Of a DNA stretch of 64,000 nucleotides, positions 1 through 64,000 are shown in pieces. The first letter of the stretch is position 1, and every line of letters starts with the position of its first letter. The stretch comes from Gammaproteobacteria bacterium 53_120_T64. Lineage in GTDB: Bacteria; Pseudomonadota; Gammaproteobacteria; Pseudomonadales; Porticoccaceae. The position numbers and the translations under genes were made by a program. Where the stretch lies: the NCBI GenBank assembly GCA_002162815.1, contig MAAT01000005.1, positions 1-64,000 on the forward strand, given 5' to 3'. The notes under the pieces are model-generated. The model did not search any database, was not told the DNA's origin, and worked only from the letters and a program-made list of their open reading frames with translations.

Positions 1-93
1 ATGCTGATTGTGGGTGCCGCTATGCGTAAGTTAGTTCACCTAATCTATGGCGTTTTAAAAAATGGCGAGCCATTTGATGTGAATTTTACTTGA
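1..93 (+). mobile_element. IS110-family transposase, C-terminal end (partial)
   Basis: The window opens inside an open frame that ends in TGA at 91-93. The 30 visible residues contain AAMRKLVHLIYGVLKNGEPF, which I recognise as the C-terminal signature of IS110/IS116/IS902 transposases (Transposase_20 domain). These enzymes recombine DNA through a DEDD-type site plus a serine and are guided by an RNA encoded in the element's own non-coding end. The catalytic part lies upstream of the window, so intactness cannot be judged. The in-frame ATG at position 1 is an accident of the window edge. The base composition is AT-richer than the core genes to the right. Confidence 0.75.
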
Positions 94-289
94 TTGTTAA
101 GACGGTATCTGACCCTGACCCTTTCTGACCCTATTACACTATTAATGAAGACAAGAGAGGAAGCGAGGGCTGATATCAGGAAAAACGGTCATGCTAAGAA
201 GCTTAAGTAAGTGCCATTCGTATCTGACCCTACTTGCTATTTTCTGGTTAGTGATTCTTGATCGAAAAACATGGGCCTTTTTATTATTA
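94..289. other. non-coding flank of the IS110 element with repeated GTATCTGACCCT
   Basis: No convincing gene is seen here. The 12-mer GTATCTGACCCT occurs exactly at 105-116 and 220-231, and the core GACCCT occurs four times (111-116, 117-122, 127-132, 226-231). Such repeated GGGTCAG-type strings look like a mobile-element end or a REP-like target. If the transposase belongs to the IS1111 branch, the guide RNA would lie on this side of it. Where the element ends is not determined. Confidence 0.4.
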
Positions 290-445
290 TTAAAAAATAA
301 TAACTGATAGAATAATAAGTACAAAAATTCCTATTGGTATGGCATAAAAACACCCAATTAATGTATCATCAGATGCAGGGTCTTCGTTGAATAATGTCCA
401 TATAGACGCAATAATAAATAAAACAATAATTAACAATATATGCAT
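290..445 (-). CDS. putative small two-helix membrane protein (51 aa)
   Basis: A 51-codon frame opens with ATG at 445-443 and ends with TAA at 292-290. It is almost entirely hydrophobic. Residues 3-18 (ILLIIVLFIIASIWTL) look like one membrane helix, a short acidic loop NEDPASDD follows, and residues 36-51 look like a second helix. The ribosome site is weak (TGGA about 9 bases upstream). It lies just downstream of, and on the same strand as, the broken HNH nuclease gene and shares its AT-rich composition, so the two may have arrived together. I know no family for it. It could be a chance frame in AT-rich DNA, where hydrophobic codons are common. Confidence 0.35.
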   Translation of the reverse strand: MHILLIIVLFIIASIWTLFNEDPASDDTLIGCFYAIPIGIFVLIILSVIIF

Positions 446-465
446 GATTTCAATCCAAGATATAA

Positions 466-1245
466 TTATTCTTTTTTAAAGATATGTAACCTATGATAAT
501 TTAAATAAATTTTGTTTTTATCTTTAATTAATACGCTCATATTTTTCGATATTCCAAGAACCTTATACTCTAGTAACTCATCCGAGATAAGAATATTTCC
601 CGATTGATCAAAAGAAATAAATCATAAATCAAAGGCCTTATCCAAATTTGGCAGGAGTAATAAGCCATTATATGGGTCAAGACGTTCTTGATTGGTTGAC
701 TTGCTCCAAGGTTTAATGTGTGATGCAACAAGAAGTGGGTAATTATTGCTTTGCGTTACAGAGCACGCCCCCCATAGCTTAAGTAGCCCCTCTCTAAACT
801 TTCCTTGTCCAATTCTACTCTGAATCAAACTGCTTTTTTCGGTACTGTCAATGTGCGGATGTTCTATAATTTCTTGTATATCGTTAGTTATTTGTTCTGT
901 TGGAAAGTTTTTAGTCTTGTTAGAAAAAATGTTGCTAAATTCTTTAACTATTTTACAAGCATTTTCATATGAAACCTTGCGCCATTCGTTGTGGTTACCT
1001 GAGGACAGAGATGGTGAACTAATAAGCTGTTTTACAAAACTGCCCATATCAACGGTTAGGTCACCAGTTGTGGTAATAGTAAATGTTCCGGTGCGTTGAG
1101 TTATAGCTAGCCATAAGCTAGCCGTTTCACTATTGGGTTTTCGTAATCTGTATCGTGAAGGTGTTTCTTTGTAATCTTGCCAGTTAATAGGGTAGCTATT
1201 TAGTAAGGTTTCTATACGTTTTTTTTGTTCGGTTAGAGTTTGCAT
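466..1245 (-). pseudogene. HNH endonuclease-like protein interrupted by an in-frame TGA
   Basis: The frame starts with ATG at 1245 and runs 207 codons to a TGA at 624-622. It ends in the heart of an HNH_2-type nuclease domain: a Cys (ACSVT), then VASHIKPW, then DPYNGLLLLPNLDKAFDL. Reading on past the TGA in the same frame gives FISFDQSGNILISDELL and further sequence to TAA at 468-466. This is the ending expected for the family, where the conserved FD is followed by a short residue and ISFD. The gene is therefore best read as a 258-residue protein with one nonsense codon. The N-terminal 150 residues are not recognised. It is AT-rich compared with the core genes. A sequencing error would also explain the TGA. 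Confidence 0.7.
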
Positions 1246-1348
1246 TATTGAACCTAACTTAATGAAGCATAAGAGTTAACGATACAGAATCAGGAATTTA
1301 GCAATTAGATAGATTCTGTTTAAAACACTGGGTTAGACTGAAAGATTG

Positions 1349-1789
1349 CTACGCACTACCCGCCCGCTCTTTATTAAGCCCCTCAAGCCTCCCCCTAACC
1401 TGCTCCAACGAATACCCTGCCTTAGCCGCCGTCGCCAATAATTCATCGGCGCTCTGGTTTTTCGCCTGAGAAAGCATCCATAAAATAGTACAACGAGTAC
1501 CCGTTCGGCAGTGGGCGAAAATTGGCCCGTCGTTATTAGCAATAGTGTTGCCAAAGTTTTCGACGTCTTCATCCGTTATTGCTGTACCAACCACGGGCTG
1601 GTAAATATATTCAATACCGTGGGCCTTCGCTTCCGCTTCAATTTCCGCTGCCAGTGGTTGGTCTTCACCTTCGCCATCGGGTCGATTATTAAGAATCACT
1701 TTAAAACCCTGGGCGGCGATGGCGGCAATATCGTCTTTGCTAATTTGGCTGGCGACGTGAAGCTGTGGCGTGAGTTGTTTGTTATCCAT
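1349..1789 (-). CDS. TIGR01244/DUF442-family phosphatase-like protein
   Basis: This 146-residue protein belongs to the beta-lactamase-hydrolase-like, dual-specificity-phosphatase-like family (DUF442/TIGR01244), often fused to or placed near sulfur dioxygenases and rhodaneses. The N-terminal half reads like the family (LHVASQISKDDIAAIAAQGF, then NNRPDGE). The signature loop HCRTGTRC near residues 93-100 places the Cys four residues before Arg (CX4R), not five as in classical HCX5R phosphatases. That spacing is usual for this family. The substrate is unknown; links to sulfide metabolism are by association only. It lies 56 bases downstream of hexR on the same strand and may be cotranscribed with it. 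Confidence 0.75.
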   Translation of the reverse strand: MDNKQLTPQLHVASQISKDDIAAIAAQGFKVILNNRPDGEGEDQPLAAEIEAEAKAHGIEYIYQPVVGTAITDEDVENFGNTIANNDGPIFAHCRTGTRCTILWMLSQAKNQSADELLATAAKAGYSLEQVRGRLEGLNKERAGSA

Positions 1790-1845
1790 TTTTTGTTCTC
1801 TTTTTTTTGGCGGAGTGGACCTGTGCTAATTAAACAGGCGCTAGC

Positions 1846-2700
1846 TTAACTGTCTTTTAAACGCAGGCTGTCGAGGTTTTTCTGCAGCAGTTGCAGGTGT
1901 TCTTCAAGCTGGGGGCCTTTCTGTTGGGCAACGCCGATGGCCAGTACGTCGATAACCGCGAGGTGGGCGATGCGCGATGACAGGGGCGTGTAAATTTGGA
2001 TGTCTTCTTTCACATCAATGGTAATGGGGATGGTCGCGGCCTCGGCCACCGGTGACTGGCTGGGTGCCAGGGCGATGACTTTTGCGCCCCGGGTTTTGAC
2101 CAGTGCTATGGAGTCGAGCAGGGCTTTGGTGCGTCCCGATTGTGAAAAGGCGACGACCACGTCATCGGGCGAGAGAGAGGTCGCCGACATGTTTTGCAGG
2201 TGGGGGTCGGAGTAGGCGGCGGTCGCCAGCTGTAAACGGAAGAAGCGATGCTGTGCATCAAAGGCCACGGCGGCGGAGGCCCCAAAGCCGTAGAACTCCA
2301 CCCGCTTGGCGGCGCACAGTGCCTGCACAGCGCGGTCGAGCATTTCAAGATCGAGGTTGTCGCGTACCTTTAATAAGCTATCGACGGTGGAGTCGAAGAC
2401 TTTAAAGGAGTACTCGGCGGTGGAGTCGCTGTCGGTGACGGCAATTTGGCCAATGCTGGGGCTGGATGCGAGCTGTTGGGCGAGGGCGAGCTTAAAGTCT
2501 TGAAAGCCATCGCAACCCACGGCGCGACAAAAGCGCACCACGGTGGGCTCGCTGACCTCGGCCTGTTCGGCGAGGTCGACAATGCGCATGCGGATCACTT
2601 CGTCGGGCTGGGTCAGCACAAACTGCCCGACCTTGCGCTCGGATTTGCGCATCGCCTGGAGTTCATTGCTGATGGTCTGTGTCAGTGCTGCGGGCTTCAC
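1846..2700 (-). CDS. hexR: HexR-type RpiR-family transcriptional regulator
   Basis: The protein (284 aa) has the RpiR layout: an N-terminal helix-turn-helix (about residues 40-77, LAEQAEVSEPTVVRFCRAVG) and a C-terminal SIS sugar-phosphate-binding domain (about 125-255, with YGFGASAAVAFD and FSQSGRTKALLDS). HexR represses or activates central carbon genes (zwf, edd, gap, Entner-Doudoroff pathway) and releases DNA on binding 2-keto-3-deoxy-6-phosphogluconate. In many relatives hexR is divergent from zwf; here uvrD lies on the other side, so it is detached from its usual targets. The call rests on overall similarity to Pseudomonas/Shewanella HexR. A paralogous RpiR regulator is the alternative. 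Confidence 0.8.
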   Translation of the reverse strand: MKPAALTQTISNELQAMRKSERKVGQFVLTQPDEVIRMRIVDLAEQAEVSEPTVVRFCRAVGCDGFQDFKLALAQQLASSPSIGQIAVTDSDSTAEYSFKVFDSTVDSLLKVRDNLDLEMLDRAVQALCAAKRVEFYGFGASAAVAFDAQHRFFRLQLATAAYSDPHLQNMSATSLSPDDVVVAFSQSGRTKALLDSIALVKTRGAKVIALAPSQSPVAEAATIPITIDVKEDIQIYTPLSSRIAHLAVIDVLAIGVAQQKGPQLEEHLQLLQKNLDSLRLKDS

Positions 2701-3096
2701 GGTCGATCTCCGTTTTTGATCCCGACAAAGTGTAAATTATTTATCGGAGAAAGTATTTTTATCGGTATTGATTGAAGTTGTGTCAGCGAAGAAGACTCTT
2801 TGCTCGAGACACGCTGTAAATACGTATCTGTACGCTCGGTTGTGGCCACCTGCGTTGCCTCAAGCACCTACTTTTGGCACTCTACCTCCGGCATCCATGC
2901 AGTCGACTGTGTCGGCTTCCCTCGGTAATTGCTCCTGCATTACTCTACCGCCTGCATCGCCCCAAGGCGCCTATTTTTGGCCATGCAGTTGTGCCTCCTA
3001 CGGTCACGAGCAAAGAGCATCCCTTGCGGCTACTTGTACGGTGAGTAATTGAAACGTGGTATAGCAACTATCGACAAGGCTTGGTGAGGAATCTGC
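2701..3096. repeat. hexR-uvrD intergenic region with repeat-like sequence
   Basis: There is no credible gene in this stretch. The open frame from 2768 to 3052 has a low-complexity Pro/Ser/Cys/Ala-rich product typical of non-coding DNA. The stretch from about 2798 (CTCGAGACACGCTGTAAATA) resembles dispersed intergenic repeats I know from related gammaproteobacteria. Two imperfect direct copies are visible inside it: 2849-2880 and 2951-2982 share CCTGC, GCC, CAAG and CCTA-TTTTTGGC in the same order. TGTAAATTATTTATC at 2731-2745 weakly resembles a HexR box (half-site TGTAA) and could serve autoregulation. Confidence 0.45.
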
Positions 3097-3102
3097 TAGA
3101 AT
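3094..3102 (+). promoter_or_regulatory. candidate extended -10 element of uvrD
   Basis: TGCTAGAAT fits an extended -10 (TGN followed by TAGAAT). A start about 7 bases downstream would fall within a few bases of the uvrD ATG at 3112, giving a nearly leaderless mRNA. No Shine-Dalgarno sequence is seen before that ATG, which agrees. No good -35 is found at 17 bases; TCGACA at 3071-3076 is 20 bases away. No LexA box was found. Confidence 0.4.
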
Positions 3103-3111
3103 CCTGCGCCT

Positions 3112-5265
3112 ATGGATGTTACCTCAATAATAGATAGTCTTAACCCTGCCCAACGCGAGGCGGTGACCAGTGCCGACCCTTATCAGTTGGTGTTGGCTGG
3201 TGCCGGTAGTGGCAAAACCCGGGTGCTGGTGCACCGTATTGCCTGGCTGATGCAGGTTGAGGGTTTGTCGCCCTATCAAATACTCTCGGTGACCTTTACC
3301 AATAAAGCGGCCCGCGAAATGCGCGAGCGCATTTCCGACCTGATTGGTTTTGCGCCCCAGGGGATGTGGGTCGGCACCTTTCACGGCCTCGCCCATCGGT
3401 TGCTGAAAATGCATTGGCGCGATGCGGATTTGCCCGAGGGTTTTCAAATACTCGACGCCGACGACCAGCTGCGTGTCATCAAGCGGGTGTATACCGCCTT
3501 GAATATGGACACGGAGAAGTGGCCGCCCCGTCAGGCGCAGTGGTATATCAACGAGCAGAAAGACGAGGGCCTGCGTGCCGCCCATATTCAGCAAAGCCCC
3601 GATCCTTTTACAGTGGCGATGCTGCAAATTTATCGCGGCTATGAAGAGGCTTGCCAGCGCGGTGGCCTGGTGGATTTTGGCGAGTTGTTATTGCGCGCCC
3701 ACGAACTGTGGCTGCATAAGCCGGCGCTACTGGCCCACTATCAAGACCGTTTTCAGCATATTTTGGTGGATGAGTTTCAAGACACCAACGGCATTCAATA
3801 CGCTTGGCTGCGGGTGCTGGCGGGTAATACGTTGGGCATGACGGCGGTCGGTGACGACGACCAGTCTATCTATGGCTGGCGCGGTGCCAAGATTGAAAAC
3901 ATTCAAAATTACACCCACGATTTTGAGGGTGTTACTACGGTGCGGCTGGAACAAAATTACCGCTCCACCGCGACCATATTAAAAGCTGCCAACGGGGTGA
4001 TCTCCCAAAACGCCAATCGCCTGGGTAAAACCCTGTGGACGGATGCTGAAGGCGGTGAGAAGTTGTCGTTGTACGCCGGCTTCAACGAGCAGGACGAGGC
4101 GCGCTTTATTGGCGAGCGCATTCAGGACTGGGTCGCGAAAGGCAATATGCGCAGCGCTGTGGCGATACTCTATCGCTCCAATGCCCAGTCGCGCATTCTT
4201 GAAGAAGCCCTGCTGCGCTTACAGATTCCCTATCGTATTTACGGTGGCCATCGCTTTTACGAGCGGCTCGAAATCAAGAATGCCCTGGCCTATTTGCGCC
4301 TATTAATGAACCGCCACGACGATGCCGCCTTTGAGCGGGTGATTAATACCCCCACGCGCGGCATTGGCGATAAAACCGTACAGCGTTTGCGTGACACGGC
4401 GCGGGCGGCGCAGCAGTCGATGTGGGCAGCGGCCGAAAGCGAGGTCGAAAATTTACCGGCCCGAGCCAGTAATGCGGTGCGTGGCTTTTTGGCGATGGTT
4501 AGCGAGTTGGCCGAGGACTATCAAAATCTCGGTCTCGATGAATTGACCGACCAAGTACTCGAGGCATCGGGCCTGCTGGAGTTTTATCGCCGCGAGAAAG
4601 GTGAGCGCGGCCAGACCCGGGTCGAAAACCTTGAAGAATTGATCAATGCCTGTCGGGCCTACGACGCGCCCGACCCCGATAGCCCCGCCCTGCCCCAGTT
4701 TATTGATGAGGCGGTACTCGATGCCGGTGAGCGCCAGGCCGAAAGCGATGAGGATGCGATTCAGTTGATGACCCTGCACTCGGCTAAGGGTTTAGAGTTC
4801 CCCCTGGTATTTATGGCCGGTATGGAGGAAAACCTCTTTCCCCATAAAATGTCACTGGAAGAATCCGGTCGTCTCGAAGAGGAGCGCCGCCTGTGTTATG
4901 TCGGCATTACTCGGGCGATGCAAAAACTCTACCTGACTTACGCCGAAACACGGCGGCTCTACGGCCAGGAAAGCTATAACCGGGTGTCGCGCTTTATTCG
5001 CGATATTCCCAGTGATGTACTCGAAGAAGTGCGGCTCTCGGCGAATGTCTCCAAGCCGACCAGCTTTGCGAAAAAAGCCACGCTGAGTGATGAGGGTACG
5101 GGCTCAGGTTTGGCACTCGGCCAGCAGGTGAAACACAAGATATTTGGCGAGGGTGTGATTCTCAGTTTTGAGGGCAACGGCGCCAATGGTCGCGTGCAGG
5201 TTAAGTTTGTCAATGAAGGCACCAAGTGGATGGTGCTGCAATACGCGAAGCTACAGCCTGCATAA
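3112..5265 (+). CDS. uvrD: DNA helicase II (UvrD)
   Basis: This superfamily 1A 3'-5' helicase acts in nucleotide excision repair, mismatch repair and removal of RecA filaments. At 717 residues it matches the usual 720. Motifs appear in order: Walker A AGAGSGKT at residues 29-36, TFTNKAAREM, the Walker B region LVDEFQDTN, GDDDQSIYGWRGA (motif III), TLHSAKGLEFPLVF (motif V) and YVGITRA (motif VI). The C-terminus carries the Tudor-like RNA-polymerase-binding domain (about 665-717, beginning GQQVKHKIFGEG). The N-terminus MDVTSIIDSLNPAQREAV aligns with E. coli UvrD, which supports the ATG at 3112 despite the lack of a ribosome site. It stands alone, divergent from hexR. Confidence 0.95.
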   Translation: MDVTSIIDSLNPAQREAVTSADPYQLVLAGAGSGKTRVLVHRIAWLMQVEGLSPYQILSVTFTNKAAREMRERISDLIGFAPQGMWVGTFHGLAHRLLKMHWRDADLPEGFQILDADDQLRVIKRVYTALNMDTEKWPPRQAQWYINEQKDEGLRAAHIQQSPDPFTVAMLQIYRGYEEACQRGGLVDFGELLLRAHELWLHKPALLAHYQDRFQHILVDEFQDTNGIQYAWLRVLAGNTLGMTAVGDDDQSIYGWRGAKIENIQNYTHDFEGVTTVRLEQNYRSTATILKAANGVISQNANRLGKTLWTDAEGGEKLSLYAGFNEQDEARFIGERIQDWVAKGNMRSAVAILYRSNAQSRILEEALLRLQIPYRIYGGHRFYERLEIKNALAYLRLLMNRHDDAAFERVINTPTRGIGDKTVQRLRDTARAAQQSMWAAAESEVENLPARASNAVRGFLAMVSELAEDYQNLGLDELTDQVLEASGLLEFYRREKGERGQTRVENLEELINACRAYDAPDPDSPALPQFIDEAVLDAGERQAESDEDAIQLMTLHSAKGLEFPLVFMAGMEENLFPHKMSLEESGRLEEERRLCYVGITRAMQKLYLTYAETRRLYGQESYNRVSRFIRDIPSDVLEEVRLSANVSKPTSFAKKATLSDEGTGSGLALGQQVKHKIFGEGVILSFEGNGANGRVQVKFVNEGTKWMVLQYAKLQPA

Positions 5266-5406
5266 GAGACCTTCGCACGAGAGCCATTTTGCTCCCATGC
5301 TGCGTTAAAAAAGTGCTCAATCGGTCATTTACAAATTGTAAACTCCCTCTCTGCGCGCTTTTTTGCCTTGCCTGAAAGCAAAATCATCTCTCGTGCAAAG
5401 GCCTCT
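5266..5406. repeat. 141-bp imperfect palindromic element after uvrD
   Basis: The element begins at the base after the uvrD stop codon. Its ends are inverted copies: GAGACCTTCGCACGAGAG (5266-5283) pairs with CTCTCGTGCAAAGGCCTC (5388-5405), and TTTTGCT pairs with AGCAAAA further in. The centre is TTTACAA-A-TTGTAAA, with the axis at 5335, and the arms stay complementary with mismatches throughout. The layout is that of a non-autonomous palindromic repeat (MITE- or ERIC-like). It resembles dispersed intergenic repeats in related genomes. As RNA it would form one long hairpin and may protect or end the uvrD transcript. Confidence 0.6.
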
Positions 5407-5445
5407 ACAAGTAGCATAATTAATAAAAAGTAAGGTGATGAAAAA

Positions 5446-6567
5446 ATGATAAAAAAGTTAGCAATCAGTGCCCTTGTGCTTCTATTGGCCGCCTGCGGTG
5501 AACAGCAAGCGGCGACCTCCTCGGAGGGAGCTGCTGCTGTTGCAGAGCAGAAAACCTTTAAGTGGAAGCTGGTCACTACCTGGCCGAAAAATTATCCGGG
5601 TCTCGGCATGGCACCGGAGAATTTCGCCACTCTCATCGACCGCATGAGTCAGGGTCGCCTGAAAATAAAGGTCTATGGTGCCGGGCAAATGGTGCCTGCG
5701 CTGGAAGTTTTTGATGCGGTCTCTCAGGGCACGGCGGAGATGGGCCACGGTGCGGCGTATTACTGGAAGGGCAAAACCCCCGCGTCAGTATTTTTCACCT
5801 CGGTGCCCTTTGGTCTCAATGCCCAGGAAATGAACAGCTGGTTGTATCACGGTGGCGGCATGGAGTTGTGGCGTGAAACCTATGCACCCTTCAATCTCGT
5901 GCCCTTTGCCGCTGGCAACTCCGGGGTGCAAATGGCCGGTTGGTTTAATCGGGAAATCAACAGCCTTGAAGATCTGCAGGGTTTGAAAATGCGTATACCG
6001 GGCATTGGTGGTGAAGTGATTACCCGCGCCGGTGGCGAAGCGGTGACGATTCCCGGCGGTGAGCTCTACACCGCCATGCAAACCGGGGTGATTGATGCCA
6101 CCGAGTGGGTTGGCCCCTATAACGACCTGGCCTTTGGTTTTCATCAGGTGGCGAAGTACTACTATTACCCGGGTTGGCACGAGACGGGTTCGACCCTGGA
6201 GCTGGTTATCAACAAAGATGCCTGGGCGTCTCTGCCCGGTGATTTGCAGGCCATGGTGGAAGCGGCGGCGCGCACGGTGAATCAAGATATGCTCGATGAA
6301 TACACCGCCCGTAACAATGCGGCACTGGTGCAGTTGGTCGACGAACACGGCGTGCAATTGCGACGCTTGCCGGATGATGTGCTGGTGAAGCTGAAGACCC
6401 TCACCGGGGAGGTGCTCGATGAACTCGTTGCCAATGATCCATTGGCGAAGCGGGTGCGTGATTCACTGCAGGTCTTTCAGGCACAGGTGATGGCGTACCA
6501 CGAAATTTCGGAGGAGGCCTACTACCGAGCCCGCCGTTTGGAGACGGAGTCCACAGTGCAGCCATAA
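5446..6567 (+). CDS. TRAP-type substrate-binding lipoprotein (DctP family)
   Basis: The 373-residue protein starts with a lipoprotein signal (residues 1-17, lipobox LLAAC with Cys17), so it should be anchored in the periplasm. The rest is a DctP/TakP-type solute receptor: FKWKLVTTWPKNYPG, a long hinge region, then LKMRIPGIGGEV (Arg in the carboxylate-binding position), and TGVIDATEWVGPYND. These receptors capture organic acids (2-oxo acids, mannitol or similar) for DctQM permeases. No DctQ or DctM gene is present in this window, so it is an orphan receptor here. It has its own ribosome site (AAGGTGATG before ATG). The ligand cannot be named. Confidence 0.8.
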   Translation: MIKKLAISALVLLLAACGEQQAATSSEGAAAVAEQKTFKWKLVTTWPKNYPGLGMAPENFATLIDRMSQGRLKIKVYGAGQMVPALEVFDAVSQGTAEMGHGAAYYWKGKTPASVFFTSVPFGLNAQEMNSWLYHGGGMELWRETYAPFNLVPFAAGNSGVQMAGWFNREINSLEDLQGLKMRIPGIGGEVITRAGGEAVTIPGGELYTAMQTGVIDATEWVGPYNDLAFGFHQVAKYYYYPGWHETGSTLELVINKDAWASLPGDLQAMVEAAARTVNQDMLDEYTARNNAALVQLVDEHGVQLRRLPDDVLVKLKTLTGEVLDELVANDPLAKRVRDSLQVFQAQVMAYHEISEEAYYRARRLETESTVQP

Positions 6568-6647
6568 ACTTTTGTGATTGGCGGTTTTTGCTGTTAAAAA
6601 TAAGGTCTCGTTAAGCCCCTTAATAAGGGGCGCTCAAGGAGTGAGCC

Positions 6648-6860
6648 GTGACCTGCATTGTTTCTATCTTTAAAAATCAATCCCCCTCTTATTATGCCTA
6701 CCGCCGTCCCGGCCCCGTCTCGGAGGGAGCCTGCTTGATGTTGACCTGCATGGGTTTGCACTGGTTTCCGGCTCTACAGTGCTGGACCAATGCGCCGGAC
6801 GATTGGCGGGAAGAGCAGGTACAGATTCTGTTGAATCAGCACGATAGGCGGCGATTTTAA
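6648..6860 (+). CDS. small orphan protein of unknown function (70 aa)
   Basis: The frame starts with GTG at 6648, six bases after a strong ribosome site AAGGAG (6636-6641), and is followed within a few bases by a terminator-like hairpin. The arrangement suggests a real small gene. The protein has three Cys (residues 3, 29, 34 by my count, with a fourth near 45) and three Trp. A short hydrophobic middle (CLMLTCMGLHWFPALQCW) is followed by an acidic then basic tail ending DRRRF. No signal peptide or known domain is seen. It lies between the TRAP receptor gene and a convergent VOC gene, with no clear partner. It could be lineage-specific. Confidence 0.5.
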   Translation: MTCIVSIFKNQSPSYYAYRRPGPVSEGACLMLTCMGLHWFPALQCWTNAPDDWREEQVQILLNQHDRRRF

Positions 6861-6865
6861 GGCGA

Positions 6866-6898
6866 AAGCCCAGCCCTGCTTAAACAGGGCTTGGGCTT
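6866..6898. terminator. hairpin between the small ORF and the convergent VOC gene
   Basis: AAGCCCAGCCCTG (6866-6878) pairs with CAGGGCTTGGGCTT (6885-6898) around a six-base loop with one bulged base. It lies between convergent genes and can serve both strands. The T-tract is short, so it is a weak intrinsic terminator. Confidence 0.6.
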
Positions 6899-6917
6899 GT
6901 TGCTAGCAGGTAAGTGC

Positions 6918-7418
6918 TTACTTGCCATGCTGCTTGCGGTAATCCTGTACTTCAGTGGCCGTTGGCAGCTGCATTAGCTCAATCATAATACCGTCGGGAT
7001 CTTCAAAAATAATGGCCTTCACGGTGCCATAACCCTTCAGTGGTAGATCTAGCGGTTCGGCATAACATTCTATGCCCTTGCTTTGCAGACGCTCGTAAGT
7101 GGTTTGCAGGCTTTCACCGGTGACCTCGAAAGACAGTAGAAATACACCGGGGTCGCCGGGCCTGCTCGGGCCGTTCTGTTTTTCCGCCGGTGGATCAAAT
7201 TCAATCAGTTCAATCTCGCCGACCATACTCTCGCCCTGCTGCAGGATGACGGAGCGGCCAACGGTGCCGGGTTTAAGCTTCAGCAATTTCTCGGTAATGG
7301 TGCCCTCGAGGGGCATATCGAGGGTCAGGTGAAAGCCCAGGACATCGGTGTAAAAAGCGATGGATCGCTCGAGGTTGTTGACGGTGAGTGCAACGTGGTG
7401 AATTTCGCTAATCGCCAT
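6918..7418 (-). CDS. VOC (glyoxalase/dioxygenase-fold) family protein
   Basis: A 166-residue single protein with two beta-alpha-beta-beta-beta modules of the vicinal oxygen chelate fold. It opens [24 protein letters not shown], where the His is the usual first metal ligand, and the second module ends [14 protein letters not shown], where Glu is the usual last ligand. Such proteins isomerise, epimerise or cleave small metabolites using a divalent metal. The substrate cannot be named. It lies 67 bases downstream of the AraC/GlxA-type regulator gene on the same strand and is probably cotranscribed, suggesting a small detoxification or catabolic unit. Confidence 0.8.
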
Positions 7419-7485
7419 TTTTATTCCTTATTTATAATTGATGGGTTTTTAGTTTATAAGGCCGGGTTGAGCATATACCGCCCCT

Positions 7486-8490
7486 CTATTCGTTTGTAGC
7501 TCTGAATAATTTCGCCCGCACGGTATCGCGGTAGCGCCCGGGGGGCACGTTGAAGTGGCGTTTGAAGAGTTGGGTCAGAAAGGAAACATCCTGATAGCCA
7601 CTGCGATTGGCAATTTCTGCTATCGATAGATTGCTGTGCTGCAGTAAATCTTTAACGGCATTGAGCCGTAATTGCTGCAGGTAGTTCAGTGGGCTCTGGT
7701 CGAGGGCATTTTTAAAGCGTCTATTAAAGGTGCGTAAGCTCATCTCAAATTGCTCGGCCAGGGCGGCGATATGAATCGTTTTATGGAAATTGTCCTGCAT
7801 CCATATTTGCGCTTGGACGATCTGTTCATCCGGGTGCTGGCTGGCCTCGCCGCTGTAATACTTTGTCGGTTCAAAGGAGTTGCGAATTTCGTGGAAAAAA
7901 TTGCGTTGCACGATATTGGCGACAGCTCGCCCGTACCAGCGGAAGACAATATTCACCATTAACTCGGCCAGGGCATTAATGCTGGCGGCACAGTAGAGGT
8001 TGTCGGCCCGAGTAATAAAGTACTGGCGGGTGAGTTCGACCTTGGGGTAGTCGCGCTGAAATTGGTCAAAATAATGCCAGTGGGTGGTGGCGGGTTTGCC
8101 ATCGAGCAGGCCCGCCTCGGCGAGGTAGCAACAACCGGTGCCGACGGCGCTAATAATTGCCCCCTGTTCGTGATGCTTGATCAGCCAGGGTAGAAACTCG
8201 CTGTGGCGACGGATGATGGGGCGTGGGTTGCGCCAAAAGCCGGGGATATGGATCAGATCGCAGGGGCCAATATCAGCGTCGATGGATGCTGTGGGGCTGA
8301 GGCTAAAGCCCGATGAGGTGGCTACGGGTTCACCCGATAGCGAGACCGATTGAATCTCAATCGGCGGGGCATCGCGGCGGTTGGCGCGGGCCGATCCGGC
8401 GGCGGTGTTGAGGATTTCTATTGGCAGGGTGACACTGCTGGCGAGTAGGTTTTCGCTGAGTAGCACGGCGACACGATAGGGCTGCGCCAT
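7486..8490 (-). CDS. GlxA/FtrA-type AraC-family regulator with DJ-1/PfpI domain
   Basis: Residues 1-185 form a class I glutamine-amidotransferase-like (DJ-1/PfpI) sensor: MAQPYRVAVLLSENLLASSV, then a nucleophile elbow-like AVGTGCCYLAEAG. Residues about 220-325 are an AraC-type DNA-binding domain with two helix-turn-helix motifs (IAALAEQFEMSLRTFNRRF and IAEIANRSGYQDVSFLTQLF) ending in the usual FKRHFNVPPGRYR. Family members respond to small molecules and switch nearby genes. It is divergent from fabY and precedes a VOC gene. The spacer holds an inverted repeat (8533-8551) that could be its operator. The ligand is unknown. Confidence 0.85.
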   Translation of the reverse strand: MAQPYRVAVLLSENLLASSVTLPIEILNTAAGSARANRRDAPPIEIQSVSLSGEPVATSSGFSLSPTASIDADIGPCDLIHIPGFWRNPRPIIRRHSEFLPWLIKHHEQGAIISAVGTGCCYLAEAGLLDGKPATTHWHYFDQFQRDYPKVELTRQYFITRADNLYCAASINALAELMVNIVFRWYGRAVANIVQRNFFHEIRNSFEPTKYYSGEASQHPDEQIVQAQIWMQDNFHKTIHIAALAEQFEMSLRTFNRRFKNALDQSPLNYLQQLRLNAVKDLLQHSNLSIAEIANRSGYQDVSFLTQLFKRHFNVPPGRYRDTVRAKLFRATNE

Positions 8491-8532
8491 AATGGACTCC
8501 GTTTGGGCTTGTTTGGCTGAAATGGCCTAGCT

Positions 8533-8551
8533 AATGGCTACTATAGCCATT
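8533..8551. promoter_or_regulatory. inverted repeat AATGGCTA-CTA-TAGCCATT, candidate operator
   Basis: Perfect 8-bp arms separated by three bases sit in the 131-bp spacer between the divergent AraC-type regulator and fabY. The placement fits a protein-binding site controlling one or both genes. AraC-family proteins more often use direct repeats, so another regulator of lipid synthesis is also possible. Confidence 0.4.
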
Positions 8552-8621
8552 AATGGTGGCTCGGGTACAGCTTACACTTCGCCAAGTTATGTTCAATCCA
8601 CGGATAAGGTAGTAAGCAACG

Positions 8622-10502
8622 ATGTCAATTTTGCCCGTTATTGTTGGATACGGTGGTGTTAATCCCGCCGGAAGAAGTTCGTTTGATCAGGGCTATCGTC
8701 GCATGGTGCTGGAAAACCTAGCCCAGGCCGAGCAGGATAAGACCATTGTCGGTCTGGCCTGCATGATGAAGCTGGTGAGCTGGAATGGCTCGGCCTATGA
8801 GGATGGTGACGGCAAGGCCCTCAGTATCCGCGAAATATCGACCCGCTATACTGCCGAGGTTTGCGATAAAACCTTGATTCGGCGCATTGAATCGAATCAC
8901 TATGACCCCGACGCGGCCTTTTGCCAAAAGACCCTGGTGACGGATTCGAGCGCAGAGGGCATGACATTTCGCACCAAGAAAAAAAGCCTACCCGATGACA
9001 TCCCCGAAAGCTGGGAGGTCATCTATGGTGAAAAGGGCGCGGTGGAAGTGACGATTAAGGGTCAGCAGGAGTGGCGTATTCCCACCACACGCAATATGTC
9101 CGTTAAAGCGGCGGGCCAGTTGCCAACAGGTTTCGAGCCGGGTGAACTCTACAATTCACGTTTTCAACCACGGGGCTTACAGCTGGCCTTGTTTGGTGCC
9201 ACCGATGCGGTGCGCTCAATCGGTATCGATTGGCAGACGATTTGCGATGCGGTGCAGCCCGACGAAACCGGCGTTTACGCTTCTAGCGCTATGGGTCAGC
9301 TGGCCGATGAAGGCCTAGGTGGTTTGATGGCCTCTCGTCAGCTGGGTGGTCGACCGACCTCTAAGCAGGTGCCGATGGGTCTGACTAGTATGCCCGCCGA
9401 TTTCGTCAATGCTTATGTATTGGGCAACCTTGGCCACACCGAATCGGTAGCCGGTGCCTGCGCTAGCTTTTTATACAACTTGCGCGCGGCGACACACGAT
9501 ATTCGCAGCGGCGCACGCCGTGTGGCTGTGGTGGGTTGCGGTGAGGCGCCCATTCTGCCGGAAATCATGGAGGGTTATACCAATATGACCGCGCTGGCCA
9601 CGGAGGCAGAAATGCAGGCCTTGGGTGATGGTGATCCCCGCCGCTACAGTCGCCCCTTTGGCGAGAATGCCGGTTTTGTGATGGGTGAGTCGGCGCAATA
9701 CATTGTGTTGATGGACGACGCACTGGCGATCGAACTGGGTGCCGATATTTTTGGCGCCGTGCCCGATGTCCACGTTGATGCCGATGGCATTAAAAAGTCA
9801 ATCTCCGGGCCGGGGCCGGGCAACTATATTAGCTTTGGTAAGGCGGTCGCCACCGCGCGCAATATCCTCGGTGAGGAGGCCGTGCGCGAGCGTAGTTTCG
9901 TGATGGCCCATGGCTCGAGTACACCGCAGAACCGAGTCACCGAGTCGATTATTTTTGAACGTATCGCCGAGGCCTTTGGTATTAGTGACTGGCCGGTGTG
10001 CGCGGTCAAGGCCTTTGTTGGGCATTCCTTGGCACCGGCCAGTGGTGACCAGATCATGGCGGCGATTGGCGCGATGCGCCACGGCTTACTTCCCGGTATT
10101 AAAACCCTGGATGCCGTGGCCGATGATGTTTATCAGCAGCGCTTACATTTTCCGCTGCAAGACTTGCCCGCTGAAAAAGATATCGCCTTTATTAACGCCA
10201 AGGGTTTTGGCGGCAATAATGCGACGGGGGTGCTGTTTTCCGGTCGCGTTGTGGAGCAAATGCTCGCCAAGCGTTATAGCGGCGAGTGGCGTGACTATTG
10301 CCAGCGTCGCGAGGCAACCCGCCAGCAGGCGGCGGATTATGAAGTGCGTGCCGATCGTGGTGAGCTTGCACCGATCTATCGTTTTGGTGAGGGAGTGATT
10401 GCCGATGAGGAGGTGTTAATCTCCGATCAAGCCATCAGCCTGCCGGGTTACGGTAAACCTGTACCACTGAAGGGAAAAAACCCCTACGACGATATGCTGT
10501 AG
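8622..10502 (+). CDS. fabY: beta-ketoacyl-ACP synthase FabY
   Basis: The 626-residue protein matches FabY, the initiating condensing enzyme of fatty acid synthesis in Pseudomonas, which joins acetyl-CoA and malonyl-ACP in place of FabH. The start MSILPVIVGYGGVNPAGRSS and the segment AAGQLPTGFEPGELYNSRF are typical of it. Catalytic residues of the KAS fold are present: nucleophile Cys280 in GACASF, His in MAHGSSTPQN and His in VGHSLAPASGDQ, followed by the glycine-rich NAKGFGGNNATG. It is single, divergent from the AraC-type regulator, and ends at a strong hairpin. The long family-specific N-terminal region before the Cys argues against FabB/FabF. Confidence 0.88.
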   Translation: MSILPVIVGYGGVNPAGRSSFDQGYRRMVLENLAQAEQDKTIVGLACMMKLVSWNGSAYEDGDGKALSIREISTRYTAEVCDKTLIRRIESNHYDPDAAFCQKTLVTDSSAEGMTFRTKKKSLPDDIPESWEVIYGEKGAVEVTIKGQQEWRIPTTRNMSVKAAGQLPTGFEPGELYNSRFQPRGLQLALFGATDAVRSIGIDWQTICDAVQPDETGVYASSAMGQLADEGLGGLMASRQLGGRPTSKQVPMGLTSMPADFVNAYVLGNLGHTESVAGACASFLYNLRAATHDIRSGARRVAVVGCGEAPILPEIMEGYTNMTALATEAEMQALGDGDPRRYSRPFGENAGFVMGESAQYIVLMDDALAIELGADIFGAVPDVHVDADGIKKSISGPGPGNYISFGKAVATARNILGEEAVRERSFVMAHGSSTPQNRVTESIIFERIAEAFGISDWPVCAVKAFVGHSLAPASGDQIMAAIGAMRHGLLPGIKTLDAVADDVYQQRLHFPLQDLPAEKDIAFINAKGFGGNNATGVLFSGRVVEQMLAKRYSGEWRDYCQRREATRQQAADYEVRADRGELAPIYRFGEGVIADEEVLISDQAISLPGYGKPVPLKGKNPYDDML

Positions 10503-10510
10503 CGAATCAC

Positions 10511-10542
10511 CCTTAACCTGCATCATTAGATGCAGGTTAAGG
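10511..10542. terminator. bidirectional hairpin between fabY and gamma-carbonic anhydrase gene
   Basis: CCTTAACCTGCAT (10511-10523) pairs perfectly with ATGCAGGTTAAGG (10530-10542) around a six-base loop. It lies between convergent genes. On the + strand it is followed by a T-rich stretch (TTGTCTTATTTTGTT). Confidence 0.75.
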
Positions 10543-10557
10543 CGTTGTCTTATTTTG

Positions 10558-11112
10558 TTAGTCGTTTTCGGCGAGGTACTGATTCTTCAGCTTTACGTAG
10601 TTGCCGGCGGTATAGGGGAAGTAATCAATTTCACTGGGTGTCAGTGCGCGGGCCTGTTTACAGGGGCTGCCGAAATAGAGGTGGCCACTTTTCAGGGTTT
10701 TACCCGGTGGCACTAGTGTGCCCGCGCCGATAATGACGTTATCTTCCACCACGACACCGTCCATAACGGTGGAGCCAATACCCACCAAAATGCAATTGCC
10801 CAGTGTGCAGCCATGAAGGGTGACATTGTGGCCGACGGTGACATCGTTGCCGATAGTGGTCGGCCAGCCGCCGGGGTTGAAGTCACTGGCGTGGGTAATA
10901 TGAACCACGGTGCCGTCCTGGATACTGCTGCGCTGGCCGATGCGAATCGAATGCATGTCGCCGCGAATCACCGCTCCGGGCCAGACCGAGCTATCGTCAC
11001 CGAGTTCGACATCGCCGATTACCGTTGCCGCTGCGTCGACAAAGCAGTGCTTGCCAAGTTTCGGGGTGTGGCCGTTAAAGCTGCGGATAGCGGGTATATT
11101 GTCGCGTGACAT
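10558..11112 (-). CDS. gamma-carbonic-anhydrase-like hexapeptide protein (YrdA/PaaY type)
   Basis: A 184-residue left-handed beta-helix protein built of hexapeptide repeats (IGDVEL, VIRGDM, TIGNDVTVGHNV, ILVGIGSTVMDG). The three metal-binding His of the gamma-carbonic anhydrase family are visible: the one in RGDMHSI and the two in VGHNVTLHGC. Some members hydrate CO2, while others (CaiE, PaaY) act on thioesters or have no known activity, so the function is only inferred. It is divergent from the YheV-like gene and convergent with fabY. Confidence 0.8.
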   Translation of the reverse strand: MSRDNIPAIRSFNGHTPKLGKHCFVDAAATVIGDVELGDDSSVWPGAVIRGDMHSIRIGQRSSIQDGTVVHITHASDFNPGGWPTTIGNDVTVGHNVTLHGCTLGNCILVGIGSTVMDGVVVEDNVIIGAGTLVPPGKTLKSGHLYFGSPCKQARALTPSEIDYFPYTAGNYVKLKNQYLAEND

Positions 11113-11185
11113 GGTGAGATCCTAGAAGGTGGTTTGAGCTGTTATTATAGCGGGCTTTATGATTGGCTTTGAATGGGAGTGCGCT

Positions 11186-11419
11186 ATGGCTGATGTAATT
11201 AAGCGCTTTGTTGCTGGGGCGGTCTGTCCGCGCTGTGGTGAGATGGACAAGTTGGTGATCTATCGGCAGGACGAGCGCGATTATCGCGAATGTGTCAGTT
11301 GTGACTTTGCCGAGGAAATGCACTTTGGCCAACCCGCAGCGGAACTTGAAACCCGCGCTAACCGGGATTTAGGCAGGCGGGCGATTAAGTTTGTCGATGC
11401 CGCAGATAAAAATAAATAG
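11186..11419 (+). CDS. YheV-like zinc-ribbon protein
   Basis: The 77-residue protein has a single zinc ribbon made of CPRCG (near residue 14) and CVSCDF (near residue 37), as in the YheV family of putative metal-binding proteins of unknown function. The ATG at 11186 is chosen over an in-frame upstream codon at 11159 because GGGAG sits about seven bases before it and the family begins at this point. E. coli yheV lies next to prlC; prlC is not present here. Confidence 0.75.
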   Translation: MADVIKRFVAGAVCPRCGEMDKLVIYRQDERDYRECVSCDFAEEMHFGQPAAELETRANRDLGRRAIKFVDAADKNK

Positions 11420-11426
11420 GGCTATA

Positions 11427-12092
11427 TCAGTGGAGATTGGGGACGTTACTGCTGCCCTGCCCCAGTGATAGGTTGACTGCCAGGGTGTCGGTAAGGCAGG
11501 GCCAGTGGCTGACTTCAATCCCCCAGGCAATTTCTCGACTGGCGTTTTGGTCGAGCGCGCCGCTGTCGAGTCGTAGATGGTCGCGCTCCAATTGCTCCGC
11601 TAAATCTTGGGCAATTAAGTCGAGGTGGTTGGCTTCGGGTTCGCCGATTAGCTGGTGAATGATCAGGTTGGAGCGGGTCATATCCATTGGGATTAAGGGC
11701 TCGTGACATTGCATCACATAGTGGTCATTGACTTCTTCAATGACCCGGTGGGCAATATAGGCTTGGGCCATGAGTGTTGTCAGGCCGTTGTGTTGCGCGG
11801 GGGGGGAGACCGGCGTATCAAAGACGTCGGTGCAGGCGTTGACCACAGCCTCTGTGTGTTGGCTGCAATTGGCATTGCTGCCAATCATGCTCAGCACGTC
11901 GACAAATTGCGGTACATGCTCGGTATAGCGCACCACGAAATCAAGTAGTGCGGTAACAGCATTGTTGAGAGGCATTTGAATGGCGTGGTGTAGCGAGGGG
12001 GCTTTGCGGGATAGTTGCGCAGCGAGCTGCCCGCTCTCCTCCTCTAGCAGCTTGGCTTGGGTAATATGGTGGCGAAGACTGGTGGTGTCCAT
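11427..12092 (-). CDS. conserved-looking hypothetical protein (221 aa)
   Basis: I do not recognise this gene. The protein is soluble, mostly alpha-helical, and has no signal peptide or membrane segment. It is acidic and contains several His (SLRHHITQ, HYVMQCHEPL, HLDLIAQ, RDHLRL) and four Cys, with no clear CXXC pair. Its length and codon use match its neighbours, so it is probably a real chromosomal gene. It is convergent with the YheV-like gene (7 bases apart) and divergent from the oxidase cluster. A role with the oxidase would be a guess. Confidence 0.6.
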   Translation of the reverse strand: MDTTSLRHHITQAKLLEEESGQLAAQLSRKAPSLHHAIQMPLNNAVTALLDFVVRYTEHVPQFVDVLSMIGSNANCSQHTEAVVNACTDVFDTPVSPPAQHNGLTTLMAQAYIAHRVIEEVNDHYVMQCHEPLIPMDMTRSNLIIHQLIGEPEANHLDLIAQDLAEQLERDHLRLDSGALDQNASREIAWGIEVSHWPCLTDTLAVNLSLGQGSSNVPNLH

Positions 12093-12192
12093 GATTGAAA
12101 TCTAGTCAATAACAACAAAAAAGCAAACTAGACTATGCTGTAGCTCTGTGACTATCAAGAATAAATACAACACGCTTGTGTCGCAATTCCTT

Positions 12193-12218
12193 AGGCACTT
12201 GACTGGTGTCAAGTGCCT
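12193..12218. promoter_or_regulatory. perfect hairpin upstream of the oxidase operon
   Basis: AGGCACTTGA (12193-12202) and TCAAGTGCCT (12209-12218) form a perfect 10-bp stem with a six-base loop. No T-tract follows on either strand, so it does not look like an intrinsic terminator. It lies about 70 bases upstream of the candidate -10 and could be a protein-binding site. The rest of 12093-12443 holds no gene that I can see. Confidence 0.35.
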
Positions 12219-12262
12219 GGCTCACGGGTCTAGGTTTTAGTGGATGAATAGCTGTATCGGCG

Positions 12263-12292
12263 GTGACCTTTTCGCGGGGCTTCTGATACAAT
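12263..12292 (+). promoter_or_regulatory. candidate promoter of the coxB operon
   Basis: GTGACC at 12263-12268 and TACAAT at 12287-12292 are separated by 18 bases. This is a reasonable sigma-70-type match. It would give a 5' leader of about 240 bases before coxB, containing an 18-codon leader ORF. Confidence 0.4.
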
Positions 12293-12443
12293 GCGCGCCG
12301 CGCTGCATCCACGCTTATAGTTTTGTCAACTGTTCGAAACTGAGGCAGTTCAAGAATAAGTGTTAGTCAGCGCTGAAAGAAGTGACAAAAAGTCGCAGGT
12401 GCTCCCGCAATAAATAGCAAATGTGGGGCATGGAGGAGTTCAG

Positions 12444-12500
12444 ATGTCAGTGTTTGCAGGCCGTTCGAGGTCTGGAGTGCTGGTTTTCTTGTATTTCTGA
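12444..12500 (+). CDS. candidate 18-codon leader peptide upstream of coxB
   Basis: ATG at 12444 follows the strong ribosome site GGAGGAG (12432-12438) by five bases and opens an 18-codon frame ending in TGA at 12498-12500, 36 bases before coxB. The product has a basic middle (GRSRSG) and a hydrophobic end (VLVFLYF). The ribosome site is better than the one of coxB itself, so the frame is probably translated. It may control coxB translation or attenuation, or may merely be a short membrane peptide. No terminator hairpin is obvious between it and coxB. Confidence 0.4.
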   Translation: MSVFAGRSRSGVLVFLYF

Positions 12501-12535
12501 ACAAGATCAATATAGCAAATCGGAGAGAATAGGTA

Positions 12536-13696
12536 ATGGTATCTAGAGTAAAGCAGCTTGTCGTGTATGCGCTAAGCCCACTCTTGCTGTTGTCTTTTGT
12601 CGGGCAGCTAGCCCGTGCAGAAGATGCGCACGCAAGTGGCTGGAGTTTGCTGAATATGACAGAGGGTGTCACCGGTGTCAGTCACGATATTTATGACTTG
12701 CACATGACTGTCGTTTGGATCTGTGTATGGATCTCGGTGGTGGTTTACGGCGTGATGTTTTACAGCATGTTTGCCCATCGCAAATCGAGGGGTGCGAAGG
12801 CATCAAACTTCCATGAGAGCACGGTAGTCGAGCTGTTATGGACCATCGTTCCCGTACTGATTTTGATCTGGGTAGCCTTCCCCTCGACGCGAGTCTTGAT
12901 CGATCTTTACGATACCAGTGAAGCCGATATCGATATCAAGGTAACCGGTTACCAGTGGAAGTGGCAGTACGAATACCTCGGTGAAGGTGTCGAGTTTATG
13001 AGTGAGCTGACGACTTCAGAGGCCGCCATTTATAACTTGGAGCCGAAAACAGAGTACTACCTGTCAGAGGTCAATGAGCCCTTGGTGTTGCCGATCGGTA
13101 AAAAGGTTCGCTTCCTGTTGACCGCTAAGGACGTTATTCACGCCTGGTGGGTCCCCGAGCTAGGTGTGAAGCGCGATGCCGTACCCGGTTTTATCAATGA
13201 AACCTGGGCCAAAATTGATGAGCCCGGTATTTATCGCGGTTTCTGTGCCGAGCTTTGCGGCAAGGGCCACGCCTTTATGCCGATCGTTGTCAATGCTGTT
13301 TCCGAAGAGGAATATGCAGTTTGGCTGGCGGCTAAAAAAGAAGCTGCTGCCGCGCAACGCGAGATGGCCAAGCAAAGCTTCACGTTTGAGCAGTTAATGG
13401 CCAAGGGTGAAGAGAGTTATAACCGCTCATGTGCAGGTTGTCATGCCGCCAACGGCGAAGGCATTCCCGGCGCATTCCCAGCCTTGAAAGGCAGTGCTGT
13501 TGCGCTAGGTCCAGTGGCCAAGCACCTTGATGTTGTCGTCAACGGCACCGCTGGAACCGCAATGCAAGCCTTCGGTGGGCAATTGTCAGAGGTTGATCTG
13601 GCCGCGATTATTACTTATGAGCGCAATGCTTGGGGTAACGATGTCGGTGACATGGTTCAGCCGATCGACGTACTTAAATTCAAACAAGGCCAATAG
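12536..13696 (+). CDS. coxB: cytochrome c oxidase subunit II with C-terminal cytochrome c domain
   Basis: The subunit takes electrons from cytochrome c. It starts with a signal sequence (about residues 1-28), followed by two membrane helices (about 55-80 and 98-120). The CuA domain shows HAWWVPELGVKRDAVPGF and the ligand loop CAELCGKGHAFM. A C-terminal c-type heme domain follows, with CAGCH as the heme-attachment motif (about residue 300) and a Met in TAMQAF as probable axial ligand. The 386-residue length fits fused CoxB proteins of Pseudomonas. It is first in a run coxB-coxA-ctaG-coxC. The ATG at 12536 has GGAGAG eight bases upstream. Confidence 0.93.
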   Translation: MVSRVKQLVVYALSPLLLLSFVGQLARAEDAHASGWSLLNMTEGVTGVSHDIYDLHMTVVWICVWISVVVYGVMFYSMFAHRKSRGAKASNFHESTVVELLWTIVPVLILIWVAFPSTRVLIDLYDTSEADIDIKVTGYQWKWQYEYLGEGVEFMSELTTSEAAIYNLEPKTEYYLSEVNEPLVLPIGKKVRFLLTAKDVIHAWWVPELGVKRDAVPGFINETWAKIDEPGIYRGFCAELCGKGHAFMPIVVNAVSEEEYAVWLAAKKEAAAAQREMAKQSFTFEQLMAKGEESYNRSCAGCHAANGEGIPGAFPALKGSAVALGPVAKHLDVVVNGTAGTAMQAFGGQLSEVDLAAIITYERNAWGNDVGDMVQPIDVLKFKQGQ

Positions 13697-13709
13697 GGGA
13701 GGAATTAAT

Positions 13710-15263
13710 ATGGCACACGGTCCCGCAAAAGGTATTGGTCGTTGGTTGTTCGCCACGAACCACAAAGACATTGGTACGATGTACCTCTGGTTCAGTTTTG
13801 CAATGTTTTTACTTGGTGGCGCGTTCGCGATGATTATTCGCGCCGAGCTGTTTGCGCCAGGTATGCAGCTGATTAAACCCGAGTTTTTCAATCAGATGAC
13901 CACCATGCACGGCTTGATTATGGTCTTCGGCGCCATCATGCCCTCCTTTGTTGGCTTGGCTAACTGGATGGTTCCGCTGCAGATTGGTGCGCCGGATATG
14001 GCCTTGCCGAGGATGAATAATCTCAGCTTCTGGATTCTGCCCTTCGGTTTTGCCCTGTTGGCTTCCACGTTGTTTATGGAAGGCGGTGCGCCGAACTTTG
14101 GTTGGACATTCTATGCGCCACTGTCCACCACCTACGCACCCGATACGGTTAACTTCTTCATCTTTGGTGTGCACATTATTGGCGCGTCATCGATCATGGG
14201 TTCGATTAACATCATTGCGACGATATTGAATCTGCGTGCCCCCGGCATGACAATGATGAAATTGCCGCTGTTTGTCTGGACTTGGTTGATTACGGCATTC
14301 TTGCTGGTTGCTGTTATGCCAGTATTGGCTGGCGCGGTTACCATGATGTTGATGGATATTAACTTCGGTACCAGCTTCTTCGATGCCGCTGGTGGTGGTG
14401 ACCCGGTGTTGTTCCAGCATATTTTCTGGTTCTTCGGCCATCCCGAGGTGTACATCATTATCTTGCCGGCCTTTGGTGTGATTTCTGAAATCATTCCCAC
14501 CTTTAGCCGCAAACCACTGTTTGGTTACTCCTCGATGGTGTATGCGACGTCGGCCATTGCCTTCCTGTCGTTCATCGTTTGGGCTCACCATATGTTCACT
14601 ACCGGTATGCCAATCGCGGGTGAGTTGTACTTTATGTACGCCACGATGCTGATTGCCGTACCTACGGGGGTGAAGGTATTCAACTGGATTACCACCATGT
14701 TCAGGGGATCGCTGACCTTTGAAACGCCGATGCTATTCGCCATCGCCGTGGTCATTCTGTTTACCTTCGGTGGCTTTACCGGCCTGATGCTAGCCGTTGC
14801 TCCGGCGGACATTCAATACCACGACAGTTACTTTGTGGTTGGCCACTTTCACTATGTGATGGTTGCCGGTGCGGTGTTCTCCATGTCGGGTGCTGTTTAT
14901 TACTGGCTGCCGAAATGGACCGGTAAAATGTACGATGAGACCATGGGTAAAATGCAGTTCTGGATTGCCTTTGTCGGTTTCAATATTGCGTTTATCCCCC
15001 AGCACTTTTTAGGACTGGCGGGAATGCCGCGGCGCTATGCCGATTACGCTTTGCAGTTCTCGGACTGGAACATGGTGTCCAGTATCGGTGCCTTTATGTA
15101 CGGCGCTGCACAGCTGATGTTCCTCTACAATGTGATTAGCACGATTGTTTCCGGTAAGCCTTCAACAGAAGAGAAAACCTGGGAAGGCGCACAGGGTCTA
15201 GAGTGGACATTGCCTTCACCGGCGCCGTTCCATACTTTTTCAACACCACCTAACGTTAAGTAG
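13710..15263 (+). CDS. coxA: cytochrome c oxidase subunit I
   Basis: This is the catalytic heme-copper subunit (517 aa), with twelve expected membrane helices. Seen motifs: HGLIMVFGAIMP (low-spin heme a His), FFGHPEVYI (CuB His and the cross-linked Tyr), HHMFTTG (two CuB His), and HDSYFVVGHFHYV (heme a3 and heme a His). The start at ATG 13710 is chosen because GGGGAGG (13696-13702) precedes it and MAHGPAKGIGRW is family-like; an in-frame extension to 13527 would overlap coxB by 170 bases. It belongs to the aa3 type (A family), with Glu in the GHPE motif. Confidence 0.95.
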   Translation: MAHGPAKGIGRWLFATNHKDIGTMYLWFSFAMFLLGGAFAMIIRAELFAPGMQLIKPEFFNQMTTMHGLIMVFGAIMPSFVGLANWMVPLQIGAPDMALPRMNNLSFWILPFGFALLASTLFMEGGAPNFGWTFYAPLSTTYAPDTVNFFIFGVHIIGASSIMGSINIIATILNLRAPGMTMMKLPLFVWTWLITAFLLVAVMPVLAGAVTMMLMDINFGTSFFDAAGGGDPVLFQHIFWFFGHPEVYIIILPAFGVISEIIPTFSRKPLFGYSSMVYATSAIAFLSFIVWAHHMFTTGMPIAGELYFMYATMLIAVPTGVKVFNWITTMFRGSLTFETPMLFAIAVVILFTFGGFTGLMLAVAPADIQYHDSYFVVGHFHYVMVAGAVFSMSGAVYYWLPKWTGKMYDETMGKMQFWIAFVGFNIAFIPQHFLGLAGMPRRYADYALQFSDWNMVSSIGAFMYGAAQLMFLYNVISTIVSGKPSTEEKTWEGAQGLEWTLPSPAPFHTFSTPPNVK

Positions 15264-15282
15264 GGCTGGGAGAAAGTAGCGC

Positions 15283-15837
15283 ATGTCAATCAACGCGACA
15301 CAGAAAATCACTCTGAAGTTAGTGGTGGCGGCGGTTGGCATGTTTGTATTTGCGGTCTTCCTGATGCCGCCTTTGTACGATGTTTTTTGCGAGCTCACCG
15401 GTATCGGTGGTAAAACCAAAGGGCAATATCAGGGTGCCACGGTGGCTGTAGATGGCGAGCGCGAAATAAAAATTCAGTTTGTCGCGACCAACAATGGTGC
15501 TATGCCGTGGGATTTTTCCCCGGTGGAGTATCAGGTTAGGGTGCATCCGGGGGAGAAAAAGGCGGTGGAGTTTTATGCCAGAAACCCCACGGCAAGGGAT
15601 ATGGTTGCACAGGCTGTGCCCAATATCACACCCAATAATGCCGCCGATTTTTTTCATAAAACCGAGTGTTTTTGTTTTAATCGCCAGCCCTTGAAAGCTG
15701 GTGAAGAAACTAAAATGGGCCTGGTGTTTATTGTTGACCCGGAGCTGCCGGCCAGTGTGACCACCATTACATTGTCCTATACCCTATTTGATGTCACGGA
15801 CGCGGCTGAGACGAGCGCACTAGCGGCGAATAACTAA
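15283..15837 (+). CDS. ctaG: cytochrome c oxidase assembly protein CtaG/Cox11
   Basis: This copper chaperone delivers CuB to subunit I. It has one N-terminal membrane helix (about residues 10-32) and a periplasmic immunoglobulin-like domain. The copper-binding CFCF motif is present in KTECFCFNRQ (about residue 127), and the family sequence YDVFCELTGIGGKT follows the helix. The length, 184 residues, is usual. It lies 19 bases after coxA and before coxC, as in many proteobacterial cox operons. Confidence 0.93.
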   Translation: MSINATQKITLKLVVAAVGMFVFAVFLMPPLYDVFCELTGIGGKTKGQYQGATVAVDGEREIKIQFVATNNGAMPWDFSPVEYQVRVHPGEKKAVEFYARNPTARDMVAQAVPNITPNNAADFFHKTECFCFNRQPLKAGEETKMGLVFIVDPELPASVTTITLSYTLFDVTDAAETSALAANN

Positions 15838-15886
15838 TTACCTGTCAGTTACCGCGTTGAGCAACGCGGAGTATTGGAGATATAAC

Positions 15887-16789
15887 ATGTCAACAGAAAG
15901 TAATTACTACGTACCCGAAGAGAGCCGTCTGCCGGTATTGGGTGCCCTGGCCCTGGGCCTAATGGCCCTGGGCGCTGGGCTTTTGCTCAACGATGGTGCG
16001 AGCGGCATTCTTTGGGTCGGTACGGCCCTGCTTGTTGCAGTAATGTATATTTGGTTCCGCACAGTGATCCGGGAAAATATCGCTGGCATGAACAGCGATC
16101 AACTCAAGCGCTCCTATGTCTGGGGCATGAGCTGGTTCATCTTCTCTGAAGTGATGTTTTTTGCCGTGTTCTTCGGCACACTCTTCTATGTGCGGACACT
16201 GGCGCTGCCTTGGTTGGGTGGTGAAGGTGATAGAAGCGATATGATTCATCTGGTATGGCCTGAATTTACCGCTCAGTGGCCGCTGATGGAAACGCCCTCC
16301 CAGGCCGCAGGCAGTAATGAATTTATCGGCCCCGATCATCATATGAGCTTCCCGGGTTGGGATAAGATGTTCCATTGGCTACCGCTGTGGAACACGATCA
16401 TCCTGCTGACCTCGAGTGTTACCTGTCATTTTGCCCATCATGCGATGAAGCATGATGACCGTAAGAAGTTTAATATTTGGCTGGGCGTCACCGTGGCTCT
16501 CGGCATTATCTTCCTCTTCCTACAATACGAGGAATATCACGAAGCCTATACTGAGATGGGCTTGACGCTGGAGTCGGGTATTTACGGTAGCACCTTCTTT
16601 ATGCTCACTGGCTTTCACGGGTTCCACGTCACCATGGGCACCTTTATGCTACTTATTCAGTGGATTCGTGGTTTGAAGGGTCACTTTAGCTCCGATGATC
16701 AATTCGGTTTTGAAGCCTCTTCCTGGTACTGGCACTTTGTCGACGTGGTTTGGGCGGGCTTGTTCTTGTTCGTTTACGTACTGGCTTAA
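15887..16789 (+). CDS. coxC: cytochrome c oxidase subunit III
   Basis: A 300-residue membrane protein with seven expected helices, typical of subunit III, which stabilises the oxidase core. Conserved segments include SEVMFFAVFFGTLFYV, the Glu-containing helix GFHGFHVTMGTFML and the final SSWYWHFVDVVWAGLFLFVY. The ATG at 15887 is preferred over an in-frame upstream codon at 15857, because TTGGAGA stands seven bases upstream and MSTESNYYVP is typical of the family. A strong terminator follows. Confidence 0.95.
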   Translation: MSTESNYYVPEESRLPVLGALALGLMALGAGLLLNDGASGILWVGTALLVAVMYIWFRTVIRENIAGMNSDQLKRSYVWGMSWFIFSEVMFFAVFFGTLFYVRTLALPWLGGEGDRSDMIHLVWPEFTAQWPLMETPSQAAGSNEFIGPDHHMSFPGWDKMFHWLPLWNTIILLTSSVTCHFAHHAMKHDDRKKFNIWLGVTVALGIIFLFLQYEEYHEAYTEMGLTLESGIYGSTFFMLTGFHGFHVTMGTFMLLIQWIRGLKGHFSSDDQFGFEASSWYWHFVDVVWAGLFLFVYVLA

Positions 16790-16810
16790 GCTAGCGTTAT
16801 TGATGCATAT

Positions 16811-16843
16811 AAAAAATGGCCAGGTAATTCCTGGCCATTTTTT
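16811..16843. terminator. bidirectional terminator after coxC
   Basis: AAAAAATGGCCAGG (16811-16824) pairs perfectly with CCTGGCCATTTTTT (16830-16843) around TAATT. The T-run on one strand and the A-run on the other serve both coxC and the convergent DUF2909 gene. Confidence 0.9.
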
Positions 16844-16870
16844 ATAGAGTAAAAGATATTTTAGTATTAT

Positions 16871-17134
16871 TTATGGCTTCGGTTCGATGACTACCGGTGT
16901 GCCGTGTTGAGCATGAATTTTCTTGTCCCAGGGCGCCTTGCTAAACAGCTGGCCGGTATAGAACCCGTATACGATAAGGCCCATCATCAAGGTGGCTAGC
17001 GTGATACGAGTACCCAGTGAGTAGAGTGCGCGCATTTTTGAATGCTTAAAATCCTTTACCAGGAACACTAGCCCGCTACTTAAGCTGATTAAGATGCCGA
17101 TAAACAACAGCACGATGACGACTTTTAGCCACAT
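16871..17134 (-). CDS. DUF2909 twin-transmembrane protein
   Basis: An 87-residue protein with two membrane helices (about residues 4-26 and 43-62) joined by a basic loop (KDFKHSKMRALYSLGTR). This fits the DUF2909 family found inside cox clusters of Pseudomonas and relatives. Function is unknown; position suggests oxidase assembly or stability. It lies opposite in strand to the cox genes, between coxC and the SURF1 gene, as in Pseudomonas. Confidence 0.8.
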   Translation of the reverse strand: MWLKVVIVLLFIGILISLSSGLVFLVKDFKHSKMRALYSLGTRITLATLMMGLIVYGFYTGQLFSKAPWDKKIHAQHGTPVVIEPKP

Positions 17135-17174
17135 TTCAAATCTCCGGATAATTGGGGTTTTAATTTAAGCACAT

Positions 17175-17993
17175 ATGGCCAGCCCTGAGCACGAAACCCC
17201 TAAAGCAACATTTCAATGGCATTGGAATTGGAAAGTATTGGCTTTCACCGTGTTTTTTTTACCGGTGACTCTCAGTGCCGGTTTTTGGCAGTTGCATCGC
17301 GCGGAGGAAAAAACAGACATCCTCGCCGCTCAGGGGGCCTTGCGCAATAAGCCGCCAGTGATGTTCACCAGTTTGCAAAGTCGTTTTGACGCGCCCAGCG
17401 ATGACGGTGGTGAGTCTTTGGCGCAGCGCTACCTGAGAGTCATCGCAGAGGGTGACATCCATCCACAGCAGGTTTTTCTTATCGATAATCGCGTCCAGGG
17501 TGGTCGGCCGGGTTATGAGGTGCTTCTCCCGATGCAGGTAAGGCTGGTCAGTGGCGAGATGGGCTGGTTGATGATCAATCGTGGCTGGATTGCCGGGGGC
17601 CTAGATCGCAGCCAGCTGCCCGCTATACCGGCAATGCTAGAGGGCTCGAAGGTCTTGGGTTACTTATACAAGCCCCTCGCTGAACCTCTGTTGTTAGCCG
17701 CCGATATTTGGGCTGCCAATCAATCGCCGCTGGTGATTCAGCATTTCGATCAGGCAAAACTCGAGAGCTACCTGGGGGCCAGTGTCTACCCCTATATGCT
17801 GAGGCTTGAGGAAAGCCACCCCGGCTCTCTGCGAGTCGATTGGCTGATCGTCAGCGCCCAGCCGGAAAAACACACGGCGTATGCGGTGCAATGGTTTTCC
17901 ATGGCGCTGGCGCTGCTGATTTTAACGGTGTTTGCCAATTCAAATATTGCTACCTATTTTAGCGGTCGCTCCACCCAGGTTGAGGACGAATAA
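17175..17993 (+). CDS. SURF1-family oxidase assembly protein
   Basis: SURF1 proteins help insert or hold heme a during oxidase assembly. The 272-residue protein has the usual layout: an N-terminal helix (about 20-40) ending GFWQLHRAEEK, a large periplasmic domain with DNRVQGGRPGYEVLLP and MINRGWIAGG, and a C-terminal helix (YAVQWFSMALALLILTVFA). The context between coxC and ctaA supports the call. It is divergent from the DUF2909 gene with a 40-base spacer. Confidence 0.9.
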   Translation: MASPEHETPKATFQWHWNWKVLAFTVFFLPVTLSAGFWQLHRAEEKTDILAAQGALRNKPPVMFTSLQSRFDAPSDDGGESLAQRYLRVIAEGDIHPQQVFLIDNRVQGGRPGYEVLLPMQVRLVSGEMGWLMINRGWIAGGLDRSQLPAIPAMLEGSKVLGYLYKPLAEPLLLAADIWAANQSPLVIQHFDQAKLESYLGASVYPYMLRLEESHPGSLRVDWLIVSAQPEKHTAYAVQWFSMALALLILTVFANSNIATYFSGRSTQVEDE

Positions 17994-18026
17994 AGCCATG
18001 AAGTTAAGTGTAATGAGCCGAGTCAG

Positions 18027-18662
18027 ATGAACGAAGTACCGAGTGACGCTACCAGCAAAGCCAGCAAGCTGCCCCTTATCTTGATTATCTTAATCACTAT
18101 TGCCGTAATGTTGAGCGGCTTTTTGCTGCTGCCCAAGGACGACGGTGAGCGCAATCGTTTATTGTCCATCCTCGGCACCAGTAATCGCGGGGCGCTATTG
18201 CAGCCGGTTGTGGCAATGAGCGATATGGCCTTGACCGATCAGCAGGGTGAGCCCTGGTTGTGGCAGGAACAGGCCCCCAAATGGCGCCTATTACTGCCTT
18301 TCGTGGGCGAATGTCATGAGGCTTGCCAGGAGTTTTTGTATATTTCAAGGCAGGTACATATTCGTCTCGATAAAAAATCCCAGCGGGTGAAGCGGGTTTT
18401 CTTGAACCTGGGTGCCCCCCTCGATGCCGAGATGAACGCGTTTTTAAGTCGCGAGCACCCTTATTTGACCGTTGTGCGTGGCGATGAGGCGACATTTTTG
18501 GCACTGCTTGGCGGCGGTAATTCCCATTGGTCGGGTACGAACGCGCGTTTGTTTGTGGTGGATCAGCAGGGCGTAGCGATGATGTATTACTCCCCCGAGC
18601 ACGAGGGCAGCGATTTACTGCTTGACTTAAAGCACCTGATTAAATTTTCTCCGGAGCTATAA
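18027..18662 (+). CDS. membrane-anchored SCO-like protein with CX3C motif
   Basis: A 211-residue protein with one N-terminal helix (about residues 15-38, LILIILITIAVMLSGFLLL) and a periplasmic thioredoxin-like domain. GECHEACQEF contains Cys-X3-Cys, the copper-binding spacing of SCO proteins, here as C-H-E-A-C. A later EHEG and KHL offer possible His ligands. It is far more divergent than the true SCO encoded at 20652. Homologues occupy this place in Pseudomonas cox clusters as hypothetical proteins. A role in CuA maturation or thiol redox is inferred. It ends four bases before ctaA. Confidence 0.6.
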   Translation: MNEVPSDATSKASKLPLILIILITIAVMLSGFLLLPKDDGERNRLLSILGTSNRGALLQPVVAMSDMALTDQQGEPWLWQEQAPKWRLLLPFVGECHEACQEFLYISRQVHIRLDKKSQRVKRVFLNLGAPLDAEMNAFLSREHPYLTVVRGDEATFLALLGGGNSHWSGTNARLFVVDQQGVAMMYYSPEHEGSDLLLDLKHLIKFSPEL

Positions 18663-18665
18663 GTC

Positions 18666-19703
18666 ATGGCTGTTGCGCAATCATCCGTGGTGAAACCGGG
18701 CTACCGCCTTGCCTTACTGGCCACTTGCCTTGCCACCGTGGTGGTGATGCTCGGTGCCTTCACGCGCTTATCGGATGCCGGCCTCGGTTGTCCCGACTGG
18801 CCCGGTTGTTATGGCCATCTGACGTGGCCGACGGAGGCCGAAGAGGTTGCTAGGGCCGACGCCCTCTACCCAGACATGCCCGTCGATACCGACAAGACAT
18901 GGCCGGAAATGGTGCACCGCTATTTTGCCAGCAGTCTGGGTTTGTTTATTATCGCCTTAAGCGTGATTGCCTGGCGCCAGCGGGAGACAAGGGACTACCC
19001 CTTCCGTCTGCCGCTGTTCTTACTGTTCTTGGTGGTCTGGCAAGGCCTGTTCGGTATGTGGACGGTGACCCTAAAGCTTTGGCCCCAGGTGGTGACAGTC
19101 CATCTCTTGGGGGGTATCAGTACCCTGTGCCTACTCTGGCTTTTTACGCTGCGTTTAAAAAACCAGCGCTGGACGACCGATAGCACTAGTTGGCGGCAAA
19201 TGCAGAGGCTGCGGCCGGCATTCATTGCGGCGGTGGTGGTCGTTTTTCTGCAAATTGCCTTGGGTGGCTGGATTAGTTCCAACTATGCTGCAGTTGCCTG
19301 TGTCGATTTCCCTACCTGCCGTGGTGAGTGGTGGCCGGCGATGGACCTGGCGCAAGGTTTTAATGTCATGCAGGGTATTGGCCCCAACTATCTGGGTGGC
19401 TTGATGGATAGTGAGGCTCGGGTGGCGATTCATATGATGCACCGCCTCGGGGCCATCATTACCAGCGCCTATTTACTGATTTTTAGTTTTTATCTTTTCA
19501 AAATTGCCCACCGTGGGCTGCGTCGTATGGCGGTAGCGATATTGGCGGTGTTGGCGGTGCAGGTGGGCCTGGGTGTCACCAATGTTTTATTGGTCATCCC
19601 CCTACCCGTGGCGGTGTTGCATAATGCCGGCGGCGCCTTGTTATTACTGAGCCTGGTTACTTTGGGTACCAAAATGTGGATGGCGGAAAAACCCGCCGAG
19701 TAG
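18666..19703 (+). CDS. ctaA: heme A synthase (CtaA/COX15)
   Basis: CtaA oxidises the C8 methyl of heme O to a formyl group, making heme A. The 345-residue protein has eight expected helices in two similar halves. Heme-ligand His residues appear in PEMVHRYFAS and VHLLGG (first half) and MMHRLGA and LHNAGGALL (second half). Cys-containing periplasmic loops CPDWPGC and CVDFPTC flank the first helices of each half, as usual. It overlaps nothing and follows the SCO-like gene by three bases, so it is translationally close. Confidence 0.93.
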   Translation: MAVAQSSVVKPGYRLALLATCLATVVVMLGAFTRLSDAGLGCPDWPGCYGHLTWPTEAEEVARADALYPDMPVDTDKTWPEMVHRYFASSLGLFIIALSVIAWRQRETRDYPFRLPLFLLFLVVWQGLFGMWTVTLKLWPQVVTVHLLGGISTLCLLWLFTLRLKNQRWTTDSTSWRQMQRLRPAFIAAVVVVFLQIALGGWISSNYAAVACVDFPTCRGEWWPAMDLAQGFNVMQGIGPNYLGGLMDSEARVAIHMMHRLGAIITSAYLLIFSFYLFKIAHRGLRRMAVAILAVLAVQVGLGVTNVLLVIPLPVAVLHNAGGALLLLSLVTLGTKMWMAEKPAE

Positions 19704-19710
19704 GATTGAA

Positions 19711-20625
19711 ATGAGCACACTAGAGTTGGAAAAAGAAAGGGCAATTTGGCGCGATTACCTCGAGCTGTGTAAGCCGAATGTGGTATTGGTGATGATTGTC
19801 ACCTCCGCTATCGGCATGTTTATGGCGGTGCCGGGCATGGTGCCGCTGGATATATTGATACTGGGTAACCTCGGCATCGCGCTGTGCGCGTCGTCGGCGG
19901 CGACAATTAATCACCTGGTCGATCGTCGTATCGACCTCAAAATGGCGCGTACTCTCAACCGACCCGTTGCCACGGGACGTGTCGGTTCGACCCAGGCGGT
20001 GACGTTTTCTGCGGTGCTGGGCATCGTCGGCATGGGCATTTTACTGAACTATATTAACGCCCTCACGGCGTGGCTGACGATGGCCTCGCTACTGGGTTAC
20101 GCCGTGGTCTATACCCTCTACCTAAAGCGTGCCACGCCACAGAATATTGTTATCGGTGGCCTTGCCGGTGCCGCCCCGCCACTGCTGGGCTGGACCGCCG
20201 TCACCAACGATGTACACGGTTACGGATTACTGCTGGTGTTGATTGTGTTTATCTGGACGCCACCGCACTTTTGGGCGCTAGCGCTGCACCGCAAGGACGA
20301 GTACGCCAAGGCGGATGTGCCGATGCTGCCGGTGACCCACGGTGAAAAATACACCAAGTTACATATTGTACTCTATACCCTGCTGCTGATCATTGTCACC
20401 ACCCTGCCCTATTTAACGGGGATGAGCGGCTGGTTATACCTTCTCGGTGCCTTGGTACTGGGTGGCGGGTTTTTGTACTGGGCGATTCTGCTGATGGTCA
20501 GCGATAAACCCAATCTAGGTATGGCGACCTTTAAGTATTCGATTGTGTATTTACTGGCGCTATTCGCGATTATGCTGGTTGATCACTACTGGGTGATACC
20601 ACCGATTTTTAACATCGCCAATTAA
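19711..20625 (+). CDS. ctaB: protoheme IX farnesyltransferase (CtaB/CyoE)
   Basis: A 304-residue UbiA-superfamily membrane enzyme that adds a farnesyl group to heme B, giving heme O for CtaA. The allylic-diphosphate-binding motif is NHLVDRRIDLKM (about residue 67), followed by MARTLNRPVATG, and the second loop is HRKDEYAKADVPMLP. Nine helices are expected. It follows ctaA by seven bases. The name ctaB is used for the aa3 context; cyoE is the same enzyme in bo3 operons. Confidence 0.95.
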   Translation: MSTLELEKERAIWRDYLELCKPNVVLVMIVTSAIGMFMAVPGMVPLDILILGNLGIALCASSAATINHLVDRRIDLKMARTLNRPVATGRVGSTQAVTFSAVLGIVGMGILLNYINALTAWLTMASLLGYAVVYTLYLKRATPQNIVIGGLAGAAPPLLGWTAVTNDVHGYGLLLVLIVFIWTPPHFWALALHRKDEYAKADVPMLPVTHGEKYTKLHIVLYTLLLIIVTTLPYLTGMSGWLYLLGALVLGGGFLYWAILLMVSDKPNLGMATFKYSIVYLLALFAIMLVDHYWVIPPIFNIAN

Positions 20626-20651
20626 TTCAATGTTCAGCAAGAGGGATACAC

Positions 20652-21302
20652 GTGGTTGATGATGCTGCGGTAAAACGCAATATACGCTTGATCGTTGTCG
20701 CGGTGGCGATCTTTGCCGCCTTTGCCATTTATTCCGTTGGCAGTAAATTGTCGGGGCCACGGATTTTGAATAAGTACCAATTGCGCGACTACGGTGCCAG
20801 GGTACTCGACGCACCGGCGCCACTGGCTGAATTTAGCCTGACGGATCAGTACGGTGAAAGGTTTGCTTTGGAGCAAGTGCGTGGTCAGTGGAGCATGGTG
20901 TTTTTTGGCTTTACTCACTGCGCCGACATTTGCCCGACCACGATGGCGATATTGGCTGAAACCTATGGCGCCTTGAAGCCCGAAGATAAGGCTGAGCTAC
21001 AGGTTGTGATGGTAACGGTTGATCCGCAGCGCGATAACCCCGAGCAGCTTGAGCAATATCTAGCGCGCTTTGATGGTAGCTTTCTTGGTTTACACGGTAC
21101 GCAAGCGGAGCTGACAGGCTTTGCTCGCCAATTGCATGTCGCCTACGAGCCCGAACTGGCCGGCCAGGATAACTACCAGGTGGCGCACAGTGGTAATTTG
21201 ATGCTGATTAATCCACGCGGCGAGTTGCACGGTTATTTTCGCCCCCCCTTCGTCCACGGCAGTTTACGTGTCGCCTGGCGCTCTATTCGAGAAACGTTTT
21301 AA
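20652..21302 (+). CDS. SCO1/SenC-family copper chaperone
   Basis: SCO proteins load copper into the CuA site of subunit II. The 216-residue protein has an N-terminal helix (about 9-28) and a thioredoxin fold. The copper motif is C-A-D-I-C in FFGFTHCADICPT, and the distal His ligand is in VAHSGNLMLIN. The start is GTG at 20652, supported by AAGAGGGA at 20638-20645. It closes the oxidase cluster. A second, divergent CX3C protein is encoded at 18027. Confidence 0.92.
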   Translation: MVDDAAVKRNIRLIVVAVAIFAAFAIYSVGSKLSGPRILNKYQLRDYGARVLDAPAPLAEFSLTDQYGERFALEQVRGQWSMVFFGFTHCADICPTTMAILAETYGALKPEDKAELQVVMVTVDPQRDNPEQLEQYLARFDGSFLGLHGTQAELTGFARQLHVAYEPELAGQDNYQVAHSGNLMLINPRGELHGYFRPPFVHGSLRVAWRSIRETF

Positions 21303-21483
21303 GCCCCGCTTAACCCCGTACTTTACTGGGTGTTTCGCTCAAGCCTTGTCGTTCAAGCTTTAGCAAAGATAGACAAATGCTGCGGCAGCGGGAATAATCC
21401 AAGCAGTAATATAATGATAATAATTGGCGCCGGTTTTATTCTTGTGACAAGTTATGCCGGCCCCGCTGCAAGGGACTCTCGTT

Positions 21484-22365
21484 ATGAAATTTGGCGTACA
21501 AACACTGTTTGGTGGGCCGGTGGCATCACAGCCGGAATATATAATTGGCACCGCGAAAGCTCTGGAGGACAGAGGCTTTAGCAATATCTGGGCGGCGGAG
21601 CACGTCGTCAACTTCCCCAGTTATACATCGAGTTACCCCTATAGCGATGATGGCGTACCGCCCTTTGGCGCCGATACGGGCATTATTGAACCCTTCACCG
21701 TACTGACTTTTCTTGCCGCTCATACCTCGACTATCAAGCTGGGTACCGGCATCACTATTTTGCCCCAGCGCAACCCCGTGTACCTAGCCAAGCAGGCGGC
21801 AGATGTCGATGTGCTCTCCGGTGGGCGCATGGTGGTGGGTATTGGCACCGGCTGGTCGGCGGAGGAATTTGGGGCATTAAACGTGCCCTTCGAGCACCGG
21901 GGCAGTCGCACCCGAGATTACTTGCAGGTGGTGCGCAGTCTTTGGTGCGATGAGGTTTCCAGTTTTGAGGGCGAATACTATTCCCTGCCGGAGTGCGTAC
22001 AGGGGCCAAAGCCGATACAAAAGCCTCACCCGCCGCTGTTCTTTGGTGGTGAAAGTAACCCTGCCCTGCGTCGCGTTGCTGAATTTGGCCAGGGCTGGAT
22101 GGGCTATCGCTTGACGCCGGAGTCCCTGCCCGAGCGGCTCGAAAAGTTGTCGAAGATGTTGGTGACTTATGATCGCTCGCTGAGTGATATAGAAATTGCG
22201 ATTTCACCCTACGATATGGCCTGTGATTTGGATACGGTGAAACGCTTTGCCGACCTCGGTGTCGAGCAAATTATTCTAGTGGGCTTTGCCGATAGTCTCG
22301 AAAAAATGCTGCAAAATCTAGATACCTTCGCCGAAACACTGGTCGTACCAGCCGCTAATATATAG
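21484..22365 (+). CDS. LLM-class flavin-dependent oxidoreductase
   Basis: A 293-residue TIM-barrel protein of the luciferase-like monooxygenase family, close to F420-dependent forms (TIGR03619-like). It begins MKFGVQTLFGG and shows IWAAEHVV, KLGTGITILPQRNP, the family segment SGGRMVVGIGTGWSAEEF and GPKPIQKPHPPLFFGG. Gammaproteobacteria normally use FMN, so the cofactor is uncertain. ATG 21484 is chosen over an in-frame upstream codon at 21454 because the family starts here. It leads a small same-strand group with DUF1330, VOC and DUF1643 genes, suggesting a minor catabolic unit. Confidence 0.85.
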   Translation: MKFGVQTLFGGPVASQPEYIIGTAKALEDRGFSNIWAAEHVVNFPSYTSSYPYSDDGVPPFGADTGIIEPFTVLTFLAAHTSTIKLGTGITILPQRNPVYLAKQAADVDVLSGGRMVVGIGTGWSAEEFGALNVPFEHRGSRTRDYLQVVRSLWCDEVSSFEGEYYSLPECVQGPKPIQKPHPPLFFGGESNPALRRVAEFGQGWMGYRLTPESLPERLEKLSKMLVTYDRSLSDIEIAISPYDMACDLDTVKRFADLGVEQIILVGFADSLEKMLQNLDTFAETLVVPAANI

Positions 22366-22410
22366 TGCGATGTACGGCCCCTCCCCCGATTTTCAATACA
22401 AGGTAATACG

Positions 22411-22698
22411 ATGACCGCTTATGTAATAGTCGATGTCAAAGTCACGGACCCGGACGCCTATGAAGCGTATAAGCAGCTTGCCCCTGCCGCGATTGAGGCC
22501 TTTGGTGGTGAGTATTTGGCTCGTGGCGGTGCGGTCGATGTCTTTGAGGGCAACCGAACACCGAATCGCACCGTCATTTTAAAGTTTGAATCAATGGCCA
22601 AAGCCAGAGCCTGGGTCGACTCGGAGCAATACCGCGAGGCGCGCATGGCACGGCATAAATCGGCGGTGTCCCATATGATGGTGGTCGAGGGCGTTTAG
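22411..22698 (+). CDS. DUF1330 protein
   Basis: The 95-residue protein is a small ferredoxin-like-fold (dimeric alpha-beta barrel) member of DUF1330. It shows AYVIVDVKVTDPDAYEAYKQ, FGGEYLARGG and FESMAKARAWVDSEQY. No enzymatic role is established for the family. A ribosome site AAGGTAA precedes the ATG. It lies between an LLM oxidoreductase and a VOC protein. Confidence 0.88.
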   Translation: MTAYVIVDVKVTDPDAYEAYKQLAPAAIEAFGGEYLARGGAVDVFEGNRTPNRTVILKFESMAKARAWVDSEQYREARMARHKSAVSHMMVVEGV

Positions 22699-22726
22699 CC
22701 CTACTGCGAGACAATGAGGAATCATA

Positions 22727-23131
22727 ATGATTAGGGCCTTTGATCACGTTGCCATCCCCATTCAAAAGGTGGATCAGATGCTGGCTTTCTATCGCGCCCT
22801 CGGTTGCCAGATCAGCGATGACTTTGCTAAGCGTTTGTATTCCGTTCACTTTGGCGACCATAAAATAAATTTTCACACGCCGGCTATTTGGCAGTCGGAC
22901 AAGTTCTCTTTACGCGGGCCAGCAGCAGAACCGGGTTGCGGTGATTTTTGTTTTGTTTGGGGCGATACCGAGGCCGTATTGCAAGCGCTGCTTGGTCGGC
23001 TTAAGGCTGAGATTGAGGAGGGGCCGGTGGCGCGTCTCGGTGGTCGCAACAGCGGTCGCGACAGTGGCCGTAGTGTTTATATTCGCGACCCCGATAACAA
23101 CTTACTTGAGTTTATGATCTACCCCGCCTAG
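22727..23131 (+). CDS. VOC (glyoxalase-fold) family protein
   Basis: A 134-residue vicinal oxygen chelate protein. It starts FDHVAIPIQKVDQMLAFYRALG with the first metal-ligand His and ends YIRDPDNNLLEFMIYP with the last ligand Glu. The middle HFGDHKINFH gives a further His. The size fits a dimeric two-module enzyme. Substrate unknown. It is in line with the DUF1330 gene (28 bases) and unlike the longer VOC protein encoded at 6918. Confidence 0.85.
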   Translation: MIRAFDHVAIPIQKVDQMLAFYRALGCQISDDFAKRLYSVHFGDHKINFHTPAIWQSDKFSLRGPAAEPGCGDFCFVWGDTEAVLQALLGRLKAEIEEGPVARLGGRNSGRDSGRSVYIRDPDNNLLEFMIYPA

Positions 23132-23161
23132 CTCTTCGGCGGGTGAAATCTGCGTTTATTG

Positions 23162-23683
23162 ATGTCGATGTATGACCTCTACTCCTGTAATCGCGGCGAT
23201 ACGGCGCGTTTTATTCTCGGTCAATCGGGCGACAGGAAGCTCTATGTGGTGGGCCTCAACCCGAGCACGGCGAATCGGCACAAGGCCGATACCACTGTTG
23301 CCAAGGTCGAAGCTGTGGCGCGGCTCAATGGCTATCAGGGCTTTGTGATGGTCAATCTTTATCCGTTGCGCGCCACCGATCCACAACAGCTACCAGAGAA
23401 GCACAGTGCACGACTCCAGCGGCGCAATATGGCTGAGATTGCCGATAGCTTCGGCGACGAGCCGCCGGTGATATGGGCCGCTTGGGGCGTCAATATCGGC
23501 GCTCGCCCCTATCTGTTAAAGGCCTGTGTCGAGCTACACCGGCAGGTGGTTAGTCGGGGTGGGCGTTGGCTGCACTACGGGGAATTGTGCCGCCATGGTC
23601 ATCCTCGGCACCCCTCCCGACTTTCCTATCAGTGGACATTTGCCACTTTCGATATTACAGCTTACCTGGCGGCGGTTATTTAG
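23162..23683 (+). CDS. DUF1643 protein
   Basis: The 173-residue protein carries the DUF1643 signature: LYVVGLNPSTANRHKADTTV near the N-terminus, then GFVMVNLYPLRATDPQ, VIWAAWGVN and, near the end, HPRHPSRLSY. The family is related by fold to uracil-DNA-glycosylase-like proteins, but no activity is established. ATG 23162 is taken as start; a TTG directly before it and a second ATG at 23168 are also possible. It converges with ridA, 42 bases away. Confidence 0.85.
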   Translation: MSMYDLYSCNRGDTARFILGQSGDRKLYVVGLNPSTANRHKADTTVAKVEAVARLNGYQGFVMVNLYPLRATDPQQLPEKHSARLQRRNMAEIADSFGDEPPVIWAAWGVNIGARPYLLKACVELHRQVVSRGGRWLHYGELCRHGHPRHPSRLSYQWTFATFDITAYLAAVI

Positions 23684-23725
23684 ACATGAGGGGTGAGACA
23701 GGGAGGTGTTGGTGAGCTGAGCACC

Positions 23726-24109
23726 TCACAGCACCATAATGGCATCCATTTCTACCAGGGCATCGCGGGGTAGCGACTTAACGCCAATGGCGGCGCGGGC
23801 CGGATAGGGCTCGGCGAAGACTTCCCCCATTATTTCGTTGACGCGGGAAAAGTGAGCCAAATCGGTAAGAAAAATATTCAATTTCACAATACTGGCCAGG
23901 GAGCCGCCAGCGGCCTCGCAAACGGCACTCAGATTGTCAAACACCTGCTGAATCTGCTCGCCGATATCATCGGAGATGATTGCCATAGTCGTCGGTACGA
24001 GGGGTATTTGCCCGGATAGGTAGACCGTATTTTCGACTTTAATGGCCTGCGAATAGGTGCCGATCGCCTGGGGGGCGTGCTCGGTGTGGATAACGGCTCT
24101 ATTGGGCAT
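23726..24109 (-). CDS. ridA: RidA-family enamine/imine deaminase
   Basis: RidA hydrolyses reactive 2-aminoacrylate and related enamines from PLP enzymes. The 127-residue protein has the family signature: [20 protein letters not shown] near the N-terminus, [19 protein letters not shown], and the key Arg in [23 protein letters not shown]. The length is usual. It is the last gene of the run yicC-gmk-rpoZ-spoT-ridA, the same order as in Pseudomonas, 37 bases after spoT. Confidence 0.92.
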
Positions 24110-24146
24110 ATGACGGACCTCGTGTTACAGCTGCTGTTGATCAGCC

Positions 24147-26258
24147 TTAATTTTTTATGCGATTCACTGTTTGTACGGATTTTAGGCCACGAATTCTGCG
24201 CATGATATTGGCCAGGTGGATGCGGTCTTTGACACTGATGATTAAATTAATATTACTGGAGTGAGTGTCTAGCTCCTTAATATTAATTTGGTCGATGTTG
24301 GCATCTTGCTCGGTGATACGCGCCGCGAGAGTGGCGACGATGCCTCGGTCTGAGTAAACCTCGAGTTTAAGTTCGACGGGAAACTCGCCTTTGACCGTCG
24401 GCGACCAGCTGAGGGGCATGCACTTTTCGGCATTGGACCTGACATCGTTGAGGTTTTTACAGGAGTCGCGATGTATCACCAGGCCGCGGCCGGGGCTGAT
24501 ATGGCCGAGAACCAGGTCGCCGGGTATGGGGTGGCAACAGCGGGCATAGCTGGTGATCAAGCCGTCGGCATTGTCGACCAAAATGGGTGAGTCGAGTTTC
24601 GGGGATGAGGGTTTGCGTTTGTTTTCGGGCACTAAGACATTGGCAACGGCATAGGCGACGCGGTTGCCGAGGCCAATTTGCTGCAGTACGGATTCAAAGG
24701 TGGCGGCGCCCGTTTCCTTGAGTAGGTGTTTGATTTGTGACTTTTTAATTTCGCGGTACGTGGAGCCAAAGCTATTCAGTGCGCGGTCGAGTAGACGTTT
24801 GCCGAGGTCGACAGATTCGTCGTGCTGCTGGGTTTTCAAAAAATGACGAATCGCACTGCGCGCTTTGCCAGTGAAGACAAAGTTTAGCCACGAGGGGTTG
24901 GGTTGGGCGCCGGGCGCGGTGATAACTCGTACTCGTTGGCCACTTTGCAGGGTTTCTGAGAGGGGGCTGAGCTGGCCGTTAATTTCACAGGCGACACAGG
25001 TGTTGCCAATCTGGGTATGGACTGCATAGGCGAAATCGACGGCGGTGGCGCCAGTGGGGAGCTCAATAATTTCTCCCTGGGGCGAAAAAACATAGACCTC
25101 ATCGGGGAATAAATCGGTTTTTACATGCTCGATGAATTCGAGGGAATTGCCGGCCTGTTGCTGTATTTCAAGCAGGCCCTTGAGCCAACGGTTGGCGCGG
25201 CGGTCATTGCCCTGGGCGCTTTCGATACCCGATTTATAGAGCCAGTGGGAGGCGATGCCGAAATTGCCGAGGTCGTCCATTTCTCGGGTGCGGATTTGGA
25301 CTTCAATGGGTACTCCGTCGAGACCGACCAACACGGTGTGCAGTGATTGATAGCCATTGGATTTGGGAATGGCGATGTAATCTTTAAACTCGCCGGGTAC
25401 TGGCTTGTAAAAGTTATGCAAGACGCCGAGGCTGCGGTAGCAGTTATCCACGCTCTCGACGACCACGCGAAAGGCAAACACATCGGTAATGTTTTTAAAG
25501 GAGCGATGTTTGGTTTTCATCTTCTGGTAAATACTCCAGAGATGTTTTTCGCGCCCTGCGACTGTGGCCTCGATATGATCGAGGCCGAGTTGTCGCTCTA
25601 TGGCTTGTTTAATGTCGGAGACTAGCTCGTTGCGGTGACCACGGGTCTTGGTTAAGGCGCGGGTAATGCAGCCGTAGCGCAGGGGGTAGAGAGCGGCAAA
25701 ACCGAGGTCTTCAAATTCGATACGGATATCGTTCATACCCAGGCGTTGGGCGAGGGGGGCGTAGATCTCTAGGGTTTCGCGGGCGATGCGCCGGCGTTTC
25801 TCGGGTTTTAGGACACCGAGGGTGCGCATGTTGTGTAGGCGATCGGCAAGCTTGACCAAGATGACGCGAATATCTCGGGCCATCGCCAGGGCCATTTTTT
25901 GAAAATTCTCGGCCTGTTGTTCGGCCTTGGTGGCGAATTCGATTTCACTGAGCTTGCTGACACCGTCCACCAGCTCCGACACCGTTTTACCAAAGCGCCA
26001 GCTGAGCTGGGTTTTGGTGGCGCCGGTGTCCTCGATAACATCGTGGAGCAAGGCGGCCATCAGGCTTTCGTGGTCCATGTGCATGTCGGCAAGAATGGCG
26101 GCGACGGCGATGGGGTGAACGATATAGGGGTCGCCGCTTTGTCGAAACTGGCCCTCGTGACTGCGCTCCGCAAATTTGTGGGCGCGCAGAACTTTTTTGA
26201 CTTCAGGCGGGGAGAGGTAGGAGGAGAGCTTGTCGTTGAGGAGCTCGAGCGCTTGCAA
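24147..26258 (-). CDS. spoT: bifunctional (p)ppGpp synthetase/hydrolase SpoT
   Basis: SpoT makes and breaks the alarmone (p)ppGpp. The 703-residue protein has an N-terminal HD hydrolase domain with an intact HDXXED motif (LLHDVIEDTG, about residue 72), then a synthetase domain (TDVFAFRVVV, FKDYIAIPKSNGYQSLHT), a TGS domain (DEVYVFSPQGEIIELP) and a C-terminal ACT domain (VYSDRGIVATLAARI). The intact HD residues separate it from RelA, whose hydrolase is dead. It follows rpoZ by 22 bases in the gmk-rpoZ-spoT operon. Confidence 0.96.
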   Translation of the reverse strand: MQALELLNDKLSSYLSPPEVKKVLRAHKFAERSHEGQFRQSGDPYIVHPIAVAAILADMHMDHESLMAALLHDVIEDTGATKTQLSWRFGKTVSELVDGVSKLSEIEFATKAEQQAENFQKMALAMARDIRVILVKLADRLHNMRTLGVLKPEKRRRIARETLEIYAPLAQRLGMNDIRIEFEDLGFAALYPLRYGCITRALTKTRGHRNELVSDIKQAIERQLGLDHIEATVAGREKHLWSIYQKMKTKHRSFKNITDVFAFRVVVESVDNCYRSLGVLHNFYKPVPGEFKDYIAIPKSNGYQSLHTVLVGLDGVPIEVQIRTREMDDLGNFGIASHWLYKSGIESAQGNDRRANRWLKGLLEIQQQAGNSLEFIEHVKTDLFPDEVYVFSPQGEIIELPTGATAVDFAYAVHTQIGNTCVACEINGQLSPLSETLQSGQRVRVITAPGAQPNPSWLNFVFTGKARSAIRHFLKTQQHDESVDLGKRLLDRALNSFGSTYREIKKSQIKHLLKETGAATFESVLQQIGLGNRVAYAVANVLVPENKRKPSSPKLDSPILVDNADGLITSYARCCHPIPGDLVLGHISPGRGLVIHRDSCKNLNDVRSNAEKCMPLSWSPTVKGEFPVELKLEVYSDRGIVATLAARITEQDANIDQINIKELDTHSSNINLIISVKDRIHLANIMRRIRGLKSVQTVNRIKN

Positions 26259-26280
26259 GTCTTTCCTCCAAGTAGATGGC

Positions 26281-26571
26281 TTACCCTTCGACGAGGGGTG
26301 GTACGGGGTTTTCTTCGGCGTTGAGATTGGCGGTTAGCATATCGAGAGAGAGCAGTTCGTGGCTTTCCTCTTTCTCTTCAAGGATGCTGGCATCGATAAG
26401 GCCCTCTTCAATTTCCCGCAGAGCGACGATGGTGGGCTTGTCGTTTTCCCAGGGGACTAGGGCTTCTTTGCCGCCAACGGCTAATTGACGGGCGCGCTTG
26501 GAGCCAACGAGAACCAGCTCAAAACGGTTTTTAACGTGATCCAGACAATCTTCAACGGTGATTCTAGCCAT
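26281..26571 (-). CDS. rpoZ: RNA polymerase omega subunit
   Basis: Omega assists folding of the beta-prime subunit and forms part of a ppGpp site. The 96-residue protein begins [20 protein letters not shown] and contains the family core [21 protein letters not shown]. Length and place between gmk and spoT are standard. Confidence 0.96.
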
Positions 26572-26641
26572 TAAAACTTTACCTTGTGTATGACGCGATT
26601 AAATGCCTACTCGACCGACTATTATAGTTAAACAAATGCTT

Positions 26642-28140
<1,499 letters not shown>

Positions 28141-28297
28141 TTTTCTCGGGCTCAATATTGCGGTCAGCGGCTATGTTAGCAAACACCGGAGGCAACTCAA
28201 GGGAGTAATTTCGTTACAATGGCGGCTCTTGAGCGTGGTTAGTGCTACTGGCTCGATCAATCTCGTTTTCATGTCTTATTTCAACAAGGATCATCTT

Positions 28298-29020
28298 ATG
28301 TCGCGCCCCAGTGGACGTCGTCCCGAACAACTTCGCAGTGTCAAAATCACCCGCAATTTCACCCGTCATGCCGAGGGTTCGGTGCTGGTGGCATTTGGTG
28401 ATACCAAGGTCATTTGTACCGCCAGTGTGACCCCCGGGGTGCCGCGCTTTCTACGTGGCAAGGGGCAGGGTTGGGTGACGGCCGAATACGGTATGTTGCC
28501 GCGCTCGACAAATTCACGCATGGACAGGGAGGCGGCGCGAGGTAAGCAGAGTGGCCGCACTCAGGAGATCCAGCGCCTGATTGGTCGCTCGCTGCGTGCT
28601 GCCGTGGATATGAGTGTGCTCGGCGAAAATACCATCAACATTGATTGCGATGTGATTCAGGCCGATGGCGGTACGCGCACGGCGTCGATCACCGGGGCCT
28701 ATGTGGCCTTGGCCGATGCCGTCGAGTATTTGTTGAGTAAAAAGCGCATCAGCAAAAGCCCGCTGCAAAGCTTTGTCGCCTCGGTTTCTGTCGGTATCTA
28801 CAAGGGCACGCCGGTGCTCGACCTCGATTACGCGGAGGATTCCCAGGCTGAAACCGATATGAATGTGGTGATGAATAGCGAGGGTGGCTTTATCGAGGTG
28901 CAGGGCACTGCAGAGGCGGCACCCTTTTCCCAGGAAGAGCTCAATGCCATGCTCGAACTGGCCAAGCGTGGCATTGCCGATCTGGTGAAGGTGCAGCGCA
29001 TGGCACTGGCGCAGAACTGA
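28298..29020 (+). CDS. rph: ribonuclease PH
   Basis: RNase PH trims the 3' ends of tRNA precursors by phosphorolysis. The 240-residue protein begins [19 protein letters not shown] and shows [19 protein letters not shown], the phosphate-binding [16 protein letters not shown], and the catalytic [19 protein letters not shown]. The ATG at 28298 is set by AAGGA seven bases upstream and by family length; the longer frame from 28058 overlaps yicC. Its C-terminus is complete, unlike the frameshifted rph of E. coli K-12. Confidence 0.96.
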
Positions 29021-29039
29021 GTAAAGAGCGGCCTGTTAT

Positions 29040-29816
29040 TTACAGCTCGTGTAGGTCGTAGTCGATAATCACCGGGGTATGGCTGGAAAATACCTTGGCT
29101 TTATAGAGTACGGCGTATTCGACCTGGTTGACGAGGGCTTTGGAAATGATTTGGGTGTCGGTGCGCCATGCGTCGCCATCGCCGATCTCACCGGAGGGCC
29201 ACCAGCTGAATTCATCGTGGTCGGTGTTGGAGATGCGAAAGGCGTCAGCGTAGCCGATATCATTGTAGAGCTGATCGAACCACTGGCGCTCTTCGGCCAA
29301 AAAGCCCGGCTCCTGGCCATGGTTCTCGGGGTTTTCCACGTCGATATCCTGGTGGGCGATTTGCCAGTTACCGCACAGAATATAATTTCTGCGCTTGCGG
29401 GTGATTTTTAGCAGTTGACTTTGTAGCCCGGTAAAAAATCGGCTTTTCAATTCCCGTGCGGCGTTATCGCCGGCGCCAGTGGGCGCCAGCAGGCAGGCGA
29501 TACTGGTGTGGTCGAAATCGGCCTGAAGGTAGCGCCCGTCCATATCCTCCCCAGAGGCGAGGCCAAAGCCAAACATAATCGCCTTGGGTGCCCGGCGAGT
29601 GTAGATGGCAACGCCATTGGTCTGCGGGCTGGGCGAATCAAAAAAGTAGCTAAAATAGCCGTCGAGCTGGAATGTGGGATTATCTTCAAGCTCTGGGGCC
29701 TGGGCGCGCAGATCCTGTAAGCAGATAATCTCCGCATCTTGTTCTTGTAGCCAAGCGAACAAACCTCGTTCGCTGGCTTGATGAATGCCGTCCACGCAAG
29801 CACTTATTAAACGCAT
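29040..29816 (-). CDS. crc: Crc-like catabolite repression control protein (ExoIII fold)
   Basis: The 258-residue protein has the exonuclease III fold but reads like Pseudomonas Crc, which acts with Hfq to repress translation of catabolic mRNAs and has no nuclease activity. Shared features are ERGLFAWLQEQDAEIICLQD, PTFQLDGYFSYFF, DGRYLQADFDHTSIACLL and the DEFSWWPSGE segment. ExoIII catalytic motifs are altered: GDxN is GNWQ, LQETK is LQDLRA, and the final SDHAP is SSHTP. The neighbours agree, since Pseudomonas also places crc between rph and pyrE. It converges with rph and diverges from pyrE. An active exonuclease is the less likely alternative. Confidence 0.82.
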   Translation of the reverse strand: MRLISACVDGIHQASERGLFAWLQEQDAEIICLQDLRAQAPELEDNPTFQLDGYFSYFFDSPSPQTNGVAIYTRRAPKAIMFGFGLASGEDMDGRYLQADFDHTSIACLLAPTGAGDNAARELKSRFFTGLQSQLLKITRKRRNYILCGNWQIAHQDIDVENPENHGQEPGFLAEERQWFDQLYNDIGYADAFRISNTDHDEFSWWPSGEIGDGDAWRTDTQIISKALVNQVEYAVLYKAKVFSSHTPVIIDYDLHEL

Positions 29817-29949
29817 ATTCCTGCCTTCTATTTGTAGCGATCTATGATACCTTAACCGGCTAAACAGGGGAAAATGTTAAGTTTAAATTCTTTACCATCG
29901 CGTGAACTCAGTCAGAGTTCTCAGTTATACACATTACTGAATCAAAAAG

Positions 29950-30591
29950 ATGAAAAGTTATCAGCGAGAGTTTATTGACCTGGCGCTGGAGCACCGGGTA
30001 TTACAATTTGGCGAGTACACATTGAAGTCAGGGCGCGTCAGTCCCTATTTCTTTAATGCGGGAAATTTCAATACGGGTCGAGCCCTGGCGATCATGGGCC
30101 GCTGTTATGCCCAGGCCATTGCCGAGAGCGGTGTTGAGTTCGATGTTATTTTTGGCCCAGCCTACAAGGGGATTCCCTTAGTTGCGACGACGGCCGTCGC
30201 AATGTCTGAGTTATACGGTCGCGATGTGCCCTACTGTTTCAATCGCAAAGAGGCGAAGGCCCATGGTGAGGGCGGTAATTTGGTGGGCGCCCCCCTAGAG
30301 GGCAGGATACTAATTGTCGATGATGTTATCACTGCGGGCACGGCTATCCGCGAAGTGCTCACTCTGATAGAGGCTGCGGGCGCAACGGTATCGAGTGTTT
30401 TGGTTGGGCTCGATAGAAAAGAGCGGCGCGATGGGGGCATGTCGGCGATACAGGCGCTAGAGCAAGAATACGCCCTCAGTGTGAAGAGCATCATAGATAT
30501 CTCCGACATCATGACTTACGTTGCTGAGCAGGCAGCAGGTGGGGCGACGCTGGAAGCGGTGTCTGCTTACCAGCAGCAATACGGTGTCTAA
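29950..30591 (+). CDS. pyrE: orotate phosphoribosyltransferase
   Basis: PyrE joins orotate with PRPP to make OMP in pyrimidine synthesis. The 213-residue protein has the PRPP-binding motif [17 protein letters not shown] (about residues 118-134), the substrate loop [13 protein letters not shown] with its catalytic Lys, and [11 protein letters not shown]. Length and start [15 protein letters not shown] match E. coli. No Shine-Dalgarno is evident before the ATG. It is divergent from crc and 27 bases before a DUF4124 gene. Confidence 0.96.
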
Positions 30592-30618
30592 TATATAACG
30601 GGCTTTGAGATAAGGTTA

Positions 30619-31239
30619 ATGACGAGTTGGCGACATTTTTGTGTGATTTTACTGATACTGGGCTGGGTCAGTAGTAGCTACAGTGCCAGTAAACCGAGGC
30701 TTTATCGCTATATTAATGGCGAGGGGGTTGTTGTTATCGATGATAAAATCCCGCCGGCTTATGTTGCTCAAGGCTACGATATTCTCGGCTACACGGGGCA
30801 GTTACTGGATACGGTGGCGCCCTCGATCCCCCAGAATGCAGTTGAGAAGGCATTGCGTAAAAAGGCCTTGATGGCCCGTGAAAAGGAAGACCGCTTTATT
30901 CTTGTTAGCTACAGTTCCGTGACAGAAATTCAAGCGGCCATGGCCCGCAAGCTGCAACAGCTCAACCGAGAAGTCAAAGGCATACAGACCAATATTAAGG
31001 GCAGTAAACGGCGTATTGCTTTTGAACAGCAGCGGGCGGCGAACTATCAGCGTGGCGGCCGCCAAGTCCCCGAAAATGTCAAAGCAACACTGCAGCAGCT
31101 CGAGGCCGAAGTTAAAAAATCTGGAAGCTTGTTGTTGCTCAAGAGCGAAGAATACGACAAGACAGAGGGCCGTTATCTAGGCTATATCGCACGGTTTCGT
31201 CAGCTGAAATCGCAGGCTGAGATTGTGCCGGAAAACTAG
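30619..31239 (+). CDS. DUF4124-type secreted protein
   Basis: A 206-residue protein with a signal peptide (about residues 1-22, cleaved after SSYSA) and a short N-terminal beta-rich region RLYRYINGEGVVVIDDKIPP typical of DUF4124. The rest (about 75-200) is highly charged and likely coiled coil (QAAMARKLQQLNREVKGIQ). Its location should be the periplasm; function unknown. It follows pyrE by 27 bases and overlaps the convergent slmA by four bases at the stop codons. Confidence 0.75.
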   Translation: MTSWRHFCVILLILGWVSSSYSASKPRLYRYINGEGVVVIDDKIPPAYVAQGYDILGYTGQLLDTVAPSIPQNAVEKALRKKALMAREKEDRFILVSYSSVTEIQAAMARKLQQLNREVKGIQTNIKGSKRRIAFEQQRAANYQRGGRQVPENVKATLQQLEAEVKKSGSLLLLKSEEYDKTEGRYLGYIARFRQLKSQAEIVPEN

Positions 31240-31850
31240 CTCTCAACGCGAAAGATGGCCTTGTCGAGCGAGGGCCATTGTTCCTGCCAGTGCGTTGTTG
31301 GCAGACCGGTAAAATTACTGCGCACAAATTGACGAATCTTTCCCTCCGCGATAACGAGCAATAATTCGGCAGCGGCCGTGGCCATTAGGTGTGTCCGGCA
31401 GTTTTCCCGCAACTCCCCCTCTCGCAATATTTGTTTAATTTGTGATTCTATCCGCGCAAAGAGCTGGTTGACTCTGGCGTGTAAGCGTTCAGTCTCACCG
31501 GTTAAGGCATCACCGGTGAGAATGCGGGACAGGCCGGGGTTTTTTTCCGAAAAATTGAGCACCAAGGTGATGATCATGCGACAGCGCTCGCGAGTGTCGG
31601 GTACGTCCTTGCTGATGGCGCTAATGCGGCTAAATAGCGTGTCTTCAATAAAATCGATGAGGCCTTCGTAAATTCTCGCCTTACTGGGGAAGTGCCGGTA
31701 CAGGGCGGCTTCGGACACCCCCACTTTCTTCGCCAGTGCCGCTGTGGTGACTTTTTTGTGTGGGGCTTCTTCCAGCATTTCGGCCAATGCCTGAAGGATG
31801 GCGTCGCGGCGAGAGGGGCGGGGTTGCGCTGCAGAGGGAGAGTCGGTCAT
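31236..31850 (-). CDS. slmA: nucleoid occlusion factor SlmA
   Basis: SlmA is a TetR-fold DNA-binding protein that blocks FtsZ ring formation over the chromosome. The 204-residue protein has the N-terminal helix-turn-helix TTAALAKKVGVSEAALYRHF (about 38-57) and the family segments FPSKARIYEGLIDFIE and LNFSEKNPGLSRILTGDAL. Its place near pyrE, argB and coaBC is the conserved one. The four-base tail-to-tail overlap with the DUF4124 gene leaves no room for a terminator. Confidence 0.92.
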   Translation of the reverse strand: MTDSPSAAQPRPSRRDAILQALAEMLEEAPHKKVTTAALAKKVGVSEAALYRHFPSKARIYEGLIDFIEDTLFSRISAISKDVPDTRERCRMIITLVLNFSEKNPGLSRILTGDALTGETERLHARVNQLFARIESQIKQILREGELRENCRTHLMATAAAELLLVIAEGKIRQFVRSNFTGLPTTHWQEQWPSLDKAIFRVES

Positions 31851-31907
31851 GAAAAGCGAAGATCTCTAATAAAAGGTGGGAAAGCCTAATAACAAGGGTC
31901 TGAAGGA

Positions 31908-32851
<944 letters not shown>

Positions 32852-32857
32852 AAGTGG

Positions 32858-35203
32858 TTAAAAGGGTAGTTTTGTGTCGGGTAATAAGGGTCGCAGTTTT
32901 TGTTTTAACTGGTGCTGTAGTCGCGCTAACGCCTGCTGGTCGTGGGCTTCAAAGCGCAGTGTTAAATGAGCGGAGGTATTGGAGGCTCGAATTAAGGCCC
33001 AGCCCTCTGGGTACTCCAGGCGTAGCCCGTCGATGGTGATACGTGTTGCCTCCGGGAAAACACTTTCTGCGAGCTTGTCGACAAGGGCGAATTTCTGGCT
33101 TTCGCTAACGGCGATGCGCAATTCGGGTGTCGAATAACTGTCTTCAAAGCCGGCAATAATGGCCTCGAGGCTCTGTTCTCGCTGGTCAATAATTTCGATT
33201 AAGCGCGCTGCGGCATACAGGCCGTCGTCAAAGCCAGGCCAGCGGTCATTGAAGAAAATATGGCCGCTAAATTCGCCACCCAGAGGCGCGCCAGTTTCGG
33301 CAATTTTGCGGCGTATATGGGCGTGCCCGGTTTTCCACATAACGGGGTTGCCGCCATAGTTGCTAATCAAATTACCCAGGCGGCGCGTTGATTTCACGTC
33401 AAAGACAATGTCACTTTGCGGCGCGTGGGCAATAACATCGCGAGCAAAGATCATTAACAGCTCGTCGGCCCAGACGATGTTGCCCTCTGCCGTAATGGCC
33501 ACGAGGCGATCAGCGTCGCCGTCAAACGCGAGACCGAGGTCGGCGCCCTCATGCTTGACGATAGTAATAAGATCAACCAGATTGTCGGGAACGGAGGGGT
33601 CTGGTGAGTGGTTGGGAAAGGTGCCGTCGATGTCGCAGTAAAGTGGGATGACTTCGCAGCCGAGAGCTTCAAACAGGGCGGGCGCCAATGGCCCGGCTGC
33701 GCCATTGGCGCAGTCGATAACCACCCGCAATTGTTTTGAGCTGGCCTGAATATTACTGACCACGGCCTCGGTATATTCATTCACTACAGACAGTTGTGTT
33801 AGCTGCCCCTGCCCGTTCTTCCAAATGCGAGCCTCCATGGCCATTTTTAAACTGCTGATCTCGGCACCGGAGATCACCTGTTGGTTGTAATAAATTTTGA
33901 AGCCGTTATCTTCTGCTGGGTTGTGGCTGGCCGTTACCATCACGCCGGAATCCGCAGCGTCGAGCGTGACCAGGGCAAAGTTAAGGAGTGGCGTTGGCAG
34001 TAAGCCTAAATCGGTAACATTGCAGCCGGTTGAGAGCACGCCCCGAATGAGGGCTGCCTTCAAGGTGGGGCTAGAGGTCCTGCCGTCGGCGCCAATTAAT
34101 AAACTTTGCTGCCCGCTATCGATCATATCGGAGCCAATGGCTTTGCCGAGGCGCAGGGCAAAGTCGTCGTCGATTTGGCTATTGGCCTTACCGCGGATGT
34201 CGTATTGTCTGAAGACTTCAGCGATGGGGTCAGCGTCTTCGTCTACCGGCGCCTCTGCTTCGGGGTTGGGAATGGCGGGCGCTCGCTTGTGCTGGAAAAG
34301 TTTTTCTTTGATCAATTGATTGAGTTCTGCGGGTGTTAGGTCACCCTCATTTAGGTCAAGCTCTTTGCTGAGTTGGCTCAACTGGTAGCGCACCAATAGC
34401 ACGAGAAGTAAGAGACCGATGATCACTAGGGCGATAAAGCAGAGGGCAAAGTAAAAAAAGGGCTTGGGGGTGGCGCGCACCAATTTCGCGGAGGCCGTAT
34501 AACGCAGTTGCCAGTCGGCTCGCCCCTTAATGGCGGTGCTTTGCTGGAACGCTGTGTTGGCGCCACCGCTAGAGACAATCACCTGGGGTGCAAAGCCTCG
34601 GGTGTATTGCAGTAGTTCGGTTTTGCCTTGAGTGGGATCCCGTTCGCTGAGCAGGGTGTGAAGTTTTTGTACAGACAGATGAACGATGAGACTGCCGACA
34701 GCCTCGCCGGCATCGGAGACAGGTGTGGCGTTGACGATCAGCCAGTCATGGAGTTTGACGGCGGTGGGCTCGAGTTGTTTGCCGGCAATGGAGTTTTTGG
34801 CGAGTGTGATGCCAACAAAGTTTTGGGTTTCGGTAAAATAAGGGCTGTTGACCGAAACGAGCTTAATTTCAGCCATTTCAGGTAACTGGTGGTGCAGTAA
34901 GTCTTTAAACTCGTTAATGGCCGACACATCTTCTGTGTTCAGAAGATTGATTAAGGTTCGGTCATTGACTATGCGCTCGAGTTTTTCATCCATTGCCTGG
35001 AAGTAGCCTTCAATCAGCTTTGCCTGTGTCTCGGCGAGTGATGAAGTTTCTTGGTTAATGACCTGATGCCAGGGCGTTATGACGAGCTTGCTATGGAGCA
35101 GCTGAGTTAAATAAGCAGTGTAAATCATAATCAGCAGGGAGCCCGCAATCACGACGGGCTTTTTTATAGCGGTAGAGAAATTTGCTGGTAGCTTCATGTT
35201 CAC
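32858..35203 (-). CDS. algC: membrane-anchored phosphomannomutase/phosphoglucomutase
   Basis: The 781-residue protein has two parts. Residues about 335-781 are a complete AlgC-type enzyme that interconverts hexose 6- and 1-phosphates: start QYDIRGKANSQIDDDF, catalytic Ser in VTASHNPAEDNGFK, metal loop DGDADR, sugar-binding GGEFSGH and phosphate-binding RASNTSAHLTLRFE. Residues 1-330 carry a membrane helix (about 17-36), a presumed periplasmic domain of 210 residues, a second helix (about 248-272) and a cytosolic linker. Long AlgC forms exist in Pseudomonas. The periplasmic part could sense a signal; that is inference. No dut lies upstream. Confidence 0.9.
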   Translation of the reverse strand: MNMKLPANFSTAIKKPVVIAGSLLIMIYTAYLTQLLHSKLVITPWHQVINQETSSLAETQAKLIEGYFQAMDEKLERIVNDRTLINLLNTEDVSAINEFKDLLHHQLPEMAEIKLVSVNSPYFTETQNFVGITLAKNSIAGKQLEPTAVKLHDWLIVNATPVSDAGEAVGSLIVHLSVQKLHTLLSERDPTQGKTELLQYTRGFAPQVIVSSGGANTAFQQSTAIKGRADWQLRYTASAKLVRATPKPFFYFALCFIALVIIGLLLLVLLVRYQLSQLSKELDLNEGDLTPAELNQLIKEKLFQHKRAPAIPNPEAEAPVDEDADPIAEVFRQYDIRGKANSQIDDDFALRLGKAIGSDMIDSGQQSLLIGADGRTSSPTLKAALIRGVLSTGCNVTDLGLLPTPLLNFALVTLDAADSGVMVTASHNPAEDNGFKIYYNQQVISGAEISSLKMAMEARIWKNGQGQLTQLSVVNEYTEAVVSNIQASSKQLRVVIDCANGAAGPLAPALFEALGCEVIPLYCDIDGTFPNHSPDPSVPDNLVDLITIVKHEGADLGLAFDGDADRLVAITAEGNIVWADELLMIFARDVIAHAPQSDIVFDVKSTRRLGNLISNYGGNPVMWKTGHAHIRRKIAETGAPLGGEFSGHIFFNDRWPGFDDGLYAAARLIEIIDQREQSLEAIIAGFEDSYSTPELRIAVSESQKFALVDKLAESVFPEATRITIDGLRLEYPEGWALIRASNTSAHLTLRFEAHDQQALARLQHQLKQKLRPLLPDTKLPF

Positions 35204-35249
35204 CCTTGTGGGACAAAAATTGCCGTTTTTTTCAAGGCCGCGACGATGT

Positions 35250-36452
35250 TCAATGTGCGGTTTTTAATAAGCCGGCAATGTGCTCGATAAGCTTGTGAGC
35301 GAGTAAGTTTTTATTCATGGTCGGCAGGGCTGTGTTGGCACCGGCCTGCACCAGTAATACGCGGTTGTCGTCACTGTTAAAGCCGATGCTGGTGTCGGAA
35401 ACGTCGTTGGCAATGACCAGGTCGAGATTTTTCTTGCGCAACTTCTGTGTTGCGTAGTACTCGAGGTTTTCCGTTTCAGCGGCGAAACCGACGGTCAGGG
35501 GGCGCTTGGCAAGACCGGCAACCGTGGCGACAATATCGGGGTTCTTCACGAGTTGTATGAGCATTTCGTCGTTATTTTTTTTGATTTTTTGTACGGCGAC
35601 GCTGGCCGGCCTGTAGTCGGCGACGGCGGCGGCGGCGATAAAAATATCGGCGTCTTCGACTTCTTGCAACGCGGCCTCGAGCATTTGCTCCGCCGATTCA
35701 ATAGCAATGGTTGTAACGCGCTCGGGGGGGGCGAGCTGTACCGGGCCACTGATCAGTACGGTTGTGGCGCCCGCCTCCATGGCGGCAGTGGCCAGGGCAT
35801 AGCCCATTTTTCCAGAGCTATGGTTGGAAATATAGCGCACGGGGTCGAGTGCCTCCCGCGTAGGGCCGGCAGTGATAACCACTTTTTTGCCGTTGAGTAG
35901 GCCGCAGTTAAATAAGTCACCGGCCATGGTCGCCAGTGTTGCGGGATCTTCCATGCGACCCTCGCCAATATCGCCGCAGGCTTGGTAACCCATAGCCGGG
36001 CCAAAAATGGCTAAATCTTGTGCGCGCAGTTGCTGCACGTTGCTTTGTGTCGCGGGGCTTTCCCACATGTGTTTATTCATGGCGGGAGCGAGGGCGATGG
36101 TGCAGTGGCTGGCAAGGCATACCGTGCTGAGCAAATCACCGCCTTCACCGTGGCACAGGCGCGCGATAAAGTCGGCGCTCGCCGGGGCGATCAGGATCAG
36201 GTCGGCCCAGCGAGCCAGCTCAATATGCCCCATCGCCGCTTCTGCAGCGGTGTCGAGTAGCTCCAGGCTGACGGGGTTTCCCGAGAGGGCCTGTAGGGTC
36301 AGCGGGGTAATAAACTCGGTTGCGGCCGGTGTCATCACCACCCGAACCTCCGCGCCAGCGCCTTGCAGGCAGCGGATTAGCTCGGCACTTTTATAGGCGG
36401 CAATACCGCCGGTAACACCGAGTAAAATCCTTTTGTTGCTTAGTGAGCCCAT
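35250..36452 (-). CDS. coaBC: bifunctional phosphopantothenoylcysteine decarboxylase/synthetase
   Basis: CoaBC performs two steps of coenzyme A synthesis. The N-terminal flavoprotein decarboxylase (about 1-190) shows LLGVTGGIAAYKSAELIR and ALAPAMNKHMWESPA. The C-terminal synthetase shows KVVITAGPTREALDPVRYIS, NHSSGKMGYALA and the Lys motif AVADYRPA. ATG 36452 is chosen over the frame beginning at 36500 because MGSLSNKRILLG fits the family. It is 400 residues long. It is divergent from radC, 80 bases apart, and is followed directly by algC, where relatives have dut. Confidence 0.95.
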   Translation of the reverse strand: MGSLSNKRILLGVTGGIAAYKSAELIRCLQGAGAEVRVVMTPAATEFITPLTLQALSGNPVSLELLDTAAEAAMGHIELARWADLILIAPASADFIARLCHGEGGDLLSTVCLASHCTIALAPAMNKHMWESPATQSNVQQLRAQDLAIFGPAMGYQACGDIGEGRMEDPATLATMAGDLFNCGLLNGKKVVITAGPTREALDPVRYISNHSSGKMGYALATAAMEAGATTVLISGPVQLAPPERVTTIAIESAEQMLEAALQEVEDADIFIAAAAVADYRPASVAVQKIKKNNDEMLIQLVKNPDIVATVAGLAKRPLTVGFAAETENLEYYATQKLRKKNLDLVIANDVSDTSIGFNSDDNRVLLVQAGANTALPTMNKNLLAHKLIEHIAGLLKTAH

Positions 36453-36532
36453 GCCCGTCCTTTTAAAACCGAGAAATGCCGCTAAGATAACACTTGCCAA
36501 GGGAATTTCGAAGAAATCAAGGAAGGTTTGCG

Positions 36533-37207
36533 ATGGCGATCAAACATTGGCCAGTGGGGGAGCGGCCTCGGGAGAAGCTCATCAATCAGGGCTCGCGGGC
36601 ACTTTCCGATGCCGAATTGCTGGCGATATTTTTACGCACCGGCATCCCTGGTCTGACGGCGGTCGATTTGGCGAGGGATTTATTACTTCAGTTCGGTGGT
36701 ATCTCGGCGCTACTGAGTGCCGATCTCGATACTTTCTGTGCCGTTAAGGGCTTGGGTCCCGCCAAGTTCGCCCAGCTGCAGTCGGTTCTGGAGCTGGCGC
36801 GGCGGCATCTGGGTGAGCAGCTCAGTAGAGAGCAGGTGTTTAGCAACCCCGAAACCGTCAGGCAATTCGTGCGCGCGCATTTCCAAGGTTATCAGCGGGA
36901 GGTCTTTCTGTGTTTATTTCTCGATACCCGGCATCGCTTGATCGCGGCAGAAGAGCTGTTTCAGGGCACTATCGATGGCGCTAGTGTCTACCCTCGCGAA
37001 GTGGTGAAAAGCGCGCTGAGGCACAATGCCGGCGCGGTGATCTTTTCCCACAACCACCCCTCGGGTGTTGCTGAGCCCAGTGGTGACGATGAACAGATTA
37101 CTCGGCGTCTGAAGGCTGCCTTAGCACTGGTTGATATTCGGGTGCTCGACCATATCGTTGTCGGTCGTTGTGAGGAGGTATCTCTGGCTGAGCGGGGTCT
37201 TTTATGA
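36533..37207 (+). CDS. radC: RadC/YicR-family JAMM-motif protein
   Basis: A 224-residue protein of the RadC family, with an N-terminal helix-hairpin-helix region ([22 protein letters not shown], broken here for length) and a C-terminal MPN/JAMM domain. The metal motif is intact: [14 protein letters not shown], with an upstream Glu in AEELFQGT. The cellular role is unsettled; the historic repair phenotype was assigned in error. ATG 36533 has AAGGAAGG six bases upstream. It is divergent from coaBC and precedes rpmB, as in E. coli. Confidence 0.93.
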
Positions 37208-37249
37208 GGGGCTGGGAGGGCCAATATAGGGGCTGGCGCTAAATTTAAT

Positions 37250-37278
37250 TTGATTCGCATGATCAGCTCTGGTATAAA
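37250..37278 (+). promoter_or_regulatory. sigma-70 promoter of rpmB-rpmG
   Basis: TTGATT (37250-37255) and TATAAA (37273-37278) are spaced 17 bases apart, a good match to the consensus. The start site would give a leader of about 115 bases before rpmB. Confidence 0.7.
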
Positions 37279-37401
37279 GCACGGCTCTTTTCACCGGCAC
37301 GCTGTTCCCGCTCGCATTAGGCGGGCAGAGATGGGTGGTAGGGCTGGTCGTTACAACCCCAGAAATTAACAGTTTATTCAGAATTAGATAGAGGCAAAAA
37401 G

Positions 37402-37638
37402 ATGTCCAGAGTGTGTCAGGTCACCGGTAAGCGCCCAATGAGCGGGAATAACGTATCCCATGCAAAAAACAGGACTCGCCGCCGGTTTGAGCCCAATCTT
37501 CATACCCATCGCTTTTGGATGGAAACAGAGAAGCGTTTCATCAAATTGCGTGTTTCTAGCAAGGGTATGCGCATCATTGATAAGCTCGGCGTGGAACAGG
37601 TTATTGCCAACATTCGCGCCGATGGCGGCAAGGTCTAA
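37402..37638 (+). CDS. rpmB: 50S ribosomal protein L28
   Basis: The 78-residue basic protein begins [20 protein letters not shown] and contains [13 protein letters not shown], matching bacterial L28 in sequence and length. It lies upstream of rpmG by 11 bases, the conserved pair. Confidence 0.97.
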
Positions 37639-37649
37639 GGAGAAATAAT

Positions 37650-37817
37650 ATGGCTAAGTCAAATAGAGACATCATCAAGTTGGTATCCAGTGCAGGCACT
37701 GGTCACTACTACACCACCACCAAGAACAAGCGCACCATGCCCGAGAAAATGGAAATCAAAAAATTTGATCCCGTTGTTCGTCAGCACGTTGCCTACAAAG
37801 AAGCGAAAATCAAATAA
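37650..37817 (+). CDS. rpmG: 50S ribosomal protein L33
   Basis: A 55-codon gene with ATG at 37650 and TAA at 37815-37817, preceded by AAGGAG (37637-37642, overlapping the rpmB stop). The product begins [20 protein letters not shown] and ends EAKIK, as in L33. It has no Cys at all, so it is the zinc-independent (C-minus) form. Its partner L28 lies directly upstream. A strong terminator follows. Confidence 0.96.
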
Positions 37818-37847
37818 TTTGGTTTTCACTTTTTGGTGAGTAGAAAG

Positions 37848-37870
37848 AGCCCGGTACCGCCGGGCTTTTT
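37848..37870 (+). terminator. intrinsic terminator after rpmG
   Basis: AGCCCGG (37848-37854) pairs with CCGGGCT (37860-37866) and is followed by TTTT. It separates rpmG from mutM. Confidence 0.85.
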
Positions 37871-37919
37871 ATTGCCTGCTTGCTTTTATTATCGCTTGAA
37901 GACTTGAGGCTGGATAGCG

Positions 37920-38735
37920 ATGCCCGAACTGCCTGAAGTAGAAACCACCTTGCGGGGTATTCGCCCCCACTTGCTGAAGCAGGGCGTACAGAAGGTGGTG
38001 ATTCGCCGACCGACCCTGCGCTGGCCAATACCCGAAGAGCTACCCGGTTTGATGGAGCGGGCGGCGGTTGAAGAAGTGAGCCGGCGCGGCAAATACTTAC
38101 TGCTAAAATTTCCTCTCGGCCATTTGATGATTCATCTTGGCATGTCGGGCAGCTTGAGCCTTGTCGCTCGAGATACGGTAGCGGGTAAGCACGATCACGT
38201 CGATATTGTCCTCGGGAGCGGCTTAATACTGCGCTACAACGACCCGCGTCGTTTTGGCTGTATGCTCTGGGTTGAGGGCGAGCCCTTGGCGCACCCGCTA
38301 TTGGCGAGCTTGGGCCCAGAGCCGCTGGGGCCACTTTTCGATAATGAGCATCTTTATCAGTGCTCACGGCGTAAAAGCCTGCCGATAAAAAGCTTTTTGA
38401 TGGACAGCAAGGTGGTCGTGGGGGTGGGTAATATTTACGCTAATGAGGCCTTGTTTCGCAGTGGCATACATCCTCTGCGCAAGGCGAATCGTATTTCTCA
38501 ACAGCGTTATGCGCGTTTGTCAGACGTGGTGCGGGAGGTACTTGCGGCAGCTATTGCGCAAGGGGGTACAACGCTGCGGGATTTTGTCGGCGGTGACGGT
38601 AAGCCGGGCTACTTCAAGCAGGAGCTACAAGTTTATGGCCGTGGGGGGCAAGGGTGTGTCGACTGTGAGGCTACCTTGACAGAGGTGCGCCTGGGGCAGC
38701 GTAGCACGGTGTACTGCCCCCAGTGCCAGCACTAG
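37920..38735 (+). CDS. mutM: formamidopyrimidine-DNA glycosylase
   Basis: MutM removes 8-oxoguanine and formamidopyrimidines. The protein (271 aa) starts [13 protein letters not shown] after Met, so the catalytic Pro2 and Glu3 are present. The helix-two-turn-helix region contains [17 protein letters not shown], with the catalytic Lys in MDSKVVVG. The C-terminal zinc finger has CVDCEATL and CPQCQH. Same strand as rpmG and in the usual order. Confidence 0.96.
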
Positions 38736-38759
38736 AGTGCGGGCAACTTATTGGCTAAT

Positions 38760-39239
<480 letters not shown>

Positions 39240-39288
39240 TTATGCGCTCCAAAGCGGAGCCGCATGGTAAACAATTTGTTGATCTAGC

Positions 39289-39927
39289 TCAATTACTGGG
39301 GTTAAACGCTCGTTCAGGTTGGTCCGGCGCGGGGCTTGCTTGTTTGCGAAAGAGGTAGTAGCCGACATTGCCCGCCGTTTTCTGGCGCTGGAGTTGCCAG
39401 TTGGTGGGGATGGCGTCCATTGTTTGGCGCGCGGGGGCTTCAATGTAAATCATCGCCTCGGGCGCCAGTAAATGGAGCTGTTGGGCTAAGATGTCTAGGG
39501 TCTCGTTAAGTAGGGGTGAGTCGAAAGGCGGGTCGAGAAAAATAATATCGAAAGGCTTGTTATCTCGGGGGTAGTGTTGCAGCCAATTTAATGCGCTATC
39601 GTTAAGCGCGGTGGCGGATGTTAGTTTGAGCAACTCAATATTGTCGCCGAGGGCGCGAGCGGCCGAATTATTTAGTTCCAGCAGAATAACTTCGCTTGCG
39701 CCGCGCGAGGCCGCTTCTAGGCCCAGTGCGCCAGAGCCGGCAAAAAGGTCGAGGCAGCGAGCGCCGCGCAGTTCAGTGGCGAGCCAGTTAAACAGGGTTT
39801 CTCGCAGGCGATCCCCGGTGGGGCGCAGGCCCGCAACGGCGGGGAAGGTAATGCGTCGTCCGCGACATTGCCCGGCAATGATGCGCACCTGGCCGGTTTC
39901 TTGTTGATGACTGGCTTTGCGGGACAA
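39289..39927 (-). CDS. rsmD: 16S rRNA (guanine966-N2)-methyltransferase RsmD
   Basis: RsmD methylates G966 of 16S rRNA. The 212-residue protein shows VRIIAGQCRGRRITFP, RPTGDRLRETLFNWL, the SAM-binding DLFAGSGALGLEAASRGA and the catalytic motif LDPPFDS. The start is assigned to TTG at 39927, because AGGAG lies six bases before it and the frame upstream has no family similarity. The longer frame to 40110 runs into ftsY. It is divergent from ftsY. Confidence 0.92.
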   Translation of the reverse strand: MSRKASHQQETGQVRIIAGQCRGRRITFPAVAGLRPTGDRLRETLFNWLATELRGARCLDLFAGSGALGLEAASRGASEVILLELNNSAARALGDNIELLKLTSATALNDSALNWLQHYPRDNKPFDIIFLDPPFDSPLLNETLDILAQQLHLLAPEAMIYIEAPARQTMDAIPTNWQLQRQKTAGNVGYYLFRKQASPAPDQPERAFNPSN

Positions 39928-39996
39928 TCGGCGACTCCTGATTGGGGGTAAAAATGCTAGGATACACAGCTTGTCGTCGTACCGGAAAAATTTACA

Positions 39997-41361
39997 ATGT
40001 CCTCTGAACAAGACTCTTCGCCAAAACCCGAAAAACGGGGTCTGTTTTCCCGCTGGCGTCGTAAAAATAAGGCCGTTGAGCCGGCGCAACCAGCGGTTGT
40101 GGCGTCGCAAAATGCGCCGCCAGCACAGCAGTCAGACTTGCCACAAGAGCCCCTTAAAACCCCCGAACTTTCCGAGCCGCTGGTAAGGGCCAAGGTTGAG
40201 GCTGCAGCAGTTGAGGTCACAGAGGTCGTGACTCAGGCTAATACCCCGGTGGAACCGGAGGCGGTTGCCGAGGTGCCGGCTAAGGTGTCAGTACCTGTTG
40301 CGACCCCGGTGCAGAATGCCCCCGTAGCAGTGTCACAGATTCAGCCAGTTTCTCCTGCGGAGCAGCCCGCGGTTGAAAAAATAGAGGCGCAGCCTCTGGG
40401 CAGTATGCCGGGCGAGCTGCCAATAAAACCTGAAGGCGATAAAGCCGAAAACAAGAAGCGTCCGAATCGCTTTAGTCGTGCCCTGTCGCGTACCAGTGCT
40501 GGGCTGGGCGCTTTTTTCCTCGGCCGCAAAGAAATCAGTGATGAGTTGCTTGAGGAGCTGGAAACCCTGCTGCTGATGGCCGATGTTGGTGTTGATGTCA
40601 CTACCGACATTATCGGTGAACTAACGGCCCGGGTGAAGCGCGGTGAACTGAATGACAGCGACACCCTGAAGGCCGAGTTGCATCGGGTACTGCTCGATAT
40701 TGTTAGCCCCTGCGAACAAGCTCTGGACGTCTCGGGCAAGCAGCCCTTCGTATTGCTGGTCGTGGGCGTCAACGGCGTGGGTAAAACCACCACCATCGGC
40801 AAGCTGGCGCAGCGCTTTCAGCGTGAGGGGCGTTCGGTGATGCTGGCGGCAGGCGATACCTTCCGTGCGGCGGCGGTCGAGCAGTTACAGGTTTGGGGTG
40901 AGCGCAATGATGTCGCCGTCGTTGCCCAGCATACCGGTGCCGATAGCGCCTCGGTGATCTACGATGCCATCGAATCGGCGAAAGCCAAGAATATCGACGT
41001 ATTGATTGCCGACACGGCGGGTCGTCTACACACCAAATCGAACCTGATGGAAGAGTTGGAGAAGGTCAAGCGGGTGATGGCTAAGCTGGATGAAGCCGCG
41101 CCCCACGAAGTACTATTGGTGCTGGATGCGGGCACCGGACAGAATGCGCTCAACCAAATGCACGAATTTAATCAGGCGGTGGGTATTACCGGTCTAGCCT
41201 TGACCAAGCTTGATGGCACCGCCAAGGGCGGCGTGGCCTTTGCGCTGAGTCGCCGCTTTAAGGTGCCGCTGCGCTATGTTGGCCTGGGTGAAGGCGTTGA
41301 CGACCTGCAGGTGTTTCGTGCTGAGGACTATGTCAAAGCGGTGCTGTCGGACGTAGACTGA
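39997..41361 (+). CDS. ftsY: signal recognition particle receptor FtsY
   Basis: FtsY receives SRP-ribosome complexes at the membrane. The 454-residue protein has a Pro/Ala/Glu/Val-rich A domain (about 1-145), then the N domain (RFSRALSRTSAGLGAFFLG) and the G domain: GVNGVGKTTTIGKLA (P-loop), DTFRAAAVEQLQ, DTAGRLHT, TKLDGTAKGG and the C-terminal VGLGEGVDDLQVF. It heads the ftsY-ftsE-ftsX operon followed by rpoH, as in E. coli. Confidence 0.96.
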   Translation: MSSEQDSSPKPEKRGLFSRWRRKNKAVEPAQPAVVASQNAPPAQQSDLPQEPLKTPELSEPLVRAKVEAAAVEVTEVVTQANTPVEPEAVAEVPAKVSVPVATPVQNAPVAVSQIQPVSPAEQPAVEKIEAQPLGSMPGELPIKPEGDKAENKKRPNRFSRALSRTSAGLGAFFLGRKEISDELLEELETLLLMADVGVDVTTDIIGELTARVKRGELNDSDTLKAELHRVLLDIVSPCEQALDVSGKQPFVLLVVGVNGVGKTTTIGKLAQRFQREGRSVMLAAGDTFRAAAVEQLQVWGERNDVAVVAQHTGADSASVIYDAIESAKAKNIDVLIADTAGRLHTKSNLMEELEKVKRVMAKLDEAAPHEVLLVLDAGTGQNALNQMHEFNQAVGITGLALTKLDGTAKGGVAFALSRRFKVPLRYVGLGEGVDDLQVFRAEDYVKAVLSDVD

Positions 41362-41367
41362 TGGCAC

Positions 41368-42039
41368 ATGATTGAATTTGATAATGTCAGTAAGCGCTAC
41401 CCGGATGGCCACGAAGCGCTAAGCCAGGTGAGCTTTACCTTGGCTGCGGGAGAGATGGCTTTTCTCACCGGCCACTCCGGTGCCGGAAAAAGTACCCTGT
41501 TGAAGCTGATTATGTTGATGGAGCGGCCTTCCGGGGGCCAGTTACGCGTCAATAGTAAGAATCTTAATAGCTTGCATAAAAGCCAGATACCCTACTACCG
41601 GCGGCGTGTTGGCGTGGTGTTTCAAAACCATCAGCTGTTGTTTGATCGCAGTGTCTTTGACAATGTCGCCCTACCCTTGCAGGTGTCGGGTGTCGAGCGA
41701 CGAGATATCGAGCGGCGTGTACGCGCGGCCCTCGACAAAGTCGGGCTGCTTAGCAAAGAAAAGCTTAACCCCGTGCAGTTATCCGGCGGTGAGCAGCAGC
41801 GTATTGGTATTGCTCGGGCCGTGGTGCACACGCCGCGCATACTCCTTGCCGATGAGCCGACGGGCAACCTCGACCCCGGGCTCTCTGCCGAAATCATGCG
41901 CCTATTTGAAGACTTCAAAAATGTGGGTGTCAGCGTGCTGGTGGCGACCCACGATATCGCCTTAATTTCGACGCTGGATGAGAGAGTGCTGACCTTGGAT
42001 CACGGGCGCTTGTCGGAGGCGACACTTGTCCCGGCATAA
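41368..42039 (+). CDS. ftsE: cell division ATP-binding protein FtsE
   Basis: FtsE is the ATPase partner of FtsX, together controlling septal peptidoglycan hydrolysis. The 223-residue ABC protein has Walker [14 protein letters not shown]-loop VFQNHQLL, signature [14 protein letters not shown] and Walker [14 protein letters not shown]. It starts six bases after the ftsY stop and overlaps ftsX by 14 bases. Confidence 0.96.
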
Positions 42040-43027
42040 GGTCGATGCGGTTGCGCCAGCGCAGCCTCGGCGCAGTGGTGCGATGGAAAATCGTAGGCGT
42101 TTGAACTCGACATTGCGGGCTTATTTTCATAACCACCAACAAAATGCCGCCGAGAGCTTTGAGCGACTAGCTGCAGAGCCGCTGCAAAGTCTTATGACGA
42201 TGCTGGTGGTGGCTATTGCCCTGTGCCTGCCGGCGATGCTCTACGTCGGCGTTTCTAGCTTGCAGCAACTCAGCGGTAGCTGGGAGAGCAGCGCGCAGAT
42301 GACCTTGTTTTTGCAAAAGGGCGCCAGCGATAACGCCATCAAAAAGTTGATAACAGGGCTTGAAGTAAATAGTGAGCTGGCGGAAGTACAGTATATCTCC
42401 CCGCTTCAGGCTCTCGATGCCCTGCAGGACAGCGGAGGCTTTGGTGAGGCGCTGACCTTACTCGATGAAAACCCGCTACCGCCGGTACTGTTGGTGGTGC
42501 CGATTGCCGATATCGAGGGTGATGTGCCACGGATTGAGCAATTGCTGCGGACTTTGTCTGCCCAGCCTCTGGTTGATGAGGTGCAGCTCGATATGAAGTG
42601 GCTACAGCGGATGCAGCAGATCCTCGATATTGGCCGGCAAATTACTCTGTTGCTGGGCGGCGCACTTGCACTGGGTGTATTGTTGGTGGTGGGTAATACC
42701 ATTCGCCTGGCGATCGAGAATCGCCGCGAAGAAATTCTAGTCGTGAAGTTAGTGGGGGGCACCAATAGCTTTGTGCGGCGGCCCTTTCTCTATATCGGGC
42801 TTTGGTACGGAGCTTGCGGTGGGGTTATTGCCGGCGCGGGAGTGGTGCTGGCGCAATTCTGGCTGGGCGCTACGGTGCTGCGTTTGGCGGCGCTGTATCA
42901 AAGTGATTTTAGCTTGCAGGGATTGGGTGCTGGGGGGATGCTGGTGCTTATCGCTCTGGGCGGTGCTCTGGGCCTAATTGGAGCGGCGTTGGCGGTAGGT
43001 CGACATATCGCCCAGCTTGAACCGTGA
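42026..43027 (+). CDS. ftsX: cell division protein FtsX
   Basis: FtsX is the four-helix membrane partner of FtsE. The 333-residue protein has a basic cytosolic start, a first helix near residues 54-76, a periplasmic domain (about 77-205) and three further helices near the C-terminus, with RLAIENRREEILVVKLVGGT between them. The start is set to TTG 42026: GGAGG (42015-42019) stands six bases before it, giving overlap-coupled translation with ftsE. ATG 42083 is the alternative and would remove 19 residues. Confidence 0.93.
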   Translation: MSRHKVDAVAPAQPRRSGAMENRRRLNSTLRAYFHNHQQNAAESFERLAAEPLQSLMTMLVVAIALCLPAMLYVGVSSLQQLSGSWESSAQMTLFLQKGASDNAIKKLITGLEVNSELAEVQYISPLQALDALQDSGGFGEALTLLDENPLPPVLLVVPIADIEGDVPRIEQLLRTLSAQPLVDEVQLDMKWLQRMQQILDIGRQITLLLGGALALGVLLVVGNTIRLAIENRREEILVVKLVGGTNSFVRRPFLYIGLWYGACGGVIAGAGVVLAQFWLGATVLRLAALYQSDFSLQGLGAGGMLVLIALGGALGLIGAALAVGRHIAQLEP

Positions 43028-43054
43028 TTCACTAGTCAAAACAAACACTTGAAT

Positions 43055-43081
43055 GAACTTTTAGGGTCTTTTGCTATCCCA
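43055..43081 (+). promoter_or_regulatory. candidate sigma-E-type promoter of rpoH
   Basis: GAACTT (43055-43060) matches the sigma-E -35 core, and TCCCA (43077-43081) stands 16 bases downstream where TCTGA-like sequence is expected. In E. coli one rpoH promoter depends on sigma-E. A sigma-70-like alternative is TTGCTA (43071-43076) with TAAACT (43093-43098) at 16 bases. Confidence 0.45.
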
Positions 43082-43123
43082 GTTAAGGATGCTAAACTGC
43101 AGCGCTGATTTAAAGAGGTGGTT

Positions 43124-43978
43124 ATGAGTACGAGTCTTCAGTCTATTCAATGGATGGCGCCAGGGGGGAACCTCGGGGCCTATATGCAGGGTGTGAGCAC
43201 GATTGCGATTCTCTCCGTTGAGGAAGAGAAAGCGCTCGCCGAACGCCTGTATTTTGAGGATGACGTTGACAGTGCACGGCAACTGATTATGGCCCACCTG
43301 CGTTTTGTGGTGCATATTGCCCGTTCTTACAATGGTTATGGCTTGCCGCTGGCGGACATTATTCAGGAGGGCAATGTCGGCCTCATGAAGGCGGTGAAGC
43401 GCTTTAACCCTGAAAAAGGCGTGCGGTTGATCTCTTTTGCCGTGCACTGGATCAAGGCTGAAATCCATGAGTTTGTGCTGCGCAACTGGCGCATCGTCAA
43501 GGTCGCCACTACCAAGGCGCAGCGAAAGTTGTTCTTCAATCTTCGCGGTGCAAAAAAACGCCTAGCCTGGTTGACCAATGATGAAGCTAAAGCTATCGCC
43601 GAGGATTTGGGTGTTGAAGTCAAACATGTGCGCGAGATGGAAAAACGCCTCTCCGCTCGAGATGCCGGCTTTGATGCCTCGTCCGATGACGATGATGAAA
43701 GTGCCTACCAGGCACCGGCTCTCTATCTCGAAGATCGTGAGGCGGACCCGGCTCTGTTGGTTGAAGATGCCGATTGGGAAAGTGATAGCAAAGCCCGCCT
43801 CGTTAGTGCACTTGGTGAGCTGGATGAGCGCAGTCAGGACATTATTCGTCAGCGTTGGCTGGGTGATAGCAAGTCGACCCTGCACGATCTGGCGGCAATC
43901 TATGGTGTGTCGGCGGAGCGTATCCGCCAGCTCGAGCAAAATGCGATGAAAAAGGTACGCACTTTTCTCGAGGCTTAG
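43124..43978 (+). CDS. rpoH: heat-shock sigma factor RpoH (sigma-32)
   Basis: RpoH directs RNA polymerase to heat-shock promoters. The 284-residue protein shows region 2 ([39 protein letters not shown]), the RpoH box [15 protein letters not shown], which is diagnostic, and region 4 ([20 protein letters not shown]). ATG 43124 follows AAAGAGG by five bases; a GTG at 43118 overlaps that site. The length equals that of E. coli. It follows ftsX as a separate unit with its own promoter region. Confidence 0.97.
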
Positions 43979-44010
43979 TTAAGGCAAGTCAAAAATAGCA
44001 TGGGGTATTT

Positions 44011-44057
44011 AAAGCCCTTAAAAAAACCGCGAATTTCGCGGTTTTTTTAAGGGCTTT
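44011..44057. terminator. 47-bp palindromic terminator after rpoH
   Basis: The arms 44011-44033 and 44035-44057 are perfect inverted copies of 23 bases around one central T. Two hairpins are nested: the inner CCGCGAA/TTCGCGG is followed by seven T, and the outer AAAGCCCTT/AAGGGCTTT encloses the A- and T-runs. It can terminate transcription on both strands, though the next gene runs in the same direction. Confidence 0.9.
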
Positions 44058-44102
44058 ATACATTCATTCAGTTCCTCTCCTCTTACCATAAGGTGGCATA
44101 CA

Positions 44103-44504
44103 GTGAATTCAAACTATATTGGCAGTCGAATGCTGCCGCTGTTTGTGGCAATTAACGGTTTCCTTTGCGTCGGGTTAGGAGCCTTTGGTGCCCATGGTTT
44201 AAAGGCGACGGTTGCCCCCGAGGTCATGCATTACTGGCATACCGGTGTGCGCTATCACATGTTTCATGTTGTGGCTCTGCTGGCCTGTGCCTTCATTGCT
44301 TCGACTTGTGAAGAGCGCCCCCGTGTCGCGCGTTGGGCCGTGCTCGCCGCCTGCTTGTTTTTATTGGGTATCTTGTTTTTTAGTGGCAGCCTCTACCTTC
44401 TGGTGCTGCTCCCGAAGGGCTGGTTGGGTTTGAGTGCGGCAATGGGCGGGGTGTTTTTCCTGTTGGGTTGGGCCAGTTTGACCCTTTGTGTTTTGCGGCG
44501 GTGA
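44103..44504 (+). CDS. DUF423 membrane protein (YgdD type)
   Basis: A 133-residue inner-membrane protein with four expected helices. It shows the family start FVAINGFLCVGLGAFGAHGLK, then YWHTGVRYHMFHVVALL, GILFFSGSLYLLVL and, before the end, MGGVFFLLGWASL. DUF423 function is unknown. The start is GTG 44103 with TAAGGTGG about nine bases upstream. It lies 10 bases before trmB. Confidence 0.88.
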   Translation: MNSNYIGSRMLPLFVAINGFLCVGLGAFGAHGLKATVAPEVMHYWHTGVRYHMFHVVALLACAFIASTCEERPRVARWAVLAACLFLLGILFFSGSLYLLVLLPKGWLGLSAAMGGVFFLLGWASLTLCVLRR

Positions 44505-44514
44505 GTGACGATTA

Positions 44515-45222
44515 GTGACTGAAGCGATAAGTTTTCGACCCGAGTACAAGAAAAAATCCATTCGTAGTTATGTGCTGCGCAGTGGTCGTATGACGGAGGG
44601 CCAACAGCGTGCACTGGAGCAGCATTGGCCGCGTTTTCGTTTGAGTTTATTTGCCGGCCCGATTACTGACTGGCCCAGCGTGTTTGGCCGTGAGGCGCCG
44701 GTGGTGCTGGAGATTGGTTTTGGCATGGGCGACTCACTGCTGGCGATGGCACAGAGCGAGCCCGATATAGATTTTGTCGGTATTGAAGTGTATCCGCCGG
44801 GTGCCGGACGCCTGGTGAGTCGCGCGGCGGAACTGGGTGTTACGAATTTACGCATCTATCTTGCCGATGCCATGGATGTGCTGGACGACTGTATCCCCAG
44901 TGGCAGCCTCGACCGGGTACAGCTCTACTTTCCCGATCCCTGGCATAAAAAGAAACACAATAAACGACGCATCGTGCAACAGGCTTTTGTGGAAAAAATC
45001 CGCAGCAAGCTGGTGGCAGGGGGTCAATTCCATATGGCCACCGATTGGCAACCCTACGCCGAATATATGACCGAGGTTATGGCCGAGGCGGAGGGCTTTG
45101 ACAATTTGGCGGGTGAGGCGATATATTCACCACGGCCCGATTTTCGTCCCGTCACTAAATTTGAAAAGCGTGGACAGCGCCTCGGTCATGGCGTTTGGGA
45201 CCTACTCTATAGCCGTCTGTAG
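44515..45222 (+). CDS. trmB: tRNA (guanine46-N7)-methyltransferase
   Basis: TrmB makes m7G46 in tRNA. The 235-residue protein shows [17 protein letters not shown], the SAM motif [17 protein letters not shown], and the catalytic region [18 protein letters not shown]. The C-terminus [20 protein letters not shown] is typical. The start is GTG 44515. Confidence 0.95.
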
Positions 45223-45315
45223 TCGTGGCAGGAGTGGTGTTTACCTGATTAGATCGGGTACTATTGATTCAGAAAAAACCCCGATAGGGCGTTTGCTAAA
45301 ACAGAGGAATTTTCA

Positions 45316-46059
45316 ATGAAACTGAAAAAAATAAAGTATTTACCGGTAGTACTGGCAAGCTCATTGCTGTTGTTGGGTTGTGACGAGACTAGCCAGCTGG
45401 CTACTGACACTGTTGCACCAGTAGCGCTAGAGTCGGAAATCCAGAAGGTCAGTTACATTATGGGCATGAATATCGGCTCGCAAATTAAGGGCGAGGCCTT
45501 TGAGGTCGACATTCCTACGCTGACGCTGGGTTTGAAGGATGCGGTGGACGATCAAGAACCGAAACTTTCTGAGGAGGAAGTTAAAGTCGTCATTGAGGCC
45601 TTTCAGGCGCGAGTGATGGCCGAGCAGGAAGAGAGCGCAAAACTGGTGTCCGAGACCAATCTGAAAGAAGGCGTGGAGTTCTTGGCTGATAACGCCAAAA
45701 ATGACGGCGTGGTGGTACTGGAAAGTGGCCTGCAATATAAGGTTCTCGAGGCGGGAACGGGCATCATTCCCACGCCGGAAAATACCGTCGAGGTGCACTA
45801 CAAAGGCACCTTGCTGGATGGCACCGAATTTGACAGTTCCTTTAAGCGCGGTGTGCCAGCGCAATTTGGTGTCACTCAGGTGATCCCCGGCTGGGTTGAA
45901 GCGCTACAGTTGATGAAGGAAGGTGCCAAGTGGGAGCTGTATGTGCCCGCAGGACTGGCCTACGGCCCGGGTGGTACGGGCGGTTTGATTGGCCCCAATC
46001 AAACGCTGATCTTTGAAGTGGAATTATTGAAAGCGTCGGTGAGTGATGACGCTGGCTAG
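45316..46059 (+). CDS. FKBP-type peptidyl-prolyl isomerase lipoprotein
   Basis: The 247-residue protein has a lipoprotein signal (lipobox LLLLGC, Cys near residue 19), an alpha-helical dimerisation region of the FkpA/Mip type (VSYIMGMNIGSQIK to about residue 130), and a C-terminal FKBP domain: VEVHYKGTLLDGTEFDSSF, VIPGWVEALQLMKEGAKW, PAGLAYGP and LIFEVELL. It should fold outer-membrane or periplasmic proteins. It stands alone, with a terminator behind it. Assignment to FkpA or Mip by name is left open. Confidence 0.9.
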   Translation: MKLKKIKYLPVVLASSLLLLGCDETSQLATDTVAPVALESEIQKVSYIMGMNIGSQIKGEAFEVDIPTLTLGLKDAVDDQEPKLSEEEVKVVIEAFQARVMAEQEESAKLVSETNLKEGVEFLADNAKNDGVVVLESGLQYKVLEAGTGIIPTPENTVEVHYKGTLLDGTEFDSSFKRGVPAQFGVTQVIPGWVEALQLMKEGAKWELYVPAGLAYGPGGTGGLIGPNQTLIFEVELLKASVSDDAG

Positions 46060-46083
46060 TATGAGCCATTTTAGAGACTCAGG

Positions 46084-46110
46084 AAAAAGCCCTTAACCGG
46101 GCTTTTTTTT
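46084..46110. terminator. terminator between the FKBP gene and lrgB
   Basis: AAAAAGCCC (46084-46092) pairs with GGGCTTTTT (46099-46107), followed by further T. The A-run on the other side makes it usable for the convergent lrgB operon. Confidence 0.88.
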
Positions 46111-46150
46111 CGTCTCGATTTTACTGTCGCTGATGCTGTACATCTAGGGA

Positions 46151-46876
46151 TTAAAGAATTTTCGCTAACCACAATAACAGGGTCGGTAAGGTCAGTGCGG
46201 TCAGTACCCCCGTCAGACCCAGAGCCAGGCTTGAAAAGGCGCCGCAAAGGGGGCTGATGTCAAAGGCTCGCGCCGTACCGACACCGTGAGCATTAATGCC
46301 CAGCGTAAAACCTTGCAGGCGCTCATCGTCGACACCGATCAGGCTCAATAAGCGCGGCCCGGCGATGGCGCCGACCACACCGGTAAAAATAACCACGCCA
46401 GCCGTTAACTCTGCCAAGGCGCCAATTTCTTTGGCGATGCCCAGAGCGATGGGGGTGGTAACGGATTTTGGTGTCAGCGAGAGCAGGGTCAGCGGGTCAG
46501 CGCCAAATAAAGCGGCCAGTGTCACTGCAGACAAGGGCGCGGCAATGGCACCAAATAACAGGGTCAGTAAGAGGGGTTGAGCGAGGGCGCGAATACGTGC
46601 GAACTCCCGGTCGAGAGGTATCGCCAGGGCAACGGTCGCCGGGCCGAGTAGCCAGTAAAAAATGCTGTTGGCCCGTTGGTAGCGGGCGTAGTCGATATCG
46701 AAGCTGTACAGCAGGGCGGCGATGAGCAGGCAGCTACTCACCAGTGGGTGCAGCAGAGAAAAGTGCCGCGCCTTTTGAAAAGCCCGCAGCGCTGCAAAAT
46801 AGGCGCAGAGGGTGAGTGCCAACAGGCCCACTGAAAAGAGTAAGTCCATTGGCTCGCGGTGCAATACCTCAGTCAT
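46151..46876 (-). CDS. lrgB: LrgB/CidB-family membrane protein
   Basis: A 241-residue protein with about seven helices, of the LrgB family, known from Staphylococcus as partner of holin-like LrgA and from plants as a glycolate transporter. It shows ALAIPLDREFARIRA, the family stretch SVTTPIALGIAKEIGALAEL, and GVDDERLQGFTLGINAHGVG with TARAF following. Transport of glycolate or pyruvate, or control of murein hydrolases, are the possible roles. Its start overlaps the lrgA stop by four bases. Confidence 0.9.
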   Translation of the reverse strand: MTEVLHREPMDLLFSVGLLALTLCAYFAALRAFQKARHFSLLHPLVSSCLLIAALLYSFDIDYARYQRANSIFYWLLGPATVALAIPLDREFARIRALAQPLLLTLLFGAIAAPLSAVTLAALFGADPLTLLSLTPKSVTTPIALGIAKEIGALAELTAGVVIFTGVVGAIAGPRLLSLIGVDDERLQGFTLGINAHGVGTARAFDISPLCGAFSSLALGLTGVLTALTLPTLLLWLAKIL

Positions 46877-47235
46877 TGTTCAGTGATACCGCGTGTCAGT
46901 GCTTTCAGTGTGAGCCCGGTTAAGGCAATCGATAGCAAGGTGCCGCCGACTATCGCTGCCAGTATGGCGGGCCACTGCTGCTGCATCGCCTCGGGCAGGA
47001 AGAAGATACCGAGACCGGCGGGAATAAAAAACAGTGACAGTAAGCCAATCAGTCGACCGGCTGTTTTCACCAGCCAGCCCGGCGGGTCAAGCTGACGCAA
47101 AGTGAAAAACAGCAATATCATGCCCAATACCGGGCCGGGCACGGCGATGGGCAGCACTTGTGCGAGGCCTTCCCCGAGCAGTTGAAACAGCACCAATACA
47201 CTCAGGCCTTTCAAGTAGTCGAGTGCCGTGCTCAT
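46873..47235 (-). CDS. lrgA: LrgA/CidA-family membrane protein
   Basis: The 120-residue protein has four helices and the LrgA/CidA family sequence: LFQLLGEGLAQVLPIAVPGP and VLGMILLF, then LSLFFIPAGLGIF. These small membrane proteins are holin-like and pair with LrgB. ATG 47235 is chosen since the longer frame upstream runs through dsbB in another frame. It is 13 bases after dsbB and overlaps lrgB by four bases, so the pair is cotranscribed with gshA-acpH-dsbB. Confidence 0.88.
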   Translation of the reverse strand: MSTALDYLKGLSVLVLFQLLGEGLAQVLPIAVPGPVLGMILLFFTLRQLDPPGWLVKTAGRLIGLLSLFFIPAGLGIFFLPEAMQQQWPAILAAIVGGTLLSIALTGLTLKALTRGITEQ

Positions 47236-47248
47236 AAGTGACAGCTCA

Positions 47249-47737
47249 TTAGCTTTTACGCAGTAATTGATAGCCGCCGAGCAGGACCATTGCTGCGAAG
47301 GCGAGCAGGGTCCACGCCGGGATGCTGAGGCTGAGGAAGGTCCACTGTACCTCGGCACAGTTGCCGTCACCGCTGAGTAGCATCGGTAGCGCCTCGCTGA
47401 TGGGCAGGGCGTCAAAGAGATAGTCGGCGGGGGGGCCGCAGGCGGGTACCTTTTCTTCGGGCAGGCTTTGCAGCCACAGCTGGCGAATTGAGAAACCGCC
47501 ACCGGCCAGTGCGCTCAGGCTGGTGGTTGCGGCGTAGCGTTTTTGACCCTTAGTGTGGGGGTTATGAGCAAAGGCGAGTAGAGCGATCAAACCGGTTAAA
47601 ATAACAAAAACCCGCTGTACGATGCATAGATAGCAAGGGTTGAGGTCCATTTGATGCTGCATATAGAGAGCCACCAAAATCATGCTGGTGGCGACTAAAA
47701 ATAGGTATAAATTCAGGGTGCGGATACTGGGTCTCAT
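47249..47737 (-). CDS. dsbB: disulfide bond formation protein B
   Basis: DsbB reoxidises DsbA and passes electrons to quinones. The 162-residue protein has four helices and both periplasmic Cys pairs: CYLC (near residue 36) and the second pair as C in PACGP and C in DGNCAEVQW. ATG 47737 is selected, with AAGGAA upstream, over a frame reaching 47791. It overlaps acpH by four bases. Confidence 0.93.
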   Translation of the reverse strand: MRPSIRTLNLYLFLVATSMILVALYMQHQMDLNPCYLCIVQRVFVILTGLIALLAFAHNPHTKGQKRYAATTSLSALAGGGFSIRQLWLQSLPEEKVPACGPPADYLFDALPISEALPMLLSGDGNCAEVQWTFLSLSIPAWTLLAFAAMVLLGGYQLLRKS

Positions 47738-48360
47738 CGACAGTTCCTTGTAGCGAGAGGGGGCGCCGTCGGGGCCGGAGGCGCTAAACACAGGTCTTGG
47801 GCGTGGTTAAGCAGCCGGGGCATGACGACGGAGAATACCTGCTCGACCTCCGGCTGGCGATCGACAATCTCGGGCCAGGCATCACCCAGCGGCAGCGGCC
47901 GTCGCAGGCGCTCACCAACGCGGTTTAGAATCTTTGGCATCATGGCTTGATCGGCATAGCTCTGCAGCCAGTGAATATCGGCGGCGCGTTGATTGAAGTG
48001 CTGAGCGCGAGCGGGTAGCCATGCTTGGCAGGTGTTGAGGTGGCGATAAAAGCGTTGGCAGAAATGCTCAAGACTCAGGGCGTGGTATTCCTGCCAGCGA
48101 GTCGCCAGTACATGGTCGAAGGCGATATCGAGAATAATACCCGCGAAGCGTCGCCACTGGGGTGAAAAGGTGCGAATCAGGTGTTGGACTTCCGGCTGCG
48201 CGTCAGTGTAAACATCTAAACTGCGATGCAGAGCGATGCCTTTTTCGACAGTCTCCGGGTACTGGCCCCGCAGCGGGCCTTTGACGAAGTCGCCGAGGAG
48301 GCCGCCGACCTGGCTATCAAGATCGTCGCCCGAGAGAAGAATGTGGGCGAGATAGTTCAC
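47734..48360 (-). CDS. acpH: acyl carrier protein phosphodiesterase
   Basis: AcpH removes the phosphopantetheine arm from holo-ACP. The 208-residue protein starts MNYLAHILLSGDDLDSQVGG and shows LLGDFVKGP, IALHRSLDVYTD (HD-like metal residues) and ILDIAFDHVLA. The C-terminal Pro/Ala-rich tail (LAPPAPTAPPLA) is unusual. Its start overlaps the gshA stop and its end overlaps the dsbB start, each by four bases. Confidence 0.9.
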   Translation of the reverse strand: MNYLAHILLSGDDLDSQVGGLLGDFVKGPLRGQYPETVEKGIALHRSLDVYTDAQPEVQHLIRTFSPQWRRFAGIILDIAFDHVLATRWQEYHALSLEHFCQRFYRHLNTCQAWLPARAQHFNQRAADIHWLQSYADQAMMPKILNRVGERLRRPLPLGDAWPEIVDRQPEVEQVFSVVMPRLLNHAQDLCLAPPAPTAPPLATRNCR

Positions 48361-49949
48361 GACTCGAGGGAGAATTGGTACTGCTGGTAATAGGCGCTGA
48401 GGAAGTCGTCGAAACTGAGCGTGTCAGCCGCTTCGATGGCCTTTTGGTCTTCCAGTGAATGGGCGGCGAGACTGATGAACTGCTCTTCAACGGCGGGGTC
48501 GAGTTTCGAATCGAGAAAGAATTCGCGGTGCTGTTTCGCGTGGTGCATCGCCGTCTGGAAATAGGTGCTGTCGTTACTACGCACCTCTTCCAGTAGCTGA
48601 GCGGCGGGTGTGAGCTCGGGCTGCTGTAGGCGCTGTTCCATTGCGGATACTGCTTCGCAATGGGCGCTGCCGCCATGACTGGTATCGAGGGCCTGGGCGA
48701 TGGGCTGCAACTGGCTAAAGAGCTCGCTGGCCCACTCTTGTAGCGACGTCTCACCATCGCCTCGGCTGAGGCTTAGCCCCGGTTCGCGGCCGCGCTCGAC
48801 AATCTTGCGCTGGTTATTGAGTATCTGGCCGTATTCGCGATTATCGGTTTGCGGACTCTTTTCCAGCAGGCAGTACATGAGGAAGACATCGAGAAAACGC
48901 ATTTGCTCGGCATCAATGCCGACCGGCATATAGGGGTTGAGATCGACACAGCGTACTTCAATGTATTCCACGCCTCGTTGCCATAGGGCTTCAAGGGCCG
49001 TTTCGCCGCCTTCAGTGACGCGCTTGGGGCGAATGGTGCTGTAAAACTCATTCTCAATTTGCAGTAAGTGAGGGTTGAGCTGCTGGTATTTGCCGCTTGG
49101 GCCTTTGACCCCAACGGCCTCGTAGGCGGGGTAGGGGGTGGTCAATGCGCCGCGCAGGTTTTCAATGTAACGGGGCAAATTGTTGTAGCAGACGATTAAT
49201 GACTCTTGCGCTTTGCTCTGGTAGCCGAGGTCACCCATGCGCAGGGAGGTGGCATGGGGCAGGTGTAGGCTGTGATCATCTTCACCCATGGGCTGCAGCC
49301 GGTGGGCGCGGTCCTTTACAAAACTACGGCAGACCGCTGGTGCGGCACCAAAGAGATAGAGTAGCAGCCAAAAATGGCGCCGGAAGTTGCGAATTAAATC
49401 GAAGTAGCGCTCGGTTTTGAAGTCCTGCAGCGAGCCTGAATCATTATCGCTTTGTTGCAATACTTTCCAGCAGGCGTCGGGCAGAGACCAATTGTAGTGA
49501 ATCCCGGCAATGGTTTGCATGAGCCGTCCGTAGCGATTGCCGAGCCCACGGCGGTAAATAGTTTTCATCTGCCCGATATTGGAGCTGCCGTATTGGCCGA
49601 GGGGGATATCTGCATCGCGGCCCAACATGCAGGGCATGCTGTTAACCCAGAGGAGTTCGTCACCGATATGCCGATAGGTAAAGCGGTGGATATTGTCGAG
49701 GCTACTTAATACCTCGTCGATAGATGATGAGGGTGCGGTGATAAATTCGAGCAGAGATTCGGAAAAGTCCGTGGTAATGCTGGGGTGGGTCAGCGTCGAG
49801 CCAAGGGCTTTGGGGTGAGGCGTATTGGCGAGTTGACCCTTGGGGGTGACCCGCAGGCTTTCTTTTTCAATACCGCGCTGAATACCGCTGAGCAGCGACC
49901 GGTTTGCCGTGCTATTGAGAGCGCTCAGGCGTGACGTTAATAGTGACAA
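48357..49949 (-). CDS. gshA: glutamate-cysteine ligase
   Basis: GshA makes gamma-glutamylcysteine, the first step of glutathione synthesis. The 530-residue protein is of the proteobacterial class: RGIEKESLRVTPKGQLA, SLLEFITAPSS, LGQYGSSNIGQMKTIYRRGL, IAGIHYNWSLPD and EYIEVRCVDLNPYMPVGID. It heads a tight run gshA-acpH-dsbB-lrgA-lrgB. gshB is not in the window. Confidence 0.95.
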   Translation of the reverse strand: MSLLTSRLSALNSTANRSLLSGIQRGIEKESLRVTPKGQLANTPHPKALGSTLTHPSITTDFSESLLEFITAPSSSIDEVLSSLDNIHRFTYRHIGDELLWVNSMPCMLGRDADIPLGQYGSSNIGQMKTIYRRGLGNRYGRLMQTIAGIHYNWSLPDACWKVLQQSDNDSGSLQDFKTERYFDLIRNFRRHFWLLLYLFGAAPAVCRSFVKDRAHRLQPMGEDDHSLHLPHATSLRMGDLGYQSKAQESLIVCYNNLPRYIENLRGALTTPYPAYEAVGVKGPSGKYQQLNPHLLQIENEFYSTIRPKRVTEGGETALEALWQRGVEYIEVRCVDLNPYMPVGIDAEQMRFLDVFLMYCLLEKSPQTDNREYGQILNNQRKIVERGREPGLSLSRGDGETSLQEWASELFSQLQPIAQALDTSHGGSAHCEAVSAMEQRLQQPELTPAAQLLEEVRSNDSTYFQTAMHHAKQHREFFLDSKLDPAVEEQFISLAAHSLEDQKAIEAADTLSFDDFLSAYYQQYQFSLES

Positions 49950-49964
49950 GTGAAACCCCCAGGC

Positions 49965-50195
49965 TTAAGCAGCGGACTGTGTTTGCGGTAATAGCGGTCG
50001 ATTTTTGGGCCCCGCTTCGCAGCTCACGACGCGGGCGCGCAGATCCGGATTTTTAGCATTGACTTCAAGTAAGTGGTTGAGCGCGACATCTTTGTGGGGT
50101 GAGCAGTAGACTTCTACAGGGCTGCAGTCATCTCGCCACTCTAAGGCTTTGGTCAGAAAGTTATCGCTCATATCTTGCAGTACAAAAACAGCCAT
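49965..50195 (-). CDS. small hypothetical protein (76 aa)
   Basis: I do not recognise this protein. It is soluble, with two Cys (in EVYCSPHKD and VVSCEAG) and a Pro/Gln-rich tail. The sequence looks like a small alpha/beta domain with no membrane segment. ATG 50195 has GAGAAA six bases upstream; an in-frame ATG eight codons later is an alternative. It lies 15 bases upstream of gshA on the same strand and may lead the gshA operon. Confidence 0.5.
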   Translation of the reverse strand: MAVFVLQDMSDNFLTKALEWRDDCSPVEVYCSPHKDVALNHLLEVNAKNPDLRARVVSCEAGPKNRPLLPQTQSAA

Positions 50196-50623
50196 GATTT
50201 CTCAATTGGACGTGATATTGCGGCAAGTGTAACCGATCAATCCGTGGTGGCAAATAGCTTGCTATTACTGCGTGGTAACCGCATCTCTTCCCGCCGGGGT
50301 GGCCAATGATTATTGCTAGAGAGGACTTCTAGGCTCTTGGCAAAGAGAGCTCATATCGCGTGTTTAGTTGTATCGCTGAGATTGATGGGTCGCATATGAA
50401 ATTGTCTGGCTAAAGTTTGCCGAGCGCTTGTCGATGGCTAGCTAACGCCGTATTCCGGTGTGTGTTCGAAAGAGTGCAGGGCAAGGGTCTAGCATAAGGT
50501 TGTGCCGTGAATTGTAGGGCGTACGGATAGTAGAGGCCTTGCCAAGTATTTTTACACCTTAGCAGGGCAATACTTGATGGCGATCAACGGGGAAGGGAGT
50601 AGTCGCGTAGACTTGAGCCGATT
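50196..50623. other. intergenic stretch upstream of the monooxygenase gene
   Basis: No gene or clear RNA is seen in this stretch. AAGTATT and AATACTT form a weak inverted pair near 50540-50575. The control elements of the downstream monooxygenase begin at 50624. Confidence 0.5.
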
Positions 50624-50646
50624 ATCGTTAATTAAACGATCGTTTA
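50624..50646. promoter_or_regulatory. candidate TetR-type operator with three ATCGTT/AACGAT half-sites
   Basis: The perfect palindrome TAAACGATCGTTTA spans 50633-50646. A further half-site ATCGTT at 50624-50629 pairs with AACGAT at 50635-50640. AACGNNCGTT palindromes are typical of TetR-family operators. It ends 11 bases before a consensus -35 box. No TetR gene is adjacent; the regulator must lie elsewhere. Confidence 0.6.
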
Positions 50647-50657
50647 TCTGTAAGCTG

Positions 50658-50686
50658 TTGACATAACTACACAAAGCATAGATTAT
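50658..50686 (+). promoter_or_regulatory. promoter of the monooxygenase gene
   Basis: TTGACA (50658-50663) is a perfect -35. GATTAT (50681-50686) stands 17 bases downstream as a four-of-six -10. The leader would be about 90 bases. The operator candidate lies just upstream. Confidence 0.6.
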
Positions 50687-50781
50687 GCCCGCCTACTTAC
50701 TCGCCGGTAGCTTGTCTGCTTGGTGAATACGTGAGTTTTTAGTAATTTTTTTTAAACAAAATGATGAATTGGGAGTAACAG

Positions 50782-52275
50782 ATGGGCGTTGCTGAGAGTG
50801 GAAATATTGGTGCTGCGGTTGCCGGTGGGAAAAGAAACCCGAAGGTAATTATTGTTGGTACTGGCTTGTCGGGTGTTTGCATGGGCATTCGCTTGATGGA
50901 AGCCGGCTTTACCGACGTGACTTTATACGAGAAAGCCGGTGGTTTGGGTGGTACCTGGTACTCCAACTTTTATCCGGGTCTGCGCTGTGATGTGCCGTCT
51001 TATTACTACCAATATAGCTTTTCTCCGAGCGCCAGCTGGAGCCACCGTTTTTGTGGTGGCCCAGAAATTCAACAGTATTACGAAAATACTGCGAAAAAAT
51101 ACAATGTCTTCGAGCGTATTAAATTTAACAGTGAGGTAACGCACTCCGAGTATCGTGGCGGCAAATGGCACGTTGACCTGGAGAATGGCGATACCGACGA
51201 AGCGGATATCTTGATTGCCTGCTGTGGCATTTTGGTACGTCCGAAGTACCCCGAAATTGCTGGCATGGATGATTTTGAAGGTAAAATCCTGCACACCGCG
51301 CGCTGGGAAAAAGATATCGACCTGACGGGTAAAAGTGTTGCCGTTATCGGCAATGGTTCTACCGGCATTCAAATGATCAAGCCGCTGACCGATATTTGCA
51401 AAAAGGTTTACTCCTTCCAGCGCACGCCGCAGTGGATCGTACCGGTACCGAACCGCAAGTACTCCAAGCTCAACGAGAAGATGCTAACGACCTTCCCCGT
51501 TATTTCTAAAGTGTTCCATCATTCCATTAGCTACTTTATGGAAACGATTATGGGCACCGGCGTTATTAAAGACGGTTGGGCGAGAAAGATAGTCGGTAAG
51601 GCCTGTCAGTGGAACTTGAACAATGTCACGGACCCCAAATTGCGCAAGGCCTTGACCCCTGACTATGTTGCCATGTGTAAGCGTTTGGTGATGTCGTCGG
51701 AGTTTTACCCCGCCATTCAGCGCCCCAATGCGGAGCTGATCTCCGAGCACATTGAGTGCTTTGAAGCGAAGGGTATTCGCACTAAAGATGGTGAGCTACA
51801 TGAAGTTGACGTGGTGGCACTGGCTACCGGTTACCATGCCGGCGAGCACATGATGCCGATGACCATGAGCATTGAAAATGGCCCCACCCTTGAAGAGCAG
51901 TGGAAAGATGGCATCTATGGCTACCGCACCGTTGCCATGCCCGACTTCCCCAACTTCTTCATGGTAATGGGCCCTAACAGCCCCGTCGGTAACTTCTCTC
52001 TAGCGGCGATTGCCGAAGTGCAGTCCGGCTACATCATGAACTTCGTCGAGAAGTGGGCCAATCGTGAATTTGACAAGGTCAGCCCCAAGCGTGCGGCTAC
52101 CGATCGTTTTGTTCAGGATATGAAGGACAATATGGAAGGCACCGTTTGGTTAACCGGTTGTGATAGCTGGTATCTGGATAAGAACGGCGTTCCCGTTTCC
52201 TGGCCCTGGACGGCGGGCAAGTTCCGTAACGACCTGAAGGTGCCCGACTACAGTGAGTACGAGATGGAGCGTTAA
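50782..52275 (+). CDS. flavin-containing monooxygenase, Baeyer-Villiger type
   Basis: The 497-residue enzyme has an FAD-binding GxGxxG motif (VGTGLSGVCMG, about residue 30), the flavin loop GGLGGTWYSNFYPGLRCDVP, the Baeyer-Villiger fingerprint FxGxxxHxxxW as FEGKILHTARW, and an NADPH-binding GNGSTG. Such enzymes insert oxygen next to a ketone or oxidise heteroatoms; ketone or steroid substrates are possible. It has a consensus promoter, a candidate TetR-type operator and its own terminator. The thiolase pair downstream suggests a degradation pathway, but that is inference. Confidence 0.88.
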   Translation: MGVAESGNIGAAVAGGKRNPKVIIVGTGLSGVCMGIRLMEAGFTDVTLYEKAGGLGGTWYSNFYPGLRCDVPSYYYQYSFSPSASWSHRFCGGPEIQQYYENTAKKYNVFERIKFNSEVTHSEYRGGKWHVDLENGDTDEADILIACCGILVRPKYPEIAGMDDFEGKILHTARWEKDIDLTGKSVAVIGNGSTGIQMIKPLTDICKKVYSFQRTPQWIVPVPNRKYSKLNEKMLTTFPVISKVFHHSISYFMETIMGTGVIKDGWARKIVGKACQWNLNNVTDPKLRKALTPDYVAMCKRLVMSSEFYPAIQRPNAELISEHIECFEAKGIRTKDGELHEVDVVALATGYHAGEHMMPMTMSIENGPTLEEQWKDGIYGYRTVAMPDFPNFFMVMGPNSPVGNFSLAAIAEVQSGYIMNFVEKWANREFDKVSPKRAATDRFVQDMKDNMEGTVWLTGCDSWYLDKNGVPVSWPWTAGKFRNDLKVPDYSEYEMER

Positions 52276-52297
52276 GCGCTGCTAATCGTCACTGCGA

Positions 52298-52329
52298 CCC
52301 GGGGGTGTAAAAACCCCCGGGTTTTTTTT
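52298..52329 (+). terminator. intrinsic terminator after the monooxygenase gene
   Basis: CCCGGGGGT (52298-52306) pairs with ACCCCCGGG (52313-52321) around GTAAAA and is followed by eight T. It separates the monooxygenase from the acyl-CoA genes. Confidence 0.93.
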
Positions 52330-52449
52330 GCCTAAAAACTGACTCTATGGTCGGCTTTGCTGGGTGTTGAGGCCCGAGAGCCTTGGTGTTTCGAGCGGCA
52401 GGTGGGCTATGATGACGCAACAAAAGCCATTAAAAATAATCACGAGGGG

Positions 52450-53841
52450 ATGACGGTGTCTGGAATTATAAGCTACGGTGCTTACGTGCCGTATTATCGA
52501 TTAACGCGCAAAGCCATTGGCGGGGGCAAGGGCGAGCGGGCCATTGCCAGTCACGACGAAGATTCGGTATCGATGTCGGTTGAAGCGGGGCGTGGCGCAT
52601 TAGCCGCAAGCCCGGCGATTGACACCTTGGTGTTCGCGACCAACAGCGCGCCCTATGCGGAAAAACTCAATGCGGCGGCGATTTGCTCGGCTCTGGATTT
52701 ACCCGCACAGGTGAACACGATTGAGTTGGCCAACAATACCCGCATGGGCTTGGCGGCATTATTACTCGGCACCGACCTCGGTAAAGCCGGGCGCACGTCA
52801 CTGGTGTGTGCCGGCGATATCGTCATGGGTGCGCCGGGTGGTGCACGTGAGCGCGATAGCGGCGACGCCGCAGTGGCCTTTGTCACCGGACCGGAAGAAG
52901 ATGCCATTGCCCGGGTATTGGGTCGGGCTTCGACAACCTCAGAGATTCTCGATGTCTGGCGCTTGCCGACCGATCGCTTTGCGCGGCAGTGGGAAGAGCG
53001 CTTCGGTATAGAAGTACTGGGCCCGATCAGTCTCGATACCGCCCAACGTGCATTGGCGGATGCCGATGTGGCGCCGGATGCACTTGCAGCGGTCATTCTG
53101 GATGCCACCAATAGCCGCGATGTTGTCGGCATTCCACGGGCGCTGGGCCTCAAGCCCGAGCAGGTGGCCGATATGCTGGCGGGCTCTGTGGGCCGCAGTG
53201 GTGTTGCCCATGCGGGTTTGGTGCTGGCACGGACTCTCGATCAGGCGCAGCCCGGTGATAAAATTCTCGTGCTGTCGACGGCCGATGGTTGCGATGCGGT
53301 GGTGCTGGAAGTGAGCGATAAGATTGCCGAAGGACGACCCGCGCGCAGTGTTGATCACTGGTTGGCCTCAAGCAATAATGAGATTGCCTATAACACCTAT
53401 TTAAAATGGCGTGAAATTCTGCCCTTTGAAGCGCCGCGCCGTCCCGATCCCGACCGTCCGGCCGCGCCGATTATGAAACGCAATGAACGCTGGAAGTACG
53501 CCTTTTGCGGTAGTCGCTGCGGCAAATGTGGTCAGGGCCATTTGCCACCACAGCGGGTGTGCATGAAGTGTCGCTCAATCGACGAAATGGTCGAAGAACG
53601 CTTTGCCGATGCAGACTGCAAAATCACCACTTACACACTCGATCATCTGGCTTACAGCCTGCAGCCGCCGGTTGTTTCCACCGTGGTAGATTTTGACTGC
53701 GGCGGCCGTTTGGCCTGCGAATTGACCGATGTTGATCCGGCAGATGTCGCGATTGGCGATAAGCTGGAAATGACTTTTCGGCGTTTCTACACGGGTCAGG
53801 GTGTCCACAACTATTTCTGGAAAGCACGGCCACAACGCTAG
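52450..53841 (+). CDS. HMG-CoA-synthase-like protein fused to a DUF35 zinc-ribbon/OB domain
   Basis: The first 330 residues have the thiolase-like fold of HMG-CoA synthases (IISYGAYVPYYRL at the start, VCAGDIVMGAPGGARERDSG, SGVAHAGLVLA), but the position of the catalytic Cys (ACYGG in true enzymes) reads LANNTRMG, so it is probably not a working synthase. The C-terminal 125 residues are DUF35: a zinc ribbon with CGKCG and CMKC, then an OB fold. The thiolase gene follows by 10 bases. A scaffold or acyl-CoA-binding role for the thiolase is inferred. Start: ATG 52450, or GTG 52456, which is better spaced from GAGGGG (52444-52449). Confidence 0.78.
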   Translation: MTVSGIISYGAYVPYYRLTRKAIGGGKGERAIASHDEDSVSMSVEAGRGALAASPAIDTLVFATNSAPYAEKLNAAAICSALDLPAQVNTIELANNTRMGLAALLLGTDLGKAGRTSLVCAGDIVMGAPGGARERDSGDAAVAFVTGPEEDAIARVLGRASTTSEILDVWRLPTDRFARQWEERFGIEVLGPISLDTAQRALADADVAPDALAAVILDATNSRDVVGIPRALGLKPEQVADMLAGSVGRSGVAHAGLVLARTLDQAQPGDKILVLSTADGCDAVVLEVSDKIAEGRPARSVDHWLASSNNEIAYNTYLKWREILPFEAPRRPDPDRPAAPIMKRNERWKYAFCGSRCGKCGQGHLPPQRVCMKCRSIDEMVEERFADADCKITTYTLDHLAYSLQPPVVSTVVDFDCGGRLACELTDVDPADVAIGDKLEMTFRRFYTGQGVHNYFWKARPQR

Positions 53842-53851
53842 GGGGTGATGT

Positions 53852-55036
53852 ATGGCAAGTAACGGAATTAAAGATCAAGTTGCGATCGTCGGCATGGGCT
53901 GCACGCCCTTTGGCGAGCACTGGGGCAGAGATGCCGCCGATATGTTAATTGACGCGGCCAGCGATGCCTATCAATCGGCGGGTGTTGATCCCGCTGATGT
54001 CGATGCCTATTGGCTTGGCACTTTTGCTAGCGGTATCTCTGGCATGGTGTTTTCAGAAGCCTTGAAAACACCCTATAAGCCGGTGACGCGGCTGGAGAAT
54101 ATGTGTGCCACGGGCAGCGAGGCGATTCGCAATGCCGCCTACGCTGTGGCGAGTGGTGCCTACGATCTGGTGATGGCCGTGGGTGTTGAGAAACTTAAAG
54201 ACGGTGGTTATTCCGGCCTGGTCGTACCGGGCCCGGATGGTGATGGCACCGAGTCGAGCATGACGGCACCGGCGATGTTTTCACTGCTGGCACCGGCCTA
54301 CTGTGAAAAATACGGTGTCGGAGAAGGTGAGTTGAAAGATGTGCTATCGCACATTGCCTGGAAAAACCACGTGGCTGGGGCAAAAAACCCCAAAGCGCAG
54401 TTCCGCAAAGAGGTTTCTCTGGAGAAGATCTGCAACTCGCCGCGTATAGCAGGAATGTTTGGCGTATTTGATTGCTCCGGTGTTTCCGACGGCTCTGCCG
54501 CCGCGATTTTATGCCGCGCTGAAGATGCCTATAAATACACCGATAAGCCGATTTTCCTCAAAGCGCTGTCCGTAGCGGCGGGGCCGAATGAAGGCTTTAT
54601 CAGTGAGGAGTACGACTTCACCACCTTTCAGGAAGTGGTGGTCTCGGCTCAGGATGCCTATAAACAAGCGGGCATTACCAATCCCCGTGAAGAAATTTCC
54701 ATGGCGGAAGTCCACGATTGCTTTACGGCGACGGAGCTAGTGCTAATGGAAGATATGGGCTTTTCCGAGCGCGGCGAGGGTTGGAAGGATGTCATGGAAG
54801 GCCGTTTTGATGGTGATGGCGCTCAGCCGATTAATCCCGATGGTGGTTTAAAAAGTTTTGGTCATCCCATTGGTGCCAGTGGTTTACGAATGATGTATGA
54901 GATGTGGCTGCAGCTACGTGGCGAAGCCGGTGAGCGTCAAATTAAAGATCCGAAGCTGGGTTTGACTCACAACCTCGGTGGACAACCGGGCCGCTGTGTC
55001 AGCTTTGTATCTATCGTTGGCCGCGAGCTGGGTTAA
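53852..55036 (+). CDS. SCP2/acetyl-CoA acetyltransferase-type thiolase
   Basis: The 394-residue thiolase has the catalytic Cys in LENMCATGSEAIRNAA (about residue 91), the HDCFTATELVL segment of SCP2-type thiolases, and the second Cys/His region SFGHPIGASGLRMMYE. It should cleave or form beta-ketoacyl-CoA bonds. It directly follows the HMGS-like/DUF35 fusion gene, and thiolases of this class often need a DUF35 partner. The Cys distinguishes it from Ltp2-type aldolases. The substrate is unknown. Steroid side chains or branched acids are possible. Confidence 0.88.
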   Translation: MASNGIKDQVAIVGMGCTPFGEHWGRDAADMLIDAASDAYQSAGVDPADVDAYWLGTFASGISGMVFSEALKTPYKPVTRLENMCATGSEAIRNAAYAVASGAYDLVMAVGVEKLKDGGYSGLVVPGPDGDGTESSMTAPAMFSLLAPAYCEKYGVGEGELKDVLSHIAWKNHVAGAKNPKAQFRKEVSLEKICNSPRIAGMFGVFDCSGVSDGSAAAILCRAEDAYKYTDKPIFLKALSVAAGPNEGFISEEYDFTTFQEVVVSAQDAYKQAGITNPREEISMAEVHDCFTATELVLMEDMGFSERGEGWKDVMEGRFDGDGAQPINPDGGLKSFGHPIGASGLRMMYEMWLQLRGEAGERQIKDPKLGLTHNLGGQPGRCVSFVSIVGRELG

Positions 55037-55060
55037 TGTGAAATTTGCCGGCGTTTAGTC

Positions 55061-55125
55061 GGCAATAAAAAACCCGGCCTGCCTTTTGTGTGAATAAAAG
55101 GCAGTCGCCGGGTTTTTTTATTGCC
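55061..55125. terminator. long bidirectional terminator between thiolase and rho
   Basis: The outer arms 55061-55078 (GGCAATAAAAAACCCGGC) and 55107-55125 pair with one bulge. The inner arms CTGCCTTTT and AAAAGGCAG pair around an eight-base loop. T-runs occur on both strands, serving both convergent genes. Confidence 0.9.
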
Positions 55126-55165
55126 TGTGAAACCGGAGTGCCACAGGCGCTAGCTTGAGCTCGTG

Positions 55166-56425
55166 TTATTTGCGCTTCATTGCCGCAAAAAAGGCATCGT
55201 TGCTTTCAAAGTTCTTCAGTCGATCAATAATGAACTCGGTGGCCGCGGTGTCTTCCATATCGTTAAGAAGTTTACGCAGTATCCAGACTCGCTGTAGATC
55301 GGCTTCGTTCATTAACAGATCTTCACGGCGTGTGCCGGAGCGACGAATATTAATGGCGGGATAGACGCGTCGCTCGGCGATTTTACGATCGAGGTGTAAT
55401 TCCATATTGCCGGTACCCTTGAACTCCTCGAAAATTACTTCGTCCATTTTCGAGCCGGTATCGACCAGGGCGGTGGCAATAATGGTTAAGCTGCCACCGT
55501 GCTCGATATTGCGCGCGGCACCAAAGAAGCGCTTGGGCTTTTCCAGCGCGTGGGCATCGACACCACCGGTTAATACTTTACCGGAGGATGGCACCACGGT
55601 GTTGTAGGCGCGGGCTAGGCGGGTAATGGAATCGAGTAGGATGACGACATCCTTCTTGTGCTCGACCAGGCGCTTGGCTTTTTCGATCACCATTTCAGCG
55701 ACTTGAACATGGCGCGCGGGTGGCTCATCAAAGGTGGAAGCGACTACTTCACCGCGCACGGTGCGCTGCATTTCGGTGACTTCTTCGGGGCGTTCATCGA
55801 TTAATAGTACGATGATGATGCTATCGGGGTTGTTGCGCACAATGGATTGCGCCATGTGCTGCATCATAATGGTTTTACCGGCTTTCGGTGGCGCCACGAT
55901 TAAGCCCCGCTGGCCCTTGCCGATGGGGGCAACCAGGTCGATGATGCGACCGGTTAAATCTTCGGAGCTGCCGTTACCGGCTTCGAGTACCATGCGTTGG
56001 TCAGGGAACAGCGGTGTCAGGTTTTCAAAAAGGATTTTGTTGCGGGCGTTTTCCGGGCGGTCATAGTTGATTTGGTCAACTTTGAGCAGGGCAAAGTAGC
56101 GCTCACCCTCTTTCGGCGGTCTGATCTTGCCTGAAATACTGTCGCCGGTGCGCAGGTTAAAGCGCCGAATTTGACTGGGAGACACATAAATATCATCCGG
56201 CCCGGCTAAATAAGAGCCGTCTGAAGAGCGTAAAAAACCAAAGCCGTCGGGCAGGATTTCGAGCACACCATCGCTGTAAATATCTTCGCCGCTTTTGGCG
56301 TGGCGCTTGAGGATGGTAAAAATAATATCCTGCTTGCGCAAGCGGCCGAGGTTCTCGAGGCCGTTGTCTTCGCCGATTTTGATCAGCTCATCGATAGGTT
56401 TGGTTTTAAGATCAGTCAGATTCAT
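55166..56425 (-). CDS. rho: transcription termination factor Rho
   Basis: Rho is the hexameric RNA translocase that ends many transcripts. The 419-residue protein has the RNA-binding cold-shock-like domain ([20 protein letters not shown]), Walker A with [11 protein letters not shown], the Walker [15 protein letters not shown], the Q-loop, and the R-loop near GALTG-like [20 protein letters not shown]. Length matches E. coli. It lies downstream of trxA on the same strand, the conserved pair. Confidence 0.97.
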
Positions 56426-56633
56426 AAAGTTGTTCTGGGTTTATTAGATAGGGAGGTTAGTCACGTGGGACTATTGGATGGAGTGGGGAATCAAACGCGC
56501 CGACCGGCGAATACGTAGTTTGGAATTGTTATGTGTCTACCACCCGAAAAGGTCGCTTAGGAAATAATCTGGCTAAGAGGGGTGCTAGAAAGAGTCAACG
56601 CTGATGTGGCGATTATAGTACTTGCTTGCTAAA

Positions 56634-56671
56634 AGACAAGTGCTTTCTCATCGCCTAGAAAGCACTTGTCT
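56634..56671 (-). terminator. perfect 15-bp hairpin between trxA and rho
   Basis: AGACAAGTGCTTTCT (56634-56648) and AGAAAGCACTTGTCT (56657-56671) form a perfect 15-bp stem with an eight-base loop. On the minus strand it lies after trxA and is followed only by TTTAG, so it may be a leaky terminator or an RNA-stability element. The rest of the rho leader (56426-56633) holds no gene. Confidence 0.6.
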
Positions 56672-56713
56672 GGCCAATAACAGGCGGATTCAGGGACTGA
56701 TTAGCCGGGTCTG

Positions 56714-57040
56714 TTACAGGCTGGCGTCAATAAATTCTTTCAGCTGTGCCTTTGACAGGGCGCCAATTTTGGTCTCGTGCAGGGCGCCGTCTTTAAACAT
56801 CATCAGCGTGGGGATGCTGCGTACATTGTACTTTGCCGCGACGTCGCGATTGGCATCGACGTCGACCTTGCAAATTTTTATCTGACTGCCGTACTCGTCG
56901 GCGAGCTCATCGAGAAGAGGGGCAATCATCTTACAGGGGCCACACCAGCTGGCCCAAAAGTCGACGAGTACCGGAGTGCCGGCGGCGATAACGTCTGTTT
57001 CAAAGGCGTCATCGGTAGTGTGAACGATTTTGTCGCCCAT
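56714..57040 (-). CDS. trxA: thioredoxin 1
   Basis: A 108-residue thioredoxin with the active site WCGPC (about residues 32-36) inside [18 protein letters not shown], the cis-Pro in [12 protein letters not shown], and the usual [11 protein letters not shown] at the C-terminus. It is the general cytosolic protein disulfide reductant. It lies upstream of rho. Confidence 0.96.
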
Positions 57041-57150
57041 AAATAATTCCCTAATTGGTTGTGTGAGACGGCAGCGTATAGCCGAGTTTTGGCATCATAG
57101 CATCGGGACCTGCTGGCGAACAAACCCCAAGTGAGGGGGGCTTGGCGGAT

Positions 57151-58314
57151 TTAAAATTCGGCGAGGATACTGTCGAGAAAACGTCGGCCCAGGGCCGTGC
57201 AGCGAAGCCTGCCCGAGGCGAGTGGCTCGACGAGGCCTTTGGTTTCGAGTACTTGCCAGTGGCTTTCGAGAGTATTTAACGCGATGCCGGTGCGCTGGTT
57301 AAATAACGCGCTGGGCACGCCCTGTTGTAATCGCAGCGCGTTCATTAAAAATTCTTGGGGGAGTTCGGCGCTTTCAAGCGGGGCGTGTTTGGCGAGATAG
57401 CTTTGGCCCTTTATTCGGCGCGATAGATAGTCCCCGGGTTGACGGGTTTTTTGGGTGCGGATGATTTTTTGCTCGCTAACCGCGGTGATTTTACCGTGGG
57501 CACCGGCGCCGATGCCCAGGTAGTCGCCAAATTGCCAGTAGTTACTGTTGTGTTGCGACTGGCGCTGGGGGCGGGCGTAGGCACTGATTTCGTAAGCCTC
57601 AAAGCCTGCGCTTTTGAGTAACTGATGCCCTTGGGCCTGGATCCGCTCCAGCGTGGTTTCTACGGGCAGCAGGGGGGGCTGGCTGTGGAACGCGGTATTC
57701 GGCTCAATGGTTAGCTGGTACCACGATAGGTGCTCGGGCTGCTGGTCGATGGCTTGTTGCAGGTCGGCGATGGCCTGCTCGGGCGTTTGTTGGGGCAGGC
57801 CGTGCATAAGGTCGAGGTTGATATTGTCGAAGCCCGCTTGGCGGGCGATGCCAATGGCCGCCAATGCCTCGCTGCCATTGTGAATGCGCCCCAGCCGTTC
57901 GAGGTGAGCATGGTGAAAACTTTGGATGCCGATGGAGAGGCGATTGACGCCGGCTGCGCGGAAGCCCCTGAATTTTTGCTGCTCAGCGGTGCCGGGGTTG
58001 GCCTCCAGTGTGATCTCTATATCCGCAGCAAAGCCGATGCGCTGTTCGGCCCCGTCGAGTATGCGCGCAATGGCCGCTGCGGAAAAAAGACTCGGTGTAC
58101 CGCCGCCAAAAAAAATCGAGACTAATGGCCGGCCCTGTAGCTGTGCCTCGCTGGCTTCTGCGGTGAGATCCTCTAGCAGCGCTTCGACATAATCGTTTTC
58201 GGGTAGGGCTTCGCCGTCGTTGGTGTGGGAGTTAAAGTCGCAATAGGGGCACTTTCTGACACACCAGGGGATATGCACATAGAGTGAGAGGGGGGGGAGA
58301 TGAAGGGAGTTCAT
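57151..58314 (-). CDS. hemW: heme chaperone HemW (radical SAM)
   Basis: HemW is a radical-SAM-fold heme chaperone, often misnamed coproporphyrinogen oxidase. The 387-residue protein has the Fe4S4 motif CVRKCPYCDF (CX3CX2C) near residue 18, FFGGGTPSLFS, and the later family segments GVNRLSIGIQSF, NINLDLMHGLPQQ and GIGAGAHGKI. HemW is separated from true HemN by its shorter N-terminus. It lies 24 bases after rdgB. Confidence 0.94.
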   Translation of the reverse strand: MNSLHLPPLSLYVHIPWCVRKCPYCDFNSHTNDGEALPENDYVEALLEDLTAEASEAQLQGRPLVSIFFGGGTPSLFSAAAIARILDGAEQRIGFAADIEITLEANPGTAEQQKFRGFRAAGVNRLSIGIQSFHHAHLERLGRIHNGSEALAAIGIARQAGFDNINLDLMHGLPQQTPEQAIADLQQAIDQQPEHLSWYQLTIEPNTAFHSQPPLLPVETTLERIQAQGHQLLKSAGFEAYEISAYARPQRQSQHNSNYWQFGDYLGIGAGAHGKITAVSEQKIIRTQKTRQPGDYLSRRIKGQSYLAKHAPLESAELPQEFLMNALRLQQGVPSALFNQRTGIALNTLESHWQVLETKGLVEPLASGRLRCTALGRRFLDSILAEF

Positions 58315-58338
58315 TGCTTTGCCGACAGGGTTTGCACC

Positions 58339-58932
58339 TTAATGACTCAGCTGGGCGAGTAAACACTGCAGGGCTTTGGCGCGGTGGCTGCGGGTGTTTT
58401 TTTCGGCCTTGCTCAATTCGGCAGAGGCGAGGCCGCTGGTGGGCTCGAGGAAGAGCGGGTCGTAGCCAAAGCCATTGCTGCCCCGTGGCGCGGTCAGAAT
58501 GCGGCCCTCCCAGGTGCCCTGACAAATCAGCGGCGTGGGGTCCAGCGGGTGGCGTAGGTAAACCAGTACACACTGAAAGCGGGCGCGGCGCTGCTCGCTG
58601 GGAACACCGTGGAGCAGTTCGAGGAGTTTTTGGTTATTTTTGCTGTCGTCTGCATTGGCACCGGCAAAGCGGGCCGAGTAAATGCCGGGCGCGCCATCGA
58701 GAAAGTCGACCTCCAGCCCGGAGTCATCGGCTATCGCCGGCAGTTTGGCAATACTTGAGGCGTGGCGAGCCTTGATAATGGCATTTTCGACGAAGCTGAG
58801 GCCGCTTTCTTCCACCTCGGGCACATTAAATTCTGCCTGGGGTAGGATATTCAGGTCTCGGCCGGCGAGGAGTTGTTGGAATTCCTGGAGCTTGCCAGCA
58901 TTGTTGCTGGCCAGTACGACTTTAGAGGACAT
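58339..58932 (-). CDS. rdgB: XTP/dITP diphosphatase (RdgB/HAM1)
   Basis: The enzyme removes non-canonical purine nucleotides such as ITP and XTP. The 197-residue protein shows VVLASNNAGKLQEFQQLL, ENAIIKARHAS, AIADDSGLEVDFLDGAPGIY (with SARF following), and GSNGFGYDPLF. ATG 58932 is chosen; the longer frame to 58992 lacks family similarity. Neighbours DUF4426, metW and hemW match Pseudomonas order. Confidence 0.95.
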   Translation of the reverse strand: MSSKVVLASNNAGKLQEFQQLLAGRDLNILPQAEFNVPEVEESGLSFVENAIIKARHASSIAKLPAIADDSGLEVDFLDGAPGIYSARFAGANADDSKNNQKLLELLHGVPSEQRRARFQCVLVYLRHPLDPTPLICQGTWEGRILTAPRGSNGFGYDPLFLEPTSGLASAELSKAEKNTRSHRAKALQCLLAQLSH

Positions 58933-59037
58933 GCTGACTCGACCTGGGTTAAATGTGTTTGCTGGGGTGGCTATTTTAGCAGTACCCAGCAAACAGGGTC
59001 GGGAAATAAAGGCCGAATCGCTGTTGTTGAGGGCGCT

Positions 59038-59484
59038 TTATTCGTCGTGATAAAAGCGTCGTTGAAAGCTAATGTTGTGTGCCGGTTTGTCGGGGTCGGG
59101 TTTGATACTGATTTTAAAGGTCATGGAATCTTCATTTTCAAAGCGAAAGGGGGCGAGGTAGTAAACGACCTTGCCCTCGCGCACCTCAAAGAAATCCAGC
59201 ACCTGTTGCTGGGCGATAATATTGGCTACGTGACCCTTCACCAAGGCTGTTGAGCCACCTTGGGCGCCGTCTTTTACCACGGCGATGTTGACCAGCCCCC
59301 AGTCCTTACCGCGGGTGATGTTGTAGCTTGCGGCGACTTCAGGCGTGACAAATCGGCTGTTAAAGGCACTGTAAAAAACCTTGTGCTCGCCAAAGGCTTT
59401 AAAGGCCGGGTCGGCGGCGAGGGAGTGCAGGCTAGCACTGAGGCCGAGTAAGAATAATGCTGGGATTAGTAAGGTTTTTCTCAT
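59038..59484 (-). CDS. DUF4426 periplasmic protein
   Basis: A 148-residue protein with a signal peptide (about residues 1-23, cleaved after SLA) and a beta-rich mature domain, of the DUF4426 family. Segments KVFYSAFNSRFVTPEVAASY and YLAPFRFENEDSMTF are family-like. Function is not known. The gene sits between metW and rdgB, exactly as in Pseudomonas. Confidence 0.8.
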   Translation of the reverse strand: MRKTLLIPALFLLGLSASLHSLAADPAFKAFGEHKVFYSAFNSRFVTPEVAASYNITRGKDWGLVNIAVVKDGAQGGSTALVKGHVANIIAQQQVLDFFEVREGKVVYYLAPFRFENEDSMTFKISIKPDPDKPAHNISFQRRFYHDE

Positions 59485-59538
59485 TCTGCTTCTCCAAGTA
59501 CTGTTCCGTCTATGTAGCCCGACTATAGCCTTGGCGGG

Positions 59539-60132
59539 CTATTTGGCCAAATGATATATGGCCGTTTCACCAAATAAATTGGGCAGTAGCCCTTTCAGCT
59601 GCTTGTCGGGAAAACGTTGCGTGACGACCTCGCGATGCAGAATGCGAATGGCCTTTTCGGCACAGAGGGAATCAAAGTCGTGCACCGTGCAGAAGTGGAT
59701 ATTGGGTGTGTCGTACCACTGGTGGCTGAGCTGCTTGGTAACCGGCATGCGGCCGCGTAGCATCAGGTAGCTGCGAGTGCGGATATTGCCAAAGTTGGGG
59801 AAGGTGACAATACATTCCTTGCCGACGCGCAGCATTTCGTCGATGACTTGGTCGGGGCGACGCATGACCTGCAGGGAGTAGGTCATGATGACGGTATCAA
59901 AGCTGTCATTTTGGAAGTTATCGAGGCCTTGGTTGAGGTCTGTTTCGATCACATTGACGCCACGGCTAATACAGGTGGTGATTTGCTCGGGGTCAATTTC
60001 CAGGCCGTAGCCGGTGACTTGGCGGTTGTCAGCCAGGCTGCACATCAGTGTGCCGTCACCGCAGCCGAGGTCGAGAACTCTGCCGCCCATGGGAATCCAC
60101 TGCTGGAGGATGTCGAGGTCGATGCGCAACAT
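59539..60132 (-). CDS. metW: methionine biosynthesis protein MetW
   Basis: MetW is a methyltransferase-fold protein required with MetX for homoserine acylation in many proteobacteria. The 197-residue protein has the SAM motif VLDLGCGDGTLMCSLAD, YGLEIDPEQI and the segment HQWYDTPNIHFCTV. Its ATG overlaps the metX stop by one base, so the two are coupled. Confidence 0.94.
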   Translation of the reverse strand: MLRIDLDILQQWIPMGGRVLDLGCGDGTLMCSLADNRQVTGYGLEIDPEQITTCISRGVNVIETDLNQGLDNFQNDSFDTVIMTYSLQVMRRPDQVIDEMLRVGKECIVTFPNFGNIRTRSYLMLRGRMPVTKQLSHQWYDTPNIHFCTVHDFDSLCAEKAIRILHREVVTQRFPDKQLKGLLPNLFGETAIYHLAK

Positions 60133-61319
60133 CAGCGTGTCCCCTCTTTTTCTTCTGCGGTCTGCAATGTGCCAGCGTCTCTGGCGATGCGGCTCATATA
60201 GGCGCGAAATACGCTTTCGTAGCGCGCATTGGGCAGGAGGAAGGCGTCATGGCCCATATCGGACTGGATCTCGGCGTAGGCGACATCTTTGTCGGCGGCA
60301 ACCAGGGCTTTGACAATTTCCCGTGAGCGCGCGGGTGCAAAGCGCCAGTCGCTGGAAAAGGACACCACCAAAAACTTGCACAGGGCATGACTGAAGGCTT
60401 CCGCTGGGTTGCCGCCATAGTCGCGGGCGAGGTCAAAATAGTCGAGTATCTTGGTCATCAGTAGGTAGGTGTTGGCATCAAAATTATGGGCAAAGCGATC
60501 GCCCTGATGGCGTAGATAGCTTTCGACCTGGAATTCGATGGGCGCGTCGAGACCGCGCTGGAAGGTGCCCGAGCGCAATTCACGACCGAAGCGCTCCTCC
60601 ATTAGGGCGTCGGATAAATAGGTGACGTGGCCGATCATGCGCGCTAGCGCCAGCCCGCTGCGGGGAATGGTGTCGTGCTCGAGGTAGTCGCCATCGTGGA
60701 ACTCGGCGTCGCTGCGGATAGCGCGCCGCGCCAGTTCATTGAAGGCGATGTTTTGGGCGGTTAGATCGGCGGCGGAGGCAATGACCACGCAGTGGCGCAG
60801 GCGCTCGGGGTATTCCAGGGCCCAGCGCATGGCGGTCATGCCACCGAGGCTGCCGCCAACGATGGCCGCCCATTGCTCGATACCGAGTCTATCGGCGAGT
60901 TTTGCCTGGCTGGTGACCCAATCGCGGACGCGCAGCGGCGGAAAGTCCTTGCCCCAGACCTGCTCCGTTTCAGGGTTGATCGAGCGCGGCCCGGTACTGC
61001 CGTGACAGCCGCCAATATTATTCAGCGAAACGATGAAGAAATGCCGGGTGTCGATGGGCTTGCCGGGGCCGATGTAGGCATCCCACCAGCCGGGCTTGGT
61101 ATCGGCGCTGGAGTGATAGCCGGCGGCGTGGTGGTGACCGCTAAGGGCGTGGCAAATTAGTACGCCATTGCTTTTATCGGCATTCAACTCGCCGTAGGTT
61201 TCGACCACCAGCTCGTAGCTTTGCAGGCTGCGACCACAGCTCAGCTCCAATGGCGCGTCAAAGGTAAAGTGCTGGGGGCTGACAAGGCCGACAGAGTCGG
61301 CGGGGAAAACCTCAGGCAT
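60132..61319 (-). CDS. metX: homoserine O-acyltransferase MetX
   Basis: MetX acylates homoserine, the first step toward methionine. The 395-residue alpha/beta-hydrolase has the nucleophile Ser in [10 protein letters not shown], the oxyanion region [13 protein letters not shown], and the C-terminal catalytic His in [11 protein letters not shown]. Proteobacterial MetX enzymes with a MetW partner generally use succinyl-CoA, so succinyltransferase activity is likely. Confidence 0.93.
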
Positions 61320-61411
61320 GGGTTACGTTTCGGGTATAAAAACCGGAGTCTAAAGAGGCCGAGAGGGCACTGCAAGGCATGTTGGCCACAGTGTGGGATA
61401 TTTATCGGTTT

Positions 61412-61705
61412 TTAGGGCTGGGTGATTTGCGCCGCCGGGGGGAATTTCTCTGGGCGGGTAATCGCTAGGGTTTTCTGACGGCTCGATTCACCGCGTACCA
61501 GGGTGACCCGGGTTTTGGCAACGCCGAACTCTTTGGCGATATATTTGCGGAGATACTTGTTGGCCTTACCGTCGATGGGTGGCGCCGTAATATGTACTTT
61601 TAGCCGCCCGCCATAGAGCCCCGCTAGGGCGTTGCGGCTGGCCTTGGGTTGCACGTGGCAGTGTAAAACCAAGGTCTCAGCTCCTTGCCAGAGGAAGTGC
61701 GGCAC
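61412..61705 (-). CDS. DUF167 protein (YggU)
   Basis: The 97-residue protein belongs to DUF167: it shows HCHVQPKASRNALAGLYGGR, then HITAPPIDGKANKYLRKYIA and VTLVRGESSRQKTLAI. The family has no established function. It lies 18 bases after yggT in the conserved run yggS-proC-yggT-yggU. Confidence 0.92.
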   Translation of the reverse strand: MPHFLWQGAETLVLHCHVQPKASRNALAGLYGGRLKVHITAPPIDGKANKYLRKYIAKEFGVAKTRVTLVRGESSRQKTLAITRPEKFPPAAQITQP

Positions 61706-61723
61706 CGAATGCTCTGGCGCTGC

Positions 61724-62311
61724 TTAGATGCCGAGTACTAGGCCGGGGGGGAGGTGAGTGGCCGCTGCAAAATGGCCAACCACAATTCTCAAGACGTTAA
61801 TCAATAAAAACATCACGATCGGTGACAGGTCAATGCCGCCCATATTGGGTAGGATTTTGCGGAAGGGTGCCATTACCGGCTCCATCAATTGCCAGATTAG
61901 GGCGATGGCCGGATGGTGGCTCTGGGGCAGTACCCAGCTGACAATAATGGCGGCAAAGAGCCCGTAGAAAAAGATATTCAAGAGCATTGAGGCGATGCCG
62001 ATTAAGGCCCATACCAAGCCTGTCAATAGTGGGATTAGGCCGCCGCCAGCGACCAGTAGGCTCAGTTCCATGGCTGCCAGCTGTATCATTAAAGCGGCGA
62101 GTAGACTGGCTAAGTCGATATTGTTGATCGGGGGGATGACCTTGCGAAGGGGCGCGAGGGGCAGCTGGGTGGCCTTGACGATAAACTGGGAGACCGGGTT
62201 GTAAAAATTGGCTTTACAGAGCTGTAGTAAAAAGCGCAGCAGTACGATTAGCAGGTAAAGGCTGGACAGCGCCTGAATTAAGTAAATACTAACTTCGGTC
62301 ATTGCATTCAT
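61724..62311 (-). CDS. YggT-family membrane protein
   Basis: A 195-residue membrane protein with two YggT repeats, each beginning with a helix and the motif NPVSQFIVKATQLPLAPLRK or the related HHPAIALIWQLMEPVMAPFR. About five or six helices are expected. The family is linked to membrane integrity and osmotic tolerance, but its mechanism is unknown. It lies between proC and yggU. Confidence 0.92.
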   Translation of the reverse strand: MNAMTEVSIYLIQALSSLYLLIVLLRFLLQLCKANFYNPVSQFIVKATQLPLAPLRKVIPPINNIDLASLLAALMIQLAAMELSLLVAGGGLIPLLTGLVWALIGIASMLLNIFFYGLFAAIIVSWVLPQSHHPAIALIWQLMEPVMAPFRKILPNMGGIDLSPIVMFLLINVLRIVVGHFAAATHLPPGLVLGI

Positions 62312-62354
62312 GGTTATTCCAAGGATTATTCTGGATGTTTACTGAGCGGCGCGA

Positions 62355-63176
62355 TTAGTCGGTGAGTTCGCGGGCCATTTCTCGAGCTCTCTCATAAGCG
62401 GCGTTAATGGCTTGCTGAAAATGTTCGGGCAATTGGTTGGCGAGCAAGCTATTGACGGCCTTTTCGGTGGTGCCCGCAGGGGAGGTGACGCGTTTGCGCA
62501 GCTCGCCTGCGTCAACATCACTGGCGATGGCCATACGCGCGGCACCGAGGGCCGTTTGCAGGGTGAGCTGGCGAGCCGTTTCTGGATCGAGGCCCAGGTT
62601 AATACCGGCTTCGGTCATGGCCTCGATCACTAGGAAGAAGTAGGCCGGGCCACTACCGGAGAGCGCGGTGACCTTATCGATATCGTCTTCACTGTCGAGC
62701 CAGTTGACGGTACCCACGGCGGCGAGAATATCGCCCGCCTGCTGACGTTGTGCGGGCTGCACGAGAGGGGTCGCAAACAGTCCGCTGGCACCACTTTGTA
62801 CCAGTGCAGGGGTGTTGGGCATACAGCGAATAATGGGTACCTCGGCGCCCAACCAGTCTTGCAGTGCGGCGGCGGTAATGCCGGCGGCGATGGAAATCAC
62901 CAGGGGTTTGTGGGCCAGTGCGGGGGCCAAATCGCTGGCCACGGCCTTCATGACCTGCGGCTTGATAGCGAGAATGATGATGTCGGCCCCGGCGGCGGCA
63001 GCGCTGTTTTTTGTTTGCGTGGCGATGCCAAAACTCGCCTCTAGGCGTTTGCCATTCTCCGGGACCGGGTCGCAGGCGACGATGGCACTAGCGGGGTAGC
63101 CTTTTTCTATCAGGCCGCCAATTAAACTGGTGGCCATATTGCCACCGCCAATAAAAACCAAGTTGGCTGTACTCAC
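62355..63176 (-). CDS. proC: pyrroline-5-carboxylate reductase
   Basis: ProC carries out the last step of proline synthesis. The 273-residue protein has the Rossmann start VFIGGGNMATSLIGGLI, LAIKPQVMKAV, IIRCMPNTPALVQSGASGLF and the substrate region ALSGSGPAYFFLVIEAMTEA. Length and position after yggS are usual. Confidence 0.95.
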   Translation of the reverse strand: MSTANLVFIGGGNMATSLIGGLIEKGYPASAIVACDPVPENGKRLEASFGIATQTKNSAAAAGADIIILAIKPQVMKAVASDLAPALAHKPLVISIAAGITAAALQDWLGAEVPIIRCMPNTPALVQSGASGLFATPLVQPAQRQQAGDILAAVGTVNWLDSEDDIDKVTALSGSGPAYFFLVIEAMTEAGINLGLDPETARQLTLQTALGAARMAIASDVDAGELRKRVTSPAGTTEKAVNSLLANQLPEHFQQAINAAYERAREMARELTD

Positions 63177-63196
63177 AAATATTTCCTGTCTTGAGG

Positions 63197-63901
63197 TTAA
63201 GGTCGAGGCGGTGTTCTGGCGCCGAAAATGGCTGTGCCGACGCGAACAATGGTTGCTCCCTCGGCAATGGCCGCAGGCATATCTCGCGACATGCCCATGG
63301 AAAGTGTATCTAAACTGGCGAGTGCGGCGGAACTCTTTTTTAAGCTGGCCAGTAATTCGGAGGCCTGGCGGTAGGGCTGGCGTTGTTCATCGAGTTCACC
63401 GCGTTGCTTGGGGATGATCATCAGGCCACGCAATTGTAGGCGCGGCAAGTCATTGATGGCCAGAGCTAGTTCGAGGCAGTGTTCGGCAGCGACGCCCGAT
63501 TTACTGGCTTCCCGGTCAATGTTGACCTGAATGCAAACATTGAGGGGAGGCAGGTGCTCGGGTCGCTGCGCGCTGAGGCGACGGGCAATTTTCAGGCGTT
63601 CGATGGCATGTGCCCAGCTGAAATGTTGGGCGATATCCTGGGTTTTGTTCGACTGTATGGGGCCGATAAAATGCCAGCAGGGCTTGATGTCACTGAGCGC
63701 CGACATTTTCTCTAGGGCTTCCTGTAAATAATTCTCACCAAAATCACTGAGGCCGGCCTGCCATGCGGTGCGCAGGGCGTGACTGCTTTGTCCCTTGCTG
63801 ACGGCTAAAAGCATGATCGCGTCGACACTTCTATGGAATTGCTGCGCGCTTTGTTGCAGTGACGTCGAGACCTGCTTTATGTTGTCGGAGATATTAGACA
63901 T
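63197..63901 (-). CDS. YggS-family pyridoxal-phosphate homeostasis protein
   Basis: The 234-residue alanine-racemase-fold protein binds PLP (Lys in LLAVSKGQSSHALR, near residue 36) and helps maintain vitamin B6 and amino acid balance. Other family segments are FGENYLQEALEK, WHFIGPIQSNKT and LSMGMSRDMPAAIAEGATIV, plus VRVGTAIFG. It is divergent from pilT, 61 bases apart. Confidence 0.94.
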   Translation of the reverse strand: MSNISDNIKQVSTSLQQSAQQFHRSVDAIMLLAVSKGQSSHALRTAWQAGLSDFGENYLQEALEKMSALSDIKPCWHFIGPIQSNKTQDIAQHFSWAHAIERLKIARRLSAQRPEHLPPLNVCIQVNIDREASKSGVAAEHCLELALAINDLPRLQLRGLMIIPKQRGELDEQRQPYRQASELLASLKKSSAALASLDTLSMGMSRDMPAAIAEGATIVRVGTAIFGARTPPRP

Positions 63902-63962
63902 AGGCTGGAAGCGAGCAGTGAACCGCGCTCAGTCGAGTTACCGGAAACCGTGGGATTGAGTA

Positions 63963-64000
63963 ATGGATATTACCGAACTACTGGCCTTTAGTGCCAAACA
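63963..64000 (+). CDS. pilT: type IV pilus retraction ATPase PilT (5' end only)
   Basis: Only 12 codons are inside the window: MDITELLAFSAK. This is the conserved N-terminus of PilT, and the divergence from yggS-proC is the usual pilT context in Pseudomonas. The rest lies beyond the right edge. Confidence 0.75.
   Translation, partial: MDITELLAFSAK

Follow-up and report, generated by a model that had tools for sequence, protein, structure and literature searches.

A single polypeptide encoded in the window (the whole 64,000-nucleotide stretch of a gammaproteobacterial contig that was analysed) joins an HMG-CoA synthase (HMGS)-like domain devoid of the catalytic Cys, Glu and His to a DUF35 domain, and the fusion gene is followed directly by a thiolase gene with an intact active site. 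We consider it likely that the two genes make up a ‘scaffolded thiolase’, the fusion protein serving as a non-catalytic partner while the thiolase does the chemistry. A bacterial complex of a Cys-less HMGS-like protein, a DUF35 protein and a Cys-bearing thiolase is already known, namely PhlABC as described in the available text of PMC6392133. What this analysis adds is the fusion itself, how widely it occurs, the catabolic surroundings of its relatives and, from synteny, a likely role for an ‘HMG-CoA synthase’ in the edc estradiol operon; the open-licence papers searched gave no earlier description of an HMGS–DUF35 fusion.

The fusion gene and the adjoining thiolase gene

The fusion gene lies on the forward strand at 52456..53841 and encodes 461 amino acids from a GTG start (residue 1 of our protein numbering corresponds to base 52447). 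It comprises an HMGS-like domain of the thiolase superfamily without the catalytic triad (residues 4–325, 52456..53421), a conserved proline-rich linker (residues 326–344, 53422..53478) and a DUF35 domain made of a putative zinc ribbon and an OB fold (residues 345–464, 53479..53838). An earlier interpretation of this DNA from its letters and open reading frames, hereafter the sequence-only reading, had described one polypeptide joining a synthase-like fold to DUF35 beside an SCP2-type thiolase with its Cys in place. Reading frame and domain matches bear out the fusion, and both frames lie where that reading had put them, with the exception of the fusion start, placed at an in-frame ATG at 52450. 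Because the GTG at 52456 has a good ribosome-binding site and is common to three near-identical relatives (461 amino acids in L028 and L030, 466 in L029), 52456..53841 is the better gene call. The DUF35 part matches OB_ChsH2_C (PF01796) at 41.8 bits, above the cut-off of 27.1. The zinc ribbon (PF12172) reaches 19.8 bits against a cut-off of 23.2, with all four Cys (358, 361, 372 and 375) present in the window; these are kept in 58 of 67 aligned fusions and degenerate in the other 9, and zinc therefore appears dispensable in some members.

Ten bases downstream begins the gene of the SCP2-type thiolase (53852..55036, forward strand), a member of the NF004810/PRK06157 family by a score of 608.2 bits (cut-off 403). 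As the sequence-only reading had it, the nucleophile is intact: Cys85 (54104-54106), the HDCF motif His288-Asp-Cys290-Phe (54713-54724) and His338 of a GHP motif (54863-54865) are all there. The aligned partner thiolases have Cys85 in all 79 covered rows (81 rows in all) and His288, Cys290 and His338 in 78 of 78 covered rows each, and the active-site residues are also kept in the partners of all five plasmid relatives. The NCBI name of the window protein is acetyl-CoA acetyltransferase.

Loss of the HMG-CoA synthase catalytic residues

The motif LANNTRMG had been noticed where an HMGS would have its catalytic Cys, and the alignment agrees: Thr98 (52738..52740, forward strand) aligns with Cys114 of the archaeal HMG-CoA synthase, an Asn with Glu82 and an Asp with His235. 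At each of these three sites the catalytic residue is found in 0 of 91 aligned fusions, a set that includes the window (L006) and excludes the truncated L016 as well as L108–L118, and 80 of which are the best loci of one scan that used patterns outside the active site and ranked loci by likeness to the window. The same holds for all five annotated plasmid relatives. As a control, all three residues are kept in 20 of 20 other HMGS-model matches of the same class; these are the 30 best HMGS-model loci minus 10 fusions, with open frames of 369–767 amino acids, and are labelled HMGS by their model match together with the triad. The underlying search gave matches in 264 of 369 genomes, none above the cut-off and many probably FabH-like. 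By these alignments, triad loss is a trait of the family and not peculiar to the window.

This leaves next to no probability for the reading as a mevalonate-pathway HMG-CoA synthase, whether misannotated or short of one residue through an error. NCBIfam HMGS models are indeed the best matches of the first domain, but at scores well short of their cut-offs (NF003274, E 1.4e-45, 155.9 bits against 244; TIGR00748, the archaeal HMG-CoA synthase model, 102.4 bits against 353.35); moreover, the triad is gone in 91 plus 5 fusions, and the window frame is intact and 91–96% identical across six genomes of the genus.

We also looked for another catalytic Cys in the HMGS-like domain, which the sequence-only reading had named as evidence that would speak against it, and found none among 67 aligned fusions: no Cys column is conserved, and the columns with at least ten Cys hold just 24, 13, 10 and 10 of the 67 rows. 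Cys residues near the site in L007 (two residues before) and L035 (directly before) are unshared among the 91 rows. The former nucleophile site itself is occupied by V, S, T, P, A, L, Q, I, R, G or M.

The HMGS-like domain could instead have gained a Cys-independent activity, making the fusion an enzyme that acts before or after the thiolase step. Such an activity would fit the retention of the domain in all fusions examined and the polar residues that are invariant in the 67 fusions (Asp37-Glu38-Asp39, Glu183 and Arg185), with Arg99, beside the lost Cys, nearly so. However, some of the conserved residues, among them the Asp-Glu-Asp stretch, also occur in true HMGS and may therefore have a structural role, the nucleophile position is free to vary with no Cys column conserved in its stead, and within the pair it is this domain that has diverged most (mean pairwise identity 0.44, compared with 0.55 for DUF35, 0.59 for the linker and 0.65 for the thiolase, the slowest). 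We regard this alternative as improbable.

Fold, phylogeny and related complexes

In the predicted single-chain structure of the fusion (pLDDT 93.6, pTM 0.94), the HMGS-like domain matches 6ESQ_J best among the families on the VIA-align list (Z 44.0, rmsd 1.8 Å, 324 aligned), and PhlA (5MG5_A) gives Z 40.6. The fusion thus has the fold of an HMGS, yet neither its score nor its catalytic residues. A tree with subsets of the fusions (34 of 91) and of the controls (7 of 20) joined all 34 fusions in one group (support 100/100) and set them, with PhlA and the long-branched HMGS-like chain of MucABC, apart from intact HMGS (97/86). In this tree the domain has its nearest relatives among parts of acyltransferases and not of catabolic thiolases, which speaks against the thiolase reading. 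By sequence, fusions, PhlA and archaeal HMGS are of common ancestry, and the kinship to the archaeal thiolase/HMGS/DUF35 complex that the sequence-only reading had seen is upheld, 6ESQ/6ET9 and PhlA being the closest folds.

The archaeal complex has the same three modules and includes the best sequence match of the window thiolase (6ESQ_A, 2e-61). It differs in that its HMGS retains the whole triad and supplies the mevalonate pathway, whereas the protein encoded in the window lacks the triad and carries DUF35 on the same chain. Channeling is the passing of an intermediate between two active sites, and the suggestion that the window encodes a bacterial version of the channeling complex fails because the HMGS-like part offers no second active site, here or in any of the 91 aligned fusions. 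The archaeal complex itself does channel its intermediate, according to the available text of PMC12329534.

Another related complex is PhlABC (PpATase), a Friedel-Crafts acylase of Pseudomonas protegens solved as 5M3K and 5MG5; a related structure is 9SKH. The available text of PMC6392133 describes three subunits: one is HMGS-like and lacks Cys and Glu, one is a DUF35 protein, and one has the thiolase fold and supplies every residue that carries out acyl transfer. It also describes an N-terminal tail of PhlB buried against PhlA and PhlC; by position this tail matches the fusion linker. PhlABC consists of three separate proteins compared with two here, and performs CoA-independent C-acylation for antibiotic synthesis (same partial source), while the relatives of the window pair lie in acyl-CoA catabolic settings. 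MucABC of Streptococcus macacae, a complex solved as 9VBO and 9VBT, likewise pairs a thiolase-fold chain with an HMGS-like chain, which has Glu at the Cys site, on chains that are separate, unlike the fusion; the available text of PMC10161427 proposes that this product of the muc cluster acetylates tetramic acids.

Could the window pair be a C-acyltransferase of this kind, with Cys85 passing an acyl group to a carbon acceptor other than a CoA ester, either in synthesis or in the retro-Claisen cleavage of a diketone? Several observations point that way: in the tree the fusions have PhlA and the MucABC chain as neighbours, all of these share the triad loss, PhlABC is reversible and needs no CoA (available text of PMC6392133), and the HMGS-like part is without a nucleophile both here and in complexes of this kind. 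Against this, the HMGS-like and DUF35 parts are not on separate subunits here, and the thiolase is nearer to the archaeal acetoacetyl-CoA thiolase than to PhlC-type chains (1.9e-32 to 8.2e-31), the PhlC active site being compared by its published description. HDCF and GHP are also kept in all covered thiolase rows, and genes of acyl-CoA catabolism surround the relatives. We consider an acyltransferase unlikely, if somewhat less so than a new activity of the HMGS-like domain.

Pairing of fusion and thiolase across genomes

A scan of species genomes gave at least 581 stretches encoding a relative of the fusion. The 80 best of these are all full-length fusions, which by record titles come from Proteobacteria, Acidobacteria, Actinobacteria, Rokubacteria, Chloroflexi, Nitrospinae and one further species, which we take to be clostridial. 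In the databases, members are called ‘OB-fold domain-containing protein’, ‘hydroxymethylglutaryl-CoA synthase’ or ‘3-oxoacyl-[acyl-carrier-protein] synthase III C-terminal’, disparate names that mask a single family.

A relative of the window thiolase stands downstream of the fusion in all 80 best loci, and the pairing is therefore more than chance. In 79 of them the two genes share a strand and are no more than 302 bp apart; in the other (L103) the thiolase lies 3.35 kb away, and in one locus (L054) the thiolase frame is broken. In each of three samples, the genomes with the fusion are exactly those with an NF004810 thiolase above the cut-off: 18 among 58 relatives, 10 among 369 Gammaproteobacteria and 6 among 101 genomes from the order to which Rhodococcus jostii belongs. 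Of these thiolases, 30 of 32, 11 of 12 and 8 of 8 in the respective samples adjoin the fusion on one contig. The three that do not are on other contigs, and their fusions lie at or near a contig end. Over 47 fusion–thiolase pairs (the overlap of 67 fusions in alignment A2 and 50 thiolases in alignment A3) the mirror-tree correlation is 0.905, a value reached in 0 of 2000 permutations. Co-occurrence in three samples and adjacency support a close genetic link between the fusion and an intact thiolase, as the juxtaposition in the window had suggested. Simple co-inheritance also yields adjacency and a mirror-tree correlation.

Catabolic settings and the edc estradiol operon

Around relatives of the pair we found genes for acyl-CoA dehydrogenases, hydratases, ligases and dioxygenases. 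The degradative setting of the earlier idea is supported for relatives by their catabolic neighbours (for the edc operon, in the available text of PMC7793797); for the window locus itself, where the pair stands alone and no beta-oxidation genes adjoin it, a role in degradation is extrapolated from these relatives. In Novosphingobium sp. ES2-1, an estrogen-degradation cluster of plasmid p3 contains one such relative, a triad-less fusion (34% identical to that of the window) accompanied by an NF004810 thiolase. In Novosphingobium (Caenibius) tardaugens, the ‘HMG-CoA synthase’ EGO55_13555 adjoins the thiolase EGO55_13550 in the E2-induced edc operon, and according to the available text of PMC7793797 its describers were unable to give it a pathway step; the synthase label has in this way already left one pathway study puzzled. 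We liken this pair, by gene order, to that of ES2-1, and by synteny EGO55_13555 may be a non-catalytic partner of the adjoining thiolase. If true, the partner reading would give the edc gene a testable role and would mean that the thiolase should be co-expressed with the fusion.

DUF35 or OB-fold partners of catabolic thiolase-fold enzymes are known from BbsAB (benzoylsuccinyl-CoA thiolase, 7PXP), Ltp2-ChsH2 (6OK1) and Sal-Shy (9MYR), for which the available text of PMC12329534, unlike the case of the fusion, names no HMGS-like part. The available text of a Desulfotomaculum acetone study (PMC8084838) has a DUF35 protein and acetyl-CoA acetyltransferases without any named fusion. Ltp2 and Sal are aldolases, as opposed to the thiolase proposed here, and the recovery of their complexes in the fold search as DUF35–thiolase-fold pairs raises the alternative of a retro-aldolase that cuts a hydroxyacyl-CoA side chain. 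In Sal, a YDCY motif occupies the place of the thiolase HDCF. Sal requires the Cys of this motif (available text of PMC12329534), but the window thiolase retains HDCF, Cys85 and His338. In addition, the ES2-1 estrogen cluster also encodes a separate pair of lipid-transfer protein and OB-fold protein, which is the likelier aldolase of that cluster than the fusion/thiolase pair. A retro-aldolase is in our judgement very unlikely.

Proposed mechanism

For the scaffolded thiolase favoured here, the most likely reaction is the cleavage of a 3-oxoacyl-CoA, a direction against which the NCBI name of the thiolase speaks. With residue roles that we assume to be those of the SCP2-thiolase family, Cys85, activated by His338, would attack the substrate, and Cys290 of HDCF would act as acid/base, so that a shortened acyl-CoA is released together with acetyl-CoA or some other short acyl-CoA. 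We infer that the two proteins form a physical complex in which the fusion takes no part in catalysis but is indispensable: its DUF35 part would dock on the thiolase, by analogy with other DUF35–thiolase complexes, and its HMGS-like part would be a structural wall, probably lining CoA or substrate. Having both parts in one chain would mean two subunits where PhlABC and the archaeal complex have three, and in relatives the pair would take the thiolysis slot of catabolic operons, once within an estrogen-degradation cluster. If this is true, an enzyme of isoprenoid synthesis has been turned into a fixed scaffold for degradation, with a triad loss common to the PhlABC group. A further, tentative idea, which we think possible though doubtful, is that the emptied HMGS pocket and DUF35 form an extended chamber over the thiolase site for the bulky half of ring-derived (steroid-like or alicyclic) 3-oxoacyl-CoAs, so that the pairs would be a distinct bacterial class of large-substrate thiolases across many phyla in which the dead synthase sets specificity.

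The upstream monooxygenase gene

Upstream of the fusion, on the same strand, lies a flavin monooxygenase gene (50782..52275) that forms a separate transcription unit and is probably outside the system. Between the two is an intrinsic terminator (52296..52323, forward strand) with an 11-bp stem and a T run, also present in L028–L030; the hairpin and T run recur in 4 of 4 genomes, with z of -4.2, -3.8, -3.1 and -4.2. We base the terminator on this conserved hairpin because the promoter/terminator scan overall gave 4 terminators, fewer than the mean of 6.0 in shuffles. The hairpin speaks against the monooxygenase as part of the system, and an open reading frame of the monooxygenase cluster was found in only 3 of the 80 best loci (L028–L030), some of the 80 having short flanks. 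Clustering of the GC-rich neighbourhoods yielded many antisense open reading frames, and we kept from it the monooxygenase, a rho-like gene and a few Pfam-checked genes. The motifs of the monooxygenase are presumably of the Baeyer-Villiger type.

Genes of the window

The sequence-only reading had placed two genes side by side on the forward strand, one joining an HMG-CoA synthase (HMGS)-like fold to DUF35 and the other encoding a thiolase, and both are indeed present there (contig C72 of a 2.95 Mb draft genome whose closest named relatives, among the matches listed in the species-genome scan, are Porticoccaceae and other Gammaproteobacteria). The best start of the fusion gene (52456-53841, +) is a GTG at 52456, common to loci L028-L030, and the thiolase gene (53852-55036, +) starts 10 bases past the fusion stop, with a ribosome-binding site that by eye overlaps that stop. 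In profile searches, fusion residues 1-325 matched archaeal-type HMGS models at scores below their cut-offs and DUF35 fell within the last 120 residues; the thiolase scored 608.2 bits against a cut-off of 403 for the SCP2-type thiolase model NF004810/PRK06157. The predicted structure of the fusion is confident along its whole length (pLDDT 93.6, pTM 0.94), its best fold matches being 6ESQ_J (Z 44.0) and 6ET9_I (43.9) of the archaeal thiolase/HMGS/DUF35 complex, 9SKH_A (42.1), PhlA 5MG5_A (40.6) and 9VBO_B of MucABC (38.5), and none of the 50 listed matches was described as an HMGS-like/DUF35 fusion. For the modelled thiolase (pLDDT 92.1), the nearest folds are 4YZO, 6ESQ_A and 7YVY.

The pair stands alone, beside one ORF that we take to resemble rho. 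Between the thiolase and this convergent gene, we noted by eye an inverted repeat flanked on either side by T runs (55060-55120), a putative terminator common to the two that the promoter/terminator scan did not list. Upstream of the pair, in the window and in L028-L030, lies a flavin monooxygenase gene (50782-52275, +) with the Baeyer-Villiger-type motifs GGTWYSNFYPGLRCD and FEGKILHTARW; its own 3' terminator, which recurs in L028-L030 with different stem letters, cuts it off from the pair.

Loss of the HMGS catalytic residues

In an alignment with 6ESQ chain I, the fusion of the window has Thr, Asn and Asp in the columns of the catalytic Cys114, Glu82 and His235, and each of these residues is kept in 0 of 91 fusions (the window, 80 named loci that are the best 80 of at least 581 stretches, and 10 further loci). 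All three are also absent in 5/5 annotated plasmid relatives, Cys standing at the His place in one of them (L150) as also in one of the 91 fusions, and all are retained in 20/20 non-fusion control loci from the HMGS-model search. The loss of the triad is therefore family-wide among the relatives examined and no quirk of the window genome. The interpretation given by the sequence-only reading is half right: the pair most likely makes a thiolase assembly bridged by DUF35, whose dead HMGS part would be a scaffold and not a channel.

Such a Cys-less HMGS-like/DUF35/thiolase machine is already known in bacteria. In the acyltransferase PhlABC, PhlA is without Cys and Glu, acyl transfer uses PhlC residues only, the whole phlABC set must be expressed for active enzyme, and the PhlB N-terminal tail is buried against PhlA and PhlC (PMC6392133). 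A JBC paper on Sal lists the DUF35-thiolase complexes, in several of which its authors leave channeling undecided (PMC12329534). In our alignment, the Cys114, Glu82 and His235 places hold Gly, Cys and Gln in PhlA and Glu, Cys and Gln in the MucABC chain. The window carries this known type of machine in fused form; the family of such fusions is large and undescribed as such in the open-licence literature searched, where we found no published description of the fused form.

All 34 fusions in a 45-row tree fall into a single group (support 100/100), with the two PhlA rows and the MucABC chain on its side of a split (97/86) that separates them from HMGS of archaeal and other origin. A single loss of the triad is suggested rather than shown by this tree, given its midpoint root, one archaeal reference and long MucABC branch. 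Across 47 pairs, mean pairwise identity was 0.65 for the thiolase, 0.59 for the linker, 0.55 for DUF35 and 0.44 for the HMGS-like domain, and fusion and thiolase distances were correlated (r 0.905; 0/2000 permutations as high). These values fit an active thiolase with a relaxed partner, but shared descent alone can yield the correlation. The Cys4 zinc ribbon is lost, with the remaining DUF35 kept, in 9/67 fusions (L062, L064, L065, L067, L069, L072, L079, L083 and L097). Each of the nine has a record title of Acidimicrobiia, Acidimicrobiales or Acidimicrobiaceae, a group in which other records keep the ribbon.

Association with the thiolase

Among the 80 named loci (the best 80 of at least 581), a same-strand relative of the window thiolase lies at most 302 bp downstream in 79, and 3.35 kb downstream in L103; its frame is broken in L054. 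In the thiolase alignment (81 rows, some truncated), Cys85 is present in 79/79 covered rows, and His288, Cys290 and His338 in 78/78 each. Of 58 relatives, the identical 18 genomes hold a fusion and an over-cut-off NF004810 thiolase, with 30 of 32 such thiolases adjoining a fusion and the other two, both in genome G371, on other contigs; one genome (G374) has an extra fusion without its thiolase at the end of contig C9, and another (G398) has its fusion in two pieces. The two genes likewise share the identical 10 of 369 Gammaproteobacteria (11/12 adjacent) and 6 of 101 genomes in the order of Rhodococcus jostii (8/8 adjacent), the window genome being counted both in the class and among the 58 relatives. 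Copy numbers are lower bounds because limited candidates were scored per genome (four in the class search, for example). Sub-cut-off SCP2-type thiolases without a fusion occur in 10/58 relatives at E 1e-60 and in 1/101 of the Rhodococcus order (G465) at E 1e-100. On one deltaproteobacterial contig the pair is present twice, as divergent copies within 10 kb (L095:3283-5941 and L095:9995-12710).

Genomic settings and estrogen degradation

A second pair in the window genome (contig C68, L027:865-13112), whose fusion is 32% identical to that of the window, neighbours four acyl-CoA dehydrogenases, an enoyl-CoA hydratase, an HpcH/HpaI-type lyase and a FAS1-type dehydratase protein, by gene content an acyl-CoA pathway. 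In Acididesulfobacillus (L073), genes for a TetR regulator, an enoyl-CoA hydratase and a 3-hydroxyacyl-CoA dehydrogenase come first, then the fusion and its thiolase, then two acyl-CoA ligases, the pair occupying what by gene order is the thiolase slot. Of 31 plasmid records with a fusion, the five we looked at were hand-picked by host and so serve as examples, giving no rate: a thiolase over the NF004810 cut-off adjoins the fusion in 5/5, and four are surrounded by genes for acyl-CoA dehydrogenase, hydratase or CoA-transferase, to which ring-hydroxylating dioxygenases are added in two of the four. Around the fifth (N. pentaromativorans) the genes are mainly dehydrogenases and hydrolases, and a single acyl-CoA dehydrogenase lies at the edge.

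Estrogen degradation offers a good test case for the scaffold reading. Novosphingobium sp. ES2-1 degrades estradiol (PMC12507874), and in a cluster on its plasmid p3 the fusion and thiolase come after an acyl-CoA dehydrogenase and an SDR and before two hydratases, a hypothetical protein, a lipid-transfer protein, an OB-fold protein and a P450. This gene order is close to that of the E2-induced operon OpA of N. tardaugens, in which EGO55_13550 is a thiolase and EGO55_13555 an 'HMG-CoA synthase' that the authors were unable to match to a step; the available part of that paper describes deletion of the whole operon, which halts degradation already at estrone, and reports no single mutants of either gene (PMC7793797). 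In the fusion of ES2-1, Leu, Thr and Ser stand in place of the HMGS triad, and the thiolase beside it keeps all four catalytic residues; EGO55_13555 may therefore be read, by synteny, as the scaffold of EGO55_13550. One estrogen cluster (L149:11995-19323) contains two different DUF35-thiolase pairs: besides the fusion and its thiolase, a lipid-transfer protein is paired with an OB-fold protein encoded separately, and this second pair is likely the aldolase.
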